Shown: positions 1 through 64,000 of the stretch, one piece after another
How the letters are laid out: each line of letters opens with the position of its first letter
Position numbering within the stretch: position 1 is the stretch's first letter
NCBI RefSeq assembly: GCF_022808935.1
Contig: NZ_JAKZFR010000001.1
Span: 682,001 to 746,000, forward strand
Origin: Geothrix sp. SG200
Lineage (GTDB): Bacteria > Acidobacteriota > Holophagae > Holophagales > Holophagaceae
Reading direction: 5' to 3'
Length of the DNA: 64,000 bases
Translations under genes and position numbers: made by a program
Notes under the pieces: model-generated
Told to the model about the DNA's origin: nothing
Database searches by the model: none
What the model saw: only the letters and a program-made list of their open reading frames with translations

Positions 1-2
1 CG

Positions 3-83
3 GCCGCCGGCTTGGCGGGCGTCCTGATCACCGTGGCTGGCGTCGCCTATGGCACCGTGCTGGGGCACCGGGCACGGGCATGA
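3..83 (+). CDS. 3' end of a membrane-protein gene (partial)
   Basis: An open frame enters from the left edge and runs 26 codons to a TGA at 81-83. The residues (AAGLAGVLITVAGVAYG, then VLGHRARA) read as one hydrophobic helix followed by a short basic tail, as at the C-terminus of a multi-pass permease such as an EamA/DMT transporter. The family is a guess from this fragment. A perfect terminator hairpin starts two bases after the stop, which supports a real gene end. Confidence 0.5.
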   Translation, partial: AAGLAGVLITVAGVAYGTVLGHRARA

Positions 84-84
84 A

Positions 85-108
85 AAAGGGCCCCGGGAGG
101 GGCCCTTT
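85..108 (+). terminator. Perfect 10-bp terminator hairpin
   Basis: AAAGGGCCCC, a GGGA loop and GGGGCCCTTT form a perfect 10-bp stem with A and T flanks. It lies between the partial gene on the left and the last gene of the exbD operon converging from the right, so it can act in both directions. Confidence 0.8.
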
Positions 109-126
109 CCATGGGATCGGGGGCAC

Positions 127-621
127 CTAGGTGACGGGTGCGGCCACGATGCGCTTCTTGAGGGAGACGGCCACTTTCACGTCGCCGCCATCCTGGCCCT
201 GGAACTTGTCGAGGTTCTCGAGGGACTTCTTCTTGGCGGTTTCCGAGGCGACGCGGATGGCGTCGAGCACGTCCACCATGGCCTGGAACTTCACATCCTC
301 GTCCACCTTCAGGAAGACCTTCCGGTAGTTGAGGGGCTGCAACATCACGGCATCAGGCAGCTTGTCCTTGAGGCCCTGGGCGTCGATCTTGTCCTGCTGG
401 AGGGTCATGGTCCCGTCCTGATCCACCTGGATCAGGATGTTGTTCGGATCGGGCTTGGGAGGAGTGGCGGTCTGGACGACCTGGGGCACCACCACCTTCA
501 TGGCCTTGCTGAGACCGGGCACCATCACGATGAAGACGATGAGGAGCACCAGCACGATGTCGATCAGCGGGGTGACGTTGATATCGGTTTTGGCTTTACC
601 CTTGGCGCCGCCGGTATCCAT
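127..621 (-). CDS. exbD: ExbD/TolR-family biopolymer transporter (second copy)
   Basis: A 164-residue ExbD/TolR protein of the inner membrane, part of the proton-driven motor that energises TonB. A short cytoplasmic N-terminus (MDTGGAKG) leads to one transmembrane helix at about residues 18-38. That helix carries the family's essential aspartate, D21, in the context TPLIDIVLVLL. The rest is a periplasmic domain. Its ATG overlaps the stop of the upstream exbD by one base (TGATG), so translation is probably coupled. The two ExbD proteins share the start MDTGG(A/S)KG and the helix but diverge beyond it, which fits an old tandem duplication. Whether they form a mixed dimer or serve different TonB proteins is unknown. 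Confidence 0.93.
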   Translation of the reverse strand: MDTGGAKGKAKTDINVTPLIDIVLVLLIVFIVMVPGLSKAMKVVVPQVVQTATPPKPDPNNILIQVDQDGTMTLQQDKIDAQGLKDKLPDAVMLQPLNYRKVFLKVDEDVKFQAMVDVLDAIRVASETAKKKSLENLDKFQGQDGGDVKVAVSLKKRIVAAPVT

Positions 622-1124
622 CAGTTACCCCCTTCCTTCTTGGTGTCCTTGTCCTCGCTGGTCACGATGGACGCCTCGTCGGCGCCACCCTTCCGGCAGG
701 ACTGGAACAGCTCGTTGATGTACTTGAAGGGCAGGTCGGCGTCAGCCTTCACGAACACGCGCTTGTCGTTCAGCATCGAGACGTTCTTGTTGATGAAGTC
801 TTCGAGCTGCTGGCGCTGGCCTTCGTTGTCGATGAAGAAGCGCATATCCTTCGCGTCCTTGTCATCGATGAGGATCGGGCCGGGGCCAGTCACGTCGCCG
901 GTCTTCTGGTCGCGCTTGGAGGTCAGCATGAGGGTCAGGTACTTCTGGCCCGCGTCCTGCTGCTGATCCACCTTCGGGGCATGCTTCGACAGCGGCAGCT
1001 TCACAGCGTTGTTCACGGCGGGGGTGATCACGATGAAGATGATCAACAGCACCAGCACGATGTCCACAAGCGGCGTGACGTTGATGTCGGACTTCATCCC
1101 ACCCTTGGAACCACCTGTATCCAT
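621..1124 (-). CDS. exbD: ExbD/TolR-family biopolymer transporter (first copy)
   Basis: A 167-residue ExbD homologue. It starts MDTGGSKGGMKSDINVTPLVD and has the proton-path aspartate D21 at the start of its single membrane helix. The periplasmic part is longer and more charged than in the second copy and includes a stretch rich in K, D and Q. It is the third gene of the tonB-exbB-exbD-exbD operon; 59 bases separate it from exbB and it overlaps the next exbD by one base. An AGGAG-like ribosome site lies just upstream of the ATG. By family it sits in the inner membrane in complex with an ExbB pentamer. Confidence 0.93.
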   Translation of the reverse strand: MDTGGSKGGMKSDINVTPLVDIVLVLLIIFIVITPAVNNAVKLPLSKHAPKVDQQQDAGQKYLTLMLTSKRDQKTGDVTGPGPILIDDKDAKDMRFFIDNEGQRQQLEDFINKNVSMLNDKRVFVKADADLPFKYINELFQSCRKGGADEASIVTSEDKDTKKEGGN

Positions 1125-1144
1125 GGTGTGTTCTCCTTAGAAAT

Positions 1145-1170
1145 AGCCCGGGAGCTCGCGCCCCCGGGCT
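1145..1170 (-). other. Hairpin between exbB and exbD
   Basis: AGCCCGGG and CCCGGGCT form a perfect 8-bp stem with a 10-base loop in the exbB-exbD gap. It has no U-tract on the operon strand, so it is unlikely to be a full terminator. It could stabilise the upstream mRNA or attenuate transcription, which would favour the ExbB excess (5:2) known for this motor. That role is inference. Confidence 0.5.
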
Positions 1171-1183
1171 GGGTGGCGGTTCC

Positions 1184-1912
1184 TTAGCTCTGGCTCTCGC
1201 GGCGGATGAACTCGTCGATCATCTGGGAAGCCGCGTTGTTGATGTTGGTGACGACGACATCCTGCTTGTTGGTCAGCAGGTTGTAGATCCACACGGCCGG
1301 GATGGCGACGAACAGGCCGAGGGCGGTGGTGGCCAGGGCCTCACCGATGGAGCCGGCCAGGGCGTTGATGTCGCCGGCGCCCTTGGTCTTCAGGTCGGAG
1401 AAGACCTTGATGATGCCGATCACGGTGCCGAGCAGGCCGATGAAGGGGGCGAGGGCGCCGATGGTGCCCAGGCCGCTCATGCCCTTCTTGAGGAGCTCGA
1501 CCACTTCGGCGGTGCCGCGCTGGATGGCGCGCTCCACGGGCTGGATGGCATCGTGGTTGGGATTCATGGTCTTGAGCTGCTTCTCGTACTGGAAGATGTC
1601 CAGGCCGTGCTTCAGCACCAGGGCGATGTGGCTCTTGTTGTGGGTGGTGGCGGCGCGCTTGGCGGCTTCGAAGTCGCCGCGGCGGAGCGTGTCCATGAAG
1701 AGCTTCAGGAACTTGTCAGAGGCCTGCTTGCTCTGCGCGTAGGTCACGAAGCGCTCGATGGCCACGTAGATCTGGTAGGCCATCAGGATGAAGAGGACGG
1801 AGATGATGAACTTGTTGGCGATGGAGGCCGAACGCCAGATCTCGGCGGCGGAGAAGCTGTCGTGGCCGCCTTCGGCAAGACCGAGCATCAGGGGGGTGGT
1901 GAACAGGTTCAT
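1184..1912 (-). CDS. exbB: ExbB/TolQ/MotA-family proton channel protein
   Basis: A 242-residue ExbB/TolQ protein. It has three predicted membrane segments: residues about 32-50 (IISVLFILMAYQIYVAIER), about 145-170 (GTIGALAPFIGLLGTVIGI) and about 190-215 (ALATTALGLFVAIPAVWIYN). The last two carry the family pattern GLLGTVIGII followed by GEALATTALGLFVAIPA. With ExbD it forms the inner-membrane proton channel that drives TonB. It is the second gene of the operon, 51 bases after tonB. The length is normal for the family. Confidence 0.95.
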   Translation of the reverse strand: MNLFTTPLMLGLAEGGHDSFSAAEIWRSASIANKFIISVLFILMAYQIYVAIERFVTYAQSKQASDKFLKLFMDTLRRGDFEAAKRAATTHNKSHIALVLKHGLDIFQYEKQLKTMNPNHDAIQPVERAIQRGTAEVVELLKKGMSGLGTIGALAPFIGLLGTVIGIIKVFSDLKTKGAGDINALAGSIGEALATTALGLFVAIPAVWIYNLLTNKQDVVVTNINNAASQMIDEFIRRESQS

Positions 1913-1963
1913 GAGGTTTCCTTATGGAATGGAGAGAGGATTGGACGTGGGAAGGTGCGCAGG

Positions 1964-2764
1964 CTACCGGAGCCGGAACGGCATGGTGAGCTTGAATCGC
2001 GCGTACTGGGGTGCGCCGTTCAGGAGGGCAGGCTCGAACTTCCACTGCATGGCGTAGGCTTCTGCCGTGGGCCGCAGCTGGGGAGGTCCTTCCTTCGCGA
2101 CGGCCGAGGTGGGCACACCATCGGGGCCGACCACGATCTCCACGACCACCGTGCCCTGGATCTTGGCGATCTTGGCGAGAGGAGGATAAGGAGGGGCGGG
2201 GGGCTGGTACTTCACCTTGATCTGGCTGAAGTCGAAGTCCACCACCTTGCCGGTGCCTCCGACGACGCCGCCGACCACACCGCCGACCACACCGCCGATG
2301 ACGCCGCCGGGAACACCGCCAGGGACGCCGCCGGGGACGCCGCCAAGGGAGTGGTCCTGCTTCGGAAGCTCCTTGGGCGCCTGCTCAGGCACCACTTCCT
2401 GCCGCGGATCGATGGGAGTCGTGTCCACCTTGCTGGCAGTCACGGCCATCGGCGGCGGCGGCGGCGGCGGTGGAGGCGGAGGAGGCGGCGGAGGCGGAGG
2501 CGGAGCGGCTTCCACCTGCTCGGCCAGGTCGATGCCCACCGTCCTGATCACCTTCTTCCCGGCCTCGGTGTGCTTCGCCAGCTGGAACCCGATGAACGCG
2601 AAGAGCGCGTACATGGCGATCGTCGTGGGAATGGTGACCTTGGGGTTGCCCCGCTTGATCGCCTCATTCCCGGCGACGAGGGAGGACTTGTATACAGCGT
2701 CCTCCAGGGTCTCCACGGGAGCCACCGGCTTGGCGGGGGGTGATTTTTTGGGATCTTTGCTCAT
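1964..2764 (-). CDS. tonB: TonB-family energy-transducing protein
   Basis: A 266-residue TonB protein linking the ExbB-ExbD motor to outer-membrane receptors. The order is: N-terminal cytoplasmic part, one membrane helix at about residues 47-65, a run of 18 prolines near residues 84-101, a linker of repeated GGVPGG and GGVVGG units at about 140-170, and a C-terminal TonB domain at about 180-266 (YPPLAKIAKIQGTVVVEI, then MQWKFEPALLNGAP). The ATG at 2764 is preceded by AAGGGAG at good spacing. A longer frame with a TTG start exists but has no ribosome site. It is the first gene of the operon. Confidence 0.93.
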   Translation of the reverse strand: MSKDPKKSPPAKPVAPVETLEDAVYKSSLVAGNEAIKRGNPKVTIPTTIAMYALFAFIGFQLAKHTEAGKKVIRTVGIDLAEQVEAAPPPPPPPPPPPPPPPPPPMAVTASKVDTTPIDPRQEVVPEQAPKELPKQDHSLGGVPGGVPGGVPGGVIGGVVGGVVGGVVGGTGKVVDFDFSQIKVKYQPPAPPYPPLAKIAKIQGTVVVEIVVGPDGVPTSAVAKEGPPQLRPTAEAYAMQWKFEPALLNGAPQYARFKLTMPFRLR

Positions 2765-2871
2765 GCGACTCCCTTGAAAAATCCAGGGGAAAAAACAGCG
2801 CGCCGGACCCATGGGAACTTCGGTCCGGCAACGAAGGGTGAGGATAAAGAGCTGGGGCTGGCCCAACGGCT

Positions 2872-2900
2872 AAGATGGCAAAGGGCGGACGGATGGTCAA
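2872..2900 (-). promoter_or_regulatory. Sigma70-like promoter of the tonB operon
   Basis: On the minus strand TTGACC (2895-2900) is followed after 17 bases by CATCTT (2872-2877), close to TTGACA-17-TATAAT. It lies about 108 bases upstream of the tonB ATG. I see no convincing Fur box over it. Confidence 0.5.
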
Positions 2901-2947
2901 GCTCGAAAGACGGGCCTGATCCCCGCCAAATCTGTCTTTCGCTGTTT

Positions 2948-2987
2948 TTTGCTTGGTTTCGCAACACCCGTCTGCGACCCAAGCAAA
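2948..2987. other. Interrupted palindrome upstream of tgt
   Basis: TTTGCTTGG with inner CGCA pairs with TGCG and CCAAGCAAA around an ACACCCGTC-type loop. It lies in the 262-base divergent region between tonB and tgt, followed by an A/T-rich stretch (about 2986-3012) that is striking in this G+C-rich DNA. It could be an operator or a 5' leader hairpin. Confidence 0.45.
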
Positions 2988-3026
2988 TGAAATTGTTAAT
3001 TTTTGTTAAGAAGGTCTGGACGTCCC

Positions 3027-4175
3027 ATGTCGAAGGTCACAACCCCATATTTTTCATTCACCCCCGCTCCCGCCCCCCCCTCGGGGGCCGCGAGGGCGGG
3101 CGGGTTTTACACCTCGCATGGCGAGGTCCTGACCCCCGCTTTCATGCCCGTGGGGACCCAGGGGACCGTCAAGGGCATCACGCCGGTCCAGCTCCGGGAG
3201 GTGGGCCCCCAGGTGATCCTCGGCAACACCTATCATCTGGGACTGCGCCCCGGAGACAGCCTGGTGGCCCGGCTGGGAGGCCTCCACCGGTTCATGGGAT
3301 GGGATGGGCCCATCCTCACGGATTCCGGCGGCTTCCAGGTCTTCTCCCTTGCCTCGCTCCGGAAGATGACCGAGGACGGCGTCACCTTCCAGAGCCACGT
3401 CGACGGCAGCCCGCAGTTCCTGTCACCCGAGCGGAGCCTGGAGATCCAGCGGAACCTGGGCTCGGACATCTGCATGGCCCTGGACGAGTGCCCCCCGGGC
3501 CGCATGGAGCGCGCCAAGCTTGAGGCCAGCATGGCCCGCACCACGCGGTGGTTGGCCCGCAGCCGCGCCGTGCCGCTCCAGCCGCACCAGGGTCTCTTCG
3601 CCATCAACCAGGGCGGGACCCACCTGGACCTGCGCCGGCGCCACCTGGCCGAGGCCATGGACATGGACGCGAAGACCCCCTTCCAGGGCTTCGCCGTTGG
3701 CGGCCTCAGCGTGGGGGAGCCCAAGGACGAGATGAACGGCGTGCTGGCGGAGTTCGTGAAGGAGCTGCCCGCGGACCGGCCGCGGTACCTCATGGGCGTG
3801 GGCACGCCGGAGGACCTGCTCTTCGGCATCGAGCAGGGGGTCGATCTCTTCGACTGCGTGCTGCCCAGCCGGGAGGCCCGCCACGGCCGCATCCTGACCA
3901 GCAGGGGCAAGCTCAACCTCAAGAACGCCCGGCACCGGGAAACCGACCTGCCGCTGGATCCGGATTGCGGCTGCTACACCTGCCGGACCTTCAGCCGGGC
4001 CTACCTCCACCATCTCTTCCGCTGCGGCGAGCTGCTGGGCTTCACGCTGAACACGATCCACAACCTGAGCTACACTGTGGGGCTCACCCGCGACGCGCGG
4101 CAGGCCCTGCTGGAAAACCGATTTCCGGAGTTCGCCCAGACCGCGCGCGCCCGATGGCAGACCGAGGAGCCCTAG
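3027..4175 (+). CDS. tgt: Queuine tRNA-ribosyltransferase (TGT)
   Basis: A 382-residue tRNA-guanine transglycosylase, which swaps guanine-34 of GUN-anticodon tRNAs for the queuosine precursor preQ1. Visible landmarks are D99 in the DSGGFQVFSL motif, the nucleophile D276 in DCVLPSREARHG, and zinc ligands C314, C316, C319 and H345 (DCGCYTC, then TIHN). The ATG at 3027 (MSKV) has AAGAAGG upstream. An in-frame TTG eight codons earlier would place the start inside that ribosome site. yajC follows with no gap (TAG directly joined to ATG), the common tgt-yajC-secDF order. Confidence 0.96.
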   Translation: MSKVTTPYFSFTPAPAPPSGAARAGGFYTSHGEVLTPAFMPVGTQGTVKGITPVQLREVGPQVILGNTYHLGLRPGDSLVARLGGLHRFMGWDGPILTDSGGFQVFSLASLRKMTEDGVTFQSHVDGSPQFLSPERSLEIQRNLGSDICMALDECPPGRMERAKLEASMARTTRWLARSRAVPLQPHQGLFAINQGGTHLDLRRRHLAEAMDMDAKTPFQGFAVGGLSVGEPKDEMNGVLAEFVKELPADRPRYLMGVGTPEDLLFGIEQGVDLFDCVLPSREARHGRILTSRGKLNLKNARHRETDLPLDPDCGCYTCRTFSRAYLHHLFRCGELLGFTLNTIHNLSYTVGLTRDARQALLENRFPEFAQTARARWQTEEP

Positions 4176-4490
4176 ATGATGTACGCACTTCTTCAGCAGA
4201 CCCAGGCCGGCGGCGGGCCCGCTTGGATCCAGTTCGTGTTCATCGGCGGCATGGCCCTGATGTTCTACTTCCTCCTCATCCGGCCCCAGAGCAAGGCCCG
4301 CAAGGAGATGGAGGCCCGCCTGTCCAAGCTGAAGGCCGGCGACGAAGTCGTGCTGACCTCCGGCCTCTACGCCACCATCGACCGCGTCGAGGACAAGCAC
4401 ATCTGGATCAAGCTCGGCGGCTCCGTGGTCAAGGCCCGGCGCGCGGCCGTGGCGGCCCTGGCCTCCGAACCCGAACAGCAGCAGAACTGA
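4176..4490 (+). CDS. yajC: Preprotein translocase subunit YajC
   Basis: A 104-residue YajC: a short N-terminus, one membrane helix at about residues 18-38 (FVFIGGMALMFYFLLIRPQ) and a small cytoplasmic domain with the family pattern KAGDEVVLTSGLYATI. It associates with SecDF in the inner membrane. The start codon directly follows the tgt stop, and secDF begins 54 bases later. Confidence 0.95.
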   Translation: MMYALLQQTQAGGGPAWIQFVFIGGMALMFYFLLIRPQSKARKEMEARLSKLKAGDEVVLTSGLYATIDRVEDKHIWIKLGGSVVKARRAAVAALASEPEQQQN

Positions 4491-4544
4491 TCCCCTGACC
4501 TTCCGGGCCGGCCCCCGCCGGCCCGCTTCTTGTAGGAGCGCCCC

Positions 4545-7391
4545 GTGACCAAGCGGAGCCTCTGGCGCCTCGCCATTGTTCTCGCCGTGCTGTTCGGCTG
4601 CGGCTACTTCTTCATGCCTCTCTCGAAGGTGAAGCTGGGCCTCGATCTCCGGGGCGGCGTCCACTTCGAGCTGGAGGTCCAGGGCCAGGAGGCCCTCGCG
4701 GCCGACCTGCGCGACAGCCGGGATCGCCTCACCGCCCGCCTCAAGGAGAAGGGCCTCCCCGGCGCGGTGGTGCAGGTGGACGGCGACGCCCTCCGGGTCG
4801 ACGGCGTGGGCGCGGACCAGAAGGCCACGGTGGAGAAGGTCGCCAAGGACTACTTCTCGGGCTACGCCTTCAGCGCCGATGGGGACGTCTTCCGGCTCAC
4901 CCAGCGGGACTCCTACCAGAAGCAGCTGAAGGACGATGCCAACAAGCGCGCCCTGGAGGTCATCGAGAAGCGCATCCGCGACATCGACCCCGCCAACGTG
5001 CTGGAGCCCGAGATCACCGCCAGCGGCGCCGAAGGCAACCGCATCGTGGTGGAGATCCCCGGCATCGAGGAGGGCGACCGTGAGCGCATCAAGAAGCTGC
5101 TTGCCACGCCGGGTCACCTGGAGCAGCGCCTGGTGGCCAAGGCCCCCCAGGTCTACTTCAACACCAAGGAGGAGGCCCTGGCCTTCTTCAAGGGGACCAT
5201 CCCGCCGGAATTCGAGCTGTTCCCGGAGATCGAGAGCGAACGCCAGGCCCGCCGCACGGGCCAGTCCGTGACGAAGGCCAAGCCCGGCGAGGAGAGGATC
5301 AGCAGGTGGGTCCTCCTGGAGAGCCGCGTGGCCGTGGACGGCGCCGACATCATCGACTCGCACCGCGCCTCCAACTCCCAGACCGAGGCCAACGAGGTCA
5401 ACTTCACCCTCAACAAGAAGGGGGATGACGACTTCGCCCGCCTTACGGGCATCGCCTCGGAGGAGAGCCGCTACATCGCCATCGTGCTCGACCGGAAGAT
5501 CGTCACCGAGCTGACGGCCAAGGAAAAGATCATCGGTGGCGCAGTCCGGATCAGCGGCAGCTTCACCGCCCAGGAAGCCGACGACCTGGCCAGCCAGCTT
5601 CGGAGCGGCGCCCTTCGCGCCCCCATGAAGTTTCTCGAGGAGCGCGTGGTGGGCCCCGGCCTGGGACGCGACTCCATCCATGCCGGCGTGCGGGCGGCGG
5701 TCATCGGCTTCGCCGCCATCATCGGCTTCATGGTCATCTTCTATCACTGGTCAGGCGTCAACGCGATCGTGGCCCTCACCGTGAACGTGATCGTGATGAT
5801 GGGCCTGCTGGGCTCCTTCCGCGCCACCCTCACCCTGCCGGGCATCGCGGGCTTCGTGCTCACGTTGGGCATGGCGGTGGACGCCAACATCCTCATCTTC
5901 GAGCGCATCAAGGAAGAATTGGGCCTGGGCAAGAGCGTGCCCGGCGCCATCGACGCAGGCTTCGACCGCGTGTTCTGGACCATCGTGGACAGCCACGTGA
6001 CTCAGCTCTTCGCTGCCCTGCTGCTCTTCATCTTCGGCACGGGCCCCGTGAAGGGCTTCGCCGTGACCCTGACTGTGGGCGTCGTAGCCTCGCTGTTCAC
6101 CAGCATCTACATCAGCCGCTTCATCTACGATTGGGTCCTCGAGCACCATCCCGGCACCAAGACCCTCTCCGTGGGCAGCCACACCTTCTTCAAGGGCTCG
6201 TCCTTCGACTTCATGAAGTACAAGGGCACGGCCATCGCCATCAGCTGGGGCATCATCCTGATCTCGCTCCTCTATGTGCGGCCCTGGAACCTCACCCACA
6301 ACAACCGCATCCACCTCGGCATGCAGTTCGTGGGCGGCAACGACATGACCGTGCGGTTCCGCGGCGCCATGGAACCGGAGACCATCCGGGCTGCCCTTGC
6401 CAGGCAGGGTTACTCCGACGCCTCCGTGGTGGCCTACGAGAACCCTGACAAATCCATCCACGACTTCTCGGTGAAGGTCAAGGCCAAGAAGGATGGGGAC
6501 CAGAAGGACAGCACCATCCAGGCCAACGCTCTGCGGGCCATCTTCAAGAAACTGGATCCCGAAGGCGCGACCAGCGCGCTGCCGGCCCTCAACCTCGAAG
6601 GCTCCAAGACGCTGACGGATACGCTGGTGAAGGCCAATCCCGCTGGCATCGGCGGTGACGAGATGGCGCTGCAGGCCGCCTACACGCCCTTCGCGGAGAA
6701 GGTGATTGCCGGCCGCGACCGCCTGCCATCGGGCCTCTACCAGAGCTTTGCCGAGCTGCCCCAGGACCTGCCCCAGGCGCTGCGGGACACCGTCCAGAAG
6801 AGCTACCGGCTGGGCTCGGTGGGCATCCTGAAGGACGAGAGCTTCTCGCCCAGCATCTCCGGCGAGTGGACCCGCAAGACCCTCACGGCCGTGGCCTGGG
6901 CCCTGGGAGCCATCCTGGTCTACGTGATGTTCCGGTTCACGGCGAGCTTCTCCGTGGGCGGCATCGTGGCCCTGGTTCACGACATGCTCATGGCCCTGGC
7001 CCTCTTCGCGGCCTTCGGCTACGAGTTCAACGTGCCCGTGGTGGCCAGCTTCCTCACGCTGATGGGCTATTCCATGGCCGACACCATCGTGGTGTTCGAC
7101 CGCATCCGCGAGAACAGCCATCGGCCGGAATACCGCCGCGCCAGCGTCACCAAGCTGGTGAACGACTCCATCAACCAGACCCTGGGCCGGACGATCCTCA
7201 CCTCGCTGTCCGTGCTGTTCGTCTCGGTCTGCCTCTGGCTCTTCGGCGGGCCGGCCCTCCACGACCTGGCCTTCCCGCTGGTGATCGGCGTCATCACCGG
7301 TACCTACTCGTCCATCTACATCGCCAGTCCCGTGGTGGTGTACTGGGACCAGTGGTTCGGCGGCAAAGATAAGTTGAAGCAGCACGCTTGA
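4545..7391 (+). CDS. secDF: Fused protein-export membrane protein SecDF
   Basis: A 948-residue fusion of SecD and SecF, the proton-driven RND-type partner of SecYEG that helps pull proteins across the membrane. The GTG start at 4545 has AGGAG eight bases upstream. After one N-terminal helix comes a large periplasmic domain (about 35-380). The SecD membrane block (about 385-530) contains GMAVDANILIFERIKEE. The SecF half has its own first helix at about 560-585, a periplasmic part (about 590-770) and a second membrane block with SMADTIVVFDRIREN. The SecF periplasmic part (about 180 residues) looks larger than in separate SecF proteins. SecD and SecF are separate genes in many diderms; the fused form is also known. 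Confidence 0.95.
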   Translation: MTKRSLWRLAIVLAVLFGCGYFFMPLSKVKLGLDLRGGVHFELEVQGQEALAADLRDSRDRLTARLKEKGLPGAVVQVDGDALRVDGVGADQKATVEKVAKDYFSGYAFSADGDVFRLTQRDSYQKQLKDDANKRALEVIEKRIRDIDPANVLEPEITASGAEGNRIVVEIPGIEEGDRERIKKLLATPGHLEQRLVAKAPQVYFNTKEEALAFFKGTIPPEFELFPEIESERQARRTGQSVTKAKPGEERISRWVLLESRVAVDGADIIDSHRASNSQTEANEVNFTLNKKGDDDFARLTGIASEESRYIAIVLDRKIVTELTAKEKIIGGAVRISGSFTAQEADDLASQLRSGALRAPMKFLEERVVGPGLGRDSIHAGVRAAVIGFAAIIGFMVIFYHWSGVNAIVALTVNVIVMMGLLGSFRATLTLPGIAGFVLTLGMAVDANILIFERIKEELGLGKSVPGAIDAGFDRVFWTIVDSHVTQLFAALLLFIFGTGPVKGFAVTLTVGVVASLFTSIYISRFIYDWVLEHHPGTKTLSVGSHTFFKGSSFDFMKYKGTAIAISWGIILISLLYVRPWNLTHNNRIHLGMQFVGGNDMTVRFRGAMEPETIRAALARQGYSDASVVAYENPDKSIHDFSVKVKAKKDGDQKDSTIQANALRAIFKKLDPEGATSALPALNLEGSKTLTDTLVKANPAGIGGDEMALQAAYTPFAEKVIAGRDRLPSGLYQSFAELPQDLPQALRDTVQKSYRLGSVGILKDESFSPSISGEWTRKTLTAVAWALGAILVYVMFRFTASFSVGGIVALVHDMLMALALFAAFGYEFNVPVVASFLTLMGYSMADTIVVFDRIRENSHRPEYRRASVTKLVNDSINQTLGRTILTSLSVLFVSVCLWLFGGPALHDLAFPLVIGVITGTYSSIYIASPVVVYWDQWFGGKDKLKQHA

Positions 7392-7396
7392 TCCAT

Positions 7397-7512
7397 TCCG
7401 GGGGTTTCCCCGCCACGCCTGCGTGGCGGGGATCTAAGGTCCACGCTCCGCTTCGCCGCGCGAACACCCCCGGACCCCCAAGAAGAAGCCCGGCTGAGCC
7501 GGGCTTCTTCTT
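7397..7512 (+). repeat. Structured intergenic repeat A, copy 1, with terminator
   Basis: The element begins a few bases after the secDF stop. An outer stem TCCGGGGG (7397-7404) pairs with CCCCCGGA (7467-7474). Inside it is a perfect 11-bp hairpin, CCCCGCCACGC with GCGTGGCGGGG. The 3' end is a 15-bp terminator: AAGAAGAAGCCCGGC, TGA loop, and its complement (7480-7512). A second copy with compensating base changes lies at 47562-47667. Confidence 0.75.
7480..7512. terminator. Bidirectional 15-bp terminator after secDF
   Basis: AAGAAGAAGCCCGGC, loop TGA, GCCGGGCTTCTTCTT: a perfect 15-bp stem between secDF and the converging hydrolase gene. Its core GCCCGGCTGAGCCGGGC is identical to the terminator at 47639-47667. 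Confidence 0.85.
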
Positions 7513-7534
7513 GTTCCCCGAATAGCGCTGTGGC

Positions 7535-8551
7535 CTATTTCAGGTGCTTCTCGAGGAATGCGTAGATCTCCTTTCGCGATTCCTGGGCCAGGGTGGTGTC
7601 GATGCGGTTGAAGCTGTGGCCGCCGGGGGCGTCCTGGTAGATCTTGTGCTCGAAGGTCTTGCCGGCGGCCTTGAGGGCATTGATGAGGGTCTCGACCTCC
7701 ACCACGTTCACGTCGCGGTCGTTGGTGGTGCTGTGGACGAGCAGGGGGGTGCGCAGCTTCTGGACGTTCCACACGGGACTGCGGCGTCGCACCATTTCCA
7801 CGTCTTCGCTGGGGGTCTTGCCGGCGAACATGGTGCGGACCACGGCGTCGTCCCGGTACTCCTCGCCGGCGTAGCCCACCCGCATCAGGAGGTCGGACAC
7901 GGGCACGCCGGCGTAGCAGGCGGCGAACTTCTCGGGGTGGTCGAAGACGGCCATGAGCGAGATGAGGCCGCCATGACTCCAGCCCACCATGGCGCAGCGC
8001 TTGGGGTCCACCGGGAGGTGCTCCACGGCCCAGTCGCGACCGGCCACCACGTCGTCGATCTCCAGGCCGCCGTAGTCGATGGCATCGTAGAGGCCCTTCC
8101 CGTAGCCTGTGGAGCCCCGGTAGTCGGGCGCCACCACGATGTAGCCGCGCTCGATCATCTCCCGCACGATGTGGGCGTGGTAGGTGCCGAAGTCGCCATG
8201 GACGCCTCCGTGGGGCAGCACGATGAGGGGCAGCTTCCGGCCCTTCTCGGCCTTGCGGGGGACGAAGACGTACTGCTGGATCTTCAGGGGGTGCCGCTGG
8301 TTCTTGATGCCATAGGTCTCCTCGCCCCGGGGGTTCGGCGGGCCCGTGTAGGTCACCTTGTCCACCACGGCCACGTCGGAGAGACGCTGGAACCAGAGCT
8401 GGTCGTCGGCGGCCTTGCGCAAAGAATCGAGCTCCCAGTGGAGGCCGCTCACGCGGGACTCCAGTCGCTTGACGCGGGCGTCCTCCGGGGCCTGGGCCGC
8501 GAGGGGGGGCAGGGCCAGGGCGCAGAGCAGGAGCGGGACGGGAAGGCGCAT
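7535..8551 (-). CDS. Secreted S9-like alpha/beta hydrolase
   Basis: A 338-residue exported alpha/beta hydrolase resembling the catalytic domain of prolyl-oligopeptidase-family (S9) peptidases. A signal peptide (MRLPVPLLLCALALPPLAAQ) is followed by a short coiled segment. The triad candidates are S192 in GWSHGG, D278 or D280 in TTNDRD, and H312 in GGHSF. HGG near residue 114 is the likely oxyanion element. There is no beta-propeller, so the substrate could be a peptide or an ester. The gene follows the ArnD-like gene on the same strand. Its Shine-Dalgarno sequence GAGG lies inside a perfect hairpin (8555-8581), which suggests control of translation. Confidence 0.85.
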   Translation of the reverse strand: MRLPVPLLLCALALPPLAAQAPEDARVKRLESRVSGLHWELDSLRKAADDQLWFQRLSDVAVVDKVTYTGPPNPRGEETYGIKNQRHPLKIQQYVFVPRKAEKGRKLPLIVLPHGGVHGDFGTYHAHIVREMIERGYIVVAPDYRGSTGYGKGLYDAIDYGGLEIDDVVAGRDWAVEHLPVDPKRCAMVGWSHGGLISLMAVFDHPEKFAACYAGVPVSDLLMRVGYAGEEYRDDAVVRTMFAGKTPSEDVEMVRRRSPVWNVQKLRTPLLVHSTTNDRDVNVVEVETLINALKAAGKTFEHKIYQDAPGGHSFNRIDTTLAQESRKEIYAFLEKHLK

Positions 8552-8554
8552 GGG

Positions 8555-8581
8555 AACCTCGGGATGGGCTTTCCCGAGGTT
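8555..8581 (-). promoter_or_regulatory. Hairpin burying the Shine-Dalgarno of the S9-like hydrolase
   Basis: Read on the minus strand: AACCTCGGG, a nine-base loop, CCCGAGGTT, then CCC and the ATG at 8551. The 9-bp stem is perfect, and its 3' arm contains GAGG, the only plausible ribosome site, five bases before the start. There is no U-tract, so a terminator is less likely than a translational switch. Confidence 0.55.
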
Positions 8582-8608
8582 ACTGCAACAGACATCGTCT
8601 TGCGATGA

Positions 8609-9499
8609 TCAGCCCTCCCAGCTCACCCAGCCCGCCCGGCCGGGGATCTCCCGGCGGGAGACTGCCTTGGCCGGCGGGTTCGCCGCCTTCAGCTCCGGCA
8701 GCCAGTCCGCGTGGGTCCGGGCCACGACGCCGCGTTCATTGAGGCCGCCCAGGAAGGCGTCGAAGGTCTCGAAGAGCGCGCCGCCTTCCACCTCGGTGTG
8801 GAGGGCGTAGACGTTCAGGGCGTCCTCCCGCACCAGGTCCCAGACCTCGCGGTTCACCTGGTCCGGCGTGCGCCCCTCCAGGCCCAGCAGCTCGTCCAGG
8901 GTGGGCAGGGTGGTGGGGATCTGGAGGGTCGACAGCGTGCGTCCCTTCACGATGGGGTAGAAGGGCGCGAGGCCCCGGCAGTCCCCCGCGTAGGCCAGGC
9001 CGTAGGTCTCCTGCAGCTCCAGCGTGGTGTCGTTGCAGCGCCAGGCCGGGCTCACCGCGCCCAGTGGCTTCTCGCCGAAGACGGTGCCGAACGCCTCATG
9101 GGCGTTCGCGTACCAGTCCGACAGCCATTTCCGCGACTTGCGGTCCAGCAGGTCGTGGTACTGCACATGGTCCCAGGCGTGGATGCCCACCTCGTGACCC
9201 GCGGCCTGGGCGGCCCGCATCTCGGCGGCGGCACGCTTCCAGATGATGGGCGCGGGCAGCAGCACCCCGTACATCATGGTCTTGAAGCCGTAGAGCTTGG
9301 TGGCGTTGGTGCGCCGCATCTTGGCCAGGAAACCCTTGCGGAAGATGCGCCGGATGGCCTTGCCGCTGTTGTCGGGGCCGAAGCTGAAGTAGAAGCTGGC
9401 CCGCATCTGGTGCTTGTCCAGCAGGCGCAGGAGGGTGGGGATGCCCGTGACCGAGCCTTCCAGGGTGTCGACGTCCACGCGAAGCGAAATGGCTTTCAT
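8609..9499 (-). CDS. arnD: ArnD-like polysaccharide deacetylase
   Basis: A 296-residue NodB-fold protein that matches the pattern of ArnD, the 4-deoxy-4-formamido-L-arabinose-phosphoundecaprenol deformylase. Shared features recalled from E. coli ArnD are RVDVDT at the start (metal and base aspartates D9 and D11), FSFGPDNSG, KLYG, GHEVGIHAWDH (metal histidines), YAGDCRG, HTEVEG and the C-terminal IPGRAGW. The ATG at 9499 is preceded by GGAAGGAACC; a longer in-frame extension reads as unrelated basic sequence. No other arn gene is nearby, so it may act on a different formyl- or acetyl-sugar lipid. It probably works on the undecaprenyl-linked sugar at the inner membrane. Confidence 0.8.
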   Translation of the reverse strand: MKAISLRVDVDTLEGSVTGIPTLLRLLDKHQMRASFYFSFGPDNSGKAIRRIFRKGFLAKMRRTNATKLYGFKTMMYGVLLPAPIIWKRAAAEMRAAQAAGHEVGIHAWDHVQYHDLLDRKSRKWLSDWYANAHEAFGTVFGEKPLGAVSPAWRCNDTTLELQETYGLAYAGDCRGLAPFYPIVKGRTLSTLQIPTTLPTLDELLGLEGRTPDQVNREVWDLVREDALNVYALHTEVEGGALFETFDAFLGGLNERGVVARTHADWLPELKAANPPAKAVSRREIPGRAGWVSWEG

Positions 9500-9555
9500 G
9501 AGGTTCCTTCCCGCTCCCATTGTTCCCGGCGGGCCGAAACCCCGCCAGGGCCGCT

Positions 9556-9583
9556 TTGTGGATCGCCCTGTCGCCTGTATGCT
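9556..9583 (+). promoter_or_regulatory. Candidate promoter of the zinc-ribbon membrane protein gene
   Basis: TTGTGG (9556-9561) and TATGCT (9578-9583) are 16 bases apart, about 33 bases before the ATG at 9616, in the 116-base divergent region with the ArnD-like gene. Confidence 0.4.
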
Positions 9584-9615
9584 TGGCCCGCTCACCACAC
9601 TTGATCGAGGAACCC

Positions 9616-10599
9616 ATGACTCAGAAACGTCTGGTACGCCTGTCGGAACTCACCGGCCTCAAGGCTGTTCCCAAGGGCCCCTGGCAGGGCCCGGCCGTGG
9701 CCGGCTCCGTGAGAGGCTTCCCCGTGGCCGTCGCCTGGACCCGCAATGACCGCCAGGCGCAGGCCACCCTCCTGGTGCGGTTCGCCAAGGGCTCCTGGAC
9801 CGCGGGACCGGAGGGGCTGAAGCAGTTCGCCGAATCCTCGGAAGAACTCCGCGCGGCCGTGGGCAAGAAGACCCTCCCCAAGGCCATGCTGAAGTCCTTC
9901 CAGCTCCTGGAGGACGGGCTCCTCTGCCAGTGGCCGTATTCGTTCTTCGCGCCCAGGCCCGAAGCGGTGGCCGCGGTGCTCAAGGTCCTGGTGGCCTTCG
10001 CGGAGCGGGCGGCCAAGCCGGTGTCGGAGCAGTGCGAGGGCTGCGGACGGGAGACGCGGGAGGGCCTCTGGATGGCGGATGGCGTGCCCGTCCGGGTCTG
10101 CACCCCCTGCCGGGCCTCTCAGGACGAGCAGGCGCGGCGGGCGCAGGAAGCCTACCAGGCGATGGCCTCCAACCCCCTGGCCGGCCTCCTCTACGGGCTG
10201 GCCACGGGCGCGGTGCTGGCCGTGGCCTGGGGCGGTCTCGCCTACCTGATCCACCGGATCTTCCTCTGGGGTGCCATCGGCATCGGCGTGGCGCTGGCCT
10301 GGACCATCAACCGGGGCATGGAGAAGGTGAACCACTTCGGGCGGGCGCTCACGGTGCTGCTGACCCTGGCCACGGTTCTCGCGGGGGACTACCTGTTCAT
10401 CCTCTTCTCAGCCGCTCAGGAAGCGGAAGGTGGATTGAGCCTCCGTCTCGCTTCGGCGGTGGCGACCCACTTCTACGAAGTCAATTTCCAGAACGGGTCG
10501 GGCTTCGTGAGCCTCCTCTTCGCCCTGGTGGGCGCGGGCTACATCCTCTACGTGAACCGGCCGCCGCGGTTCCGCGTCACCTACGAGCCCTTGGGCTGA
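9616..10599 (+). CDS. Membrane protein with CxxC zinc-ribbon-like segment, unknown function
   Basis: A 327-residue protein I do not recognise. The N-terminal 130 residues are soluble and basic. Next comes a cysteine segment, CEGCGRE followed about 17 residues later by CTPC, which reads as a four-cysteine zinc ribbon. Three to four hydrophobic helices follow in the C-terminal 150 residues (starting NPLAGLLYGLATGAVLAVAW). It starts MTQKRLVRL at 9616, where AGGAA lies upstream; the longer frame to 9520 crosses the intergenic region. It is a single-gene unit with a promoter-like site before it and a strong terminator after it. Confidence 0.7.
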   Translation: MTQKRLVRLSELTGLKAVPKGPWQGPAVAGSVRGFPVAVAWTRNDRQAQATLLVRFAKGSWTAGPEGLKQFAESSEELRAAVGKKTLPKAMLKSFQLLEDGLLCQWPYSFFAPRPEAVAAVLKVLVAFAERAAKPVSEQCEGCGRETREGLWMADGVPVRVCTPCRASQDEQARRAQEAYQAMASNPLAGLLYGLATGAVLAVAWGGLAYLIHRIFLWGAIGIGVALAWTINRGMEKVNHFGRALTVLLTLATVLAGDYLFILFSAAQEAEGGLSLRLASAVATHFYEVNFQNGSGFVSLLFALVGAGYILYVNRPPRFRVTYEPLG

Positions 10600-10603
10600 G
10601 GGG

Positions 10604-10629
10604 AAAAGGGCGCCGGAAGGCGCCCTTTT
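10604..10629 (+). terminator. 11-bp terminator hairpin
   Basis: AAAAGGGCGCC, loop GGAA, GGCGCCCTTTT: a perfect stem ending in a T-run directly after the stop at 10599, separating this gene from the aldehyde oxidoreductase operon. Confidence 0.85.
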
Positions 10630-10719
10630 CTTGTCAGAGGAAATCAGAAAAAGGGCCCTTCCGTCCTCCGTTATCCGATCTATGATCATCGCGATCCATT
10701 CCTGACAGTGCCATCACAT

Positions 10720-10725
10720 AGGAGG
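10720..10725 (+). promoter_or_regulatory. Strong ribosome binding site of the aor operon
   Basis: AGGAGG, a full anti-16S match, seven bases before the ATG at 10733. Most genes in this window have weaker sites, so the iron-sulfur subunit is probably translated strongly. TATGAT about 50 bases upstream is a possible -10 element, but I see no clear -35. Confidence 0.7.
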
Positions 10726-10732
10726 TTCCGCC

Positions 10733-11209
10733 ATGCAGAAGTCCCTCCACATCGATCCCAACAAGTGCACGGGCTGCCTCCAGTGCGAGATGGCCTGCGC
10801 CTGGGAGAACCACCGCAGCTTCACCATCGCGAAGTCGCGGATCAAGGTGTTCACCTTCCACAAGGAAGGACGCTTCGTGCCCTACACCTGCACGCAGTGC
10901 GACGAGGCCTGGTGCATGACCGCCTGCCCGGTGGACGCCATCCGGCTGGATCCCGTCACCGGCGCGAAGATCGTGCTGGAGCCCACCTGCGTGGGCTGCA
11001 AGGTCTGCACGATCGCCTGCCCCTTTGGCACCATCAACTACGTGGCCTCCACCGGCAAGGTGCAGAAGTGCGACCTCTGCGACGGAGAGCCGGCCTGCGC
11101 CAAGGCCTGCCCGACCGGCGCCATCACCTATGTGGACGCGGACTGGACGGGGCTTGGCAAGATGCGCCAGTGGGCCGGCAAGACTGACACCAACCCGGCG
11201 ACGGTGTGA
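10733..11209 (+). CDS. aorA: Four-cluster [4Fe-4S] electron-transfer subunit of an aldehyde oxidoreductase
   Basis: A 158-residue ferredoxin-like protein of the HycB/DMSO-reductase-B type. Sixteen cysteines fall in four groups: C12-C15-C18-C22, C53-C56-C61-C65, C86-C89-C92-C96 and C113-C116-C122-C126, enough for four [4Fe-4S] clusters. It lies 12 bases before the gene for the tungsten/molybdenum catalytic subunit and should pass electrons between that subunit and the FAD protein encoded third. The arrangement matches the AorABC complex described in Aromatoleum aromaticum. It is cytoplasmic: no signal peptide is visible. Confidence 0.9.
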   Translation: MQKSLHIDPNKCTGCLQCEMACAWENHRSFTIAKSRIKVFTFHKEGRFVPYTCTQCDEAWCMTACPVDAIRLDPVTGAKIVLEPTCVGCKVCTIACPFGTINYVASTGKVQKCDLCDGEPACAKACPTGAITYVDADWTGLGKMRQWAGKTDTNPATV

Positions 11210-11221
11210 GGAGCGACTGCC

Positions 11222-13072
11222 ATGGCATGGACCAAGAACGTTCTCCGCGTGAACCTCGAGACCGGCACCTGCACCACGGAGCCGCTGAACATGCAGTGGG
11301 CCCAGGATTACCTGGGCCAGCGGGGTCTCGCCACCAAGTACCTCGTGTCTGAGATCGACCCGAAGGTCGATCCCTTCTCTCCCAAGAACAAGCTCATCTT
11401 CGTGACGGGCCCGCTCACGGGCACCATGGCCGCTACCGGCGGACGCTACTCGGTGGTCACCAAGGGGCCGCTCACGGGCGCCATCGCCTGCTCGAACTCC
11501 GGCGGCTACTTCGGCGCGGAGCTGAAGTTCGCGGGCTGGGACATGGTGATCCTCGAAGGGGCTTCTCCGAAGCCGGTCTACCTCCTCATCAACGACGGCA
11601 AGGCCGAGCTGGTCGATGCATCCCACCTCTGGGGCAAGACCGTCTGGGAGACCGAGGAGACCATCAAGGCCCAGCACCAGGATCCCCAGATCCGCGTGGC
11701 TGCCATCGGCCGGGCCGGCGAGAACCGGGTGCTCTACGCGGCCATCGTGAACGACCTGCACCGCGCCGCGGGCCGCTCCGGCGTCGGCGCCGTCATGGGC
11801 TCCAAGAACCTCAAGGCCGTGGCTGTCCGGGGCACCCGAACGGATGCGTACCAGATGGCCAACCCTGAGGCCTTCTTCGCTGCCACGGAAGCCGGCAAGA
11901 AGGTGCTGGCCGCCAACGGCGTGACGGGGCAGGGGCTCCCCACCTACGGCACCCAGGTGCTCATGAACGTCATCAACGAGCTTGGGGCGCTGCCCACGCG
12001 CAACCACCGGGAGGTGCAGTTCGAAGGCGCCCACGACATCTCCGGCGAGGCCATGCACGAGAAGCGGCCCACGGACGGCAAGGCGAACCTCGTCACCAAC
12101 GGCGCCTGCTTCGGCTGCACCATCGCCTGCGGCCGCATCTCCCGCATGGATCCCGGCCACTTCAGCGTCAAGGACAAGCCCCAGTACCATGGCGCCTCCG
12201 GCGGCGTGGAATACGAAGCCGCCTGGGCCCTGGGCGCGGCCAACGGCGTGAACGATCTGGAGGCCCTCACCTACGCCAACTTCCTCTGCAACGAGGACGG
12301 CTTCGATCCCATCACCTTCGGGGCCACCGTGGGCGCCGCCATGGAGCTCTACGAGATGGGCGTGCTCACCGAGCAGGAGGTGGGCTTCAAGCTGCCCTTC
12401 GGCTCCACGGAGGCGATGGTCAAGCTGGCGGAGCTGACCGCCAAGGGTGAAGGCTTCGGCAAGGTCATGGGCCTGGGCTCCAAGCGGCTCTGCACGAAGT
12501 ACGGCCACCCCGAGCTGTCCATGACGGTCAAGAGCCAGGAGTTCCCGGCCTACGACGGGCGCTCCCTGCAGGGCATGGGCCTGGCCTATGCCACCAGCAA
12601 CCGCGGCGCCTGCCACCTGCGCGGCTACATGGTGTCCCCCGAGGTCCTGGGCATCCCGGTGAAGATGGAACCCCAGGCCACGGAAGGGAAACCGGCCATG
12701 CTGAAGGCCTTCCAGGACCTCACGGCCGTGGTGGATTCCGCCGGCATTTGCCTCTTCACCACCTTCGCCTGGGGCCTCGCGGACATCCAGCCGCAGATCC
12801 AGGCCGCCTGCGAGGGCGACTGGTCCGAGGAGCGCCTGCTGCTGGTCGGCGAGCGCATCTGGAACATGGAGCGGGAGTTCAATCTCGCCGCCGGTTTCAC
12901 GGCCAAGGACGACAGCCTCCCGCCGCGGCTGATGAAGGAACCCGCCCAGACCGGTCCCCAGAAGGGCGCCGTGTCCAAGCTCGACGTCATGCTGCCGGAG
13001 TACTACCAGGTGCGCGGCTGGACCAAGGATGGCGTCCCCACCGCCGAAACGCGCAAGCGCCTCGGCGTATGA
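11222..13072 (+). CDS. aorB: Aldehyde:ferredoxin oxidoreductase, catalytic subunit
   Basis: A 616-residue AOR-family protein holding a tungsto- or molybdo-bispterin. The [4Fe-4S] cluster near the pterin is marked by C296, C299 and C303 (ACFGCTIACG) with C510 as the distant fourth ligand, the spacing known from Pyrococcus AOR. The N-terminal domain has GPLTGT and the R-Y motif of pterin binding (about residues 63-80). Members oxidise aldehydes to carboxylic acids, or run in reverse to reduce acids. Which aldehyde is used cannot be read from sequence. GAGG-type ribosome site upstream; 12 bases after aorA and 18 before the FAD subunit. Confidence 0.95.
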   Translation: MAWTKNVLRVNLETGTCTTEPLNMQWAQDYLGQRGLATKYLVSEIDPKVDPFSPKNKLIFVTGPLTGTMAATGGRYSVVTKGPLTGAIACSNSGGYFGAELKFAGWDMVILEGASPKPVYLLINDGKAELVDASHLWGKTVWETEETIKAQHQDPQIRVAAIGRAGENRVLYAAIVNDLHRAAGRSGVGAVMGSKNLKAVAVRGTRTDAYQMANPEAFFAATEAGKKVLAANGVTGQGLPTYGTQVLMNVINELGALPTRNHREVQFEGAHDISGEAMHEKRPTDGKANLVTNGACFGCTIACGRISRMDPGHFSVKDKPQYHGASGGVEYEAAWALGAANGVNDLEALTYANFLCNEDGFDPITFGATVGAAMELYEMGVLTEQEVGFKLPFGSTEAMVKLAELTAKGEGFGKVMGLGSKRLCTKYGHPELSMTVKSQEFPAYDGRSLQGMGLAYATSNRGACHLRGYMVSPEVLGIPVKMEPQATEGKPAMLKAFQDLTAVVDSAGICLFTTFAWGLADIQPQIQAACEGDWSEERLLLVGERIWNMEREFNLAAGFTAKDDSLPPRLMKEPAQTGPQKGAVSKLDVMLPEYYQVRGWTKDGVPTAETRKRLGV

Positions 13073-13090
13073 AGAGAGCATGAGGTTCCC

Positions 13091-14335
13091 ATGAAGCACC
13101 TCATCATCGGAAGCGGGCCCGCCGGGGTGGTCGCGGCAGAGACCCTGCGCAAGGCCGACCCCGCCGCGGAGATCACCCTGCTCTGCGGCGAGGGGGAGCC
13201 TCCTTACGCCCGCATGGCCATCCCCTACCTGCTGAAGGGAGAGATCGAGGAGGCGGGCACCCACATCCGGAAGGATGCCGACCACTACGAGCGCCTGCGG
13301 ATCCAGCTGGTTCAGGCCCGGGCGAAGGGCATTGACACGGCCCGCCGCACCGTCGATCTGGGCGACGGCCGCCAGCTCCCCTTCGACCGGCTGCTCATCG
13401 CCACGGGGTCCCATCCCAGCCTGGAGAAGATCCCAGGCATGGACCTCCCCGGCGTTCACAGCTGCTGGACCCTCGAGGACGCCCGGACCATCCTCGCCCA
13501 GGCCCGCCCCGGCACCCGCATCGTCCAGATGGGCGCGGGCTTCGTGGGCTGCATCATCATGGAGGGCCTGCTCTCCCGTGGCGTGGACCTCACCATCCTC
13601 GTCCGCAGCGGCTACATGGTGCGCCGCATGATGAACCCCACCGCCAGCGGCCTCATCCGCAAGTGGTGCGAGGCCAAGGGCGTGAAGGTCCTCACCCACA
13701 CCCAGCCCCAGGGCCTCTCGATCAAGGAGGGCGTCCTCCAGGTGGCTCTGGGCGAAGGGCGCGTGCTGCCGGCGGACCTCTACCTCAGCGTGGTGGGCGT
13801 GGACCCCACCCTGGGCTTCCTGGAGGGCAGCCGCATCGAAGTGGGTCACGGCATCCTGGTGGACGCCGCCATGCAGACCAGCGTTCCCGGCATCTATGCT
13901 GCGGGGGACGTGGCCGAGGCGACGGATTGCCTCACGGGCCAGCGGCGGATCAACGCCATCCAGCCCAACGCGGTGGAGCAGGGCCGGATCGCCGCGCTGA
14001 ACATGGCCGGAAAGCCTGCCCAGTTCCGCGGGAGCTTTGTCTTCAACGTGCTGACCACGCTCGGCCTGGTGTCTTCCTCCTTCGGGGAATGGCAGGGGGT
14101 GCCGGGCGGGGAATCCACCGAGGTGCTCGACGAGGCCCACTACCGCTACCTGAACCTCCAGTTCGACGGGGACCGCTTGGTAGGCGCCAACTGCGTGGGG
14201 TTCGCCGACCACGTGGGCGCATTCCGCGGGCTCATCGAAGGGCGGATCCGCCTGGGCATCTGGAAGCAGCGCCTCCTGGAGGATCCGACGCGGATCATGC
14301 AGGCCTACCTCGCGGCCGCGCACCGGGTGGCATGA
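13091..14335 (+). CDS. aorC: FAD/NAD(P)-dependent oxidoreductase subunit of the AOR complex
   Basis: A 414-residue pyridine-nucleotide-disulfide-type flavoprotein. The FAD-binding loop is at the very start (HLIIGSGPAGVVAAETLRK), the NAD(P) Rossmann motif at about residues 140-155 (VQMGAGFVGCIIMEG) and the second FAD motif near 270-280 (GIYAAGDVAE). It lacks a redox CxxC pair, so it should work as an electron transferase like NADH:rubredoxin or nitrite reductase flavoproteins. Third in the aor operon, it probably couples aldehyde oxidation to NAD+ reduction, as AorC does in Aromatoleum. It overlaps the next gene by four bases (ATGA). Confidence 0.9.
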   Translation: MKHLIIGSGPAGVVAAETLRKADPAAEITLLCGEGEPPYARMAIPYLLKGEIEEAGTHIRKDADHYERLRIQLVQARAKGIDTARRTVDLGDGRQLPFDRLLIATGSHPSLEKIPGMDLPGVHSCWTLEDARTILAQARPGTRIVQMGAGFVGCIIMEGLLSRGVDLTILVRSGYMVRRMMNPTASGLIRKWCEAKGVKVLTHTQPQGLSIKEGVLQVALGEGRVLPADLYLSVVGVDPTLGFLEGSRIEVGHGILVDAAMQTSVPGIYAAGDVAEATDCLTGQRRINAIQPNAVEQGRIAALNMAGKPAQFRGSFVFNVLTTLGLVSSSFGEWQGVPGGESTEVLDEAHYRYLNLQFDGDRLVGANCVGFADHVGAFRGLIEGRIRLGIWKQRLLEDPTRIMQAYLAAAHRVA

Positions 14336-14586
14336 AGATCACCTTCAAGCTCTTCGCCTCCCTCGCGGTCCACCTGCCGCCGGAGGCGCGAAGGCGGCAT
14401 CGCATCGACCTGGAGGTGGATCCGGGCTGCACGGTGGGCGAGGTGATCCGCCGCCAGGGCGTTCCGCCAGCCCAGTGCGCCATCGTGCTGGTGGACGGCG
14501 CCTGGGTGGCCGCCTCGGAATGGGACTCCCGCACCTTGACCGAAGGGCAGGCCCTGGCCATCTGGCCACCCGTGGCCGGCGGCTGA
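14332..14586 (+). CDS. MoaD/ThiS-family sulfur carrier of the aor operon
   Basis: An 84-residue beta-grasp protein that ends in Gly-Gly (WPPVAGG), the thiocarboxylate-forming tail of MoaD and ThiS. It starts MKITFKLFASLAVHLPPEA, typical of MoaD. The position in an AOR operon fits a dedicated sulfur donor for the dithiolene of the metal-binding pterin. The ATG overlaps the aorC stop (ATGA), and its own stop overlaps the next ATG (TGATG). The matching activating enzyme (MoeB/ThiF type) is not in this window. Confidence 0.88.
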   Translation: MKITFKLFASLAVHLPPEARRRHRIDLEVDPGCTVGEVIRRQGVPPAQCAIVLVDGAWVAASEWDSRTLTEGQALAIWPPVAGG

Positions 14587-14870
14587 TGGACCACCGCCTG
14601 GATCTGGAGATGGCCATCTCCCGGGAGGAGTTCCTGCGCCTGTTGCCCGGGGCTGTGGGGTCCTTCGCCGAAGGGGAGGAGGGCCTCTTCCGGGGTGCGG
14701 ATGGCGCCGGTCGCTGGATCATCCGGCTCGTGCCCCTGGCGGAGCTCCGCCTGGGCAGCGTGGTCCTGCCCCGTCACCGTGTCGAGGTCCGCCTCGCCGA
14801 CTGCCCGGCGGAGGCGGCCCAGGCCTTCATGGCCCAGCTTCTCCGCGGCTTCATGCGGGGCGGGGGCTAG
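14586..14870 (+). CDS. Unknown small protein at the end of the aor operon
   Basis: A 94-residue soluble protein I do not recognise. It begins MDHRLDLEMAISREEFLRL, has a tryptophan-containing strand (WIIRLVPLAELRLGSVVLP) and ends in a short basic tail RGFMRGGG. Its start overlaps the stop of the MoaD-like gene by one base, so it is translationally coupled to the aor operon. It probably helps assemble the cofactor or the complex. No metal or nucleotide motif is visible. The fold pattern (beta-rich middle, C-terminal helix) suggests a small alpha/beta domain. Confidence 0.65.
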   Translation: MDHRLDLEMAISREEFLRLLPGAVGSFAEGEEGLFRGADGAGRWIIRLVPLAELRLGSVVLPRHRVEVRLADCPAEAAQAFMAQLLRGFMRGGG

Positions 14871-14887
14871 AAAACCCCAAGGTCCCG

Positions 14888-14893
14888 TATAAT
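14888..14893 (+). promoter_or_regulatory. Perfect TATAAT six bases before the POT transporter start
   Basis: TATAAT is separated from the ATG at 14900 by only six bases, so transcription would begin at or near the start codon and give a leaderless mRNA. There is no Shine-Dalgarno sequence before this ATG. No TTGACA-like box is seen at the right distance. Confidence 0.45.
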
Positions 14894-14899
14894 CCCCGG

Positions 14900-16372
14900 A
14901 TGCCCACCCAGCGCTCCTCCGGAATCCTCCGCTCCTTCCCGCCGGTCTTCTGGCTGGCGAACGTCATGGAGCTCTTCGAGCGGGCGGCCTACTACGGCCT
15001 CAACTCGGTGCTCGCGGTCTACCTCACGAACGAGGTCGTGAAGGGCGGCCTGGGCTTCACGGAGCAGTCCGTGGGCTTCCTCCAGAGCCTGATCTACGCC
15101 TTCACCTACGTCATTCCCATCGCCGGCGGAGCCCTGGCGGACCGGTACGGGTACCGACGCATGCTGCTCTTCGCCTTCTCGATCCTGACGGCAGGCTATT
15201 TCGTGGCGGGGAACGTCACCTCCTACGGCGCGGTCTTCGCGGGGCTGCTGGTGATGGCGACCGGCGCGGGCCTGTTCAAGCCCATCATCTCGGGCACCCT
15301 GGCCCGCACCACCACGGAGGAGAACTCCGGATTCGGCTTCGGCATCTACTACTGGATGATCAACATCGGCGCCTTCCTGGCGCCCCTGGTCGTGAGCGTG
15401 CTGAAGGGGTTCTCGTGGCGCTACGTGTTCATCGCCTCGGCCCTCTACTGCGCGGCCATGCTGGTGCCCACGGTCTTCCTGTTCAAGGACCCGCCGAAAC
15501 CCGAGAACACCAAGAGTCTGAAGGAGGTGGCCCACGGGGCGGCCCTCGTGCTGGGCGACGCGCGCTTCATGCTGATGATCGTGGTGTACTCCGGCTTCTG
15601 GATCCTCTACTTCCAGAACTTCGGGTCCGTGCTCTGGTACCTGCGCGACTTCGTGGATGCCACGCCCGTGAACCGCTTCTTCGCATCCTTCGGCGTGCCC
15701 CTCAAGTTCGACGCCGAGCATGTCACCGTGGTCAACGGCGGCACCATCATCCTGCTACAGGTGCTCGTCAGCCGCATCGTGAAGAAGATCCGGCCCCTGC
15801 CCACCATGGTCTCGGGCATCGTCATCGGCACCCTCGGCTTCCTGTGCCTGGCGGCCTCCACGAACGTGTGGGTGTTCATCCTGGGCATCTCGGTCTTCTC
15901 CATCGGCGAGATGACGGCCCACCCGAAGTACTACAGCTACGTGGGCCTGGTGGCGCCGGCGGACAAGAAAGCCGTCTACATGGGCTATGCCTTCCTCTAC
16001 GGCGTCATCGGCAGCCTCATCGGCTCGAGCCTGGGGGGCGCCCTCTACGGAGCCATGCTGAAGCCCATGGTGGGCCAGCCCGGCGGCCCTGCCGCGGCCC
16101 GCGCCTTCTGGCTGTTCTTCGTGGCGCTCAACGTGGTGGCGGCCGTCGGCCTCGTCCTCTACGACCGCTTCTTCGCCATGGACACGCCGGAGACCAACGA
16201 GAAGGCCCGCAAGATCATGCTGGGGATCTACGTCCTGCTCCTCGCCGCGGGCGTGGCATTCGTCTGGTCGGCGGTGGCCGGCCCCTCCGTCTCCTACAAA
16301 ACCCTGGTCCAGGCCGTGATCATGCTGGCCCTGGGCGCGGGCGGAACGGTGGTCAGCCTGCGCAAGGGCTGA
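14900..16372 (+). CDS. POT-family proton-dependent oligopeptide transporter
   Basis: A 490-residue major-facilitator protein of the proton-oligopeptide (PTR2/POT) family, importing di- and tripeptides with protons. The signature of helix 1 is present as ELFERAAYYGLNSVLAVY (the ExxER..YYG motif at about residues 24-32). GGALADRYGYRR follows between helices 2 and 3. About 12-14 membrane segments can be seen. It is not preceded by a ribosome site but by a TATAAT box, so it may be read from a leaderless transcript. It fits a lifestyle based on protein breakdown, along with several secreted peptidases encoded nearby. Its stop is 16 bases from the converging PilZ gene. Confidence 0.92.
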   Translation: MPTQRSSGILRSFPPVFWLANVMELFERAAYYGLNSVLAVYLTNEVVKGGLGFTEQSVGFLQSLIYAFTYVIPIAGGALADRYGYRRMLLFAFSILTAGYFVAGNVTSYGAVFAGLLVMATGAGLFKPIISGTLARTTTEENSGFGFGIYYWMINIGAFLAPLVVSVLKGFSWRYVFIASALYCAAMLVPTVFLFKDPPKPENTKSLKEVAHGAALVLGDARFMLMIVVYSGFWILYFQNFGSVLWYLRDFVDATPVNRFFASFGVPLKFDAEHVTVVNGGTIILLQVLVSRIVKKIRPLPTMVSGIVIGTLGFLCLAASTNVWVFILGISVFSIGEMTAHPKYYSYVGLVAPADKKAVYMGYAFLYGVIGSLIGSSLGGALYGAMLKPMVGQPGGPAAARAFWLFFVALNVVAAVGLVLYDRFFAMDTPETNEKARKIMLGIYVLLLAAGVAFVWSAVAGPSVSYKTLVQAVIMLALGAGGTVVSLRKG

Positions 16373-16388
16373 AACCTCGTTCGGGGGC

Positions 16389-17084
16389 TCAGCTCTGCCG
16401 GAATCCCTGGGAGCGGTCCGTGCGCCGCGCCTGGATGAAGCGGTGGATGGGCTCAAGGTCCATGTCCGGGCCCGGATGCAGCACCACGCCGAGGCGCGTG
16501 GGGTAGTCCTGGCCCTCGAGGTAGGCGAGATGGCGGACCTCTCCGGGGCAGTGGAGGACCGATCCGTCCGGCAGCTTCGCGTCGATCTCCACCGGGGCGT
16601 GGAGGTCCACCATCAGGGGCTCGTCGAGGGCGAGTCCCACGCCGGTCTCGGTGAGGTTCACCAGCAGGGCATCGAGGGTTCGCCCCCCCAGGCCCACCCG
16701 GACCTTCAGCGGCGCCTGCTCAGGCGCGGCCACGCGCATGTCCCGCCGGCGGTGCAGCTGCGCCGACTCGTGGGGCCAGTCCAGGCGCAGGAGCGGATCG
16801 CCGGCCTCGTCCTGGAGGGGGGCCAGCAGGATGGAGTCCAGGGTGAGCACCTCCTCGCCCAGCAGCACGGTGAGGGTGACAGCGGTGCCCTCGGCGGGCA
16901 TCGCATCCCGGGCATGCAGGCCGGACAGCTCCAGGGTCGAGCCGGGGCGGAAGCTGTGGAGGCGGAGGTCCCCCAGCAGCCGGGAACTGATGCCCTGGAG
17001 CCTCAGGCTGGCCACCGCCTTGGTGAGGCGGGCCTGGATGAGGAACTGTTCCAGGACGGGGGCCGACAAGGTGGAGTGTCCCAT
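16389..17084 (-). CDS. PilZ-domain protein (probable c-di-GMP receptor)
   Basis: A 231-residue YcgR-like protein. The C-terminal PilZ domain starts near residue 110. It has the arginine motif as RRRDMR (112-117) and the downstream D/NxSxxG motif as NLTETG (143-148), the two elements that bind cyclic di-GMP. The N-terminal 105 residues form a beta-rich flagellar-brake-like domain. No flagellar gene is nearby, so its target (pili, secretion or surface sugars) is open. It lies 13 bases after the metallophosphoesterase gene on the same strand. Confidence 0.8.
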   Translation of the reverse strand: MGHSTLSAPVLEQFLIQARLTKAVASLRLQGISSRLLGDLRLHSFRPGSTLELSGLHARDAMPAEGTAVTLTVLLGEEVLTLDSILLAPLQDEAGDPLLRLDWPHESAQLHRRRDMRVAAPEQAPLKVRVGLGGRTLDALLVNLTETGVGLALDEPLMVDLHAPVEIDAKLPDGSVLHCPGEVRHLAYLEGQDYPTRLGVVLHPGPDMDLEPIHRFIQARRTDRSQGFRQS

Positions 17085-17097
17085 GGGGTGATGCCTT

Positions 17098-17865
17098 TCA
17101 AATGCCCTGGCTCAGCCGTTCGGCCAGGGTGCGGTGCAGTCCCGCCTCCAGGATGGCCTTGGCCGCGCCCTTCACGTCGTACTCGATGCGGTGGAGACGG
17201 AGCCGCTTCCGCCTGGGGTCGAAGGTCATGAAGGATACCCTGGGATCGCGATCCCGGGGCTGACCCACGGAGCCGGGGTTCACCAGGTACCGGCAATGCG
17301 GCTGCATCTCGAACCAGACGCCGGGATCGAGGCAGATCCAGTTCAGCCGGCCCTGGGCCTCGTCCAGCTCGAAGCAGCCGGGCAGGTGGGTGTGGCCGAA
17401 GAAGCAGAGGGGCCCCTGGAAGGCGTCGAAGGCCTGGCTGATCTCGCGCATGTGCAGGAGGTAGGCGTCCTCGTCCACGGGGGACCCGTGGGCGATCTGG
17501 TAGTCATCCCCCACCCACTGGGGTCCCACCGGGAGGTCCGCCAGGAACCGCCAGTTGTCCTGCCGCAGCTTCTCCCGGGTCCAGTCCGCGGCCATGTGGG
17601 CGGGCAGGCTGAAGGTGCCGTCGGGCTCGAGGCCCGCGCACACCTTGTCGTGGTTGCCCCGGACCATGAATCGGGGCCGCAGCTCGCGGACCTTGTCCAG
17701 CAGCTGGTTCGGATGGGCCCCATAGCCCACCAGGTCCCCCAGGAGCACGAAGCGGCGGATGGCCCTCCGTCGCGCGAACCGCAGCACGGCCCGGAGGGCG
17801 TGCAGGTTCGAATGCAGATCGGAAAGGATCAAATCCAATGGGATATTCCTGGGGGAGACCCCCAT
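17098..17865 (-). CDS. Calcineurin-like metallophosphoesterase
   Basis: A protein of up to 255 residues with the metal-ligand motifs of binuclear phosphoesterases in order: DLHSN (about 16-20), GDLVGYG (43-49), GNHD (about 70-73), HGSP (about 130) and GHTH (about 157). The GDxVGYG form is typical of small cytoplasmic phosphodiesterases of unknown substrate. The ATG at 17865 follows the upstream stop by one base but lacks a ribosome site. A TTG at 17838, just before DLILSDLHSN, has AGGA seven bases upstream and is a good alternative start. Confidence 0.88.
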   Translation of the reverse strand: MGVSPRNIPLDLILSDLHSNLHALRAVLRFARRRAIRRFVLLGDLVGYGAHPNQLLDKVRELRPRFMVRGNHDKVCAGLEPDGTFSLPAHMAADWTREKLRQDNWRFLADLPVGPQWVGDDYQIAHGSPVDEDAYLLHMREISQAFDAFQGPLCFFGHTHLPGCFELDEAQGRLNWICLDPGVWFEMQPHCRYLVNPGSVGQPRDRDPRVSFMTFDPRRKRLRLHRIEYDVKGAAKAILEAGLHRTLAERLSQGI

Positions 17866-17866
17866 T

Positions 17867-19018
17867 CTAACAAGCCCTCAACATGGCGGAGACAAGATCC
17901 TCGGGATTTCGGCCGAAGGAGAGCAGGGCGGGGGCGAGGGACCAGGCCGAGGCGCGGGCGGCGCACCGGGCCATGAAGGCGCTCCGGTCCTGGGCCAGGG
18001 GGCGCAGGGGATCCCGTCCCACCCGTTCCCAGGCCCGGGCCGGCGGCTCCGCCAGCCAGAGGGGCGCGCAACCAGCGGCGGCGACGGCCTCCCGGTTGGC
18101 CGGGGACTCCCAGGCGCCGCCCCCCAGGGCCACCACGGCGGGCTGGGTCAGGAGGGTGGGCAGCAGGGCAGTCTCCAGGGCCCGGAAGGCGCTTTCGCCC
18201 CGCTCGGCGAAGATGACGCTCACCGGAAGGCGCTGATCCGCCTCGATCACGTCATCCAGGTCATGGAAGGCCAGGCCCAGCTGCCGGGCCAGCAGCCGGC
18301 CGAGGGTGCTCTTCCCGGCGCCGCTGCCGCCCAGGAGCACCACGCCCTGCCCCTGCCGGAAGGGCGGCCGGACGTGCCACCGCGCCTGCTGGACCTCCCA
18401 GCCCAGGGTGGCGGGGTCGGTGCTGCGGTGGACCTCGCCCACCATGGCCAGGGACTCGGCCCCGGCCTCGAAGCAGGCCCTGGCGTCCGCGGGCCCCAGG
18501 CCGCCGATGGCGATGGGCGCGAGGCCCTGGGCCCGCAAGGCCGCGCAGCCCGCGCGGAGCCCTTCGAGGCCGATGGGCGTGGCGTGATCGGACTTCGTGG
18601 CCGTGCCGCGGAAGGGGCCCAGGCCGGCATGGTCACAGGCCGGGTCGACGGCCTCCCACTCCGTTGGGCCATGGGTCGAGGCGCCGACATGGCAGCCGCC
18701 CAGTCCAGGGAGGCGCCGCGCCTCGGTCGCGGGCAGGTCGCCTTGGCCCAGGTGCAGGCCCCAGGGGGCGAGCCCTTCCTGGGCCGCAAGCATGGCCAGG
18801 TCCGCCCGATCGTTCACGCAGATGAAGGGCCAGCCGCCGTTCGCCGCCGCGTCCGCCAGGGCCGCGCGCAGCTCCAGCCACTGCGATCTCGCATCCAGGG
18901 GCTTCCCCCGGAACTGAACCAGCGGGAACCCCGCCCCGCCCAGGCGGCGGATCTGGGCGGACAGCGGCTCGGGACGGGATGCGTCCGTGATCGGGTAGAG
19001 GGGCGGGAGGTGGAGCAT
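17867..19018 (-). CDS. Fusion of thiamine-phosphate synthase (ThiE-like) and shikimate kinase
   Basis: A 383-residue two-domain protein. Residues about 1-215 form a ThiE/TenI TIM barrel: QFRGK (35-39), VNDRADLA (68-75), HLGQGDL (89-95), ASTH (113-116), GPFRGTATKSD (134-144) and IGGLG. Residues about 225-383 are a shikimate kinase: P-loop LGGSGAGKSTLGRLLA (229-244), D253/D255 region FHDLDDVIE, RGESAFRALE, ALGGGA and a lid arginine region RDPLRPLAQD. The first joins thiazole and pyrimidine phosphates; the second phosphorylates shikimate. The ATG at 19018 starts MLHLPPLYPITD. The pathways are unrelated; aroB is 5 kb away. TenI-like, non-thiamine activity is possible. Confidence 0.85.
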   Translation of the reverse strand: MLHLPPLYPITDASRPEPLSAQIRRLGGAGFPLVQFRGKPLDARSQWLELRAALADAAANGGWPFICVNDRADLAMLAAQEGLAPWGLHLGQGDLPATEARRLPGLGGCHVGASTHGPTEWEAVDPACDHAGLGPFRGTATKSDHATPIGLEGLRAGCAALRAQGLAPIAIGGLGPADARACFEAGAESLAMVGEVHRSTDPATLGWEVQQARWHVRPPFRQGQGVVLLGGSGAGKSTLGRLLARQLGLAFHDLDDVIEADQRLPVSVIFAERGESAFRALETALLPTLLTQPAVVALGGGAWESPANREAVAAAGCAPLWLAEPPARAWERVGRDPLRPLAQDRSAFMARCAARASAWSLAPALLSFGRNPEDLVSAMLRAC

Positions 19019-19105
19019 GCAGGCAGTGTACCTGGGCCAGAAAAGGGTGGCCGACCTTCGCAGCCCGGTCGTCACCACGCCAGGCGACTGTCTCTGCTCG
19101 AAGCA

Positions 19106-20245
19106 TCATTTCGGTTCGGGAAGTTCGATCCGGGCCGGTCTCTCGTTTCGCATGATGGATAGCGACCGAGCCTTTCCACTGAGCACAGCTGCCCGAAGCG
19201 TGGCGAGGTTGAGGGAATCACCCTGCAGATCCCCGAAGGCCAGCAGACGGTCTCCCGCCCGAAGTCCTGCCCGCTCGTAGACGCTACCCGGTTTGACGCC
19301 CAGGATGACCAGCCTGGGTGTGGCACCCGACCGGTCCCAGACAGCATGAAGAGATTGCCGAACCGCAGGCTTTGCGTCCAGGCACCCGTTCGGCCCGACC
19401 TTGAACCCCACTTGGGCTCCTCTGAAATCGAGCCAGATGGAGGGCCACATGGCCGATAACCCAAGGAGATCCTCCTCCTCGATCTCCACATAAGGGTCGC
19501 ACCACTGCTTCGCGCCGATGCCGACAGCTGCTGAAATTGATCTGACCTGCTGGGGGGATTCCTTGCCGGCCACAGTCACCGAAATTGAGGTCGGGCTCGG
19601 GACTGTCCGCCTTGGGAGGTTCTTGGCCGCCCGTTCTGAAACCGTAAGGAACCCAGTCAGGCCCGTATCGCAAACGGCCTCGAGCCGAAATCCTGCGACG
19701 TCCAGCCGGACGAGCGGCACCCCATTTGAATGTTTGAAAGCCAAGTTCTGCAAGTAGAGCCCCTCAGAGCCGCTATTCCAGCAAATCACCTGGTGGTGGA
19801 AGTCCATCAAGAAGGTCTGGTCCCGAAGCAGGTTCATGCCGATCAGACCCGCAACTGGGATGTCCATGGTCTGGTTCAGATAGCTGAGGTCGAGCAGAAT
19901 GGCCCGGAAGGCGCGGGCGTGCAAGGGGCCGCACTGGAGTTGGTGGACCCGGACAGGTTCGGCGGTTACGGCCGATCCTCCAGCTGCGACAGCTTCGACC
20001 TTCTTCCCCTTCAGATCCGCGTCCCGAGTCCAGAACTCAGGGCCAATCGACCGGTCGAGCACGGACATTTCAGATCCGGTGTCGACCACCATGCGCACTT
20101 CCTTCGAGGTGCCGTCGCCACGCAGGAGGTGGACTTTGACGACCGGGATCCCGAACAGACTAGATTCCATGGGGGTGGACTGGGTCGAGCCGTTCGCCTG
20201 GGCGACCAGTGCTGCCAGCCCAAACCCGATCGCTGCTAGACGCAT
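19106..20245 (-). CDS. Secreted double aspartic-protease-like protein with PDZ domain
   Basis: A 379-residue exported protein. A signal peptide of about 20 residues is followed by two retropepsin-like halves, each with an active-site-type motif: VVDTGSE with D55 and VCDTGLTG with D193. A PDZ-like domain follows at about 290-370 (GVKPGSVYERAGLRAGDRLLAF). Two motifs in one chain would give a pepsin-style intramolecular active site. The ATG has GGGAGG upstream. Base composition and codon use are visibly less G+C-biased than the neighbours, which hints at later arrival. The substrate is unknown. Confidence 0.75.
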   Translation of the reverse strand: MRLAAIGFGLAALVAQANGSTQSTPMESSLFGIPVVKVHLLRGDGTSKEVRMVVDTGSEMSVLDRSIGPEFWTRDADLKGKKVEAVAAGGSAVTAEPVRVHQLQCGPLHARAFRAILLDLSYLNQTMDIPVAGLIGMNLLRDQTFLMDFHHQVICWNSGSEGLYLQNLAFKHSNGVPLVRLDVAGFRLEAVCDTGLTGFLTVSERAAKNLPRRTVPSPTSISVTVAGKESPQQVRSISAAVGIGAKQWCDPYVEIEEEDLLGLSAMWPSIWLDFRGAQVGFKVGPNGCLDAKPAVRQSLHAVWDRSGATPRLVILGVKPGSVYERAGLRAGDRLLAFGDLQGDSLNLATLRAAVLSGKARSLSIMRNERPARIELPEPK

Positions 20246-20275
20246 CCTGCCTCCCAGGCGTCCAGCCTACCCCCC

Positions 20276-22063
20276 TTAGGCCGCCTCGCCCTCCGCGAAC
20301 TGCAGCCGCACGAGCTTGGCGTAGACGCCGTCCTGGGCGATGAGGGCGTCGTGGTTGCCGCGCTCCACGAGGACGCCCTGGTCCATGACCCAGATCTCGT
20401 CCGCGTCCCGGATGGTGGAGAGGCGGTGGGCGATGGTGAAGGTGGTGAGGCGGTGGCTCACGCGCTCGATGACGGACTGGATCTTGGCCTCGGTCTCGGA
20501 GTCGATGTTGGCGGTGGCTTCGTCCAGCAGCAGCACGGCGGGCTCCAGGTAGAGCATGCGGGCGAAGGCCAGGAGCTGCCGCTCCCCGGCGCTGAGCTTC
20601 TGGCCCCGCTCCCCCACCTGGGTCTCCAGGCCCTGGGGCAGCCGGGACACCAGGTCCTTCAGCTGGCTCTGCTCCAGCACCGAGGCCAGGCGGGCCTCGT
20701 CGAGGGTGCGGTCCAGCACGATGTTGTCGCGCAGGCTGCCGGAGAAGACGAAGACATCCTGGAGCACCAGCCCGAAGAGGTCGCGCAGGCTGCGGATCTT
20801 CAGCTCCCGCACATCCACGCCGTCCACGGTGATGCGGCCCTCGTGCACGTCGTAGAAGCGCATGAGCAGGTTGATGAGCGTGCTCTTGCCGGCCCCGGTG
20901 TGGCCCACCACGGCCACGCGGCGGCCCTTGGGGATGACGCCGCTCAGCTCGCGGACCACCTTCCGGCCGCCCTCCTCGTAGGCGAAGGAGACGTTCTCCA
21001 GGCGCACTTCGCCGGTGAAGGTGGCCGGTTTGGCGTTGGCGGCTTCCGGGATCTCCTCCTGGTTGTCCAGCAGGCGGAAGATGCGCTCGCTGGAGGCCAG
21101 GGCCGTCTGCATCACGTTGTAGCGCTCGGCCAGTTCCCGGATGGGCCGGAAGAACCGCCCCGACTGCTGGATGAAGGCCAGGAGCAGGCCCCAGGTGATG
21201 GCCCCGGCCTGGAGCTTGAAGCCCGCGTAGAAGATGAGGGCCGCCAGGGTGCCGGAAGTGATGAACTCCACCACGGGGAAGAACACGGCGTAGGCGAAGA
21301 TGGTGCGGAGGAAGGCCTGGAAGTAGTCCTCGTTCAGGCCCTTGAACTGGGCGTCGCTGCGCGCCTCCTGGGCGTTCACCTGCACCAGGCCCATGCCGGA
21401 GATCTGCTCCTGGAGGAAGGCGTTGATGCTCGCGTAGCGCCGCTGGGTCTCCCGGAAGGCCTCGCCCGCCCGGCGGCGGAAGATCTCCGTGGCCACGAGC
21501 AGGAAGGGCAGGATGCCCAGGGCCACCAGGGCCATGCCCGGATGGGTCCAGAACATCCAGGCCACGATGGCCAGCAGGGAGAGCGCGTCCCCCACGATGG
21601 CCACGAAGCCCGAGGCGAACATCTCGTTGAGGTTCTGGACGTCGCTGGTGACCCGGGTCATGAGGCGGCCCACGGGGTTCCGGTGGAAGAAGTCCGTGCT
21701 GCGGCCCATGAGGTGCTCGAAGAGCTGCACCCGCAGGTCGAGCATGGCCTTCTGGCCCACCTGGGCCAGCAGGAAGTAGCGCGCGAAGCTCACGAGGAAT
21801 CCGGCGATGAGCACTCCGAAGAACCCGGCGATCATGGGAGCCGCGCCCTTCAGGCTGCCCTGGGCCATGAACCGGTTGATGAGCCGGAGCGTCAGCTCCG
21901 AGGGCATGACCTCCAGGAAGGCGCCCAGGGCCATCAGGAACAGCAGGGCCAGGAGGGCGGCCCACTGGGGGCGGAGATAGCCGGCCAGGCGCCAGAGCAG
22001 GGTGTGGCGCATGGGCCGCTGGTCCATCCGGTCGGATTGAAAGTAGGCTTCCTGTTCGGACAT
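20276..22063 (-). CDS. ABC exporter, fused permease and ATPase (MsbA/LmrA type)
   Basis: A 595-residue half-transporter: six membrane helices in residues about 35-330, then an ABC ATPase. The ATPase has Walker A GHTGAGKS (about 386), a Q-loop in GLVLQDVFVFSG, signature LSAGERQLLAFA (about 489), Walker B VLLLDEATANID (about 511) and the H-loop in IAHRLST. It would work as a homodimer exporting lipid or drug-like molecules. The ATG at 22063 has GGGAGA nine bases upstream; the frame stays open far beyond this, opposite the M28 gene, and that extension is a shadow. It diverges from the M28 peptidase gene across 90 bases. Confidence 0.93.
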   Translation of the reverse strand: MSEQEAYFQSDRMDQRPMRHTLLWRLAGYLRPQWAALLALLFLMALGAFLEVMPSELTLRLINRFMAQGSLKGAAPMIAGFFGVLIAGFLVSFARYFLLAQVGQKAMLDLRVQLFEHLMGRSTDFFHRNPVGRLMTRVTSDVQNLNEMFASGFVAIVGDALSLLAIVAWMFWTHPGMALVALGILPFLLVATEIFRRRAGEAFRETQRRYASINAFLQEQISGMGLVQVNAQEARSDAQFKGLNEDYFQAFLRTIFAYAVFFPVVEFITSGTLAALIFYAGFKLQAGAITWGLLLAFIQQSGRFFRPIRELAERYNVMQTALASSERIFRLLDNQEEIPEAANAKPATFTGEVRLENVSFAYEEGGRKVVRELSGVIPKGRRVAVVGHTGAGKSTLINLLMRFYDVHEGRITVDGVDVRELKIRSLRDLFGLVLQDVFVFSGSLRDNIVLDRTLDEARLASVLEQSQLKDLVSRLPQGLETQVGERGQKLSAGERQLLAFARMLYLEPAVLLLDEATANIDSETEAKIQSVIERVSHRLTTFTIAHRLSTIRDADEIWVMDQGVLVERGNHDALIAQDGVYAKLVRLQFAEGEAA

Positions 22064-22153
22064 GGGGCCATTCTCCCACAGGCGCCCCGATTCCCGTCGC
22101 GACCAGGACGGATCGGGGCCGCGCCTGTAAAGTAGAAGATTGCCGGAGACGTC

Positions 22154-23905
22154 ATGGGCCCCTGGATTCCCGCCTTTCTTGCCGCCGCCCTCGTGGCGCA
22201 GGTTCCGCCCTCCGGATCCGCGGTCGAGGGCCGGCTGCGCCGGGATGTGGCGTTCCTGGCCTCGCCGGGCCTCCAGGGCCGGGGCAACGGGTACCCGGGG
22301 CTTGACCAGGCCGCCGAGCATGTCCTGCAGACCTGGAAGGAACTGGGCCTGAAGGCGCAGATCCAGCGGTTCCCGTTCGTCGCGAAGGTGGTCCGGGAGG
22401 CCCAGGGCGCCCTCCTGACCCACGGCGAGGAGGCCCGGCCGCTGGTCTGGGGCCGGGACATCGAGGCCATCGGCTACAGCGGGGACGCGGACTTCCGCAT
22501 GAAGCCCCTCGCCTTCGCCGGCTATGGTGTGCACATCCCCGGCGGCTACGACGATCTCGCGGGCCTCGAGGTGAAGGATCACGTGGTGGTCATTGCCCGC
22601 ACCCTGCCCGATACGGAGGCCTTCGCGCACCTGCCGCGGGGGGAGCGGAGCCTGCTGGCCCGCGTGAAGCGCCTGCAGGCCGGGAGGGCCGCCGCGGTCC
22701 TCGTGCTGGAGGATGGACCGGCCCGGCCCCTGCAGCGGGAGGAGGGGCCGGTGAAGCTGGACATCCCCGTGCTCAGCCTCTCGACGGGCGCCCTCGGGGA
22801 CGCCTGCGGCGACCTCCAGGCCCGCCTCCAAGCCATCCGGAATACCGGGACGCCCGCCAGCCAGGACTTCATCTACGCTCCCTGGACCACGCTCACGCTG
22901 AAGCTGAGGCTCCGCCGCGAAGAAGCCCAGGTGCCCAACGTGGTGGCCCTGATCCCCGGTCGCGATCCCAGGCTGCGGAAGGAATGCATCGTCATCGGCG
23001 CGCACCTGGACCACCTGGGCCTGGGCGAGCGCCACAGCCTGGGAGGCGCGGAAGCGCGGGGACAGGTGCACCCCGGCGCGGACGACAACGCCTCGGGCGC
23101 GGCCCTGGTGCTGGAGCTGGGCCGGGAGTTGAAGCAGGCCCGCCCGCGGCGCTCCATCCTGCTGATGCACTTCGGCGGCGAGGAAGAGGGCCTGCTGGGC
23201 TCCAGCCATTGGATCCAGCACCCCACCCACCCGCTGGAATCCGTGAAGTTCATGCTCAACTTCGACATGGTGGGCCGGCTGGATCCCGCCGCCCCGAAGC
23301 TGCTGATGGGCGGGCTGGGCGCCCCGAAAGCCGCCCTGGAGGCCGCGAAGAAGCTGGCGCCGGAGGGTTTCTCCATCAGCGGGGACGTGGGGGCGGCCGT
23401 GGGCGGCTCGGACCACATGGCCTTCTCCCAGGCGAAGATCCCCACGTTCTTCTTCTTCACGGGAGTCCACGGCGAGTACCACCGGCCCACGGACACGGCG
23501 GACCGCATCAATGTCGCCGGCATGGCGGCCCTGGCGGCCTACGGGCGCACGGTGGCCCTGGATCTCGCCGACGCGGACACGCTGCCGGCCTTTGATCCGG
23601 ATACCGCCAAGGTGGTCCTGCCGGGCGCTGGCGGACCCATGCGGGTCGCCTTCGGAACCCTCCCCGACTACGCGGACAACCCCCGGGGTTTCCGCATCAA
23701 CGGGGTATCCCGGGGCTCCACGGCAGAGGCCATCGGGCTTCAGGCCGGCGACATCATCATCAGTTTCGGTGGCCGGCCGGTGAAGAACATCTACGATTTC
23801 ATGGACGCCCTCGGTGCCCACAAGCCCGGCGACAAGGCCGTGGTCCGATGGCTCCGGGGAGACCAGACCATGCAGGCCGAGGCCACCCTGAAAGGCCGCT
23901 CATGA
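22154..23905 (+). CDS. Secreted M28-family metallopeptidase with PDZ domain
   Basis: A 583-residue exported zinc peptidase. After a signal peptide (IPAFLAAALVAQVPP) and a PA-like insert (about 115-250), the M28 catalytic core shows its metal ligands in order: H284 in GAHLDHLG, D310 in GADDNASG, the EEE group near 344 in FGGEEEGLLGS, D370 in FDMVGR and H443 in VHGEYHRPTD. A C-terminal PDZ domain is at about 500-580 (GSTAEAIGLQAGDIIISFGG). It probably acts as an aminopeptidase in the periplasm or outside the cell. The stop overlaps the aroB start by four bases (ATGA). Confidence 0.92.
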   Translation: MGPWIPAFLAAALVAQVPPSGSAVEGRLRRDVAFLASPGLQGRGNGYPGLDQAAEHVLQTWKELGLKAQIQRFPFVAKVVREAQGALLTHGEEARPLVWGRDIEAIGYSGDADFRMKPLAFAGYGVHIPGGYDDLAGLEVKDHVVVIARTLPDTEAFAHLPRGERSLLARVKRLQAGRAAAVLVLEDGPARPLQREEGPVKLDIPVLSLSTGALGDACGDLQARLQAIRNTGTPASQDFIYAPWTTLTLKLRLRREEAQVPNVVALIPGRDPRLRKECIVIGAHLDHLGLGERHSLGGAEARGQVHPGADDNASGAALVLELGRELKQARPRRSILLMHFGGEEEGLLGSSHWIQHPTHPLESVKFMLNFDMVGRLDPAAPKLLMGGLGAPKAALEAAKKLAPEGFSISGDVGAAVGGSDHMAFSQAKIPTFFFFTGVHGEYHRPTDTADRINVAGMAALAAYGRTVALDLADADTLPAFDPDTAKVVLPGAGGPMRVAFGTLPDYADNPRGFRINGVSRGSTAEAIGLQAGDIIISFGGRPVKNIYDFMDALGAHKPGDKAVVRWLRGDQTMQAEATLKGRS

Positions 23906-24966
23906 GACTCGCCACCCCCATCGGGTTCGCCACCGAGGTCTTCCTCCAGGAGGCGCCGGATCCGGCCCTGCTGCCCGAGGGGCCCTGGACGCTGGTGGGC
24001 GATCTGCACCTGAGGGAGGCCTGGACCCGCGCGGGCCTCCCGGAGCCCAGCCACGCCCTGTGGGTGGCGGTGTCCGAGGAGGAGAAGAAACTCCGGACCA
24101 TCCTCCCCTGGCTGGAGCACTGGGCCCGGGTGCCCCTGCACCGGGACGCCACCGTGGTGGCCCTGGGCGGCGGCGTCCTCTCGGACATGGTGGGTCTGGC
24201 CTCAGCTCTCTACTTGCGGGGCATCGCCTGGCAAGTCTGGCCGACGTCCCTGCTGGCCATGGCGGACGCGGCCCTGGGCGGCAAGACTGCCGTGGACCTC
24301 GCCGCGGGCAAGAACCTGGTGGGAGCCTTCCACTCCCCCAGGCGCCTGGTGGCCTGCACCTCCTTCCTGGCCAGCCTGCCCGAGCGGCACCTGGAGAATG
24401 GCCGCTGGGAGCTGGTCAAGACCGCCCTCATCCAGGGCGAGACGCCCTGGGCCGTGGAGATGCTGCAGGACGGGCCCGTGAAGGTCCCCTGGGTGGAGCG
24501 GGCCCTGGCCTACAAGGCCGGTGTGGTGCACCGGGACCCCCGGGAGGCGGGCGAGCGGCGGCTGCTGAACCTCGGCCACACCCTCGGCCACGCCCTCGAG
24601 GCGGCGTCGGGCTACGACCTGCTCCATGGGGAGGCGGTGGGCCTGGGCCTGCTGGGCTCCTGCCTCCTGGCGGAGGACCTCGGCCTCAAGCCTTTCCCCG
24701 CCGCCTTCCTCGCCTCCCTGGCCCGGCGGCTCGCCCCGCTGGCGCCCATGGTCGCCCCCTGGTCGGCCTGCCTTCCGCTGCTGCACCGGGACAAGAAGGC
24801 CAGGCACGCGCCCGGGGCCACCGAGGACGCGCCGGCCACGGAGATCCACTGCATCCTCCCCCGCCTCGGGGAACCGGCGATCCAGCGCGCCCTGGCCCCC
24901 GGGGCCTGGGAATCCCCCCATGCCCGTCTTGTCGATCTGCTCCACCGGGAGGCTCCCCGTGCCTGA
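23902..24966 (+). CDS. aroB: 3-dehydroquinate synthase
   Basis: A 354-residue AroB, which cyclises DAHP to 3-dehydroquinate in the shikimate pathway. Family blocks are visible: GGGVLSDMVGLASALYLRGI (NAD binding), PTSLLAMADAALGGKTAVD, KNLVGAFHSP, the zinc-binding NLGHTLGHALEA and LHGEAVGLGL, and DKKAR near the C-terminus. The start is the ATG overlapping the M28 stop. The GTG of the following TPR gene lies inside its last codons. Aromatic synthesis is thus coupled to an exported peptidase and a TPR protein, an operon I cannot explain functionally. Confidence 0.95.
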   Translation: MRLATPIGFATEVFLQEAPDPALLPEGPWTLVGDLHLREAWTRAGLPEPSHALWVAVSEEEKKLRTILPWLEHWARVPLHRDATVVALGGGVLSDMVGLASALYLRGIAWQVWPTSLLAMADAALGGKTAVDLAAGKNLVGAFHSPRRLVACTSFLASLPERHLENGRWELVKTALIQGETPWAVEMLQDGPVKVPWVERALAYKAGVVHRDPREAGERRLLNLGHTLGHALEAASGYDLLHGEAVGLGLLGSCLLAEDLGLKPFPAAFLASLARRLAPLAPMVAPWSACLPLLHRDKKARHAPGATEDAPATEIHCILPRLGEPAIQRALAPGAWESPHARLVDLLHREAPRA

Positions 24967-26818
24967 CGTCCGCCTTCCCCTCCTCGCCGTCCTGCTGGCG
25001 GCCAGCCTGGCCGCGGCACCGCCGGAAGACGTGCGGGCCCTGATGCTCCAGGCCCGCGCCCTGCAGCTGCGCGGCGGCGGTTCGGATCCCGCCGCCGCGG
25101 TGGCCATCTACCGGCGGGTGGCGGCCCAGGTGCCTGAGAGCGCGGAGGTCCACCTGCGGCTGTCCGAGGCCCTCCAGGAGGCCCAGGACCCCCGAGGCGC
25201 CCTGGCGCCGGCCCGCAAAGCCGTGACCCTGGCGCCCCGGAGCGCGGAGGCGCGGGCCCACCTGGGCCTGCTCCTGTACCAGCTCTCCCAGTCGGACGAG
25301 GCCATGGCGGCGGAGGCCGCGAAGGAACTGCGGGCTGCCACAGCCCTGCTGCCCCAGGATCCGGAGCTGTGGGCCCGGCTGGGCGAGGTGTCCGAGAAGC
25401 TGAAGGATAACGAGGGGGCCCTTCAGGCCTGGCTGCATCTGGGCCGGCTCCGTCCCAGCTTCCAGGCGGCCTGGGAGCGGGCGGCCATCCACGCGCGGGC
25501 CCTCCAGAACTACGAGGGACGGCGCGAGTCCGTGCTCGCCCTCAATGCCCGCAACCCCGACGAGCGCCAACTCCGCATGCTGGAAGAGCTGGCCCGGGAT
25601 CAGATCCAGGCGGGCTACCTGGCCCACGCCGAAGAGAGCTTCCTCCTGCTCGCCCAGCACCTCCCGCGGGAGGCGGGCCTCTGGGAGAACGTCGCCCTGG
25701 TGCGCCTCCAGACCTCGCGGTTCGAAGAGGCCCTGGAGAGCCTGGGCAAGGCGGAAGCCCTGAAGGTGACGCCCCGGACGACCTTCAACACGGCCCGCGC
25801 CCTCATGAACCTGGGGCGCTTCCAGGAGGCCGAGACCCGGCTCGCGACCCTTCTCGCCGGCAAGATCCAGGAGGACTGGATCGCCGACGGATCGCAGGCC
25901 CTCTATGCGGAGACGCTCCTTCTCCAGGGCAAGGGCGGCGCCCTGCTGACCTACCTCAAGGAGCACCCGGGACGGGAGCAGGTCGCGGGCGAGCTGCAGG
26001 TGTTCACCTGCCAGGCCCTCATCAGCCGCAACGATTGGAAGAGCGCCCTGGCCGCGCTGAAGGACGGCATCGCGCGATTCCCCAAGGTGCCCTTCTTCCA
26101 GCAGGCCGCGGAACTTCCGCCCGATTGCCTGGAATACCGCTTCTTCTCGCGGAAGGAGACCCGCGCCGTCCTGGAGCAGCTCCATCTGGAGGGCATGGCG
26201 GCCATCTGGTCCGAGTTCCGCCGCTGGGACAAGTGCCTGGAGGCGCTCGAGCGGGCCCGCAGCCTGGGGCCGGTGAAGAACGTGGACATCCTGATCATGC
26301 AGAGCAGCGCCTATGACCAGCTGGGGCGGGCCGACGATTCCCTCCGGGTGCTCCGGGAGGCGCAGAAGACGAACCCGGGCAACCCCATGGTGCAGAACAA
26401 CCTGGGGTACCAGCTGCTGGAGCAGGGGCAGAACTTGGAGGAGGCCGCCTCGCTCATCGAGGCCAGCGCCAAGGCCACCCCGGACAACGGCAACGTCATC
26501 GACAGCCTGGGGTGGGCCCAGTTCAAGCTGGGGAAGATCGCGGAGGCGGAAGTCACCCTCCGCCGTGCGGCGGAGCTGAGCCCCTTCAGTCCGGAGGTGC
26601 GGAAGCACCTGGGTGAAGTGCTGGTGAAGCAGGGCAAGCTGGCCGAGGCGGCCGAACAGTGGGAACGGGCCCTGGCGTTCGTCTTCCCGGACCGCCCCGC
26701 CCTGGAGAAGCGGCTGGGGGAGCTCCGCGTCCGCCTGGCCCGCGAGCAGGCCCGGAAGGTCGGAGAGGCCCAGGCGCCCGCACCGGACGCCACCCCTGAT
26801 GACGACGACGAGGAATGA
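24959..26818 (+). CDS. Exported TPR-repeat protein
   Basis: A 619-residue protein with a signal peptide (LPLLAVLLAASLAAAPP) followed by many tetratricopeptide repeats spread over about 35-600, seen as recurring A..L....P..A patterns (for example NNLGYQLLEQGQNLEEAASL and DSLGWAQFKLGKIAEAEVTL). It ends in an acidic tail (DDDDEE). The GTG start at 24959 has GGGAGG seven bases upstream and overlaps the end of aroB. An ATG further upstream lies in a frame that is only the shadow of aroB. It probably scaffolds a periplasmic or outer-membrane complex. It overlaps the next gene by four bases. Confidence 0.82.
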   Translation: MPDVRLPLLAVLLAASLAAAPPEDVRALMLQARALQLRGGGSDPAAAVAIYRRVAAQVPESAEVHLRLSEALQEAQDPRGALAPARKAVTLAPRSAEARAHLGLLLYQLSQSDEAMAAEAAKELRAATALLPQDPELWARLGEVSEKLKDNEGALQAWLHLGRLRPSFQAAWERAAIHARALQNYEGRRESVLALNARNPDERQLRMLEELARDQIQAGYLAHAEESFLLLAQHLPREAGLWENVALVRLQTSRFEEALESLGKAEALKVTPRTTFNTARALMNLGRFQEAETRLATLLAGKIQEDWIADGSQALYAETLLLQGKGGALLTYLKEHPGREQVAGELQVFTCQALISRNDWKSALAALKDGIARFPKVPFFQQAAELPPDCLEYRFFSRKETRAVLEQLHLEGMAAIWSEFRRWDKCLEALERARSLGPVKNVDILIMQSSAYDQLGRADDSLRVLREAQKTNPGNPMVQNNLGYQLLEQGQNLEEAASLIEASAKATPDNGNVIDSLGWAQFKLGKIAEAEVTLRRAAELSPFSPEVRKHLGEVLVKQGKLAEAAEQWERALAFVFPDRPALEKRLGELRVRLAREQARKVGEAQAPAPDATPDDDDEE

Positions 26819-27285
26819 TCATGCTGGTTTTCCAGGTTCCCCCCGCTGATGTGACGCCAGCCCCGGCAGTGCCCGTGCGCGCCCAGTACGGCTGGGGGTA
26901 TTCCGGCTCCGGCGGCGAGGGGACCGGCACGTTGAACCTGCTCATGGAACCGGTCTCCGGCCGCCTGGTGGCCGAACTGCATGGGCTCGGCGAGCGCCTG
27001 CTGCTCCTGGAGGGAGACCGCGCCTCCGGCTACCGGCTCCGGGTGCCCCGGCAGAAGGTCGACCAGCGGGCCGCCACCCTGGCGGAGCTGCCGCTGCCCT
27101 TCCTGCCCCAGGTGGCCAGCGTCGAGGCCCTGCTGCGCATGCTCCGCCAGGGAGAAGGCCCTGGCGTGTCCGTGCTGAAGAAGGATGCCGCGGGACCCCG
27201 GAAGCTCCACTGGCAGGGCCGGGATCCCCAGGGCAAGGCCGAGCAGGTCTGGCTGGACCGGAAGCGCTGGGAGGAGAGCAAGTAG
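26815..27285 (+). CDS. Unknown protein coupled to the TPR gene
   Basis: A 156-residue protein I do not recognise. It starts at the ATG overlapping the TPR stop (ATGATC); a second ATG two codons later is also possible. It has no clear signal peptide, though the first 20 residues are fairly hydrophobic. The middle is beta-strand-rich (GTLNLLMEPVSGRLVAELHG, then LLLLEGDRASGYRLRVPRQ), and it ends in charged strands. The pattern vaguely recalls LolB/LppX-like lipid-binding lipoproteins, but no lipobox is present. It ends four bases from the converging nuclease gene. Confidence 0.6.
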   Translation: MIMLVFQVPPADVTPAPAVPVRAQYGWGYSGSGGEGTGTLNLLMEPVSGRLVAELHGLGERLLLLEGDRASGYRLRVPRQKVDQRAATLAELPLPFLPQVASVEALLRMLRQGEGPGVSVLKKDAAGPRKLHWQGRDPQGKAEQVWLDRKRWEESK

Positions 27286-27289
27286 GCGA

Positions 27290-28105
27290 TCAGGGCTCTG
27301 GTTTGCCGGCTGCGACCCAGGCGCTGAGGATGGCATCCCCCAGGTGCTTGCCCGCCAGCTGGAGTTGCCGGGTCACCACGGGACCCTGCCCGGCCCAGAA
27401 GAGCGTCCAGTAGGCGGGGGTGCGCATGGCCCGGCCGCGGGTGTCGGTGGGCGTGGTGCGGTCCGCGGTCCGGTCGTCCTCCAGGAGCTGGGGGATGAGC
27501 GCGTGGGAGGCGCGGAGCCATTCCCAGGGGCGCTCCAGGAATCGCGGGTCCACCTCGGCGGGAAGCGGGGCAAGCGCCTCCGGCTGGACGTACCGCTCGA
27601 CCAGGCCGGTCTCCCAGCGGCTGTGGACTCCGCGCTGGTTCGTGGCCTGGCCGTCATGGTTCTCAGTGGTGTGCAGGGGCACGTGCGCGTCCGCCACGTA
27701 GTGGCTCAGGATGGACGTGGCCATGGACACCCGGGCGGCGTCGCCGGATCGGAAGGCATCCACCAGGTCCCGCCAGCGGTCCTGGATGATCCAGGGCACC
27801 ACGCCCGTGCGGTAGAAGTCGCCGCCCAGGCGGGCCTGGGCCTCTTCCAGGGTGCGGGGGAGGTGATCGGGTCCCCCGTAGGGTTCCATGTCCAGGAAGT
27901 GGCGAGGGCCCTCCTTGCGATCCTGGCGCCAGTGGTCCGGGTCCGAGGCATGATCCTCCATCTCGCCCTCGCGCCCTGCGAACCAGGCGCGGAGCTCCGG
28001 CGGCAGACCTTTCAGGGCCAGGGCGCAGGCGGCCCGGTGGCCCTTGTCGCCCCAGGCGGAGAGGGGAAGGGCGGCCAGGAGCAGCGCGAGCAGGGGGATC
28101 TTCAC
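27290..28105 (-). CDS. S1/P1-family nuclease, secreted
   Basis: A 271-residue zinc-dependent nuclease of the S1/P1 and phospholipase C fold. The signal peptide (KIPLLALLLAALPLSA) would be cut just before WGDKGHRAA. In this family the new N-terminal tryptophan and the nearby histidine bind zinc. Further ligand motifs are DPDHWR (about 60), HFLD (about 70), LSHYVADAHVPLHTTEN (about 135-150) and W-E region SRWETGLVE. The GTG at 28105 is chosen because it begins the signal peptide. The frame continues 27 codons upstream through a palindromic repeat and is not likely coding. Members degrade single-stranded nucleic acid to 5'-nucleotides. Confidence 0.85.
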   Translation of the reverse strand: MKIPLLALLLAALPLSAWGDKGHRAACALALKGLPPELRAWFAGREGEMEDHASDPDHWRQDRKEGPRHFLDMEPYGGPDHLPRTLEEAQARLGGDFYRTGVVPWIIQDRWRDLVDAFRSGDAARVSMATSILSHYVADAHVPLHTTENHDGQATNQRGVHSRWETGLVERYVQPEALAPLPAEVDPRFLERPWEWLRASHALIPQLLEDDRTADRTTPTDTRGRAMRTPAYWTLFWAGQGPVVTRQLQLAGKHLGDAILSAWVAAGKPEP

Positions 28106-28134
28106 GGTGTTTGGCGACTCTCTGAAAACGAACC

Positions 28135-28201
28135 CCACGAAGGACACGACGAAATACGTGAAGGGCACGAATATAGAGGCATTCATTCGTGCCCTTCGTG
28201 G
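28135..28201. repeat. Intergenic palindromic repeat B, copy 1
   Basis: CCACGAAGG near the left end pairs with CCTTCGTGG at the right end. Inside, AAGGGCACGAAT pairs perfectly with ATTCGTGCCCTT around a 12-base loop. It is the (A/G)CGAAG-type palindrome also seen at about 33376-33494 and 52146-52312. It lies between lepB and the nuclease gene, both on the minus strand, and could end or protect the lepB transcript. Confidence 0.6.
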
Positions 28202-28219
28202 AGATCTTTTGTGGCTGGG

Positions 28220-29098
28220 CTACTCGGGGATGGTCCCGGTGCGCTCCCAGCGGGTGCGGGTGAAGAAGTGGCGGGCGGCGTCGATGAAATCGGCGGCCAC
28301 GTCCGCGGGGCCGTCGGGCACGCGGCCGTTGTCGTTGTCCGTGTCGCCCTCGCGGAAGCTCCACCACACGATGAAGGGCCGGCCCCGCAGGTGGTCCATG
28401 GGCAGAAAGCCCCAGTAGCGGCTGTCCATGCTGTTGTCGCGGTTGTCGCCCATGGCGAAGAGGTGGCCCGCCGGCACGGTGACGGGGCCCAGGTTGTCCT
28501 TGAAGCCTTCCTGGATGAGGCTGTTCATGGCCTGCATCTGGTTGTGGTCATGGAGGGCCAGCACCTCCGGATCCGCATGGCGCCAGAGGCCCACGGGATG
28601 CTCCGCCTCGCCGGCGTTCCGGGTCAGGGGCCAGGGGCCGGGCGTGGGACCCTCGGGACTCCGGCCGAACTGGAACTCGAAGGGGCCGGTGATCAGCTTG
28701 CCGTTCACGTAGAGCCGCTTGTTGCGCATCTCCACCGTATCGCCCGGCAGGGCCACACAGCGCTTCACATAGTCCTGGTCGCGGTCGATGGGGTAGCGGA
28801 ACACGATGATGTCGCCGCGCTTCACGCTCCTCATGGGGAAGAGCTTCTCCTCCCAGGCCCACTGGGGCTCGGCGAAGATGAACTTGTTGGCCAGCAGGTG
28901 GTCCCCGATCATCAGCGTGTTGCGCATGGAGGCGGAAGGGATCTTGAACTGCTGGCCCACGAAGGTCTTGAAGAACAGGATCAGGATCATCGCGAAGCAG
29001 ATCACTTCCAGGTTGTCCCGCACGGCGCCCTTGGCGGCGCCGGGGGGCAGCTCGATCTCGAGGTCGGTGGAGGTGTCGGAAGCGGATTCAGCGGCCAT
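28220..29098 (-). CDS. lepB: Signal peptidase I
   Basis: A 292-residue type I signal peptidase, which removes signal peptides from exported proteins at the outer face of the inner membrane. After a soluble N-terminus one membrane helix lies at about residues 31-47. The catalytic serine is S57 in IPSASM and the general base lysine is K112 in YVKRCVALPGD. The later boxes GDNRDNSMDSRYWGFLP and GRPFIVWWSF are also present. The 80-residue insert between the boxes is moderate in size. It is on the minus strand, 21 bases after the lipoprotein gene. Confidence 0.95.
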   Translation of the reverse strand: MAAESASDTSTDLEIELPPGAAKGAVRDNLEVICFAMILILFFKTFVGQQFKIPSASMRNTLMIGDHLLANKFIFAEPQWAWEEKLFPMRSVKRGDIIVFRYPIDRDQDYVKRCVALPGDTVEMRNKRLYVNGKLITGPFEFQFGRSPEGPTPGPWPLTRNAGEAEHPVGLWRHADPEVLALHDHNQMQAMNSLIQEGFKDNLGPVTVPAGHLFAMGDNRDNSMDSRYWGFLPMDHLRGRPFIVWWSFREGDTDNDNGRVPDGPADVAADFIDAARHFFTRTRWERTGTIPE

Positions 29099-29119
29099 GT
29101 CGGCTCCGGGATTGGTCGA

Positions 29120-29764
29120 TCAGGGACGTTGGCCGGGGAACGGGCCGGAGAGGGGGGCGGCAGGCAGGTCCACGAAGCCGCGGGCCACCAGCCGGTTGGT
29201 GGTCACCCACGCGCCGTCGCGTTCCTCCTGGGACTCCACCTCGCCGAGGTTCGGCAGGTAGAGCGTGCGGCGCCGGGGCCCGTGGGGCGGCTGGGCCTCC
29301 ACCCACACGCCGACGGGGTCCGAGGTGGACGGCAGGAGGGACGCGCCTTCCCAGGTGGCGCGTCCCACCACGCGGAACCGGGTGCCCCGGTCCTCCCAGG
29401 CGGTGGTGGAAGGGAAACCTGGCGGCAGGGGCTGGGCGAGCACCCGGCCATCCTCGCCCAGGAGGGCGATGCCGCCGTCCTGGTGGCGGACCAGCAGGCT
29501 CATGTGGCCGCGGAGGCTGGTGAGATCCAGCTGCACCACCCGGGGGGAACCTGGCGCCATGGACGACCGGGCCACGCGCACCTGCAGGCGGTCCGAGGAG
29601 CGCTCCGGCTGGGGCCGTGACGGGTCCTCGAAGGCCAGGGTCAGCCCTTCCTCCCAGGGGCCGTAGACGGGGGCGGCCGGGCGCGGCTGGCAGGCCAGGG
29701 CCAGCAGCAGGGCCGCTGGCGCCAGCAAGGCCGCTGGTGCCAGCCGGGGCAGGCGCGGACGCAT
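29120..29764 (-). CDS. Putative lipoprotein of unknown function
   Basis: A 214-residue protein with an alanine- and leucine-rich signal peptide ending in the lipobox LALAC, so C25 should be lipidated. The remainder is beta-rich with no motif I recognise (for example RVVQLDLTSLRGHMSLLVRH). It carries a C-terminal statement-like strand pattern (RRRTLYLPNLGEVES). It sits between tex, which overlaps its start by one base, and lepB. The context tex-lipoprotein-lepB suggests an envelope role. Confidence 0.65.
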   Translation of the reverse strand: MRPRLPRLAPAALLAPAALLLALACQPRPAAPVYGPWEEGLTLAFEDPSRPQPERSSDRLQVRVARSSMAPGSPRVVQLDLTSLRGHMSLLVRHQDGGIALLGEDGRVLAQPLPPGFPSTTAWEDRGTRFRVVGRATWEGASLLPSTSDPVGVWVEAQPPHGPRRRTLYLPNLGEVESQEERDGAWVTTNRLVARGFVDLPAAPLSGPFPGQRP

Positions 29765-32259
29765 CAGCGGGGTCCCTTGTTGAACTTGGCCATCAGGTCG
29801 GTCAGCGAGGCGCCTGAGGCCGGAACCGCCGGCTCACGCTTGGGCTGGGGCGGACGGGCCTCGCGCTCGGGCCGCGCCGGGCGAGCCTCCTGGGGGCGCG
29901 GGGGCCGGGCGCCCTCCGGCCGGGGTGGCCGGGGACCTTCGGGTCTGGGTGGCCGCGAGCCTTCGGGCCGGGGCGGCCGCGGCCCCTGGGGCCGGCCGCC
30001 AGCCTGGGGGCCGGACTGGGGACGGGGAGAGCCCTGGGGCCCGCGCTGGGGCCGGCCCTGAGGATGGCGATGGTGGGGCTGCGGCCGCTCGACGCCTTCG
30101 GGGGCGGCGAGCAGGGCCTTGATGGACAGGGCGATGCGCTTGGCCTCCAGGTCGACGGCCAGCACTTTCACCTTCACGGCCTGGCCCACGCTGAGGGCGT
30201 CCGCCGGGTTCTTCACATAGCGGTGGGCGATCTCGGAGAGGTGCACCAGGCCGTCCTGGTGGACGCCGACATCCACGAAGGCGCCGAAGTCGGTGACGTT
30301 CGTGACGATGCCCTGGAGCTCCATGCCCACTTCCAGGTCGCTGGGCTTGTTGACGCCCTCGCGGAACTGCACGGCCTCGAACTGGTGGCGGGGATCGCGG
30401 CCGGGCTTCTTCAACTCCGCCAGGATGTCCTTCACCGTCTCCACGCCGAACTTCTCGTCCACGAGCAGCTTGGGATCCAGGGCGTCCAGCACGGCGTCGT
30501 TGCCGATGAGCTCGGGCACGGTCTTGCCCGCCAGCTGGCAGATGCGCTGCACCACGGGATAGCTCTCCGGGTGCACCGCAGAGGCGTCCAGGGGATCTTC
30601 GCCGCCGGGGATGCGGAGGAAGCCCGCGGCCTGCTGGAAGGCCTTGGCGCCGAAGCGGCCGACCTCCAGGAGCTGCTCGCGGCGCTTGAAGGCGCCGTGC
30701 TCGAAGCGGTGGGCCACGATGTTCTTCGCCAGCCCCTCTCCGATACCGGCCACATAGGCCAGCAGCTTGTAGGAGGCGCTGTTCAGGTCCACGCCCACGC
30801 GGTTCACGCAGCTCTCGACGACATCATCGAGGCCCTTCTTGAGGGCGGTCTGGTTGACGTCGTGCTGGTACTGGCCCACGCCGATGCTCTTGGGATCCAC
30901 CTTCACCAGCTCGGCCAGCGGGTCCTGGAAGCGCCGGGCGATGCTCACGGTGCCGCGCACGGTGACGTCATGCTCGGGGAACTCCTCCCGGGCGATGTCG
31001 CTGGCGGAATAGACCGAGGCGCCGGCCTCGCTCACGCTCACGCAGATGAGGCCCTGGCGGTTCGTCTCCTTCAGCCACTCGCGGATGAAGGCCTCCACCT
31101 CGCGGCCGCCGGTGCCGTTGCCCACGGCAATGGCTTCCACGGGGTTCTCGGTGCAGAGCTTCTCGAGGATGGCGCGGCTGCCCTCCAGGTCCCGCTTGGG
31201 CTCCAGGGGGTAGATCACCTCGTTCTGCACCAGCTGGCCCAGCCGGTTGATGACCACCAGCTTGCAACCGGTGCGGATGCCGGGGTCCACGCCCAGGGTG
31301 CAGCGCTGGCCCGCAGGGGGCGCCAGCAGCAGGTGGTCCAGGTTGGTCTGGAACACCTTGATGGCCTCGCCGTCGGCCTTCTTCTTGGCCTCGTAGCGAA
31401 CTTCCGATTCGATGGTGGGCGAGAGCAGGCGGTCGAAGGCGTCGCCGGCCACCTCGTTGAGGGAACGGCGGTAGCCGCTGGCCGGATCGATCTGCACCTT
31501 GGAGACGAGCTGGCTCACCAGGTTCTCGCGCTCCACCAGGAGCTTCACGGTCAGGATCTCCTCCTTCTCGCCGCGGCGCAGGGCCAGCAGGCGGTGGCTG
31601 GGGATCTTCCGGATGGGCTCGGAGAAGTCGAAGTAGGGCTTGAAGCGCAGCGCGGCCTGGTCGGCCTTGCGCTCCTCGCGGATCTCGGATTTCAGCACGC
31701 CCTGCTCGTGGAACTCCAGGCGCAGCCAGGCGCGGATGTCGGCATCCTCCGCCAGGCGCTCCGCCAGGATGTGGCCGGCGCCCTCCAGGCACTCGGAGGG
31801 CGAGCGAAGACCGTCCTCGTCCTTGATGAAGGGCTCGGCGAAGATGAACGGATCGGCGCCCGTCGCGTCGGTCAGGAGGGAATCCAGCAGGGGCTCCAGG
31901 CCGCGTTCCCGGGCCACCGTGGCCTTGGTGCGCTTCTTGGGCTTGTAGGGCAGGTAGAGGTCTTCCAGCTCGGCCTTCACCCAGGTGCCCTCGATCTTCG
32001 CCTTCAGCTCAGGCGTGAGCTTGCCCTGCTCCTCGATGGACTTCAGCACGGTCTTCCGGCGGTCCAGTAGGTCCTTGTAATAGGCGTGGCGGTCCTCGAC
32101 GGCGCGGATGGCGACTTCGTCGAGCGATCCCGTCGCTTCCTTGCGGTAGCGGGCGATGAAGGGCACGGTGTTGCCCTCCTCCAGCAATGCCACGATGGCG
32201 GCCACGCCGGCGCGGGGGAGCTTCAGCTCCTTGGCCATGAGGTCGAGCACTTGATCCAC
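29764..32259 (-). CDS. tex: Tex-family S1 RNA-binding transcription accessory protein
   Basis: An 831-residue Tex protein. The N-terminal helical region (PFIARYRKEATGSLDEV), YqgF/RuvX-like nuclease fold (LGVDPGIRTGCKLVVI), helix-hairpin-helix part (AYVAGIGEGLAKNIVAHR) and an S1 domain (GIVTNVTDFGAFVDVGVHQD) follow in the usual order. Tex binds RNA polymerase and nucleic acid. Beyond the S1 domain a tail of about 110 residues contains repeats of PPRPEGxR and ends in SLTDLMAKFNKGPR; typical Tex proteins end soon after S1. The GTG at 32259 has AAGGAG five bases upstream. An ATG at 32274 is possible but would place that ribosome site inside the coding region. Confidence 0.93.
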   Translation of the reverse strand: MDQVLDLMAKELKLPRAGVAAIVALLEEGNTVPFIARYRKEATGSLDEVAIRAVEDRHAYYKDLLDRRKTVLKSIEEQGKLTPELKAKIEGTWVKAELEDLYLPYKPKKRTKATVARERGLEPLLDSLLTDATGADPFIFAEPFIKDEDGLRSPSECLEGAGHILAERLAEDADIRAWLRLEFHEQGVLKSEIREERKADQAALRFKPYFDFSEPIRKIPSHRLLALRRGEKEEILTVKLLVERENLVSQLVSKVQIDPASGYRRSLNEVAGDAFDRLLSPTIESEVRYEAKKKADGEAIKVFQTNLDHLLLAPPAGQRCTLGVDPGIRTGCKLVVINRLGQLVQNEVIYPLEPKRDLEGSRAILEKLCTENPVEAIAVGNGTGGREVEAFIREWLKETNRQGLICVSVSEAGASVYSASDIAREEFPEHDVTVRGTVSIARRFQDPLAELVKVDPKSIGVGQYQHDVNQTALKKGLDDVVESCVNRVGVDLNSASYKLLAYVAGIGEGLAKNIVAHRFEHGAFKRREQLLEVGRFGAKAFQQAAGFLRIPGGEDPLDASAVHPESYPVVQRICQLAGKTVPELIGNDAVLDALDPKLLVDEKFGVETVKDILAELKKPGRDPRHQFEAVQFREGVNKPSDLEVGMELQGIVTNVTDFGAFVDVGVHQDGLVHLSEIAHRYVKNPADALSVGQAVKVKVLAVDLEAKRIALSIKALLAAPEGVERPQPHHRHPQGRPQRGPQGSPRPQSGPQAGGRPQGPRPPRPEGSRPPRPEGPRPPRPEGARPPRPQEARPARPEREARPPQPKREPAVPASGASLTDLMAKFNKGPR

Positions 32260-32339
32260 ACTTGCTCCTTGCATCCCGGGTCCGGGCGAACTGCGATGAT
32301 ACCAAGCCGGGCTCGGATCCGGCGATGGACCGCTCCGCG

Positions 32340-33350
32340 CTAGAGAAAGGCCTTGCGCCGCGCACCCGCGGGCGCGCGCTCCAGCGCGCGCAGGGCCTTC
32401 TTCCACTGGGTCGCGTCCAGGCCCGTGCCGATGACCACGGCCGCGCAGGCCGGGGCGCTGCCATCCGCGAGGAGGGGCAGGGGAGAGATTTCCAGGCGCC
32501 CATCGGCCAGCTGGAAGGCCCAGCGGTCGCTGCCGTCGTTTCGGGCGGCCCAGCCCGCGAAGGCGCAGACGCCCTTGGCGCGCAGCAGCTCGCCGGATTC
32601 CGGCGGCGCCAGCAGCAGGGCTTCCAGCGCCGCGGGGTCGATGGGGTGATCCCAGTGCAGGGTGAGCGACCGTGCCTCGGCGAAACTGGGGCCTCCGGAG
32701 GGTTCCCAGCCCTCGGGCACGGGGCGCAGGTCTCCGCGCCAGGGATCGGGACTGCCCTCGGGGGCGAGCCCGTGGCGCGTGGGGATCAGTGGGATGTGCC
32801 TGAAGGCCGCACGCAGCTCGCCCTCCCAGGCCACGGCCGCCGAAGGGTCGAGATCGGCCTTGCTGAGGTGGATGAGACTGGCCAGGGCGGCCTGCCGGTG
32901 GAGCAGGGGCTTGGTCTTCAGGTGGTCCACGGGGGCCAAGCTGGAGACCACCGTGAGCAGCCCCGCCAGCCGCAGGCGTCCGGCCAGGGCGGGCTCCACC
33001 TCCAGGTCCAGCAGGTCCGTGGGGTCCGCCAGGCCCGTGGTCTCCAGGACCACGCGCTCGGGCCGCTGGCCGTCCGGCTGGTCGCACCAGGCCTGGAGGG
33101 TGGCCACCACATCGTTGCGGAGGCTGCAGCAGACGCAGCCGTTCACCAGGTTCTCCACGCCCGCCAGCTCGGGGCGCTCGGCATCCACCAGGGTGCCGTC
33201 CACGCTGACGGCGCCGAACTCGTTGATGAGCACGGCCACGCGGCGGCCCGCCGCCACCTCGGCCTTCAGCAGGCGGTTCACGGCGGTGGTCTTCCCGGCG
33301 CCCAGGGGGCCGGTGACGATGAGGACTTCGAGCGGAGCGCGATCGGACAT
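32340..33350 (-). CDS. COG0523-family GTPase (CobW/ZNG1/YeiR type)
   Basis: A 336-residue G3E GTPase. It has the P-loop GPLGAGKTTAVN near residue 12, the metal-binding motif CVCC (in NGCVCCSL) typical of zinc and cobalt chaperones of this family, and a C-terminal CobW domain. The base-recognition motif appears as SKAD. Family members hand metals to client enzymes. No cobalamin gene and no zinc transporter is next to it, so the client is unknown. The ATG at 33350 (MSDRAPLEVLIVTG) gives the usual short N-terminus; GGAGG lies very close upstream, at less than ideal spacing. Confidence 0.85.
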   Translation of the reverse strand: MSDRAPLEVLIVTGPLGAGKTTAVNRLLKAEVAAGRRVAVLINEFGAVSVDGTLVDAERPELAGVENLVNGCVCCSLRNDVVATLQAWCDQPDGQRPERVVLETTGLADPTDLLDLEVEPALAGRLRLAGLLTVVSSLAPVDHLKTKPLLHRQAALASLIHLSKADLDPSAAVAWEGELRAAFRHIPLIPTRHGLAPEGSPDPWRGDLRPVPEGWEPSGGPSFAEARSLTLHWDHPIDPAALEALLLAPPESGELLRAKGVCAFAGWAARNDGSDRWAFQLADGRLEISPLPLLADGSAPACAAVVIGTGLDATQWKKALRALERAPAGARRKAFL

Positions 33351-33375
33351 GCCTCCATCATGCCCTGGAGAAACA

Positions 33376-33494
33376 GCGGAACGCGAAGGCCGCGAAGGTG
33401 CCCTTCGGGCGGGCAAAGAGCGCGAATGGAACTCGACCCACCGCGGACGTTCCTTCGTGGCCTTTGCCCGCTTCGCGCCCTTCGCGTTTGCCTA
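33376..33494. repeat. Intergenic palindromic repeat B, copy 2
   Basis: GGAACGCGAAGGCCGCGAAGG at the left (the shared core is AACGCGAA at 33380-33387) is answered at the right by CTTCGCGCCCTTCGCGTT (33471-33488), forming a long imperfect palindrome. It occupies most of the 193-base divergent region between the GTPase gene and waaA, so any promoter for either gene must lie in or beside it. Confidence 0.65.
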
Positions 33495-33543
33495 TTCAAG
33501 GTCTTCTTTGTCCTGCATCGGGCAAGTGTGAGAGCGTAAACGG

Positions 33544-34827
33544 ATGGATGCCCTGGACCTGAGCTATCTCGCAGCCGTCTCCCTGGCGGGGGCCGTGGCC
33601 CGGTCCTGCGCCAAGGGGCTGCCGGAGGGCTGGCGGATCCGGCTGCAGGCGGAGGCGCCAGACCTGCCCCAGGGTCGCTGGATCTGGCTGCACGCGGTGA
33701 GCGTGGGCGAACTGCTGCTGGCGGACGGCCTGGTGGCCCGTCTGCGCGAGGCCGGCCACCGCGTCCACCTGAGCACGGGCACGCCAGCGGGGCTGGCGCT
33801 GATGGTGAAGCGGCTGCCGGGTTGGGACGCGGGCACGGGGCGGATCAGCGGCGGGGCCTTCCCCCTGGATGATCCCGAGGGTCTGGAGCCGTTCCTGCGA
33901 CGCCCGCCCGGCCTGTTCCTGGCGCTGGAAACCGAGATCTGGCCGGGGCTGCTCCAGGCCCTGGAAGCACGTCGCGTCCCGCGGGTCATCGTGAACGGAC
34001 GGCTCACGGAGAAGTCCCTCCGGAAGGGCGGCCCCTGGATGCGGCGGGCCGCCTCGCGGCTGAGCCTGGTGGCCGCCCGGGACGAGGCCAGCGCAGAGGC
34101 CTTCCGGCACTTGGGCGCTCCGGATGTGCGCCTGGGCGGCAACCTCAAGGCCGACCTTCCTCCCCCGCGTCCCCTGCAGGAAGGCTGGACGGCCCTGCGC
34201 GCAGCCTGGGCGGGCCTGCCCGTGGCGGTGGCGGGCAATACGGTGGAGGGCGAGGAAGACCTGGTCCTTGGGGCCTGGCGCGCGGCCCGGGAGAAGCATC
34301 CTGGCCTGAAGCTCATCCTGGCCCCGCGTCAGCCCCGCCGCTTCGATGCCGTGGCGGACCTGATGGCGGCCCGGGGCCTGGCCTTCCGCCGTGCCTCCGG
34401 CGGATGGGGAGAAGGCGTCCCCTGGTCGGGGACGGACGTGCTGCTCCTGGACACCCTGGGCGAGCTCTCGGCCGCGTACGCCGAAGGCACCGTGGCCCTG
34501 GTGGCCGGTGGCTGGGCCGCGGCAGGTGGGCACAACCCGCTGGAGCCGGTCCGCGTGGGAGTTCCGGCCCTGGTGGGCCCGGGTTTCTCTAATTTCGAGG
34601 ACCTGGTTCCGCCCCTGCGCGAGGCGGGGCTGCTCCAGGTGGTTCCCGCCGCCGGGCTGGGCGCGGCGCTGGATGCGGTCCTGGCCGCCGCGCCGCTGCG
34701 CTCAGGGGGGCCGGCTCCGCTGCCCGAGGGCCTGAGGGGCACGCTGGACCGCACCATGGGGCTTGTGGAGCCCTATCTGGCCACCCTTTCGGCTGCCAGC
34801 GGGCTGGAATCGCATCGAGTATCCTGA
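33544..34827 (+). CDS. waaA: 3-deoxy-D-manno-octulosonic acid (Kdo) transferase
   Basis: A 427-residue GT30 glycosyltransferase (WaaA/KdtA) that adds Kdo to lipid A at the inner membrane, direct evidence for lipopolysaccharide in this organism. The base glutamate is in LHAVSVGE (about 49-56). Later blocks include ALETEIWPGL, VNGRLTEKS, AARDEASAEAFRHLGA, LAPRQPRRF, LLLDTLGELSAAYAEG and the donor-site HNPLEPV. The first helix (YLAAVSLAGAVA) anchors it. The response-regulator gene follows 14 bases later. Confidence 0.93.
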   Translation: MDALDLSYLAAVSLAGAVARSCAKGLPEGWRIRLQAEAPDLPQGRWIWLHAVSVGELLLADGLVARLREAGHRVHLSTGTPAGLALMVKRLPGWDAGTGRISGGAFPLDDPEGLEPFLRRPPGLFLALETEIWPGLLQALEARRVPRVIVNGRLTEKSLRKGGPWMRRAASRLSLVAARDEASAEAFRHLGAPDVRLGGNLKADLPPPRPLQEGWTALRAAWAGLPVAVAGNTVEGEEDLVLGAWRAAREKHPGLKLILAPRQPRRFDAVADLMAARGLAFRRASGGWGEGVPWSGTDVLLLDTLGELSAAYAEGTVALVAGGWAAAGGHNPLEPVRVGVPALVGPGFSNFEDLVPPLREAGLLQVVPAAGLGAALDAVLAAAPLRSGGPAPLPEGLRGTLDRTMGLVEPYLATLSAASGLESHRVS

Positions 34828-34841
34828 AGCGTGGAGCCGCC

Positions 34842-35753
34842 ATGACTCGCCGTGGGACGCACATCCTTCTGATCGATGACGACCCCTCGGTGCTCGAGAT
34901 GGTCCAGTCCGCCCTGGCCCATTACGGGATGGAGGTCCACGGCTACCCCGACGCCGCGCAGGCCCTGGAGCTCCTCCAGAACCCCAAGGCCCCGCCCTTC
35001 GACCTGGTCATCAGCGACATCAACATGGAGGGCATGGACGGGTTCGAGGTGGTCCAAAAGGTGAAGGCTTCGCACCCCCACCTGCCCGTGGTGCTGATGA
35101 CCGGCCAGGCCTCGGTGGACTATGCCATCCAGGCCATGCGGCTGGGCGCCTCCAACCTGTTCATGAAGCCCATCGCCATGAAGGATCTGGTGCAGAGCGT
35201 GTTCCACCTGGTGGACCTGCACCGGGACCTGCGGAAAACGGATGACGGCCTGCGCGGGTTGGTGAACGAGCGGCGGCATTTCCTGTTCCGGTCGGACGAA
35301 CTGGACATTCCAAGCCTCACGCACCACCTCACGGACCGCCTGGTGCCCATGGGCTTCGCCTCCGCCGGCAACATCGACGTCATCGCCATGGCCATGCATG
35401 AGGCGCTGGTGAATGCCCTGGACCATGGCAACCTCGACCTGGACTCGCGGCTGAAGGGGGACCTCTTCGCCAAGGAGGATGCCTACGCGACCCTCCGCGC
35501 CAAGCGCATGGGGGACCCGGAATATGCGGGGCGCCTCATCGAAGTCCGCCTGGCCATGGACACGGAGCGGTTCGAGGTGGAGATCAGCGACGAAGGCCGC
35601 GGCTTCGACGCCGGCCGGCTCTCTCCGCCCCAGCCCGATTCGGAGATGGCGCCCCACTGCGGGCGCGGCCTGCCCCTCATCCTCCTCGTGATGGACGAAG
35701 TCCACTTCAACGAGAAGGGGAACCAGGTGAGGTTGGTCTTGCGAAGGAAGTAG
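34842..35753 (+). CDS. Response regulator with anti-sigma-type ATPase domain
   Basis: A 303-residue REC-HATPase protein. The receiver domain (1-125) has the acidic pocket D12-D14, phosphoacceptor D59 in DLVISDINMEGMDG, T in LMTGQ and K near 108. After a linker, a GHKL ATPase resembling RsbW/SpoIIAB kinases spans about 145-300. Its N-box is MHEALVNALDHGN and its G1 box is ISDEGRGFD, with GRGLPLI in the lid. Such proteins usually phosphorylate or sequester anti-sigma antagonists, here under control of a sensor kinase. No sensor kinase or sigma factor is adjacent. GGAG ribosome site upstream. Confidence 0.85.
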   Translation: MTRRGTHILLIDDDPSVLEMVQSALAHYGMEVHGYPDAAQALELLQNPKAPPFDLVISDINMEGMDGFEVVQKVKASHPHLPVVLMTGQASVDYAIQAMRLGASNLFMKPIAMKDLVQSVFHLVDLHRDLRKTDDGLRGLVNERRHFLFRSDELDIPSLTHHLTDRLVPMGFASAGNIDVIAMAMHEALVNALDHGNLDLDSRLKGDLFAKEDAYATLRAKRMGDPEYAGRLIEVRLAMDTERFEVEISDEGRGFDAGRLSPPQPDSEMAPHCGRGLPLILLVMDEVHFNEKGNQVRLVLRRK

Positions 35754-35759
35754 GGACGG

Positions 35760-35855
35760 TCCTCAGGGATCAGTCCTCGGTCCTCAGTAAAGACAGGAAC
35801 GGCGCCCTGGGGGCGCCGTTCCACTGAAGGCTGAGGACTGAAGACTGGGGACTGC
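35760..35855. repeat. CAGTCCTC-type palindromic element around a terminator
   Basis: Several copies of CAGTCCTC/GGTCCTCAG lie on the left side and CTGAGGACTG, AAGACTG and GGGGACTG on the right, flanking the hairpin at 35796-35822. The whole 96-base gap between the regulator and trxA genes is therefore one nested imperfect palindrome. Confidence 0.6.
35796..35822. terminator. 12-bp terminator between convergent genes
   Basis: GGAACGGCGCCC, loop TGG, GGGCGCCGTTCC: a perfect 12-bp stem between the converging regulator gene and trxA. Confidence 0.8.
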
Positions 35856-35857
35856 CT

Positions 35858-36178
35858 TCAGAACGCACTTTCCACGAACGCCTTGAGCTGGGGCTTGGGC
35901 TGGCCGCCGATGAGCTTGTTCACCGGCTTGCCGTCCTTGAAGACGATGAGCGTGGGGATGCTCATGATGCCGAACTGACCGGCCACCTGGGGATTCTCGT
36001 CCACGTTCATCTTCACGAACTTGGCCTGGCCCTTCATCTCGGCGGCCAGCTCGTCCAGGACGGGGGCGATCATCTTGCAGGGGCCGCACCAGGGGGCCCA
36101 GAAATCCACGAGGGTGACACCCTGGGCGACGGCTTGGGGGAACTCGGCGTCGGTGATGTGCGCGACGAGGTCGGACAT
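35858..36178 (-). CDS. trxA: Thioredoxin
   Basis: A 106-residue classical thioredoxin. It has the active site W30-C31-G32-P33-C34, the buried aspartate in VDFWAP, the cis-proline loop MSIPTLIVF and the KLIGGQPK end. It is cytoplasmic and reduces protein disulfides. The ATG at 36178 has AAAGGAG upstream (AAAGGAGTTCCC). It follows the cNMP-binding protein gene by 17 bases on the same strand, so it may be transcribed with ribB and that gene. Confidence 0.95.
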   Translation of the reverse strand: MSDLVAHITDAEFPQAVAQGVTLVDFWAPWCGPCKMIAPVLDELAAEMKGQAKFVKMNVDENPQVAGQFGIMSIPTLIVFKDGKPVNKLIGGQPKPQLKAFVESAF

Positions 36179-36195
36179 GGGAACTCCTTTCAGGT

Positions 36196-36690
36196 TCAGG
36201 GTACGGGAATGGGGCCGCCGGGATTGGCGCCACCCCATTGGGCGATGGTGAAGATGCTCATGTAGCGGTCGTTGGTTTCCCGCAGGCGCTGCGCGAGCAC
36301 TTCGCAAAGGGCGTAGAGGATCTTGAGCGCGATCTTGTGCTGGGTTTCGATGATGGACCGGAGGTCCTGCAGGGGGATGAAGAACAGCTCGGAAGGCTCG
36401 TTGGCGATGGCATCCGCGGCGCGGGCGGACAGGTCGATGAGGGCCATCTCGCCGAAGTAGGCCGGCGGCGCCAGGACGGCGAGGGCCTCCTCGCCCGTGG
36501 CGCCGCGCTTGGAGATCCGCACCGAACCCTTCAGCACGATGAAGAGGCCGTCGCCGGCGTCCCCTTCCCGGAAGATCACCTCGTCGGCCGCGACCTGGCG
36601 CTTCTGGCCGATGATCAGGATCTGGGCGCGCTCCACCTCGTCCAGGTTCCTGAACAGGGGCGACTGGGTCAGGAAGCGGGCGTCGATCAC
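36196..36690 (-). CDS. Stand-alone cyclic-nucleotide-binding domain protein
   Basis: A 164-residue cNMP-binding protein of the Crp superfamily without a DNA-binding domain. The beta-roll covers about 10-125 (IFREGDAGDGLFIVLKGSVRI, then YFGEMALIDLSARAAD). The phosphate-binding cassette is present as FGEMALIDLSARAA, including the glutamate and arginine. The C-terminal 40 residues form a helix and a short tail (NPGGPIPVP). It starts at a GTG that overlaps the ribB stop by two bases (GTGA), so the two are probably coupled. What the domain regulates is unknown. Confidence 0.82.
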   Translation of the reverse strand: MIDARFLTQSPLFRNLDEVERAQILIIGQKRQVAADEVIFREGDAGDGLFIVLKGSVRISKRGATGEEALAVLAPPAYFGEMALIDLSARAADAIANEPSELFFIPLQDLRSIIETQHKIALKILYALCEVLAQRLRETNDRYMSIFTIAQWGGANPGGPIPVP

Positions 36691-37787
36691 CGGGGATCCG
36701 AGGAAGGTTCCAAGGGCACGTGGGCACAGATGTCGAGGCCGAAGCCACGGAGTCCAATGTACTTGGTTTCATGCCGGCTGAGCAGGCGCATTTTTCCAAC
36801 CCCCAGCTGGCGCAGGATCTGGGCGCCCACGCCGAAATCCCGGTCGTTCATGGCCTGGAGCTGGGCGTGGCCCTCCTCCGCCACCCCCGGGGTGTGGGCA
36901 TGGCGGCGCAGGTAGACCATGGCGCCGCGGCCCTCCTTGGCCAGGGCGGCCATGGCCCGCTGGAAGAGGCCGGTCTCGAAGCCGTGCAGGTCGTCGGGCA
37001 GCGTCTCCACATGCACCCGCACCAGGGGCGGATCGCCCCCCAGGTCCCCCAGCACGAAGGCCAGGTGGCTCCCGCCGTCCAGCAGGCTCCGGAAGCTGTG
37101 GACCTTGAGGGCGCCCCACTGGCTCACCATGTCGCGGGCTCCCAGGTGCGTCACCAGGGGTTCCTGGCGGAGACGGTAGGCGACCAGGTCCGCCACGGTC
37201 ACCAGCGGCAGGCCGTGCTGTTTGCAGAAGGGCACCAGGTCCGGCACCCGGGCCATGGTGCCGTCGTCCTTCATGATCTCGCAGATGACGCCGCTGGGAT
37301 GCAGGCCCGCCAGACGGGCCAGGTCCACGCTGGCCTCGGTCTGGCCTGTGCGCGTGAGCACGCCGCCGGGCCGGGCCCGCAGGGGGAACACGTGGCCGGG
37401 CTTCACGAAGTGCTGGGGCTTGGCGTCCGGGGCGATGAGGGCCTGGATGGTGCGGGACCGGTCCTGGGCGCTGATGCCGGTGGTGGTGCCTTCCCGGGCT
37501 TCCACCGAGATGCAGAAGGCCGTCTCGAAGGGGCTGGTGTTGTCGCGGACCATGAGGGGGATCTGGAGGCGGTCCAGCACCGGGCCCTCCAGGGCCGCGC
37601 AGATGAGGCCGCGCCCATGGGTGGCCATGAAGGCGATGGCTTCCGGGGTGACATGCTCGGCGGCCAGGGTGAGGTCGCCCTCGTTCTCCCGGTCCTCGTC
37701 ATCGACCACCACCACCATGCGGCCCTGCCGGATGGCGTCGATGGCTTCCTCGATGGAGGCGAAGGGGGAGTCGGGGCGGGTGCTCAT
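36687..37787 (-). CDS. ribB: 3,4-dihydroxy-2-butanone 4-phosphate synthase with a degenerate GTP cyclohydrolase II domain
   Basis: A 366-residue RibBA-like protein. The RibB half (1-205) looks active: DDEDRENEGD, HGRGLIC, SAQDR, RPGGVLTRTGQTEASVDLAR and the final EIMKDDGTMAR. The RibA-like half (206-366) has lost the zinc motif, since the normal SECLTGD...C-D-C region reads VHVETLPDDLHGFETGLFQ, with no cysteine. It keeps the scaffold (HETKYIGLRGFG). It should therefore make only the four-carbon riboflavin precursor. The ATG at 37787 (MSTRPD) begins the family N-terminus; the longer frame upstream runs into the DUF4388 gene. Confidence 0.88.
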   Translation of the reverse strand: MSTRPDSPFASIEEAIDAIRQGRMVVVVDDEDRENEGDLTLAAEHVTPEAIAFMATHGRGLICAALEGPVLDRLQIPLMVRDNTSPFETAFCISVEAREGTTTGISAQDRSRTIQALIAPDAKPQHFVKPGHVFPLRARPGGVLTRTGQTEASVDLARLAGLHPSGVICEIMKDDGTMARVPDLVPFCKQHGLPLVTVADLVAYRLRQEPLVTHLGARDMVSQWGALKVHSFRSLLDGGSHLAFVLGDLGGDPPLVRVHVETLPDDLHGFETGLFQRAMAALAKEGRGAMVYLRRHAHTPGVAEEGHAQLQAMNDRDFGVGAQILRQLGVGKMRLLSRHETKYIGLRGFGLDICAHVPLEPSSDPR

Positions 37788-37890
37788 AGACCCATCAGGA
37801 TCGCTCAGGAGGACCCGGGGGGGAAGGGCGCACTCCATGGTAAGGTTGACCATCTTCTGTAGGCCTTCATTTTCCCGAGAGGAACGACCC

Positions 37891-38943
37891 ATGTCCCAGG
37901 GTGTGATCCAAGGCTCCATGCGTGAGGCGCCGCTGCCCGACATCATCCAGCTCGTGAGCCAGGGCGGGAAGTCGGGGTGCTTCCACGTGCAGCAGGAGGC
38001 CTCCCGCGCCCGCATCTACCTCAAGGATGGGCGGATCATCCACGCCGTGACCCACGCCGGGGAAGGCTTCGAAGCCCTCATGGAAGTGGCGCTGTGGCTC
38101 GACGGCTCCTACCGGTTCGAGGAGCTGGTGCCCGATGTCCAGGCCACCATCACCAAACCCAACGCCTCCATTCTCATGGAGTTGGGCCGACGCATGGACG
38201 AGTGGCGCGTCATCAGCCAGAAGGTCCCTTCGGTGGACCTCTACCCCGCCTCCACCCTGCTCCCCGGAGAGACGCCGCACGGCGTGAACGCCCGGGAGGC
38301 GCAGGTCCTGGCGCTCTCCACCGGGTACTACAGCGTTGCCGAGGTGGCCGAGGCCATGCAGAAGCCCGTGCTCACCATCGCCAAGGATCTCTATGGCCTG
38401 GTGATGGCCGGCCACGTGACGCTGAAGGGCATCCGGTCCGGCAAGCCCCCCAAGATCGACGTTCCCGCCGCTCCCCCCCAGCCCGGGCTCCCATCCGGGA
38501 TCCAACCCGAATCGGCGCAAGTTCTTCCGGACATCCGGGAGATGGATGCCGCCGGGCCGTCCATTCCTCCCCCTCCCGTCACCGCAGGGTTCCCGGAGAA
38601 CGCCGAGCCGTTCCCTGAGACCGTGGGCGGAGGGGTCGCCGGAACTCCGGCTCCCGCCCCGGCCAAGCCCGCGCCGGCGGACGATCCCCAGCGCATGGTG
38701 AAGCTGATGAACTTCACCCAGCGCATCGCCCAGGCGGCCAAGATGGTGCTTCCCGAAGCCCAGCACGAGATGGTGCACCGCTACCAGGCCAAGGCCACCC
38801 AGCAGATCATCTCCGGCGACGGACCGGAAGCGGTGAAGAACCTCGCCCTGGCCATCAGCCGAGGGGCCGTGGATGCGGGCTGCGATGCCGACATGGTGCG
38901 CACCCTGAATACCCACCTCAAGGCGCTCTTCGCCACCAAGTAG
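37891..38943 (+). CDS. DUF4388-domain protein
   Basis: A 350-residue protein. The N-terminal 100 residues match the DUF4388 pattern (LPDIIQLVSQGGKSGCFHV, then RIYLKDGRIIHA), a domain found in gliding, two-component and GTPase systems of delta-type and acidobacterial lineages. A winged-helix-like middle (EAQVLALSTGYYSVAEVAEAM) follows at about 135-180. Then comes a proline-rich linker (205-260) and a helical C-terminus. The ATG at 37891 has GAGAGGAA upstream. The last 27 bases and the start of the next gene are partly duplicated downstream. Confidence 0.78.
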   Translation: MSQGVIQGSMREAPLPDIIQLVSQGGKSGCFHVQQEASRARIYLKDGRIIHAVTHAGEGFEALMEVALWLDGSYRFEELVPDVQATITKPNASILMELGRRMDEWRVISQKVPSVDLYPASTLLPGETPHGVNAREAQVLALSTGYYSVAEVAEAMQKPVLTIAKDLYGLVMAGHVTLKGIRSGKPPKIDVPAAPPQPGLPSGIQPESAQVLPDIREMDAAGPSIPPPPVTAGFPENAEPFPETVGGGVAGTPAPAPAKPAPADDPQRMVKLMNFTQRIAQAAKMVLPEAQHEMVHRYQAKATQQIISGDGPEAVKNLALAISRGAVDAGCDADMVRTLNTHLKALFATK

Positions 38944-38973
38944 GCGAACCCCCATGATCCGACCTCTACCCGC
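38917..38973 (+). repeat. Gene-junction duplication, left copy
   Basis: From CTCAAGGCGCTCTTCGCC through the stop codon to CATGATCCGACCTCTACCCGC. The same junction recurs, diverged, at 39020-39075. This copy carries the real stop of the DUF4388 gene and a decayed start resembling that of the following lipoprotein gene. Confidence 0.75.
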
Positions 38974-39046
38974 ACCGGCCTCCGGCACCGGGAACATCGC
39001 GCGCGCCCTGGGCATCCCTCTCAAGGCGCCCCTCGCCACCACGTAG
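38954..39046 (+). pseudogene. Remnant start of a duplicated lipoprotein gene (30-codon frame)
   Basis: An ATG at 38954 opens MIRPLPAPASGTG and ends at the TAG of the second junction copy. The first codons mirror MIRRLLAG of the lipoprotein gene at 39056, and the last codons (LKAPLATT) mirror the C-terminus LKALFATK of the DUF4388 protein. It looks like debris of a junction duplication, not a functional gene. Confidence 0.5.
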
Positions 39047-39075
39047 GCGGTTTCCATGATCCGACGTCTTCTCGC
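39020..39075 (+). repeat. Gene-junction duplication, right copy
   Basis: CTCAAGGCGCCCCTCGCCACC, then ACGTAGGCGG and CATGATCCGACGTCTTCTCGC. It is aligned with 38917-38973, at a distance of about 103 bases. It carries the real start of the lipoprotein gene. Confidence 0.75.
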
Positions 39076-40141
39076 AGGCCTCGCGGCAGTGCTCTCGATG
39101 GTGGCCATGGGGTGCAAGGAACCTGATGGCAGTTCAGGCGGGACCACGGGCGTGGCTCTGTACGCCTACGACAGCACCACGAGCTCGGTGTTCGTCTGGA
39201 GCGACCTGAGCGCCCTGTACGACAGCACCGCCACCTCGGTGGCGCCCACCAAGACGATCACCTCCTCGGTGTTCAGCACCAAGATCGGCAGCCTGGCCTG
39301 GGGCGGGCTCTGCTTCGACCGGCAGAACGGCTACCTGTACATGGTTTCGGACACAGGCACCATCGTGCGCGTGAGCAACATCCGGACGCAGAGCGGCGAC
39401 GTGGCCAGCTCCGACGTGGTCTCCTTCAGCCTGTCCAGCACGGGCCGGCTCTCCAGCTCGACGTTCGGGCAGGCCAGCCTGGACCCTCAGACCGACACCC
39501 TCTACATCACCGAGAACGGCAGCAGCGGCACGCAGATCTGGGTCGTCAGCAACGCCAGCACCCAGCCCCAGAGCGCCACGATCACGCTCCAGGCGCTGGC
39601 GGCGAGCGGAGACACCGGCGGCACCGGGGTCGCCTCCGCCTCAGGTTCGGTCTACGCCTTCATGCTCTCGGGCGACACCGTGGGTACCGTGACGACCTAC
39701 ACGGGGCCCCGCCTCCGGAAGGGTACCGCCTCGGGGTTCGTCGGCGCCAACACGATCATCGGCCCCTCCACGCTCCTCGGCCAGTACGGCTCCCTCGCCC
39801 TGGACACGGGGAACGGCTATCTCTTCGTGGCCCGGCACAATACCGATGCCGGCGTTTCCACGGCGCCGATCCTGGTGTTCACGACCGGGATGTTCGGCCA
39901 GGCCTATGATCAGGCCCCGACCGCGACCCTGGGAAGCGCCACGGACCAGCCCAACCTCCGCGTCATCGCCCACGCCGGCACCAAGGACTGGCTGGTGGGC
40001 CTGCGCGGAAACGACTCCACGGCCTTCGCCACCATCGACCTGTGGAAGTCGCCCATGGGCGGCACCGCGGCCAAGACCATCGTCGCCTCGCCCACCACGG
40101 CCCTATTCAAGGGCGTGGCGGTGGACGGGAACGCCTCGTGA
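39056..40141 (+). CDS. Lipoprotein, probable beta-propeller
   Basis: A 361-residue lipoprotein with lipobox VAMGC (C20). The mature part is rich in S, T and G, with repeating strand patterns such as LYAYDSTTSSVFVW, LCFDRQNGYLYMVSD, ASLDPQTDTLYITENG and LALDTGNGYLFVARH. These read like the blades of an NHL or SMP-30-type propeller. It is probably a surface or periplasmic binding protein of unknown ligand. The stop overlaps the ftsX start (GTGA). Upstream lies a duplicated gene junction. Confidence 0.7.
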   Translation: MIRRLLAGLAAVLSMVAMGCKEPDGSSGGTTGVALYAYDSTTSSVFVWSDLSALYDSTATSVAPTKTITSSVFSTKIGSLAWGGLCFDRQNGYLYMVSDTGTIVRVSNIRTQSGDVASSDVVSFSLSSTGRLSSSTFGQASLDPQTDTLYITENGSSGTQIWVVSNASTQPQSATITLQALAASGDTGGTGVASASGSVYAFMLSGDTVGTVTTYTGPRLRKGTASGFVGANTIIGPSTLLGQYGSLALDTGNGYLFVARHNTDAGVSTAPILVFTTGMFGQAYDQAPTATLGSATDQPNLRVIAHAGTKDWLVGLRGNDSTAFATIDLWKSPMGGTAAKTIVASPTTALFKGVAVDGNAS

Positions 40142-41067
40142 CCGCCCTCCGCCTCCTGGGATTGCTGCTCCAGGACGTGCTGCGGGACCTCTTCCGGCAC
40201 CGGGGCCAATATTTCCTCGCCGTGCTCACCCTGGCCTCGGGCCTCCTCCTGGCGGGCGGCGGCCTGCTCCTGGTGGAGAGCCTCGACCGCTTCGTGGGGC
40301 GCCTGGAGGACATGGCCAAGGTGGTCGTCTACGCCGCCGATGGCAAGACCCTCGATGAGGCCGAGGCCCGCCTCCGGCGGGATCCCCGCTTCCGGGAAGT
40401 GCGCCGGGTGACCGCCGTGGAGAACCGCAAGCGCTTCCAGTCGGCCACGCGCGAAGCGGGCCTGCTGCTGGAGAGTGCCGGCCAGGACGCCCTGCCGGAG
40501 AGCCTGGAGCTGAGCCTCCGCCAGGACCTCGCCGAAGGCGCCAAGGCGGTGGAGGTGGCCGCGAGCCTGCGGAATCTCCCGGGCGTGGGCGATGTGCTGG
40601 CAGACCAGGAACGGCTGGAGCAGATTCAGCGCATGGCCCGGATGCTCCGCTCGGCCCTGGCCAGCCTGGGCGCGCTCCTCCTGGTGGCCGCGGGCTTCGC
40701 CACGGGGAACGTCATCCGCATGAGCATCCTGGCCCGGGAGGAGGAGATCAGCATCATGCGCCTGGTGGGGGCCTCCGAGAGCTTCATCCGCACGCCCCTG
40801 GTGCTGGAAGGCGCGGCCCTGGGCTTCGGGGGCAGCATCCTGGCCCTGCTGGGCCTGTTCGGCCTGTGGCTGCCCGTCTCCCGGGGCATGGGCGGCCTCT
40901 CGCCGCTCCTCGTGGACCTGGCCCGCCTGGGCTTCTTTTCCGCCGGCAGCATGGCGCTGCTCGCCTTCGTGGGGGCCGTCACCGGTGCCCTGGGCGCGCT
41001 CTGGGCCTTCTGGAGCACCCGCCGGGCCCAGCGTGCCGAGGCCGCGCTGATGGAGAGCGCTGGCTGA
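40138..41067 (+). CDS. ftsX: FtsX-family permease
   Basis: A 309-residue protein with the FtsX layout. One N-terminal helix lies at about residues 20-42, followed by a periplasmic loop (about 43-170) with VVVYAADGKTLDEAEARL and LPESLELSL. Three C-terminal helices are at about 180-210, 225-255 and 270-300, including IRMSILAREEEISIMRLVGAS. FtsX with the ATPase FtsE controls cell-wall hydrolases at division. No ftsE is adjacent; instead the gene is coupled to a lipoprotein gene through a GTGA overlap. The GTG at 40138 is chosen for that overlap and because upstream residues are a shadow frame. Confidence 0.85.
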   Translation: MTALRLLGLLLQDVLRDLFRHRGQYFLAVLTLASGLLLAGGGLLLVESLDRFVGRLEDMAKVVVYAADGKTLDEAEARLRRDPRFREVRRVTAVENRKRFQSATREAGLLLESAGQDALPESLELSLRQDLAEGAKAVEVAASLRNLPGVGDVLADQERLEQIQRMARMLRSALASLGALLLVAAGFATGNVIRMSILAREEEISIMRLVGASESFIRTPLVLEGAALGFGGSILALLGLFGLWLPVSRGMGGLSPLLVDLARLGFFSAGSMALLAFVGAVTGALGALWAFWSTRRAQRAEAALMESAG

Positions 41068-41076
41068 TTCCGGGCC

Positions 41077-41973
41077 TCAGCGGGACCGGGCGTCCAGTTC
41101 CCGGGCCGTGATGAGGCCGGAAGAGGTCCCCCGAAGGGTGCAGGCGTGGCGGGCGGCGATCTGGCCCCGCCGGATGGATGCCTCCAGCGATTGTCCTTCC
41201 ATCACGTAGCTGGCGAGGAACCCGACGGCGAGGGCGTCGCCGGCGCCGTTGGTGTCCACCACGGGCCGCTCGCCGGCCACGGGCGGGAAGAAGGCGATGC
41301 CGCCGCGGGTGCCCAGGGCGCAGCCCTGCGCGCCCATGCCCGACACCACGATGCGATCGGGATGACCGGCCAGGAAGGCCTGGATGAGCGTGGAGGGATC
41401 CCCGTGATTGGCGGCGGAGAAGAAGAGGATGTCCGCCTGCTCGATGAAGTCGCGCCGATAGGGATCGGCCGGGTCGACGACATCCTGGAGGTCACAGGCC
41501 ACGGTGAGGCCCAGCTCCTTCGCCACCGGAAGCAGGCGGCGGGCCCAGTCCGGGATGTTGACGTGCGCCAGCCGGGCGCCGGACATCACCTCGCGGCAGC
41601 GCGGCAGGTCCAGATCGAGGCCGGCGCGCCCCTTTCCGTCGTAGAAGTTCTTCCGCCGGCCATCGGGATACATGAGATTTACGCTTCGGGCGGTGCCCGT
41701 CGGGTCCACGCCCAGGCCGCGCAGGTCGACGCCCGCGTCCGCGAGGCGCTCCCGGACGGCCCCGCCCGCGGCGTCCTCGCCCACGTGGCCGATGAAGCCC
41801 ACGCGCCGCCCCAGGGCCGCGTAGCCCAGGCTGGCGTAGCCCCCAGCCTGGCCCACGCAGTCCAGGTTCTCCGTGAAGTTCCCCTCCACGGTCCAGTCGA
41901 TGCCTTCCGGCGGAAGGTACACGTTGGTGTCGAGGCCCGCGCACCCGACGACGACGACCTCGGGGGGGATCAT
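41077..41973 (-). CDS. PfkB-family carbohydrate kinase
   Basis: A 298-residue ribokinase-like sugar kinase. The N-terminal motif is GYASLGYAALGRRVGFIGHVGED (family GG...N.A...A.LG). The C-terminal signature with the catalytic aspartate is DTNGAGDALAVGFLASY. The substrate cannot be read from sequence; ribokinase, fructokinase or adenosine-kinase-like activity are all possible. The ATG at 41973 overlaps the ubiX stop (ATGA) with GGAAGG just before it. It converges with ftsX, nine bases apart. Confidence 0.88.
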   Translation of the reverse strand: MIPPEVVVVGCAGLDTNVYLPPEGIDWTVEGNFTENLDCVGQAGGYASLGYAALGRRVGFIGHVGEDAAGGAVRERLADAGVDLRGLGVDPTGTARSVNLMYPDGRRKNFYDGKGRAGLDLDLPRCREVMSGARLAHVNIPDWARRLLPVAKELGLTVACDLQDVVDPADPYRRDFIEQADILFFSAANHGDPSTLIQAFLAGHPDRIVVSGMGAQGCALGTRGGIAFFPPVAGERPVVDTNGAGDALAVGFLASYVMEGQSLEASIRRGQIAARHACTLRGTSSGLITARELDARSR

Positions 41974-42551
41974 TCCTTCCACCGGCGGGAATCGCGTTCC
42001 CGCAGCCCCAGCTGGTCCAGCACCCGGGTGGCGAAGGTGTCGTAGAGGTCGTCGAGGGCCTGGGGGGCGGTGTAGAAGCTGGGCATGAGGGGCATCACGA
42101 TGGCGCCGGCGTCGTGGACGCGGAGCATGTTCTCCAGGTGGATGCGGTTGAGCGGCGTCTCCCGGAGGCAGAGCACCAGGGGGCGGCGCTCCTTCAGGCA
42201 CACGTCCGCGGCGCGACTCACGAGGGATTCGCTCACGCCGGAGGCGATGCGGCCCAGGGCGCCCGCGCTGCACGGCACGATGGCCATGCCGTCGTGCCGG
42301 TGCGAGCCGGACGAGATGTCCGCGCCCAGGTCGCGCTCGTCCCGCAGGCCGACTTTCGGCAGGGCGGCCAGGTCCTTCGGCATGAGGCCCGTCTCGTCCA
42401 GCAGGCAGCGCTTCCCCGTGGGAGAGAACAGCAGCGCGATCTCCTCCACGGCGAGACTGGCGGACAGGCGCCGGAGCACGGCCACGCCGAAGGCCGAGCC
42501 GGAAGCGCCGGTGATGGCGAGGGTGAAGCGGAGGCCGCCGGGGTTCGTCAT
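41970..42551 (-). CDS. ubiX: UbiX-family flavin prenyltransferase
   Basis: A 193-residue flavoprotein of the UbiX/Pad1 family, which makes the prenylated FMN cofactor used by UbiD decarboxylases. Visible are the FMN loop TLAITGASGSAFGVAVLRRL, the SSGSHRHDGMAIVPCSAGALGRIASG block and the C-terminal PLVLCLRETPLNRIHLENM and MPLMPSFYTAP. The ATG at 42551 (MTNPGG) has AGGGA upstream. Another ATG at 42578 overlaps the M14 gene stop and could be used by coupling. No ubiD is in the window. Confidence 0.9.
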   Translation of the reverse strand: MTNPGGLRFTLAITGASGSAFGVAVLRRLSASLAVEEIALLFSPTGKRCLLDETGLMPKDLAALPKVGLRDERDLGADISSGSHRHDGMAIVPCSAGALGRIASGVSESLVSRAADVCLKERRPLVLCLRETPLNRIHLENMLRVHDAGAIVMPLMPSFYTAPQALDDLYDTFATRVLDQLGLRERDSRRWKE

Positions 42552-42574
42552 TCGGTCGTCCCTCATGCCAGGGT

Positions 42575-45202
42575 TCATTCTGGAGCAGGCCGGTAGGCCC
42601 CGAAGAAGATGGCGTTGAACAGCAGGCGGCGCGTGAAGGGCGCCTGCCCGCGGAAGACCGGATCGCCCGCCACCAGGATCACCGCGCCCCGGCCCAGCTT
42701 CTCGCGGAGGGCGTAGGCGGTCTGTTGGAGCCTGGCTTCCATGGCCTTCGGCACCAGGCCGGAGACCTTCAGCTCCTCCTTGCCGTAGTGGAGGGGGTTC
42801 TCGCCCCCCTGGCTCAGCTCGAGGATGGGGTCGCTGGTGTCGAGCACCGCCGCGCCGCCCTCGGCGTGGAGGCCCCAGGCCAGAGGATGGCCGCCGTCCA
42901 CCTGGACCTTCAGGAAGGCTCCCGGAATGCTCTCCTCCAGGGCCCGCTCCTCGCGCTTGTCCCAGGGACGCACCAGGTCCGCGGGATCGGCCTTGGGCGC
43001 CTCGCGCTTGGGGTCCTTCTCCTTCAGCCGGGCCTCCTCGGCCGCCTTGGCGAGCAGGTGGTAGCCCGTGGGGGTGAGACCGGCGCGGGAGGCGTAGGCC
43101 GCCCCGCCCTGGAAGGCCAGCAGGCTGCCGCCCTCGGTGACCCAGGCCTTCAGCTTCGCTGTGCCGCCCTCGCCGAGGGCCTGCTGCCAGGCTTTGCCCT
43201 GGGCGCCATCGTCCACGACGAGAATGTGGGTGAACCGGCCCAGGGGAACGGCTCCGAACCGGTCGGTCCGAAGCTGCACGAAGGGCAGGCCGGCCTCGGT
43301 GAGGGTGTGGGCGAGGGCGCCGAAGGCCATGGGGTTGGCGGGACGGTCCATGAGGATGGCGATGCGGGGGGCCCGCAGGATCAGGGTCCGGTTGGACCCC
43401 AGATCGGGCCCTGCGTCCATCTGGGCGGTGTCCATGGCCACCACCGGGTGGTGGTTCTCCCGGGCGAGGGCCTGCAGCCGCCCGGCCAGGAATTCCTGGT
43501 TCGTGCGCCGGGGCAGGATGATGGTGCCCGCTCCGAACCGCTGGCCCCGGAAGCTGGCCGGTTCGGCCAGGACCATGGCCGAGAAGCCTTCCTGGAGGAG
43601 GGCCGCCACGGTGCGTTCGGCCCCCTCGTGGCCGGCGGGGATGAGGTAGCCCCAGGCCGCCTCGGGGAGCGCTCCCTCCTCGGCCACCGTGAGGGCTGCC
43701 GTGGCGACCCTGGGACGGCCCTTTGCCCGCCAGGCGGGCACATGGAAGGCCAGGGGCAGGCTCCAGGCCGTGAGGTCGTACGTGGGCTTGGGGCCCATGT
43801 GGGCCTCACCCTCGAGCAGGGCCTGGGCCAGATCGCCCCGGGGCTGGTCCAGGGGCACCAGGTAGCTGCCCGCGGGCAGGCCCGGGGCCCTGGCGACGCC
43901 GATGGGCTCCAGACCCGCGGTTCCCAAGGGGGCCGTGGTACGCAGCACCTCGACGCCGTTCCGCCCCAGCAGGTCCACGAGGGCCCTCGTCCGGCCCGGA
44001 TCGTCCCCCTCCGCCAGGAGGAAGGCTCCGGCGCGGTCGCCCAGGGCCACACGCTCACGGCGGGCCCGCTGGTAGTCCCAGAGAAGGGCCTGGCGCTCGC
44101 TGGCGGCGGTGGCCACGGTGGCCAGGCTGGCGGCCACGTGGCGCTGGATGCGCCCCTCGAGGGTGAGGATCTCGCCATCCTGCCGCTTGTAGGCGGGCCC
44201 GCCCTGGCCCGCCACTTCGAAGGTCATGCCCACGGCGCCCTGGAAGGTGGGCCAGGAATCCCCGTAGCCGGGGTAGAAGAGATCGAACACGTCCCGGCTG
44301 AAGTAAGCCCAGCCGCGGGCGTCGAAGGCCCGGGCCACGCCCTTCCCGAAGGTCGCCTGCCAGCGGCCGGAGAAGGCCGCGGGGAGCGCCTCGTGGATGG
44401 GTTGCATGGTGGGCGGGAAGTAGTAGGTCGCTTCGGGCCACATCTCGTGGTGGTCCGCCAGCACCTGGGGGTTCCAGCGCAGGAAGGCGGCGGTCTTGGC
44501 CCGCGACTCGCCCTGGGTCTGCCAGGCCCAGTCGCGGTTCAGGTCGAAGAGCCGGTGGTTGAAGCGGCCCCCGGGCCAGCGCCCGGTGTTCGCGGCGTCC
44601 ATGGGGTCGTTGGTGTTGAAGGGGGTCGAGGCTTCCGCCACGGCCTGCCGGTGCCGGGCCAGCCCGTCCGGGTTCTGCGTGAGGTCCATGAGCAGCACCA
44701 CGCGGTCGAGCTGCTTCAGAACCTCCGGCTGGCGGGAGGAGGCGAAGTGGTAGGCCACGGCCAGGGCCGCCTCGGAGCCGGAGGCTTCGGAGCCGTGCAC
44801 CGAGTAGCCCAGCCACACGAAAGCGGGGTTGGTTTCGGCGATGCGGCGGGCCTCGTCCTCCCCGCAAGTGCGGGGATCCGCCAGCTTCGCGTTGAAGGCC
44901 TGCAGCTCGTCGAGTCGCTTCAGGTTCTCCGGCGCGCTGATGACGAGGAAGGGCTGCTCCCGCCCCTCCTCCGTGACGTTCAGGGTGAGGAGCTTCACCC
45001 GGTCCGGCGCGGCCGAAGCCAGGGCGCGTACGTAGGCGAGCAGGTCGTGGTGGGAGGTGTAGCGGGTGCCCAGGTCTGGCCGGGGCACCTCGGGACGGCG
45101 GTCTCCGGCCGGCAGCAGACCGGGCGGAAGACCGGCCAGGAGGCTGATCGGGCCGCAGGCCGAGACGATGAGGACAGGCAGGAGGAGGGAGCGCCGCCTC
45201 AT
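42575..45202 (-). CDS. Secreted M14-family zinc carboxypeptidase
   Basis: An 875-residue exported metallocarboxypeptidase. The signal sequence ends in VSAC (C16), a possible lipobox. The M14 zinc site starts with H136 and E139 in YSVHGSEASG. NPDG (about 177-180) and DLNRDW (about 220) follow, with H251/H252 in ADHHEM as the third ligand region. The catalytic domain ends near 400. The remaining 470 residues contain a Rossmann-like region (PRIAILMDRP, HILVVDDG), as in large bacterial M14 peptidases. It opens the minus-strand operon M14-ubiX-PfkB and follows murC closely, by seven bases. Confidence 0.9.
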   Translation of the reverse strand: MRRRSLLLPVLIVSACGPISLLAGLPPGLLPAGDRRPEVPRPDLGTRYTSHHDLLAYVRALASAAPDRVKLLTLNVTEEGREQPFLVISAPENLKRLDELQAFNAKLADPRTCGEDEARRIAETNPAFVWLGYSVHGSEASGSEAALAVAYHFASSRQPEVLKQLDRVVLLMDLTQNPDGLARHRQAVAEASTPFNTNDPMDAANTGRWPGGRFNHRLFDLNRDWAWQTQGESRAKTAAFLRWNPQVLADHHEMWPEATYYFPPTMQPIHEALPAAFSGRWQATFGKGVARAFDARGWAYFSRDVFDLFYPGYGDSWPTFQGAVGMTFEVAGQGGPAYKRQDGEILTLEGRIQRHVAASLATVATAASERQALLWDYQRARRERVALGDRAGAFLLAEGDDPGRTRALVDLLGRNGVEVLRTTAPLGTAGLEPIGVARAPGLPAGSYLVPLDQPRGDLAQALLEGEAHMGPKPTYDLTAWSLPLAFHVPAWRAKGRPRVATAALTVAEEGALPEAAWGYLIPAGHEGAERTVAALLQEGFSAMVLAEPASFRGQRFGAGTIILPRRTNQEFLAGRLQALARENHHPVVAMDTAQMDAGPDLGSNRTLILRAPRIAILMDRPANPMAFGALAHTLTEAGLPFVQLRTDRFGAVPLGRFTHILVVDDGAQGKAWQQALGEGGTAKLKAWVTEGGSLLAFQGGAAYASRAGLTPTGYHLLAKAAEEARLKEKDPKREAPKADPADLVRPWDKREERALEESIPGAFLKVQVDGGHPLAWGLHAEGGAAVLDTSDPILELSQGGENPLHYGKEELKVSGLVPKAMEARLQQTAYALREKLGRGAVILVAGDPVFRGQAPFTRRLLFNAIFFGAYRPAPE

Positions 45203-45209
45203 GGGCGCC

Positions 45210-46577
45210 TCAGGCCAGGCCCAGGAAGGCCGGTCCGGCCTGCGTGATGGAGCCCGCGCCGAAGGTGATGAGCAGATCCCCGCTGCGGGTCAGGCGCCTG
45301 AGGACCTCAGGCAGATCGTCGATCCGCCCGGCGAGGTGGACGTCCTTCTGGCCGTGGGCCCGCAGGGCCTCCACCACCGCGGCGCTGTCCACGCCCTGGA
45401 TGGGGGGCTCGCCGGCGGGGTAGATGTCGGTGACCACCACGGAATCCGCCTCGAAGAACGCCGTGCTGAACTCTTCCAGCAGCGCCCTCGTTCGGCTGTA
45501 GCGGTGGGGCTGGAAGGCCGCCACGATGCGGCGGTCCGGGAAGCCGGCGCGGGCCGCGGCGAGGGTGGCGGCGATCTCCGTCGGGTGGTGGCCGTAGTCG
45601 TCCACCACCAGCACGCCGTCCTTCTCGCCCTTGACCTGGAAGCGCCGGTCGGCACCCGTGAAGGCGGCCAGGCTGGTGCGGATGGTCTCGCGGTCGATTT
45701 CGAGTTCCAGGGCGACGCCAATGGCCGCCAGGGCGTTCAGCACCATGTGGTGGCCCGGCACGCCCAGGCTGAAGGCGCCCAGATCCTCGCCGTAGGCGCG
45801 GACTTTGAAGTGGGTGCGGAAGCCCTCCTGCCGGATCTCCTGGGCGCGGATGTCCACCTGGGGGTGGGTGCCGTAGGTGCGCACCTGCCGCTTCAGGCGC
45901 GGGCGCACGGCGGCGGCGTGGGGGTCGTCCATGCAGAGGAACACCGATCCGTAGAAGGGCACCTTGTTGGCGAACGCCACGAAGGCCTCCTGGATCTCCT
46001 CCAGGTCGCGGTAGTGGTCGAGGTGCTCCCGGTCGATGTTGGTTATGGTGGCCAGGGTGGGGTTCAGCATGAGGAAGCTGCCGTCGCTCTCGTCGGCTTC
46101 GGCCACCAGGATGTCGCCCTTGCCCAGCTTGGCGTTGCTGCCAATGGTGCCGAGCTTGCCGCCGATGACGATGGTGGGGTCGAGGCCGCCCTGACTGAGC
46201 ACCTGGGCCACCATGCTGGTGGTGGTGGTCTTGCCGTGGGAGCCGGCCATGGCGATGCCGTACTTCATGCGCATGAGCTCCGCCAGCATCTCGCCCCGGG
46301 GGATCACGGGCACCTTGGCGGCGTGGGCCGCCACCACTTCCGGGTTGTCGCCCTTCACGGCCGACGAGATCACCACCACCTGGGCGCCTTCGATGGCCTC
46401 GCCCTTGTGGCCCAGGTGCACCTCGATGCCCAGGCCCCGCAGGCGCTGGGTGACGGCTGTCTCCCGCAGGTCCGAGCCCGACACCCGATAGCCCAGGTTG
46501 GCGAGGACCTCCGCGATGCCGGACATGCCGATCCCGCCGATGCCCACGAAATGGATGTGCTGGATCTTGCCGAACAC
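45210..46577 (-). CDS. murC: UDP-N-acetylmuramate--L-alanine ligase
   Basis: A 455-residue MurC, which adds the first amino acid to the peptidoglycan precursor in the cytoplasm. It has the N-terminal dinucleotide fold [17 protein letters not shown], the ATP P-loop [12 protein letters not shown], the magnesium region [10 protein letters not shown] and the DREHLDHY block. The C-terminal domain includes [10 protein letters not shown] and FQPHRYSRT. The GTG at 46577 is needed to keep the start of the nucleotide fold. It lies outside any mur/fts cluster, next to peptidase and cofactor genes. Confidence 0.96.
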
Positions 46578-46676
46578 CTGGAGACCCCCATGTTTAAGCA
46601 GGTGTCAGGATACCCCAGCTCCTGGCATGGCTCTGGCATCCTGATGGGGTTCCCACGGAACCATGGGGGGTGTGTG

Positions 46677-47558
46677 ATGAGGACGCTCGATACGCAACTC
46701 CGCGCCACTGCGCTCGTTTCCTGTCTTCTAGCCGTCGCTCCCGTCTGTGGCGCTTCGCCACAGGAGGAGCGGGGCCGTCGCGCAACGCCACAGCCCATGC
46801 GTCCCATGGCCGACCGGCCCGCGCCTGACGCATCGCGGGCCGGCAGTCCCCGGAGCCTGGGCGGGCCCATGGCGGGCGACCGGATGGATCGAACGGACCG
46901 GCACCCGGGGATCCGCACGCCCCGGGTCGATCCCCGTCCTGCAGACCTCGCCCCCCGCGCCAGGAACATCAGCCTGTACCCGGGCACCCAGGTGGTGGTG
47001 CCCCCGGCCTGGAACCGCTGCTCTGCGATTCCCTCGGCCCGCTACTGGCAGCGGCGCGACATCATGGCGGAGATCCAGTGGCTCTCCCGCCGCGGCTACA
47101 TCCCCGTGACGCCCCTGGGGGGTACGGTGGAGTCTCTCTCGGACTATGTCCAGGTTCCCGCCGGGTGGCGCGCCTATGGGGTTTCTGTCCCCGCGGGTGG
47201 CACGATTCAGGTGGAGGTCCAGCACACCAAGCTGGGCTGGTTCAGGCTCATGCTGGTGGACAAGTGGGGCCAGCCCGGACCAGGCATGATGCAGGCCGCC
47301 TATGCGCACCAGCCCGTCCTCGTGACCTACAAGAACCCCCACAAGGAGGCCACGGCCGTCTACGTCATCGTGGATGATCCCGCCTGGTGGTCAGACGCCC
47401 GGGATCCCTACACCCTGGTGGTCCGCCGGAACTGGGACCCCGCCACGGTGGACCTGAGCGGAGTGAAGATGGTGGCCGGCCTCTGGGGCGCCAGCCCCAG
47501 CGTCAGCGCCGAGTTCCGCGGACCAAGCCTCACCGGACCGGCGGTCTTTCCGCATTGA
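46677..47558 (+). CDS. Secreted protein of unknown function
   Basis: A 293-residue protein. The signal peptide (ALVSCLLAVAPVCGA) is followed by a disordered arginine- and proline-rich stretch (about 28-95) and then a compact domain (about 100-285) that I do not recognise. That domain is beta-rich, with aromatic residues (GWFRLMLVDKWGQPGPGMM, AVYVIVDDPAWWSD). GGGGGG lies six bases before the ATG. It diverges from murC across 99 bases and ends with structured repeat A and its terminator. Confidence 0.7.
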   Translation: MRTLDTQLRATALVSCLLAVAPVCGASPQEERGRRATPQPMRPMADRPAPDASRAGSPRSLGGPMAGDRMDRTDRHPGIRTPRVDPRPADLAPRARNISLYPGTQVVVPPAWNRCSAIPSARYWQRRDIMAEIQWLSRRGYIPVTPLGGTVESLSDYVQVPAGWRAYGVSVPAGGTIQVEVQHTKLGWFRLMLVDKWGQPGPGMMQAAYAHQPVLVTYKNPHKEATAVYVIVDDPAWWSDARDPYTLVVRRNWDPATVDLSGVKMVAGLWGASPSVSAEFRGPSLTGPAVFPH

Positions 47559-47561
47559 TGC

Positions 47562-47667
47562 GGTCTGGGGGTTCCCCCCGCAACGCATGCGCTGCGGGGA
47601 TCTGAGGTCGCGCTGCGCGCACGCCCCCAGACCCCCGCGCAGAAGCCCGGCTGAGCCGGGCTTCTGC
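47562..47667 (+). repeat. Structured intergenic repeat A, copy 2, with terminator
   Basis: The outer stem GGTCTGGGGG (47562-47571) pairs perfectly with CCCCCAGACC (47624-47633). The inner hairpin CCCCGCAACGC with GCGCTGCGGGG has one mismatch. The terminator GCAGAAGCCCGGC, TGA loop and complement ends at 47667. Compared with copy 1 (7397-7512), paired positions change together (C-G to T-A in the outer stem, C-G to A-T in the inner hairpin). The GGGGG core begins eight bases after the stop codon in both copies. Confidence 0.75.
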
Positions 47668-47686
47668 TTTATCCACCCGGAGAGAC

Positions 47687-48634
47687 TCACTGCCAGGGGC
47701 AGGCGCCCGTCACCCACATCCGGAAGGCCCGGGGCTCCACGGTCAGCTCGGCGCGGTCCCGCTCCGGGGCGGGCTCGCCGTCCAGGTGCCAGGGTAGGGG
47801 GCGCTCCAGGCGCAGGGTAGCCCGGCGGATCCGTCCCTCGTGGCGGAGGGCCGTGTGTCCGCCCTCCTGGAAGAGCCTGGGCGCTTCGGTGAACAGCGTG
47901 AGCCAGGTGGGCCGGGCCAGGGTGGCCCACTGGAGGCAGCCGTCCGTGGGATCGGCGTACGGAGCGATCCACAGCCCGCTGCCGTAGGTGGGGAGGTTCG
48001 CGAAGCAGAGGCTCCAGGCGGATTCCGGCAGCCTTGACGCGTCCGGGTGGAAGGCGGCGCGGATGCGCTCGATCCGGCCGTCCGAGGGGGGCATGGGCGC
48101 CTCCTCCGCCTCCCAGGCCAGGGCGGCCGGCTTCCAGGTGCGCCACAGCTCCAGGGTGGCCCGGGCGTAGGCGGCGAACCCGCGGCCGGGAAGGCCCGCG
48201 AAGCGGTGCGCCACGGCGGCTTCGAAGCCGGTGCCGCAGACATTCACGAAGGGGATGCCGTCCAGGAGCGGAAGGTCCATGTGCACCTCCCGTCCTTCGA
48301 GCAGTCGCCGGAGGGCGCCGGCAGGCTCCAGGGGGGTCCTCAGGCCCCGCACCAGCCCGTTCCCGCTGCCGCCGGGGATGGCCCCGAGGGCCACGGGGCA
48401 GCCACGCTCGAACAGCGCCCTGGCCGCGTGGTGGATGGTGCCGTCCCCGCCCCAGACGAGCAGGGGCCCCTCCGCCCGCCGGGCCTGGTCGATGGCGGGT
48501 TCGAAGTCCCAGGGAGGCCCGAAGGGGAGGACCTCTACGCGGTCCCGCAGGGTCTTGGGCAGCGGCCGCAGCAGGGCGTCAGGATCCTTCGGGGTCGTGC
48601 CCGAGGCGGGATTGAAGAGGATCGGAAGTCTCAT
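47687..48634 (-). CDS. Diacylglycerol-kinase-like lipid kinase
   Basis: A 315-residue protein of the DAGK catalytic (YegS/DgkB) family. Family motifs are NPASG (about residues 8-12), GGDGT (about 64-68) and PGGSGNG (about 92-98), which bind ATP and phosphates. The C-terminal beta-sandwich has LPTYGSGLWIAPYADPTDG. It phosphorylates a lipid, probably diacylglycerol or a related alcohol, at the inner membrane. The ATG at 48634 (MRLPILFNPASG) gives the family's normal start. It lies 25 bases after the membrane glycosyltransferase-like gene on the same strand. Confidence 0.9.
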   Translation of the reverse strand: MRLPILFNPASGTTPKDPDALLRPLPKTLRDRVEVLPFGPPWDFEPAIDQARRAEGPLLVWGGDGTIHHAARALFERGCPVALGAIPGGSGNGLVRGLRTPLEPAGALRRLLEGREVHMDLPLLDGIPFVNVCGTGFEAAVAHRFAGLPGRGFAAYARATLELWRTWKPAALAWEAEEAPMPPSDGRIERIRAAFHPDASRLPESAWSLCFANLPTYGSGLWIAPYADPTDGCLQWATLARPTWLTLFTEAPRLFQEGGHTALRHEGRIRRATLRLERPLPWHLDGEPAPERDRAELTVEPRAFRMWVTGACPWQ

Positions 48635-48659
48635 GAGGCGAGGATACCCGCTCGTGCCC

Positions 48660-50180
48660 TCAATCCAGGGCGACCACCAGCGCGGTGGGATCCTCGTAGG
48701 CCACCCGGAAGGGGGCCTGGCGGAGCTCGGGGTAGCCGGGAGCCCGGGCGGCCCGGAGGACAAGGTACCGAGCGTGGAACCGGGCCTTCATCTGCTCGGC
48801 GTCCAGGCGGACCTGGTGCCGCCGCAGTCGCTCCAGGAGCTTGGCCCGGTCCGCGTCCTCCCGCAGGGAGTAGGTGGGATCCAGGCCCCAGAGGAACCGC
48901 TGCCGGTAGCCGTCGTAGAACAGCTCGGGGAAGTCGTCCCAGTAGAGGTTGATGACCGTCTCGCCCGGGGCCAGGTTCGCGGCCATCCAAGTGCAGGCGC
49001 CGGTGAAGTGCCGGGGAGGCGCAGCCTGAGTCTGGTAGAACCGGTAGAACGTCAGGGATCTTGCGTGGTACCCCACGAGCGCGGCCAGGGCCAGCGCCCC
49101 CGCCGCCAAGCGGACGGGCCGCCGAGCGGTCCACCAGGTGGACGCCTCCAGCAGGGGCCACAGGTCGCGGGCCACCAGCGCCCAGGCCGCAGGCACGAGC
49201 AGGGCCGAGTACTCGGCGAATCGCGGCGTGGCGATGGTGAGGCCAAACCAGAAGAGGGCCGCCGCGCCCAGGCCGAGGGTGCCCGGGGCGAGGCGTTTCC
49301 GGGCGAGGAGGAGGGTCAGGGGCAGGGCGAAGGCCAGGATCAGCAGGAGGGGGTAGATGTCCCAGAAGACCGGCCAGGAGTACGGGTAGAGCTCGTTGCC
49401 CAGCTCGAAGCCGGAGGCGGCCGACCCCTGGAGGCCCAGGCGGAAGACCTGCACGTAGGTGAGGAAGGTCTCGAGCGTGAGGGGCGTGTAGGGGTGGATG
49501 GCCAGCCCCAGCACCGAGCCGGCCCCCGCCGCCAGGGGCAGCCGGAGGTCCGGCCGTTCGCCGCCGAGCCAGGTACCCAGCACGAAGGGAACCGCCGTCA
49601 TGAGCAGCACGAAGGGGACGGTGTAGGCCCAGGCATAGACGAAGCCCAGGGCGAGCAGGGCCTTCCAGCGCTTCTGCAGCAGGAAGTGGAGGCCCAGCAC
49701 CAGGAGCAGCATGCTGAGCACATGGGAGCGGAGCATCCCCAGGCGGGCGATGAAGAGGCCGCCCGTGGCCAGCGTCAGGGCCGTGAAGAACGCCGGGAAA
49801 CGGACGCGGTGGGCCCGGAGCACGGCGTAGAGCGCCGCCAGGACCGCCACCGACAGCAGCACGCCGAAGATCCGGGCGCCCAGGATGGGGTCGTGGCCGA
49901 TCCGCGCGAAGGGGGCCATGGCCAGGTGGTAGAGGAACTCCTTGTCGCAGAAGTGCTCCCGCCAGGTGCTCAGCTGGGTCCAGGGAAAGCTCCGCGACAG
50001 ACCCTGGGTGGGCATCAGCGCCGCAAAGCGGGCGTGGAAGTAGCCGTCCCGCTCGAAGAGGCCCTTCTGGAGCCAGGCGGTGCCCCCGAACAGGAGCAGG
50101 GCATAGAGGAACAGGCCCCCCGGGGCGGCCCAGGCCTTCAGGCGGGACGTCCATCCTTCTTGCATCTGGGGTGGGTTCAT
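48660..50180 (-). CDS. GT-C-fold-like multi-pass membrane protein
   Basis: A 506-residue integral membrane protein with about eleven helices in residues 20-385 and a soluble C-terminal domain. The first loop has ERDGYFHARFAALMP, an acidic motif like the ER/DxD catalytic loops of GT-C glycosyltransferases (ArnT, PMT, STT3 types). It overlaps the GT2 gene (a polyprenyl-phosphate-sugar synthase type) by four bases. This fits a pair in which the GT2 makes the lipid-linked sugar and this protein transfers it across the membrane. The acceptor is unknown. Confidence 0.75.
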   Translation of the reverse strand: MNPPQMQEGWTSRLKAWAAPGGLFLYALLLFGGTAWLQKGLFERDGYFHARFAALMPTQGLSRSFPWTQLSTWREHFCDKEFLYHLAMAPFARIGHDPILGARIFGVLLSVAVLAALYAVLRAHRVRFPAFFTALTLATGGLFIARLGMLRSHVLSMLLLVLGLHFLLQKRWKALLALGFVYAWAYTVPFVLLMTAVPFVLGTWLGGERPDLRLPLAAGAGSVLGLAIHPYTPLTLETFLTYVQVFRLGLQGSAASGFELGNELYPYSWPVFWDIYPLLLILAFALPLTLLLARKRLAPGTLGLGAAALFWFGLTIATPRFAEYSALLVPAAWALVARDLWPLLEASTWWTARRPVRLAAGALALAALVGYHARSLTFYRFYQTQAAPPRHFTGACTWMAANLAPGETVINLYWDDFPELFYDGYRQRFLWGLDPTYSLREDADRAKLLERLRRHQVRLDAEQMKARFHARYLVLRAARAPGYPELRQAPFRVAYEDPTALVVALD

Positions 50181-51142
50181 CGCCCTTCCTCCCTGGCCGG
50201 GCCTCCGCCCACGGCTGGGATGGCCAGGTAGGCCATGCGCTTCAGCTCCTTGCGGCCCCGGGTGACCGTGTCGAGGATCAGGCCGCAGGTGTAGCCCAGG
50301 GCGGAGATGACCATCATCCCGGTGGTCAGAATCGCCGTGGGGAACCGCGGCACGAGGCCCGTGCGGAAGTAGGTCACGAAGATCGGCACCGACAGGCCGA
50401 TGGCAGCCAGGGCCAGGAAGGTCGAGAGGACAGAGAAGAACTGGAGCGGCTGCTCGTTCCGGTAGAGCGAGGCGATCAGGCGCAGGATGCGGAACCCGTC
50501 GGCGTAGGTGCGGAGCTTGCTCGCCGAGCCCTCCGGCCGCGCGCCGTAGGGCGTGGGCAGCTCGGCCACGGGCATGGCCAGCTCCAGGGCGTGGACGGTG
50601 AGCTCCGTCTCGATCTCGAAGCCCCGGGACAGCGCGGGGAAGCTCTTCACGAAGCGGCGCGAGAACACCCGGTAGCCCGAGAGGATGTCCGTGAAGCGCT
50701 GGCCGAAGAGCAGGCGCACGGCCGTGGTGAGCAGGCGGTTCCCGAACCGGTGGCCCCGGCGGTAGGCCTGGGTGTCCCTCTCTACCCGGCAGCCCACCAC
50801 CATGTCCAGCGACCGGCTCCGCAGGAGGTCCACCAGGGCCGGGGCGCTTGCGGCGTCATAGGTGGCATCGCCATCCACCATCACGTAGACGTCCGCGTCG
50901 ATGTCCGCGAACATGCGGCGCACCACGTGGCCCTTGCCCTGGGCGGTCTCGAAGCCCACGAGGGCCCCGGCCGCCCGGGCCACCTCGACGGTGCGGTCCG
51001 TCGAGTTGTTGTCGTAGACGTGGATGACGGCGCCGGGCAGGGCCGCCCGGAAATCCGCCACCACGCGGGCGATGGCGGCCTCCTCGTTGAAGCAGGGGAT
51101 GAGGACTGCCACGCGGGCAGGGGCTGGGGCGGGGAGGTTCAT
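50177..51142 (-). CDS. Family 2 glycosyltransferase with two C-terminal membrane helices
   Basis: A 321-residue GT2 enzyme of the DPM1/polyprenyl-phosphate-sugar synthase type. The nucleotide-binding start is VAVLIPCFNEEAAI, the metal motif is DGDAT (in MVDGDATYDA), and ILSGYRVFSRRFV and FEIETELTVHALE follow. Two hydrophobic helices at about 235-260 and 270-295 anchor it in the membrane. It starts just upstream of the GT-C-like gene and overlaps it. The pair probably decorates a lipid, glycan or protein outside the inner membrane. Confidence 0.88.
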   Translation of the reverse strand: MNLPAPAPARVAVLIPCFNEEAAIARVVADFRAALPGAVIHVYDNNSTDRTVEVARAAGALVGFETAQGKGHVVRRMFADIDADVYVMVDGDATYDAASAPALVDLLRSRSLDMVVGCRVERDTQAYRRGHRFGNRLLTTAVRLLFGQRFTDILSGYRVFSRRFVKSFPALSRGFEIETELTVHALELAMPVAELPTPYGARPEGSASKLRTYADGFRILRLIASLYRNEQPLQFFSVLSTFLALAAIGLSVPIFVTYFRTGLVPRFPTAILTTGMMVISALGYTCGLILDTVTRGRKELKRMAYLAIPAVGGGPAREEGR

Positions 51143-51222
51143 GCATGCCGTCCGTGCAGGGCCCGTCGAGGCTCCGTGGGCCCATTCTGGACCAGGAGAT
51201 AGGTTGGGGCCAGCGGCTTCGG

Positions 51223-52092
51223 TCAGACCCGGAACCGCAGCGGCGGGGCCTCCAGGCGCAGGTCTTCGCCGGTGACGGGATGCTTCAGCCCCAGGCGCCA
51301 GGCGTGGAGCCAGAGGCGGTCGGACGGACCGCCACCGTAAAGAGCGTCGCCCAGGACGGGCCGGCCCAGGTGGGCCAGGTGGACGCGGATCTGGTGGGTG
51401 CGACCCGTGTGGATGCGGGCGACGACATAGTGCCCGGGCACGAGGCCTGCGGTCTCCTCGGCCGTGGCGGGGCGGAAGTCCGTGCGGGCGGATTTCGGCT
51501 CCATGAGGTCGCCCTCGCAGCCGAAGCGGCCGGGGTCGGCGCCCCGGAGGCGGCCGATGGGGGCCTCGATGGTGCAGGCCTCCAGGGGCTCGGAGATCCG
51601 CGCCAGGTAGAGCTTTTCAAGGTTCCTGTCCGCGAAGGCGGCAGCGAGGCCTGGGTTCGCCTTGGCGTCCTTGGCCAGCACCAGCAGGCCCGAGGTGCCC
51701 TGGTCCAGGCGGTGGTGCAGGAACAGCTTCAGCTCCGGCCGCTGGGTCTTCAGCAGGGCCAGCAGGTCGTGGCGGTCCGTGGCCCAGGTGCCCTGGGTGG
51801 CGATGCCGGCCGGCTTGTCCACGGCCAGGAGCCACGCGTCCTCGAACACGATGGGGATGGCCGTCGTCGGCACGGGCGGCAGGTCGGGATCGTAGGCCAC
51901 GCGGACCTCGAGCCCCGGCTTCACCAGCTTGCCGGCCACCTTCACCCGCCTGCGGTCCACCTGCACACCGCCCAACTTGAGGGCCTCCCGGGCCGCCCGG
52001 CGGGACAGGTCCGTCCGTTTCGCGATGAGCTGGTCGAGGCGCAGCTCGGCGTCCTCGGGATCCACGGTGAAGGTCCATTTGCGAAGCGTCAT
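51223..52092 (-). CDS. RluA-family pseudouridine synthase
   Basis: A 289-residue RNA pseudouridine synthase with an N-terminal S4 domain (about residues 10-60, LRLDQLIAKRTDLSRRAARE) and a catalytic RluA domain. The catalytic aspartate is in HHRLDQGTSGLLVLAKD. The later IHTGRTHQIRVHLAHLGRPV and LHAWRLGL blocks are clear. It resembles RluD/RluC, which modify 23S rRNA, but the target position cannot be inferred. The ATG at 52092 (MTLRKW) has a weak GGAA; the longer frame enters the palindromic intergenic region. Confidence 0.92.
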   Translation of the reverse strand: MTLRKWTFTVDPEDAELRLDQLIAKRTDLSRRAAREALKLGGVQVDRRRVKVAGKLVKPGLEVRVAYDPDLPPVPTTAIPIVFEDAWLLAVDKPAGIATQGTWATDRHDLLALLKTQRPELKLFLHHRLDQGTSGLLVLAKDAKANPGLAAAFADRNLEKLYLARISEPLEACTIEAPIGRLRGADPGRFGCEGDLMEPKSARTDFRPATAEETAGLVPGHYVVARIHTGRTHQIRVHLAHLGRPVLGDALYGGGPSDRLWLHAWRLGLKHPVTGEDLRLEAPPLRFRV

Positions 52093-52145
52093 GGTTCCAG
52101 CGTAGCGGGTGTGACGAACCCATCCCTTCGGCTGGCGGCCTGGTC

Positions 52146-52312
52146 CGTCAAAAAAGGGAACGCGAAGACCGCGAAAACGCCCTTCGGGCGCACGAAGCAG
52201 GCCGCGCCAGGCGCGACCTGGGGCCGAATGCCCGGATGTCCTATGCCGAAATGCCAATGGTCTTTCTTCGCGGTCTTGGCTCTCTTCGCGCTATTCGCGT
52301 TCCTCTTTTTGC
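52146..52312. repeat. Intergenic palindromic repeat B, copy 3
   Basis: It fills half of the 310-base gap between the pseudouridine synthase and the C45-M1 gene. AAAAAAGGGAACGCGAAG at the left is answered by CGCTATTCGCGTTCCTCTTT at the right. Inner segments GACCGCGAA and TTCGCGGTC also pair. The left arm shares GGAACGCGAAG, CCGCGAA and CGCCCTTCGGGCG-like blocks with copy 2 at 33376. The rest of the gap (52313-52402) holds only the ribosome site of the next gene. Confidence 0.65.
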
Positions 52313-52402
52313 CTGAGGGGGTGGAATCAATGAAGGGGGTGCCTCAAAAAGCGAGGCAATTCCGCGGCGGGTTTTGGCATGCTGGAGGGCGGAGGCTCCC
52401 CC

Positions 52403-55400
52403 ATGATTCGAACGCTTCGCGTCGGGATCCGAACGCTTCGCGCCGGGCTGCTGATGGCCCTGGCGGTGCTGGCCACCGCCGCCGACATCCCCATGTCCGG
52501 GTTCGCCCTGAAGCCCGGCTCCACCGCCCAGGCCCAGGGACTCCGCCTGACGGCCTCGCCGGAAGGCTCGGAGGCCACGCTGGCGTCGGCGCCCGTGACG
52601 CTGAAGGTGGGTGAGCTGTACCGCCTGACCGCCACCCTCCGCACCCAGGGCGTGAAGGCCGATGCCCTGGCCCGCTACCCCACGGCCCTGGGCGCCTGCC
52701 TCTCCATGGAGAGCTTCCCCTTCACCAACGCCTCCCAGAGCGTGGCAGGCACCTCCGAGCGCCAGGTCTCCGTGCTGTTCCTGGCCACCAGTCCCACGGA
52801 CCGCGTGCAGCTGCACCTGGGCCGCAACGGCAGGGCCACCGGCGCCGCCACCTTCAGCAACCTGAAGCTGGAGAAAGTGGAGGACATCACCCAGTTCATC
52901 CCTCTGCAGACCGTGCGCTGGGCCGGGAAGGGGTTCCGCTACGAGATGGGCGGCTGGACCTTCCTGCACATCGAAGGTTCGCCCTACGCCCGGGGCCGCC
53001 AGCACGGCGAGCTGATGGCCGACGAGATCGTGCGTTACATGACGAAGCTCGGGGTGCTGAAGAACGCGGCGGACCCTGTCCGCGGCTGGACCGACCAGCG
53101 GCAGACCGCGGACGCCCTCTTCTTCCGCAAATACGACGTGGAGTTCCTGGAGGAGATGAAGGGCATCGCCGACGGCGCCGCGAAGGCTGGCGCCGCCTTC
53201 AAGGGCCGGCCCGTGGACCTGCTCGACATCGTGACGCTCAATAGCGTCGTGGACATGAGCTCCCTCCAGGAAGGCCTGGCCCGCGCCGCGAACCCGCTCA
53301 CGGGCCGCACCTTCATGACCGGCGACGACGAGATGGCCAAGGGCGGCGAGGGCGACCACTGCTCCTCCTTCGTGGCCACCAAGGGCGCCACCAAGTCCGG
53401 CCGTTTCATCTTCACGCAGATGTTCATGTGGAACGGCTACACGGGCACCGAGTGGAACGTGATGCTCGACGTCGTCCCCGAGAAGGGCCACCGCTTCGTG
53501 ATGCAGACCTTCGCTGGCGGCATCCACAGCGGCACCGACTGGTACCTGAATGCCGCGGGCCTGGTGATGGGCGAGACCACCGTGGGTCAGACGCCCTTCA
53601 ACCCCGACGGCACGCCCCAGAGCAACCGCATCCGCAAGGCCGCCCAGTACGCCAACAGCATCGACGAGGCCGCCGAGATCCTCTTCAAGCAGAACAACGG
53701 CCTCTACACCAACGACTGGACCATGGCCGACACCAAGACCGACGAGGGCGCCTGCTTCCTGCTGGGCACCGAGAAGACGCGGATGTGGCGCACCGGCACC
53801 AAGGGCAAGGCAGCCGACACGCCCGCTCACCACCGCGAGTTCATCTGGGCCAACAACAACAACCGGGACCTGGAGGTGCGCGGCGAGTATGTCGCCAACC
53901 CCGACAACGCCCCCGCGGACCTGGCCTTCAATACCTGGAACCGCGACATCGCCTTCCAGGAGGCCTTCAAGGCCTACGGCAAGGGCGGCTTCGACATCGA
54001 TGCCTCCACTCGCCTCCTGGCCAGCAGCCCCATCAACCGGCCCCACGCCTGCGACGGCAAGCTGACCACCTCGGAGATGGCGGAGAAGCTCGTCTTCATC
54101 GCCCACCAGGGCAAGACCACCCAGCGCGAAAAGATGGTGGGCGGCCGCTGGATCGCCGACCTGCCCGGCGCCACGCCCCACCTCACCTACGGGTATACGG
54201 CGTTCAGTCCGATCTGGGTGACGGCCAAGCTCCAGGCCGCTCGGGCGGCCTGGAGTGTGGAAAAGCCTGCGAAGGCGGCTCCGGTGCCGGACGTGGCAGG
54301 GGTGAAGGAGGCGTTCTCGTTTGATGCCAAGGGGCTGTGGACGGGGACGGTCAAGCCGGCCTCGGACGCGGACAACTGGTTCGTCAGCGGGTCTGCGGCC
54401 TACTGGCGGCAGCTGAAGCACCTGCCGTCCAGCCCCGCCAAGGCCTTCGAGGCGCAGTCCGCGGACCTGGCGGAGCTCGCCACGCGCCACCTCTGGCTGG
54501 AGCGCGTCGAGGGCGTCAAGGCGCCGCTCGCCACGGTCACCGACTACGACCACTACGGGGCCTACCAGATTCCCCGCATCCGGGGCGTCTTCGCCCTGCA
54601 CCAGCTGCGGCTGCAGCTGGGCAACGCCGCCTTCGCCAAGGCCATGCAGACTGTCCAAGGCCGCTTCGCCGGGAAATCGGCCTCCACCGCCGACATCCTC
54701 AAGGCGCTCTCCGACGGGGCCGGGAAGGACGTCGCGCCCTTCGTCCGGCCCTGGCTGGAGCGGGCGGACCTGCCCGCGCCGAAGGTCCAGGCCCGAGTCG
54801 AGAAGGTCAAGGACGGCTTTGATGTGAAGGTGGTGGTGGCCCAGGCCGGCTTCGCCTATCCCTTCGTGGCCTTCGCCAGTCTGGAGACGGAACAGGGGGC
54901 GAAGCTGGAGCGGCTGGCCGTGGCCGGCGCGCAGGCCACCTTCACGCTCCACAGCCAGGCCCGGCCCACGCGCCTGGTCTTCAACGCGGGGAGCGACCTC
55001 CCCATGCCCCGGGCCAACGCCTGGGTGCCGGGCAACCTGCTGGACGACTGGGGCCACGCGAGGCTGGTCTTCGGCACCGGCCGCGAGGTGGAGGCCCAGC
55101 GCACCCTGGCGCAGGCCTACCGCGAGTCCCTGGCGGACAACATGACCGAGGTGCTGCTGCCCCTGCAGCCCGATGCCGAGGTGGGCGACGCCGACCTGGC
55201 CGCCAGCGACCTGGTCCTCTTCGGCGGCCCCGCCGACAACGGCGTGGTGGCGCGCCTCCAGGCCGAAGGCAAGCTGCCCGTCGAGACTGGCGCCGGGTGG
55301 TTCCGGTGGCAGGGCCGCACCTACGGCCGCCCCGACGACGGCCTCCTGGCCGCCTTCCCCAATCCCTGGAACCCCAAGCGCATGATGGTTCTCGTCCTCG

Positions 55401-55540
55401 CCAACAGCCGCGTGCAGCAGTGGGCCATGACGAAGACCGTGCCCCGCGGCCTGCTCGGGTGGGCGGTCTACCGCGCCGGGGAGGTGAAGGAGAAGGGCCA
55501 GGCCGCCACCGAGGGGACGGTGGTGGACTTCAAGCCCTGA
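52403..55540 (+). CDS. Secreted C45-type hydrolase fused to the C-terminal half of an M1 peptidase
   Basis: A 1045-residue exported protein. A signal peptide with a duplicated start (IRTLRVG, IRTLRAG) is followed by a beta-domain (about 30-170). Next is an Ntn-type C45/phospholipase-B-like domain (about 180-620): HIEGSPYARGRQHGELMADE, the likely nucleophile cysteine in GDHCSSFVA (about 318) and NAAGLVMGETTVG. Residues about 640-860 then match the region of M1 aminopeptidases downstream of the zinc site (ALHQLRLQLGNAAFAKAM, GAGKDVAPFVRPWLERADLP), but no HExxH is present. A last alpha/beta part ends the protein. GGAGG lies seven bases before the ATG at 52403. Confidence 0.78.
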   Translation: MIRTLRVGIRTLRAGLLMALAVLATAADIPMSGFALKPGSTAQAQGLRLTASPEGSEATLASAPVTLKVGELYRLTATLRTQGVKADALARYPTALGACLSMESFPFTNASQSVAGTSERQVSVLFLATSPTDRVQLHLGRNGRATGAATFSNLKLEKVEDITQFIPLQTVRWAGKGFRYEMGGWTFLHIEGSPYARGRQHGELMADEIVRYMTKLGVLKNAADPVRGWTDQRQTADALFFRKYDVEFLEEMKGIADGAAKAGAAFKGRPVDLLDIVTLNSVVDMSSLQEGLARAANPLTGRTFMTGDDEMAKGGEGDHCSSFVATKGATKSGRFIFTQMFMWNGYTGTEWNVMLDVVPEKGHRFVMQTFAGGIHSGTDWYLNAAGLVMGETTVGQTPFNPDGTPQSNRIRKAAQYANSIDEAAEILFKQNNGLYTNDWTMADTKTDEGACFLLGTEKTRMWRTGTKGKAADTPAHHREFIWANNNNRDLEVRGEYVANPDNAPADLAFNTWNRDIAFQEAFKAYGKGGFDIDASTRLLASSPINRPHACDGKLTTSEMAEKLVFIAHQGKTTQREKMVGGRWIADLPGATPHLTYGYTAFSPIWVTAKLQAARAAWSVEKPAKAAPVPDVAGVKEAFSFDAKGLWTGTVKPASDADNWFVSGSAAYWRQLKHLPSSPAKAFEAQSADLAELATRHLWLERVEGVKAPLATVTDYDHYGAYQIPRIRGVFALHQLRLQLGNAAFAKAMQTVQGRFAGKSASTADILKALSDGAGKDVAPFVRPWLERADLPAPKVQARVEKVKDGFDVKVVVAQAGFAYPFVAFASLETEQGAKLERLAVAGAQATFTLHSQARPTRLVFNAGSDLPMPRANAWVPGNLLDDWGHARLVFGTGREVEAQRTLAQAYRESLADNMTEVLLPLQPDAEVGDADLAASDLVLFGGPADNGVVARLQAEGKLPVETGAGWFRWQGRTYGRPDDGLLAAFPNPWNPKRMMVLVLANSRVQQWAMTKTVPRGLLGWAVYRAGEVKEKGQAATEGTVVDFKP

Positions 55541-55560
55541 AGGCCTGTCCCGGCCTGGAC

Positions 55561-55588
55561 GAAGGAGCCGCCGCCTGGCGGCTTCTTC
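55561..55588 (+). terminator. Hairpin after the C45-M1 gene
   Basis: GAAGGAGCCGCC, GCCT loop, GGCGGCTTCTTC: a 6-bp G+C core with partly paired purine/pyrimidine flanks, 20 bases after the stop at 55540. The rest of the 156-base gap holds TACAGT as a possible -10 for the next gene. Confidence 0.6.
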
Positions 55589-55696
55589 GCGTACGGGCGC
55601 GCGTCCCCGGGCAAGGATGGAGACCTTAGGATCATCTTTCCTGGGGCGGAAGGGGCGGGACCGCTACAGTGGTTCCAACCCTCCCACAGGTGCGTC

Positions 55697-58687
55697 ATGT
55701 TTCGCCGCTTCGCGCTCGCCCTTCTGGCCCTCCTCCCGCTGTGCGCCCAGGAGCGGCTGCCCATGCCGCAGATCCGCATCCAGGAAGGGGACCGATCCGT
55801 GCCCGCCCGGATCCACGATCTGAGGATCGATGTGAAAGTTGTGGGCCATGTCGCCACGACCACCTGGGACCTGACCATCCACAACCCGCAGACCCGAGTG
55901 CTGGAGGGCGAGCTGGTCTTCCCCCTCGGCGAGGGCCAGACCGTCTCCCGCTTCGCCATGGATGTGAACGGGCGGCTCCGCGAGGGCGTGGTGGTGGAGA
56001 AGGCCAAGGGCCGCCGGGCCTTCGAGGAGATCGTCCGCCGGGGCGTGGATCCCGGCCTGCTCGAGAAGACGGTGGGCAACAGCTTCAAGGCGCGGGTGTA
56101 TCCCATTCCCGCCCGGGGGTACAAGCGGGTGGTCCTGGCCTACGAGCAGGAGCTGGCGGACAGCGGGCCCGGAGAGCTGCTCTACCGGCTGCCCCTGGCC
56201 TTCACGGACAAGGTGGCCACCTTCGGCCTGAAGGTGGAGGTCCTGGACCAGCCGGTGGCGCCCCGGGCCACGGCCAGCCCCCTGGCCAATTTCCCGTTCA
56301 AGTCCGTGCGCCGGGGCTACCTCGCGGAGGAGGTGCGGAGCGACTTCCTGCCGGACCAACCCCTCGTGATGTCCATCCCGCGGGCCTCCGACAGCGGGCA
56401 GGTGTTCGTGGAGCGCCGGGACGGGCAGGACTTCTTCTTCGTGATGGTGCACCCGCGGATGGCCCGGGAGGCGAAGCCCCTTCCCCGGCGCCTGCTGGTG
56501 GTGTGGGACGCCTCGGCCAGCGCCCGGAACCGCGACCTGGCCCGGGAGCTGGGCCTGCTGGAGGCCTACCTTCGGCGCCTGGGCACCTGCGAGGTGAACC
56601 TCTCCGTCTTCCGTGACGCGGCCGAGCCCCTGAAGGCCTTCCGGATCCAGGACGGGAATGCCGCCGGCCTGATCGCCCACCTCAAGAACCTGCCGCTGGA
56701 CGGCGGGACCTGCCTGGGCGCCGTGAAGCTGAAGGACCTGCGGGTGGACGAGACCCTGCTGTTCTCCGATGGCCTGGGCACCTTCGGCCCCCGCGAGGCC
56801 CAGTTCCCTGAGGCCCCCCTGGTGGCGGTCAACAGCGCGCTGACGGCCGAGCACGCCCTCCTGCGGGCCCTCGGCGAAGGGCAGGGCGGCGAGTACCTCA
56901 ACCTCCAGAACCTCAGCGCGGAGGAGGCCCTGAAGGCCCTCACCACCCGGCCCCTGGCCTTCCTCCGGGCGGTCACCGAGCGTGGCGAAGTGGCGGAGGT
57001 CTATCCTGGCGCGGGGCGGGTGGTCCGGGGGCCCTTCGGGCTGGCGGGCCTCCTCAAGACCCCGCGCGCCCGGCTCACCCTCCAGTTCGGGTTCGGCCGC
57101 AGCGTCCGGGTGACTCGGACCTTCGACCTCGATGCGGCCAAGGCCGCCGAAGCGGCGCCCGTGGCGCGGATGTGGGCCCAGCGGAAGCTCGCTGAACTGG
57201 AGCTGGATCCGGCCCGGAACGCCAAGGCCATCCTCGCCCTCGGCCAGGCCCACGGCCTCGTCACCGAAGGCACGAGCCTGATCGTGCTCGACGACGTGGC
57301 CGACTATGTGCGCTACCGGATCGCCCCGCCGGAGGATCTCCGGGCCGAGTACGACCGCCGTGTGGCCGACGAGACCCAGCATGCAGGTACGCGGGAGAAG
57401 GACCACCTCGAGGCGCTGGTGAAGCAGTTCGAGGAGCGGAAAGCCTGGTGGGCCACCGAGTTCAAGGTGCCGCCCAAGCCCCGGCCTTCGTCCACGGAAC
57501 CTCCGCCACCTGGCGCCCCTGGCGGCGTCCCCGGCGGTGTGATCGGCGGGGTCGTGGGGGGCGTCGTCGGCGGCACCGTGCGCCGCGAGGATGGACCGCC
57601 ACCTCCGCCGCCCCCGCCCCCGCCCCCGGGGGCGGGTCGGACCCAGCGGAATCGCCCACCCGCCCAGGCCGTGGTGGAGGTGGTGGCGTCGGTGCCTGTT
57701 TCAGATCGGACCGAGGTCAACACGGCCGCGAACCTCTCGCCCGGTGTGACCGAAGGGATGGAGTCGGCCGCCATGGGGACCATCGACCTCAAGCCCTGGT
57801 CGCCCGACACGCCCTACCTGAAGGAACTGAAGGCCGCCCCGGCCAAGGACCGCTACACCCTCTACCTCCGGCAGCGGGAGACCTACGGGAAGACGCCGGG
57901 CTTCTTCCTCGACGTCTCCGACTTCTTCCGGGACCAGGGCGAGAAGGACCTGGCCCTGCGCATCCTCTCCAACCTGGCGGAGCTCAAGCTGGAGAGCGCC
58001 CCCCTGCTGCGGATCCTGGGCTACCGTCTCCGCCAGCTGGGTCTGCCGGACCTGGCGGTGTGGACCTTCGGCGAGGTGCTGCGGATCCGGGAGGAGGAGC
58101 CCCAGAGCCGGAGGGACCTGGCCCTGGCCCTGGTCGAGGCCAGGCAGCCCCAGAAGGCCGTGGGCCTCTTCTGGGAGCTGGTGAAGACGCCCTGGGACGG
58201 GCGGTTCCATGAGGTGAACCTCATCGCCCTCGGTGAGCTCAATGCCCTCCTGGCGACCTCGAACACCAAGCTCGACGCCTCGGCCATCGATCCCCGCCTG
58301 GTGGCGAACCTGCCCGTGGATGTGCGCGTGGTGCTGAACTGGGACACGGACAACAGCGACATGGACCTGCACGTGGTGGATCCCCGGGGCGAGGAGTGCT
58401 TCTACGGCCACAACCGGACCGCCATCGGGGGTCGCATCAGCCAGGACGTGACCGCCGGCTACGGACCGGAGGAGTTCCTCCTGCGCCGCGCCCTTCCAGG
58501 CGCTTACTCGGTCAGGGCCCGGTTCTACGGCACCCGCGAGCAGACCGCCATCGGCGCCACGACGGTGACCCTGGAGCTGTACCTCCGCTACGGGACGGGG
58601 CGGGTCGAGAACAAGTCGATCACCCTGCGCCTGGAGGGTCCGGGCCGCACCGTGGACATCGGGACCTTCCGGTTCGAGGGGGACTGA
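55697..58687 (+). CDS. Secreted VIT/vWA-like protein with Pro/Gly linker, helical repeats and DUF2135
   Basis: A 996-residue exported protein. After the signal peptide (LALLALLPLCAQ) a VIT domain spans about 30-150, and a von Willebrand A-like domain follows at about 265-400 with DASAS as a partial metal-site motif. The linker at about 590-650 has GGVPGGVIGGVVGGVVGG and a run of 11 prolines, like the TonB linker in this window. Residues about 650-680 (VVEVVASVPVSDRTEVNT) look like the start of a TonB-receptor plug. A TPR-like helical part (about 700-850) and a DUF2135 domain (about 875-996, NWDTDNSDMDLHVVDP) follow. The role may be surface adhesion or complex assembly. Confidence 0.8.
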   Translation: MFRRFALALLALLPLCAQERLPMPQIRIQEGDRSVPARIHDLRIDVKVVGHVATTTWDLTIHNPQTRVLEGELVFPLGEGQTVSRFAMDVNGRLREGVVVEKAKGRRAFEEIVRRGVDPGLLEKTVGNSFKARVYPIPARGYKRVVLAYEQELADSGPGELLYRLPLAFTDKVATFGLKVEVLDQPVAPRATASPLANFPFKSVRRGYLAEEVRSDFLPDQPLVMSIPRASDSGQVFVERRDGQDFFFVMVHPRMAREAKPLPRRLLVVWDASASARNRDLARELGLLEAYLRRLGTCEVNLSVFRDAAEPLKAFRIQDGNAAGLIAHLKNLPLDGGTCLGAVKLKDLRVDETLLFSDGLGTFGPREAQFPEAPLVAVNSALTAEHALLRALGEGQGGEYLNLQNLSAEEALKALTTRPLAFLRAVTERGEVAEVYPGAGRVVRGPFGLAGLLKTPRARLTLQFGFGRSVRVTRTFDLDAAKAAEAAPVARMWAQRKLAELELDPARNAKAILALGQAHGLVTEGTSLIVLDDVADYVRYRIAPPEDLRAEYDRRVADETQHAGTREKDHLEALVKQFEERKAWWATEFKVPPKPRPSSTEPPPPGAPGGVPGGVIGGVVGGVVGGTVRREDGPPPPPPPPPPPGAGRTQRNRPPAQAVVEVVASVPVSDRTEVNTAANLSPGVTEGMESAAMGTIDLKPWSPDTPYLKELKAAPAKDRYTLYLRQRETYGKTPGFFLDVSDFFRDQGEKDLALRILSNLAELKLESAPLLRILGYRLRQLGLPDLAVWTFGEVLRIREEEPQSRRDLALALVEARQPQKAVGLFWELVKTPWDGRFHEVNLIALGELNALLATSNTKLDASAIDPRLVANLPVDVRVVLNWDTDNSDMDLHVVDPRGEECFYGHNRTAIGGRISQDVTAGYGPEEFLLRRALPGAYSVRARFYGTREQTAIGATTVTLELYLRYGTGRVENKSITLRLEGPGRTVDIGTFRFEGD

Positions 58688-58695
58688 CGGGATAC

Positions 58696-58862
58696 GCTCT
58701 GCCATCCGGCGGTCCTGTGGCATGACCTCCTCGCCGGATCCTGGCTCCGCAGAGGACATCGAGTCCTCTGCTCTGCCATCCGGCGGTCCTGTGGCATGAC
58801 CTCCTCGCCGGATCCTGGCTTCGCAGAGGACATCAAGTCCTCTACTTCGCCATCCGGCGGTC
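58696..58862. repeat. 74-bp tandem repeat, 2.3 copies, each with two hairpins
   Basis: Copies at 58696-58769 and 58770-58843 differ at only a few positions; a partial third (58844-58862) keeps CGCCATCCGGCGGTC. In each unit ATCCGGCG pairs with CGCCGGAT, and GAGGAC pairs with GTCCTC. Between the two copies a change falls in the loop (ATCGA versus ATCAA) and leaves the stem intact. The array fills the gap between the convergent VIT/vWA and Rrf2 genes. Confidence 0.85.
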
Positions 58863-58864
58863 GG

Positions 58865-59293
58865 TCAAATCGAATATCCGTGGCTGTCCACTTCGAGGGC
58901 CTGCTGCTTGAAGGCGAGGTCAGCGAGGGTGGCGCTGCGGAGGACGGTGCGGGCGGCCTCGGTGCTGCGGGTCCAGAGGTCCCGCACGGCGCGGGCGCCG
59001 GGGGTGGCGTCGGGGGGCAGGCTGGCCGGGCCCAGGCGGCCCTCCAGGGCCTCCAGCACCTCCAGGGCCGTGATGTGGCTGGGGTGCCGGACCAGCTGGC
59101 AGCCGCCATTGGGACCGCGCTGCACCTTCACCAGGCCGGCAGCCTTGAGGGGCCCCAGGAGCACCCGGATGAACTTCGAGGGCAGGGCCTGGCGCTCCGC
59201 CACCACCTCCACCTGCACGGGGCCGTGGCCGGCCTGGAGGGCCAGCTCCACCATGAACTGCAAGCCGTAGCGCCCCTTGGCCGATCCGCGCAT
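58865..59293 (-). CDS. Rrf2-family transcriptional regulator (CymR-like context)
   Basis: A 142-residue Rrf2 protein: an N-terminal winged helix (RGSAKGRYGLQFMVELAL, ALPSKFIRVLLGPLKAAGLV, GPNGGCQLVRHP) and a C-terminal dimerisation helix. The three closely spaced cysteines that bind iron-sulfur clusters in IscR and NsrR are absent; only one cysteine is seen. It diverges from cysK, as cysteine-responsive CymR-type members often do, so control of cysteine synthesis is the best guess. The ATG at 59293 has GGGAGG six bases upstream. An 18-bp dyad in the shared promoter region is the likely operator. Confidence 0.88.
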   Translation of the reverse strand: MRGSAKGRYGLQFMVELALQAGHGPVQVEVVAERQALPSKFIRVLLGPLKAAGLVKVQRGPNGGCQLVRHPSHITALEVLEALEGRLGPASLPPDATPGARAVRDLWTRSTEAARTVLRSATLADLAFKQQALEVDSHGYSI

Positions 59294-59337
59294 GACATGC
59301 CTCCCTTGGAGAGCTACTTTAATACATAACAAAAAGA

Positions 59338-59355
59338 ATTGACAAACTTGACAAT
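59338..59355. promoter_or_regulatory. 18-bp dyad operator between the Rrf2 gene and cysK
   Basis: ATTGACAAACTTGACAAT fits the symmetric form ATTGNCAANNTTGNCAAT exactly. It contains two TTGACA boxes, nine bases apart. It covers the -35 regions of the candidate promoters on both strands, so a bound regulator would block both genes. Confidence 0.6.
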
Positions 59356-59375
59356 ATCCAATTTCCCTTCATACT
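59348..59375 (+). promoter_or_regulatory. Candidate cysK promoter
   Basis: TTGACA (59348-59353) and CATACT (59370-59375) are 16 bases apart, about 38 bases before the cysK ATG, within the most A/T-rich stretch of the window. On the opposite strand TTGTCA with TAAAGT or TATTAA could serve the Rrf2 gene. Confidence 0.5.
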
Positions 59376-59412
59376 CCTGGATTCCGGCCCTGCCCGAACC
59401 CAGGAGGAACCC

Positions 59413-60369
59413 ATGGCCCGTCCCACCGATCGCCCCAACCGCGTCGAGCACGCCTACGAGCTGGTGGGCTACACGCCCGTCGTGCGCCTGAACCGCCTCG
59501 TGCCCAAGGGCTCGGCCAAGGTCTACGTGAAGCTCGAGAGCGCCAACCCCGGCGGCAGCGTGAAGGACCGCATCGCCCTCAGCATGATCCAGGACGCGGA
59601 GGCCCGCGGCGCGCTGAAGCCCGGCATGACCCTGCTGGAAGCCACCAGCGGCAACACCGGCATCGGCTTGGCCTTCGTGGCGGCGGCCAAGGGCTACAAG
59701 ATCACGCTGGTGATGCCCGACACGATGACGCAGGAGCGCCGTTCCCTGCTGAAGGCCTACGGCGCGGAGCTGCTGCTGACGCCGGGTTCCGGCGGCATGA
59801 AGGCCGCCGTGGACAAGGCCCAGGAGCTGGCGGACGGCGACCCCTCCTACTTCCTGGTGCGCCAGTTCGAGAATCCGGCCAACCCCGCCGTCCACCGCCG
59901 CACCACCGCCCTGGAAGTGCTGGAGCAGGTGCCCGAGCTGGACGCCTTCGTGGCGGGCGTGGGCACCGGCGGCACCGTGACCGGCGTGGGCGAGGTGCTG
60001 GCCGAGAAGAAGCCCGGCACCCTGGTGGTGGCCGTGGAGCCCGAGACGTCGCCCCTGCTCAGCGAGGGGAAGGCCGGCCCGCACAAGCTCCAGGGCCTGG
60101 GGCCGAACTTCGTGCCCGGCATCCTGAACCGGAAGGCCTTCCAGCGCGTCCGCCCCGTGGGCTACGACGACGCCATCGCCATCGCCCGCCGCCTGGCCAG
60201 GGAGGAAGGCCTGCTCACGGGCATCAGCACCGGTGCCATCGTCTTCGCGGCCCTGGAGGTGGCGAAGGAGCTGGGCGAGGGGAAGACCGTGGTGGCCGTG
60301 CTCTGCGATACCGGCGAGCGCTACCTCACCCATCCGCTCTTCGCCGAGATCGATGGACCCGCGATCTGA
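59413..60369 (+). CDS. cysK: Cysteine synthase (O-acetylserine sulfhydrylase)
   Basis: A 318-residue PLP-dependent enzyme that makes cysteine from O-acetylserine and sulfide. K51 in NPGGSVKDR binds PLP. The substrate loop TSGNTGIGLA, the phosphate-binding GTGGTVTGVG and the C-terminal CDTGERYLTHPLF are all typical of CysK rather than cystathionine synthase. AGGAGG lies upstream of the ATG. It diverges from the Rrf2 regulator gene and is followed nine bases later by a DUF4395 gene. Confidence 0.95.
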   Translation: MARPTDRPNRVEHAYELVGYTPVVRLNRLVPKGSAKVYVKLESANPGGSVKDRIALSMIQDAEARGALKPGMTLLEATSGNTGIGLAFVAAAKGYKITLVMPDTMTQERRSLLKAYGAELLLTPGSGGMKAAVDKAQELADGDPSYFLVRQFENPANPAVHRRTTALEVLEQVPELDAFVAGVGTGGTVTGVGEVLAEKKPGTLVVAVEPETSPLLSEGKAGPHKLQGLGPNFVPGILNRKAFQRVRPVGYDDAIAIARRLAREEGLLTGISTGAIVFAALEVAKELGEGKTVVAVLCDTGERYLTHPLFAEIDGPAI

Positions 60370-60378
60370 GGGGGTGCG

Positions 60379-60876
60379 ATGAACCAGAAGGCGATTCGCC
60401 CGGGACCGAGCTGCCCCATCACGCCGGACCTGACCGATGAGTCGGCCGGGCGGATCGCCGCCTTCCTGTCGCTGGCCCTCCTCGGGGTGTGCGTCTGGCA
60501 GGGCCGGGGCTGGGCAGTCCTGGCTCTGGCCGCGGATTTCCTCTTTCGCGCCGCGGGCCGCCCGGCCTTCAGCCCGGTGGCCCGTGCGGCGGGTGCCCTC
60601 CGTCGCTGGGTGGGCCTTCCCGAGCGGCGAATCAATGCGGGCCCCAAGCGCTTCGCGGCTTCCGTGGGCTTCCTGTTCTCCCTGGGCATCGGCCTGGCAC
60701 TCCTGGCCGAGCTCCGGTCCCTCGGCCTGGCCATGGCGTCGATCCTGGGGACTTGCGCGGGCCTCGAGGCTTTCTTCGGGTTCTGTCTGGCCTGCCGGAT
60801 CCATCCCTGGCTGCCCTGGGTGCGGAGCGCCTCGGCCCAGCTTCTTGCCACCGGAGCCGATGAACCGGCCCTCTAA
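60379..60876 (+). CDS. DUF4395 membrane protein
   Basis: A 165-residue membrane protein of the DUF4395 type. A short N-terminus with a cysteine (GPSCPITPDLTDESAGRIAAF) is followed by about four helices and a second cysteine pair region (FCLACRIHPW) near the end. Members often lie beside thioredoxin, rhodanese or sulfur-metabolism genes; here it follows cysK, so a link to sulfide or thiol handling is plausible. The function is unproven. The start is close behind the cysK stop with a GGGG-type ribosome site. Confidence 0.8.
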   Translation: MNQKAIRPGPSCPITPDLTDESAGRIAAFLSLALLGVCVWQGRGWAVLALAADFLFRAAGRPAFSPVARAAGALRRWVGLPERRINAGPKRFAASVGFLFSLGIGLALLAELRSLGLAMASILGTCAGLEAFFGFCLACRIHPWLPWVRSASAQLLATGADEPAL

Positions 60877-60912
60877 GAGCGCCTATCCTTGAGGGTCCGT
60901 CGGGAGATGCCC

Positions 60913-61542
60913 ATGAGGATCGCCATCCTGTTCCTTGCCGCGCTGCTGGTTCCCATCCATGCGGTGTCCGGTGAACCGGCGAAGGCCACGGCCTTCGAGC
61001 GGGCGGTGGTCCAGGAGATGAGCGATGCCCGGGTGCAGCCCAAGGCCTATGCGAAGCACCTTCGGGAGCTGCGGCCGTACTTCGAAGGCACCCTGTGGAA
61101 GCGGCCGGAGCGTGTGCCGCTCCGCACGGAGGAAGGCGTGGCGGCGCTGGACGAGGCCATCCGGTTCCTGGAATCCGCCAAGCCGGTGGGTCCCCTGCGC
61201 TTCAACGAAGGTCTGGCCCGGGCGGCCCGCCTCCATGCGCAGGACATCGGCCCCAAGGGCAGCATCGAGCACACGGGCTCCGACGGCAGCAGCCTCTCGG
61301 TCCGCCTGAACCGGCTGGGCCGATGGCAGGGGCTCATCGCGGAGAACATCAGCGCCGGCGAGGACGAGGCCCGGCAGGTGGTGATCCAGCTGCTGGTCGA
61401 CGACGGGGTGGCCAGCCGCGGCCACCGGAAGAACCTCTTCAACCCGGATCTCCATCAGGCCGGTGCCGGCTCGGCGCCCCATCGGGATTACCGAACAGTG
61501 ACCGTGATCGACTACGCCGACGGGTTCGTGGCCGGGCACTAG
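60913..61542 (+). CDS. Secreted CAP-domain (SCP/PR1-like) protein
   Basis: A 209-residue exported protein. The signal peptide is MRIAILFLAALLVPIHAVSG, and the CAP/SCP domain covers about 30-195. Characteristic strings are AARLHAQDIG, IEHTGSDGSSLSVRLNRLG, LIAENISAG, GVASRGHRKNLFNPD and TVTVIDYADGF, with the histidine and glutamate of the CAP cavity. Bacterial members are thought to act in the envelope, but no catalytic role is established. The ATG at 60913 has GGGAG six bases upstream. It precedes the MCE transporter genes by 43 bases. Confidence 0.85.
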   Translation: MRIAILFLAALLVPIHAVSGEPAKATAFERAVVQEMSDARVQPKAYAKHLRELRPYFEGTLWKRPERVPLRTEEGVAALDEAIRFLESAKPVGPLRFNEGLARAARLHAQDIGPKGSIEHTGSDGSSLSVRLNRLGRWQGLIAENISAGEDEARQVVIQLLVDDGVASRGHRKNLFNPDLHQAGAGSAPHRDYRTVTVIDYADGFVAGH

Positions 61543-61585
61543 GGCCGCCGGTATTCTGCTAGCCTTGGAGCCATCCCTCGGGTGA

Positions 61586-62374
61586 ATGATGGCTTTCCTA
61601 GCGCGGATTGGCGCGCCGGCGCGCGGCTTCCTGGAGTTCCTGGGCGACCAGGCGCACCTGGTATGGCGGACCCTGCGTTCCGGGCTGGCGCTCCGGGCCG
61701 GCCAGCTGGCCGTGGTGGGCGGGCAGACGAAGCTCCAGATCCGCTTCACGGGTCTCGATGCCGGGGTGCTCGTGGCGGGCACGGCGCTGCTGCTTGGCGC
61801 GGTGACGCTCATCCAGGCCTTCAGCCAGCTCTCCGGACTGGGGGCGGAGAACTACATCGGCACGCTCATGGTGCTCATCATCCTGCGGGAACTGGGCCCG
61901 CTGCTGACCGCCGTGCTGGTCATCGGCCGGAGCGCCACGGCCATCGCGGCCGAGCTGGGAACCATGCAGCTCAACGGAGAGGTCGACGCGCTCGCCGCCC
62001 ACGGGGTGGACCCCTACCGCTACCTGCTCCTGCCCCGCTGGGTGGGCGTGCTCGTGGCAGTCTTCGCCCTGGTGGTGTGCTTCGACGCGGCGGCCCTCGG
62101 GGGGGGCTTCCTGGTGGCGCGGCTGAAATACGGAATCACCTGGGGCTTCTTCATGGAGTCCGTGCGACAAGCGCTGTCAAATCTGGATTTCACGGCCACC
62201 CTTCTGAAGGTCTTCTTCTTCTCGGGCGCCATCACCTTCCACGCCTGCCACTTCGGCCTTGGCGTCCGGCGCAGCCAGACCGAGGTTCCCCAGGCCGTCA
62301 CGAGGACGGTGGTCTCCGCCCTGGTGGCCGTGTTCGTCGTCGACGGCCTCCTGGCCGCATGCTTCTACTTCTGA
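61586..62374 (+). CDS. mlaE: MlaE-family ABC permease of an MCE transporter
   Basis: A 262-residue permease with about five to six helices and the MlaE core (LRELGPLLTAVLVIGRSATAIAAELGTMQ). The following cytoplasmic loop has EVDALAAHGVDPYRYLLLPRW. With an ATPase and an MCE-domain protein such permeases move phospholipids between the membranes of diderms. An ATG two bases from a second ATG starts the gene; the ribosome site is weak. The stop overlaps the next gene (TGATG). Confidence 0.92.
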   Translation: MMAFLARIGAPARGFLEFLGDQAHLVWRTLRSGLALRAGQLAVVGGQTKLQIRFTGLDAGVLVAGTALLLGAVTLIQAFSQLSGLGAENYIGTLMVLIILRELGPLLTAVLVIGRSATAIAAELGTMQLNGEVDALAAHGVDPYRYLLLPRWVGVLVAVFALVVCFDAAALGGGFLVARLKYGITWGFFMESVRQALSNLDFTATLLKVFFFSGAITFHACHFGLGVRRSQTEVPQAVTRTVVSALVAVFVVDGLLAACFYF

Positions 62375-63039
62375 TGCTCCAGGTCCGCGGTCTCGCCTGC
62401 GCTCTCCCTGATGGCCGGCCTCTGGTGGAGGGACTGGACCTGGACCTCTCGCCGGGTCAGAACCTCCTGGTGGCGGGCGCAGACGGAATGGGAAGGGGCC
62501 ACCTGCTGAAGGTGCTTGCCGGCACAGAGCGTCCCAGGGCTGGCGAGGTGGCGGTCGCGGGCATCCCTGTCTGGCCAGGGGAGGGCGCCCTCGGACTGGC
62601 GGGGCGGGTCCGCATGGGGTTCGCCTTCCCCACCGGCGGGCTGCTGTCGAACCTCAGCCTGGCGGACAATGTGGCCCTCCCGCTGAGGTTCCTGGGACTC
62701 TCCCGAGGGGAGGTCGCCCGCCGGACTGGAGAAGCTCTGACGCGGCTGGGGCTGGAGCCGGTGGCGAACCTCCGCCCCCATGCGGTGAGCGCGGCGGCGC
62801 GGAAGCATGCCAACCTGGCTCGGGTGCTGGCTCTGGGCCCGGAGCTGATCTTCCTGGACGCGCCCCTGGAGGGACTGGACGCCACCGATCGCAGCCTGGC
62901 CCTCGGCCTCATCTCAGGCTGGGCCCTGGATTCCGGTTGCACCCTCGTCCTGGCCACGGAGGGGGCGGACCTGCCGCCAGGGCCGGACTTCCAGACGCTG
63001 GATCTCCGCGCACACCACTCGCCTTCGGAGCCGTCATGA
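62374..63039 (+). CDS. Degenerate ABC ATPase of the MCE transporter
   Basis: A 221-residue ABC-fold protein in the MlaF position, but all its nucleotide-handling motifs are altered. The P-loop reads AGADGMGRGHLLK instead of GxSGxGKST, so lysine and both serine/threonine are gone. The signature region reads VSAAARKHANLARVLA, without LSGGQ. Walker B is LIFLDAPLEGLD, with alanine in place of the catalytic glutamate. The reading frame is intact and keeps the ABC scaffold. The start at 62374 overlaps the permease stop; an ATG at 62359 is also possible. It is either a structural pseudo-ATPase or a partner for an active ATPase encoded elsewhere. Confidence 0.85.
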   Translation: MLQVRGLACALPDGRPLVEGLDLDLSPGQNLLVAGADGMGRGHLLKVLAGTERPRAGEVAVAGIPVWPGEGALGLAGRVRMGFAFPTGGLLSNLSLADNVALPLRFLGLSRGEVARRTGEALTRLGLEPVANLRPHAVSAAARKHANLARVLALGPELIFLDAPLEGLDATDRSLALGLISGWALDSGCTLVLATEGADLPPGPDFQTLDLRAHHSPSEPS

Positions 63040-64000
63040 ACTTCGAGAAACAGGACGCCCGCCTGGGCCTCTTCGTCCTCCTGGCGCTGGGCTTCTTCGG
63101 GGGGCTGCTGGCCTACAAGAACGCCGCGGTGGTGACCGAGAAGACCTACCCGCTGGTGGTGCGGCTGGAACAGATGGAGGGGTTGGCCCCCGGCACCGAC
63201 GTTCAGCTGAAGGGCTATCGCGTGGGATCCGTGGAGCGGGTGGACATGCGGCGAGAGGGCACGGACTACCACTTCCTGGCGACCTTGGCCGTGCGCTCGG
63301 ACATCCAGCTGTGGCGCGGCACCCGGGCGGTGGTGGCCCCCAGGGGCGTGGGCAGCGTGATGCTGGACCTGCGCCTGCCGCCGTCAGACATGCGCACGGT
63401 GCCCCTGGTGCCGGGCGACCGGATCCCAGGCGAGGAGGGGGTCTCCCTGGGCGGCGTGCTGGAGCGGGCGGACCGTCTCCTGGCCAGCCTGAACACCTCG
63501 CTGGAGGCGGTGCGCGATCGCATCCAGACGAAGGGGCTGGGCGACCTGCTGGAGCATCCTTCCGTGGCCCGGGCCCTGCGATCGCTGGATGCCACCCTGC
63601 GCGAATTCCAGGCCCTGGCCAGGGATGGCCGCGGACTGGCCGCCCATGCGGACCGCAGCATGGGAGAGGCCGACAAGGCCCTCGCCGACCTGGAGAAGAG
63701 CCTGGCGGTGACCCGCGCCCTCCTCGAGACGCGCGCGCCGGACTTGGATCGGATCCTCGTGAGCCTGGCGTCGGTGCTGCAGCAGTCGGATGGGCTGCTG
63801 GCCCGGTTCCGGGCCGAGGACCAGCCGGAGCTGGAGGCCAGCCTCAAGGCGCTGCGGCGCTCCCTGGATTCCGTGGAGGAACTGCTGCAGCTGTTGAAGC
63901 AGAAGCCCAGCCGGGCCGTGTGGGGCACCCCCAGCGATGCGGAACGGACCCGGGCCCGACAGGCGGCGGAAGCCGCCAAGGCCGCGCCGGCGCCGAAGTA
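63036..64000 (+). CDS. mlaD: MCE-domain (MlaD-like) substrate-binding protein, cut by the window end
   Basis: The frame runs 321 codons from the ATG at 63036 and ends at the first two bases (TA) of what is probably its stop codon. One N-terminal helix (about residues 10-27, LGLFVLLALGFFGGLLAY) is followed by an MCE domain (about 38-118) with LAPGTDVQLKGYRVGSV and GVGSVMLDLRLPP. The rest is a long helical tail (about 150-290) with heptad-like leucines and an alanine-rich end. MCE rings with helical tails bind and pass lipids across the periplasm. The start overlaps the ATPase gene stop by four bases (ATGA). Confidence 0.9.
   Translation, partial: MNFEKQDARLGLFVLLALGFFGGLLAYKNAAVVTEKTYPLVVRLEQMEGLAPGTDVQLKGYRVGSVERVDMRREGTDYHFLATLAVRSDIQLWRGTRAVVAPRGVGSVMLDLRLPPSDMRTVPLVPGDRIPGEEGVSLGGVLERADRLLASLNTSLEAVRDRIQTKGLGDLLEHPSVARALRSLDATLREFQALARDGRGLAAHADRSMGEADKALADLEKSLAVTRALLETRAPDLDRILVSLASVLQQSDGLLARFRAEDQPELEASLKALRRSLDSVEELLQLLKQKPSRAVWGTPSDAERTRARQAAEAAKAAPAPK

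Follow-up and report, generated by a model that had tools for sequence, protein, structure and literature searches.

What can a lipid transporter of the MCE type do if its ABC subunit has lost the residues that make an ATPase? The question is raised by a three-gene locus at the end of the window, i.e. the whole stretch of 64,000 nucleotides of Geothrix sp. SG200 analysed here (the source of the gene is described as a soil bacterium). Between a MlaE permease and an MCE gene, both of which it called normal, the first-pass annotation of this DNA had noticed an intact frame with a non-canonical P-loop, a non-canonical signature and LDAP at the end of Walker B, and both the translation and an alignment with the canonical MlaF1 of the same genome confirm this. 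As we argue below, comparison of the sequences suggests that the protein belongs to a branch that probably moves lipids without burning ATP in a motor of its own.

The locus and its ABC subunit

MlaE2, MlaF2 and mce2 (MCE2 for the protein) are labels used here, MlaF2 being named by its position and not by its descent. The features on which the argument draws are the following.

61586..62374, + strand: mlaE2, permease subunit, 262 aa (PF02405, 203 bits; separate MlaE2 branch in the tree)
62374..63039, + strand: mlaF2, degenerate ABC subunit in the mlaF position, 221 aa (frame, Pfam, model, tally)
62476..62502, + strand: degenerate Walker A of MlaF2, GADGMGRGH, residues 35-43, with R41 for Lys and G42 for Ser/Thr (translation, alignment)
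62629..62631, + strand: Q-loop position, Pro86 for Gln (alignment with canonical MlaF1)
62785..62799, + strand: signature position, VSAAA, residues 138-142, for LSGG[Q/M] (alignment, tally)
62857..62865, + strand: end of Walker B, D162-A163-P164, Ala for the catalytic Glu (alignment, tally)
62959..62961, + strand: H-loop position, Glu196 for His (alignment, tally; Glu in 43 of 49 distinct MlaF2)
63036..64000, + strand: mce2, MlaD/MCE protein, 321 aa, its stop codon ending one base past the window (L005:3037-4002)

The mlaF2 frame translates without a break; its start overlaps the stop of mlaE2 (TGATG) and its stop overlaps the start of mce2 (ATGA). With permease, ABC subunit and MCE protein adjacent and their frames overlapping, the locus has the layout of an MlaEFD-type MCE system. 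There is no second ABC gene in the operon, and no MlaA, MlaB or MlaC gene was found among those of its neighbours that were read. As to the two flanking genes, their families are borne out by Pfam, where MlaE2 reaches 203 bits against PF02405 (cut-off 22.5) and MCE2 42.5 bits against PF02470 (MlaD/MCE). The word "normal", however, does not quite fit MlaE2, which lies on a separate branch, stays below the cut-off of TIGR00056 and appears to have an altered coupling helix. A promoter scan of the operon region returned no sigma-70-like site, and the same region contains 3 terminator-like sites, against a mean of 1.5 in shuffled sequences.

MlaF2 itself scores 51.5 bits against the Pfam family ABC_tran (PF00005), above the gathering score (cut-off 25). 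Five features are lost in it, namely the Walker A lysine, the Q-loop glutamine, the two glycines of the signature, the catalytic glutamate and the switch histidine; the exchanges of the Q-loop glutamine for proline and of the H-loop histidine for glutamate come on top of the three losses described earlier. Judged by its sequence, the window MlaF2 is thus a member of the ABC superfamily, yet none of the sequence hallmarks of a working ABC ATPase that were tested is present in it. A sequencing error, against which the first-pass annotation had already argued, is excluded, and so are a frameshift and chance, because the same losses are seen in orthologues from other assemblies and because none of 32 matches from the same genus contains an internal stop. 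The tallies given below take open frames, and a broken copy would appear in them only as an absence.

What is more, the fold appears to have survived. The AlphaFold2 model of the window MlaF2 has an ABC fold (pLDDT 90.6), with 2r6g as its best structural match (Z 25.1, rmsd 2.3, 210 residues aligned), and it can also be superposed on the MlaF of 6xgz (Z 23.6, rmsd 2.9, 213 aligned) and of 6xbd (Z 22.8, rmsd 2.8, 213 aligned). When six other MlaF2 proteins were scanned with PF00005, five passed and one, the diverged L137, gave no match; nevertheless, L137 too is modelled as an ABC domain (pLDDT 90.1), its best match being 9ge8 (Z 23.3, rmsd 2.7, 213 aligned), with the MlaF of 7ch7 tied (Z 22.9, rmsd 2.9, 219 aligned).

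Distribution, selection and conserved positions

Is the damage a peculiarity of a single genome? The nearest orthologues at the MlaF2 locus are found in Geothrix paludis SG195 (87% identity) and G. terrae SG184 (86%), and 32 of 37 genomes of the genus carry one. At E <1e-50, none was found in the other five (G020, G026, G030, G033 and G035), whose assemblies are fragmented into 210-530 contigs and are 71-96% complete. A search with MlaE2 through 396 genomes of the phylum (Acidobacteriota) returned a close relative (E 1.3e-52 or better) in 33, after which the next match drops to 1e-38. Of these 33 genomes, 26 belong to Geothrix, five represent three other genera within the family (G160; G143 and G416; G340 and G364, one genus per group) and two come from other families (G118 and G217); the MAG L070 (SZAS-17, genus unstated) and G425 add two further carriers. 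Wherever the ATPase next to MlaE2 was read, i.e. in part of the 33 genomes, it is degenerate. Farther away, a profile of MlaE2 found nothing at 1e-60 in 398 genomes of another phylum, the one reached via a Haematobacter locus, a set without a positive control; as yardsticks, a member outside the profile scored 2.4e-108, and the MlaE of two genomes reached via L073 and L074 scored 6.8e-41 at best. In these two genomes the cassettes adjoining MlaE are canonical, and in L074, which is among the three weakest loci of the scan (with L073 and L075), both ABC cassettes carry the Walker A GK[S/T].

We then have 49 distinct MlaF2 proteins, 40 of them from Geothrix and closely related MAGs and nine from elsewhere, to set against 52 distinct MlaF encoded beside an ordinary MlaE in the same phylum, the latter being a non-exhaustive sample taken from the top MlaE matches and from second systems in the relatives themselves. 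Every one of the 49 MlaF2 is missing three or more of the five catalytic features (all five in 8, four in 32 and three in 9), vs. all 52 sampled MlaF with the five intact. A defect confined to the window genome is thereby ruled out, and the pseudo-ATPase reading offered by the first-pass annotation gains support, for a whole clade rather than for one genome. That annotation had also considered that close relatives might be canonical at these positions. In part they are, as the Walker A lysine is retained in 39 of the 49, the Walker B glutamate in 8 and the Q-loop glutamine in 3, but the signature glycines and the histidine are retained in none. The Walker B aspartate is kept in 47 and the signature serine in 43, and the catalytic position of Walker B varies among D, E, R, A, G and L, with D in 31. 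A few rows call for comment. L071 (contig end), L201 (same locus as L141) and identical or contained proteins were dropped from the tally, as was L162, for which no MlaF was found beside its MlaE, this MlaE being still counted among the 54 ordinary ones; L051, on a contig without MlaE, was assigned to the MlaF2 type because of the MlaF2 and MCE2 that it encodes; and L032 was left out of the motif alignment of MlaF2 and MlaF.

The losses differ in their reach. Those of the signature and the H-loop are clade-wide, that of the glutamine extends to all but three proteins, and only the loss of Walker A is local to the window's lineage. The Walker A lysine is absent in 10 of the 49, namely in the window, in L037 and L038 (G. 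terrae SG184 and G. paludis SG195), in L048, where K is replaced by R, and in L136-L139, L142 and L202. With no signature GG and no histidine left in 49 proteins and the lysine present in 39, the sequences thus suggest that signature and histidine were lost early or repeatedly, and the Walker A lysine late and in several lineages. For the same reason, i.e. the lysine in 39 of 49, most relatives of the window MlaF2 may still bind ATP.

The genome as a whole shows no such damage. It contains two matches to PF02405, and the second permease, MlaE1, lies in an operon of its own about 450 kb away; the second MlaF-like gene that the first-pass annotation had in mind does exist there, in the form of MlaF1 with all motifs present (GGSGTGKT, FQ, LSGGM, FDEP and THD). 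A further close paralogue of MlaF can be dismissed, since a search of the genome with MlaF1 gave 44 matches, all of which, apart from MlaF1, stay at or below 38% identity. In each of the 28 genomes in which it was examined, MlaF1 is canonical. The 20 with MlaE2 are among them and all encode the canonical MlaE1-MlaF1 pair, and in eight further members of the family the only MlaE is of the MlaE1 type. In a survey of the ABC cassettes of the window genome, which covered those 30 of 52 matches that have loci, all 30 (MlaF1 included) keep GK[S/T], which rules out a general decay of ABC motifs; loose patterns over the same 30 matched the signature in 23, Walker B in 25 and the histidine in 23.

Selection on the degenerate gene can be gauged from Nei-Gojobori estimates. 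In 11 pairs of the Geothrix group, dN/dS is 0.17-0.33 for MlaF2, 0.06-0.27 for MlaE2 and 0.10-0.23 for MCE2, and in two more distant pairs MlaF2 reaches 0.47 and 0.51. When MlaF2 is compared with MlaF1, the values are 0.29-0.30 vs. 0.10-0.15 among the three species of the window's lineage, and in the two more distant pairs just named they are 0.51 vs. 0.21 and 0.47 vs. 0.09. MlaF2 is therefore under purifying selection that is two to five times looser than that on MlaF1, although its faster evolution also fits a slow decay.

Which parts of MlaF2 does selection hold on to? Across 28 representatives, the fully conserved positions are G50, L90, N93, N99, L102, P103, P135, R150 and P164, and none of the five catalytic features is among them. 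Such positions need not mark a new role, since several (G50, L90, N99, R150 and P164) are conserved in ordinary MlaF as well and since P164 is not kept in L202, which is outside the 28; conservation particular to MlaF2 is seen at N93 (Ser in ordinary MlaF), L102 and P103. The stretch 90-105 comes after the Q-loop in MlaF2. In ABC proteins, the side that follows the Q-loop faces a coupling helix. MlaF2 is also short, with a median of 221 aa vs. 263 aa for the sampled ordinary MlaF, and this leaves no room for the C-terminal handshake extension; the window protein (221 aa, with the last strand of its model at 207-210) has none.

The permease and the descent of MlaF2

If the ABC subunit has changed so much, one may ask whether the permease has changed with it. 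In a tree of 54 permeases, 19 MlaE2-type rows fall on one side of a single branch (support 100/100) and no MlaE2 row falls among the ordinary MlaE; given that the root is unknown, the MlaE2 stem long (2.0) and several long branches flagged, the MlaE2 "clade" is to be understood as one side of a branch. Against TIGR00056 of NCBIfam, MlaE2 scores 154 bits, under the cut-off of 212.2, and MlaE1 passes with 249.9. The coupling helix of MlaE is reported to link TM2 and TM3 and to bind MlaF (PMC7790496), and the E-E-x-D-A loop of the mycobacterial permeases has been proposed as the likely binding site of MceG (PMC9947336), for which reason we take the motif T-E-Q-I-D-A-L to be part of the coupling helix. 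Its second position is E in 47, Q in 6 and D in 1 of the 54 ordinary MlaE, vs. G in 40, D in 2, S in 1 and R in 1 of 44 MlaE2; its third is Q in 50 and E in 4 of the former vs. E in all 44 of the latter. At the level of sequence, then, the putative coupling helix of MlaE2 is altered relative to that of ordinary MlaE.

Whether MlaF2 descends from MlaF at all is a separate matter. Its best NCBIfam profile is FtsE (85.4 bits), followed by LolD (71.9) and MlaF (61.9), all far below the cut-offs shown; the cut-off of the MlaF profile (NF008809, 441) decides nothing here, because canonical MlaF1, whose best profile this is, misses it too with 219.5 bits. The best solved relatives in sequence include FbpC, FtsE and MacB. 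In a tree of 54 cassettes, the 13 MlaF1 cluster together (100/99), and 11 of 12 MlaF2 make up a second cluster (100/100) among the LADEP-type cassettes of the genome, which we take to be LolD/MacB-like; L141 is placed close to it, on a long branch. A tree constrained to keep MlaF1 and MlaF2 in one group is worse by 13.2 log units, with a p-AU of 0.07 at which a common group is not rejected. In its sequence, MlaF2 appears to resemble cassettes of the LolD/FtsE type at least as much as it resembles MlaF. It may thus be a cassette of another kind that was recruited to MlaE2, or it may be a fast-evolving MlaF; with a LolD-like cassette as its ancestor, the handshake may have been absent from the start. 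The possibility that MlaF2 does not come from MlaF also loosens the analogy with E. coli on which we draw below.

Mechanism, alternatives and significance

In E. coli, mutants K47A and E170Q of MlaF are reported not to complement (PMC7367683), and for E170Q a decrease in ATPase activity of about 80% has been given (PMC7784689). The window MlaF2 is without the residues that match K47 and E170, and others besides. On the other hand, the cavity of E. coli MlaE is reported to be open to MlaD without ATP, and the transfer of lipids from MlaD to MlaC to be spontaneous, with ATP hydrolysis reported to prevent transfer (PMC10212509). Our proposal is that a complex fixed in this nucleotide-free, open state would be a passive forward conduit. 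From the comparisons above we infer that a complex forms, that it lacks any ATPase activity, and that flow through it is passive and has a direction. Namely, MlaF2 would still be folded as an ABC domain and seated on the permease and have no canonical cycle of ATP hydrolysis; most likely it would dimerise under a MlaE2 dimer, holding that dimer through the coupling helix. MlaE2-MlaF2-MCE2 would then be an MlaEFD-like lipid conduit without ATP hydrolysis of its own, and the MCE tube would let phospholipids follow their gradient, probably from the inner to the outer membrane if the nucleotide-free E. coli complex is a guide. Such a conduit would work alongside the separate MlaE1-F1-MCE1 system with its canonical ATPase. 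That MlaF2 is a conserved pseudo-ATPase clamping the permease of such a system, without own ATP hydrolysis, is the reading toward which we lean, at slightly better than an even chance. Only tentatively would we go further and suggest that an ABC subunit, perhaps from outside the MlaF family, is now a fixed scaffold, that the complex is permanently open as an ATP-independent conduit from the inner to the outer membrane, and that the canonical Mla system takes care of the return flow.

How do the other readings fare? Of the options that the first-pass annotation had listed, passive operation is the one we prefer; a different ATPase may be at work, given the canonical MlaF1 gene at another place in the genome, and the heterodimer is weakened by the damage to both sides of an ATP site within one chain. 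For the view that MlaF1 also powers MlaE2, with MlaF2 left as an assembly factor or a brake, one can cite that MlaF1 is canonical in 28 of 28 genomes, the 20 bearers of MlaE2 included, and that there is a precedent in mycobacteria, where one MceG is reported to serve both Mce1 and Mce4 (PMC9947336). However, the gene for MlaF1 belongs to a separate operon at a distance of about 450 kb, the second position of the MlaE2 coupling helix (G/D/S/R in 44 of 44, vs. E/Q/D in 54 of 54 ordinary MlaE) has changed within what corresponds to the proposed MceG site, E-E-x-D-A, and the overlap of mlaF2 with both neighbours and its conservation with them are hard to explain for a subunit that has been displaced, so that we regard sharing as rather unlikely. 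A mixed dimer of one MlaF1 and one MlaF2 on MlaE2 (or on MlaE1) would resemble exporters with one degenerate site, and a degenerate site is reported to be paired with a canonical one in 21 of 29 human non-homodimeric ABC transporters (PMC7756269); the lysine retained in 39 of 49 MlaF2 would suit it as well. Still, with the signature, the histidine, nearly always the glutamine and mostly the glutamate lost in one chain, neither site of such a dimer would have a full Walker A/B/H side plus an LSGG side, Walker A is gone too in the window's lineage, and MlaF2 is not grouped with MlaF1 in the cassette tree (at the p-AU of 0.07 that does not reject a common group). We give the mixed dimer a slim chance.

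MlaF2 might instead bind ATP without hydrolysing it, its occupancy gating the conduit. The Walker A lysine in 39, the signature serine in 43 and the Walker B aspartate in 47 of 49 proteins speak for such a sensor, but the lysine has been lost in 10 of the 49, in several lineages including that of the window, with the operon retained, and we consider it improbable. Finally, could the system simply be losing its function, with mlaF2 on its way to a pseudogene? When the two are compared in matched genome pairs, its dN/dS exceeds that of MlaF1 by a factor of two to five, the residues of the ATP site drift, and no orthologue was found in five of 37 genomes of the genus, fragmented as these are. That said, its dN/dS is well below 1, the 32 same-genus matches contain no internal stop and the order of the three genes is kept across several genera and families, and slow decay is, in our estimation, a very improbable account.

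The passive conduit that we prefer has partial counterparts among known systems. MlaFEDB of E. coli, Pseudomonas and Acinetobacter (the MlaF of 6xbd, 6xgz and 7ch7) likewise combines MlaE, an ABC subunit and an MCE protein, but there the catalytic features of MlaF are intact, and the E. coli system also has MlaC; moreover, E. coli MlaF is reported to need its C-terminal handshake (PMC7367683), for which MlaF2 is too short. In layout the locus is like MlaEFD of Veillonella parvula, described as a three-gene unit with overlapping mlaF and mlaD frames and proposed to form a transenvelope bridge, though its MCE protein has 419 aa compared with the 321 aa of MCE2 (PMC10665443). Mycobacterial Mce1 and Mce4 also use permeases of the YrbE/MlaE type and MCE proteins and, as may be the case here, share an ATPase; however, MceG is a canonical ATPase that is reported to need its Walker B residues (PMC9947336), whereas here a pseudo-ATPase sits inside the operon. 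By profile, by PDB sequence matches and by the cassette tree, MlaF2 appears at least as close to cassettes of the LolD/FtsE/MacB type as to MlaF; from these cassettes it differs in adjoining MlaE and MCE genes and in having lost the catalytic features. PqiABC and LetAB are MCE lipid systems without an ABC ATPase. These use PqiA or LetA instead of MlaE-MlaF, whereas MlaE and the ABC subunit are both kept here. As for the losses themselves (signature, Walker B E to D, H-loop), they are like those described for CFTR, TAP, ABCG5/G8 and TM287/288 (PMC7756269), but these pair a degenerate with a canonical site, and the operon studied here encodes no canonical ATPase.

Among the matches listed in a literature search of titles and the first parts of abstracts, none described a degenerate ATPase in an MCE or Mla system. 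If our reading is true, this would seem to be a new case, namely an importer-like ABC complex that is conserved with both of its ATP sites degenerate. The direction of Mla-type transport and the route by which phospholipids reach the outer membrane are disputed. A clade of MlaEFD-like systems with a dead motor, next to a system with a live one in the same cells, would, if true, separate the two flows and make the question of direction directly testable.

MlaF2 proteins lacking a P-loop

In two loci from another genus of the window's family, L136 (G364) and L137 (G340), the P-loop of MlaF2, the degenerate ABC subunit, is entirely gone, the corresponding position reading TSFPHESS in the former and LGSAAASL in the latter. 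A Pfam scan of the L137 protein gave zero matches at E 0.001; despite this, its predicted model has an ABC fold.

Genes flanking the system

The genes on either side of mlaE2-mlaF2-mce2 are as follows (L005 is the locus covering the window's mce2).

Window 59413-60369: cysK-like PALP gene, 5' of the CAP-domain gene
Window 60889-61542, +: CAP-domain protein gene (PF00188), directly 5' of mlaE2
L005 4105-4752, +: OsmC-like protein gene (PF02566), just 3' of mce2

The order cysK, CAP-like, mlaE2, mlaF2, mce2 is common to the window and, with an apparently duplicated CAP-like frame, to L102/L140 of G160 (another genus of the family) and L070, a MAG locus. The CAP-domain gene is a neighbour of the MlaE2 system and at most a candidate part of it. 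The product of window 55697-58687 (+) is 996 aa long; Pfam identifies VIT and DUF2135 domains in it, and it also has a proline-rich stretch. In L005, the OsmC-like gene is followed by a minus-strand frame, which we take to resemble carbamate kinase.

MlaE2 systems in another family

L142 (G217) and L202 (G425) carry MlaE2 systems from a different family of the same phylum, and 2/19 genomes from their order have the system. In the permease tree G217 clusters with two genera from the window's own family, g16 and g23, which points to possible horizontal transfer.
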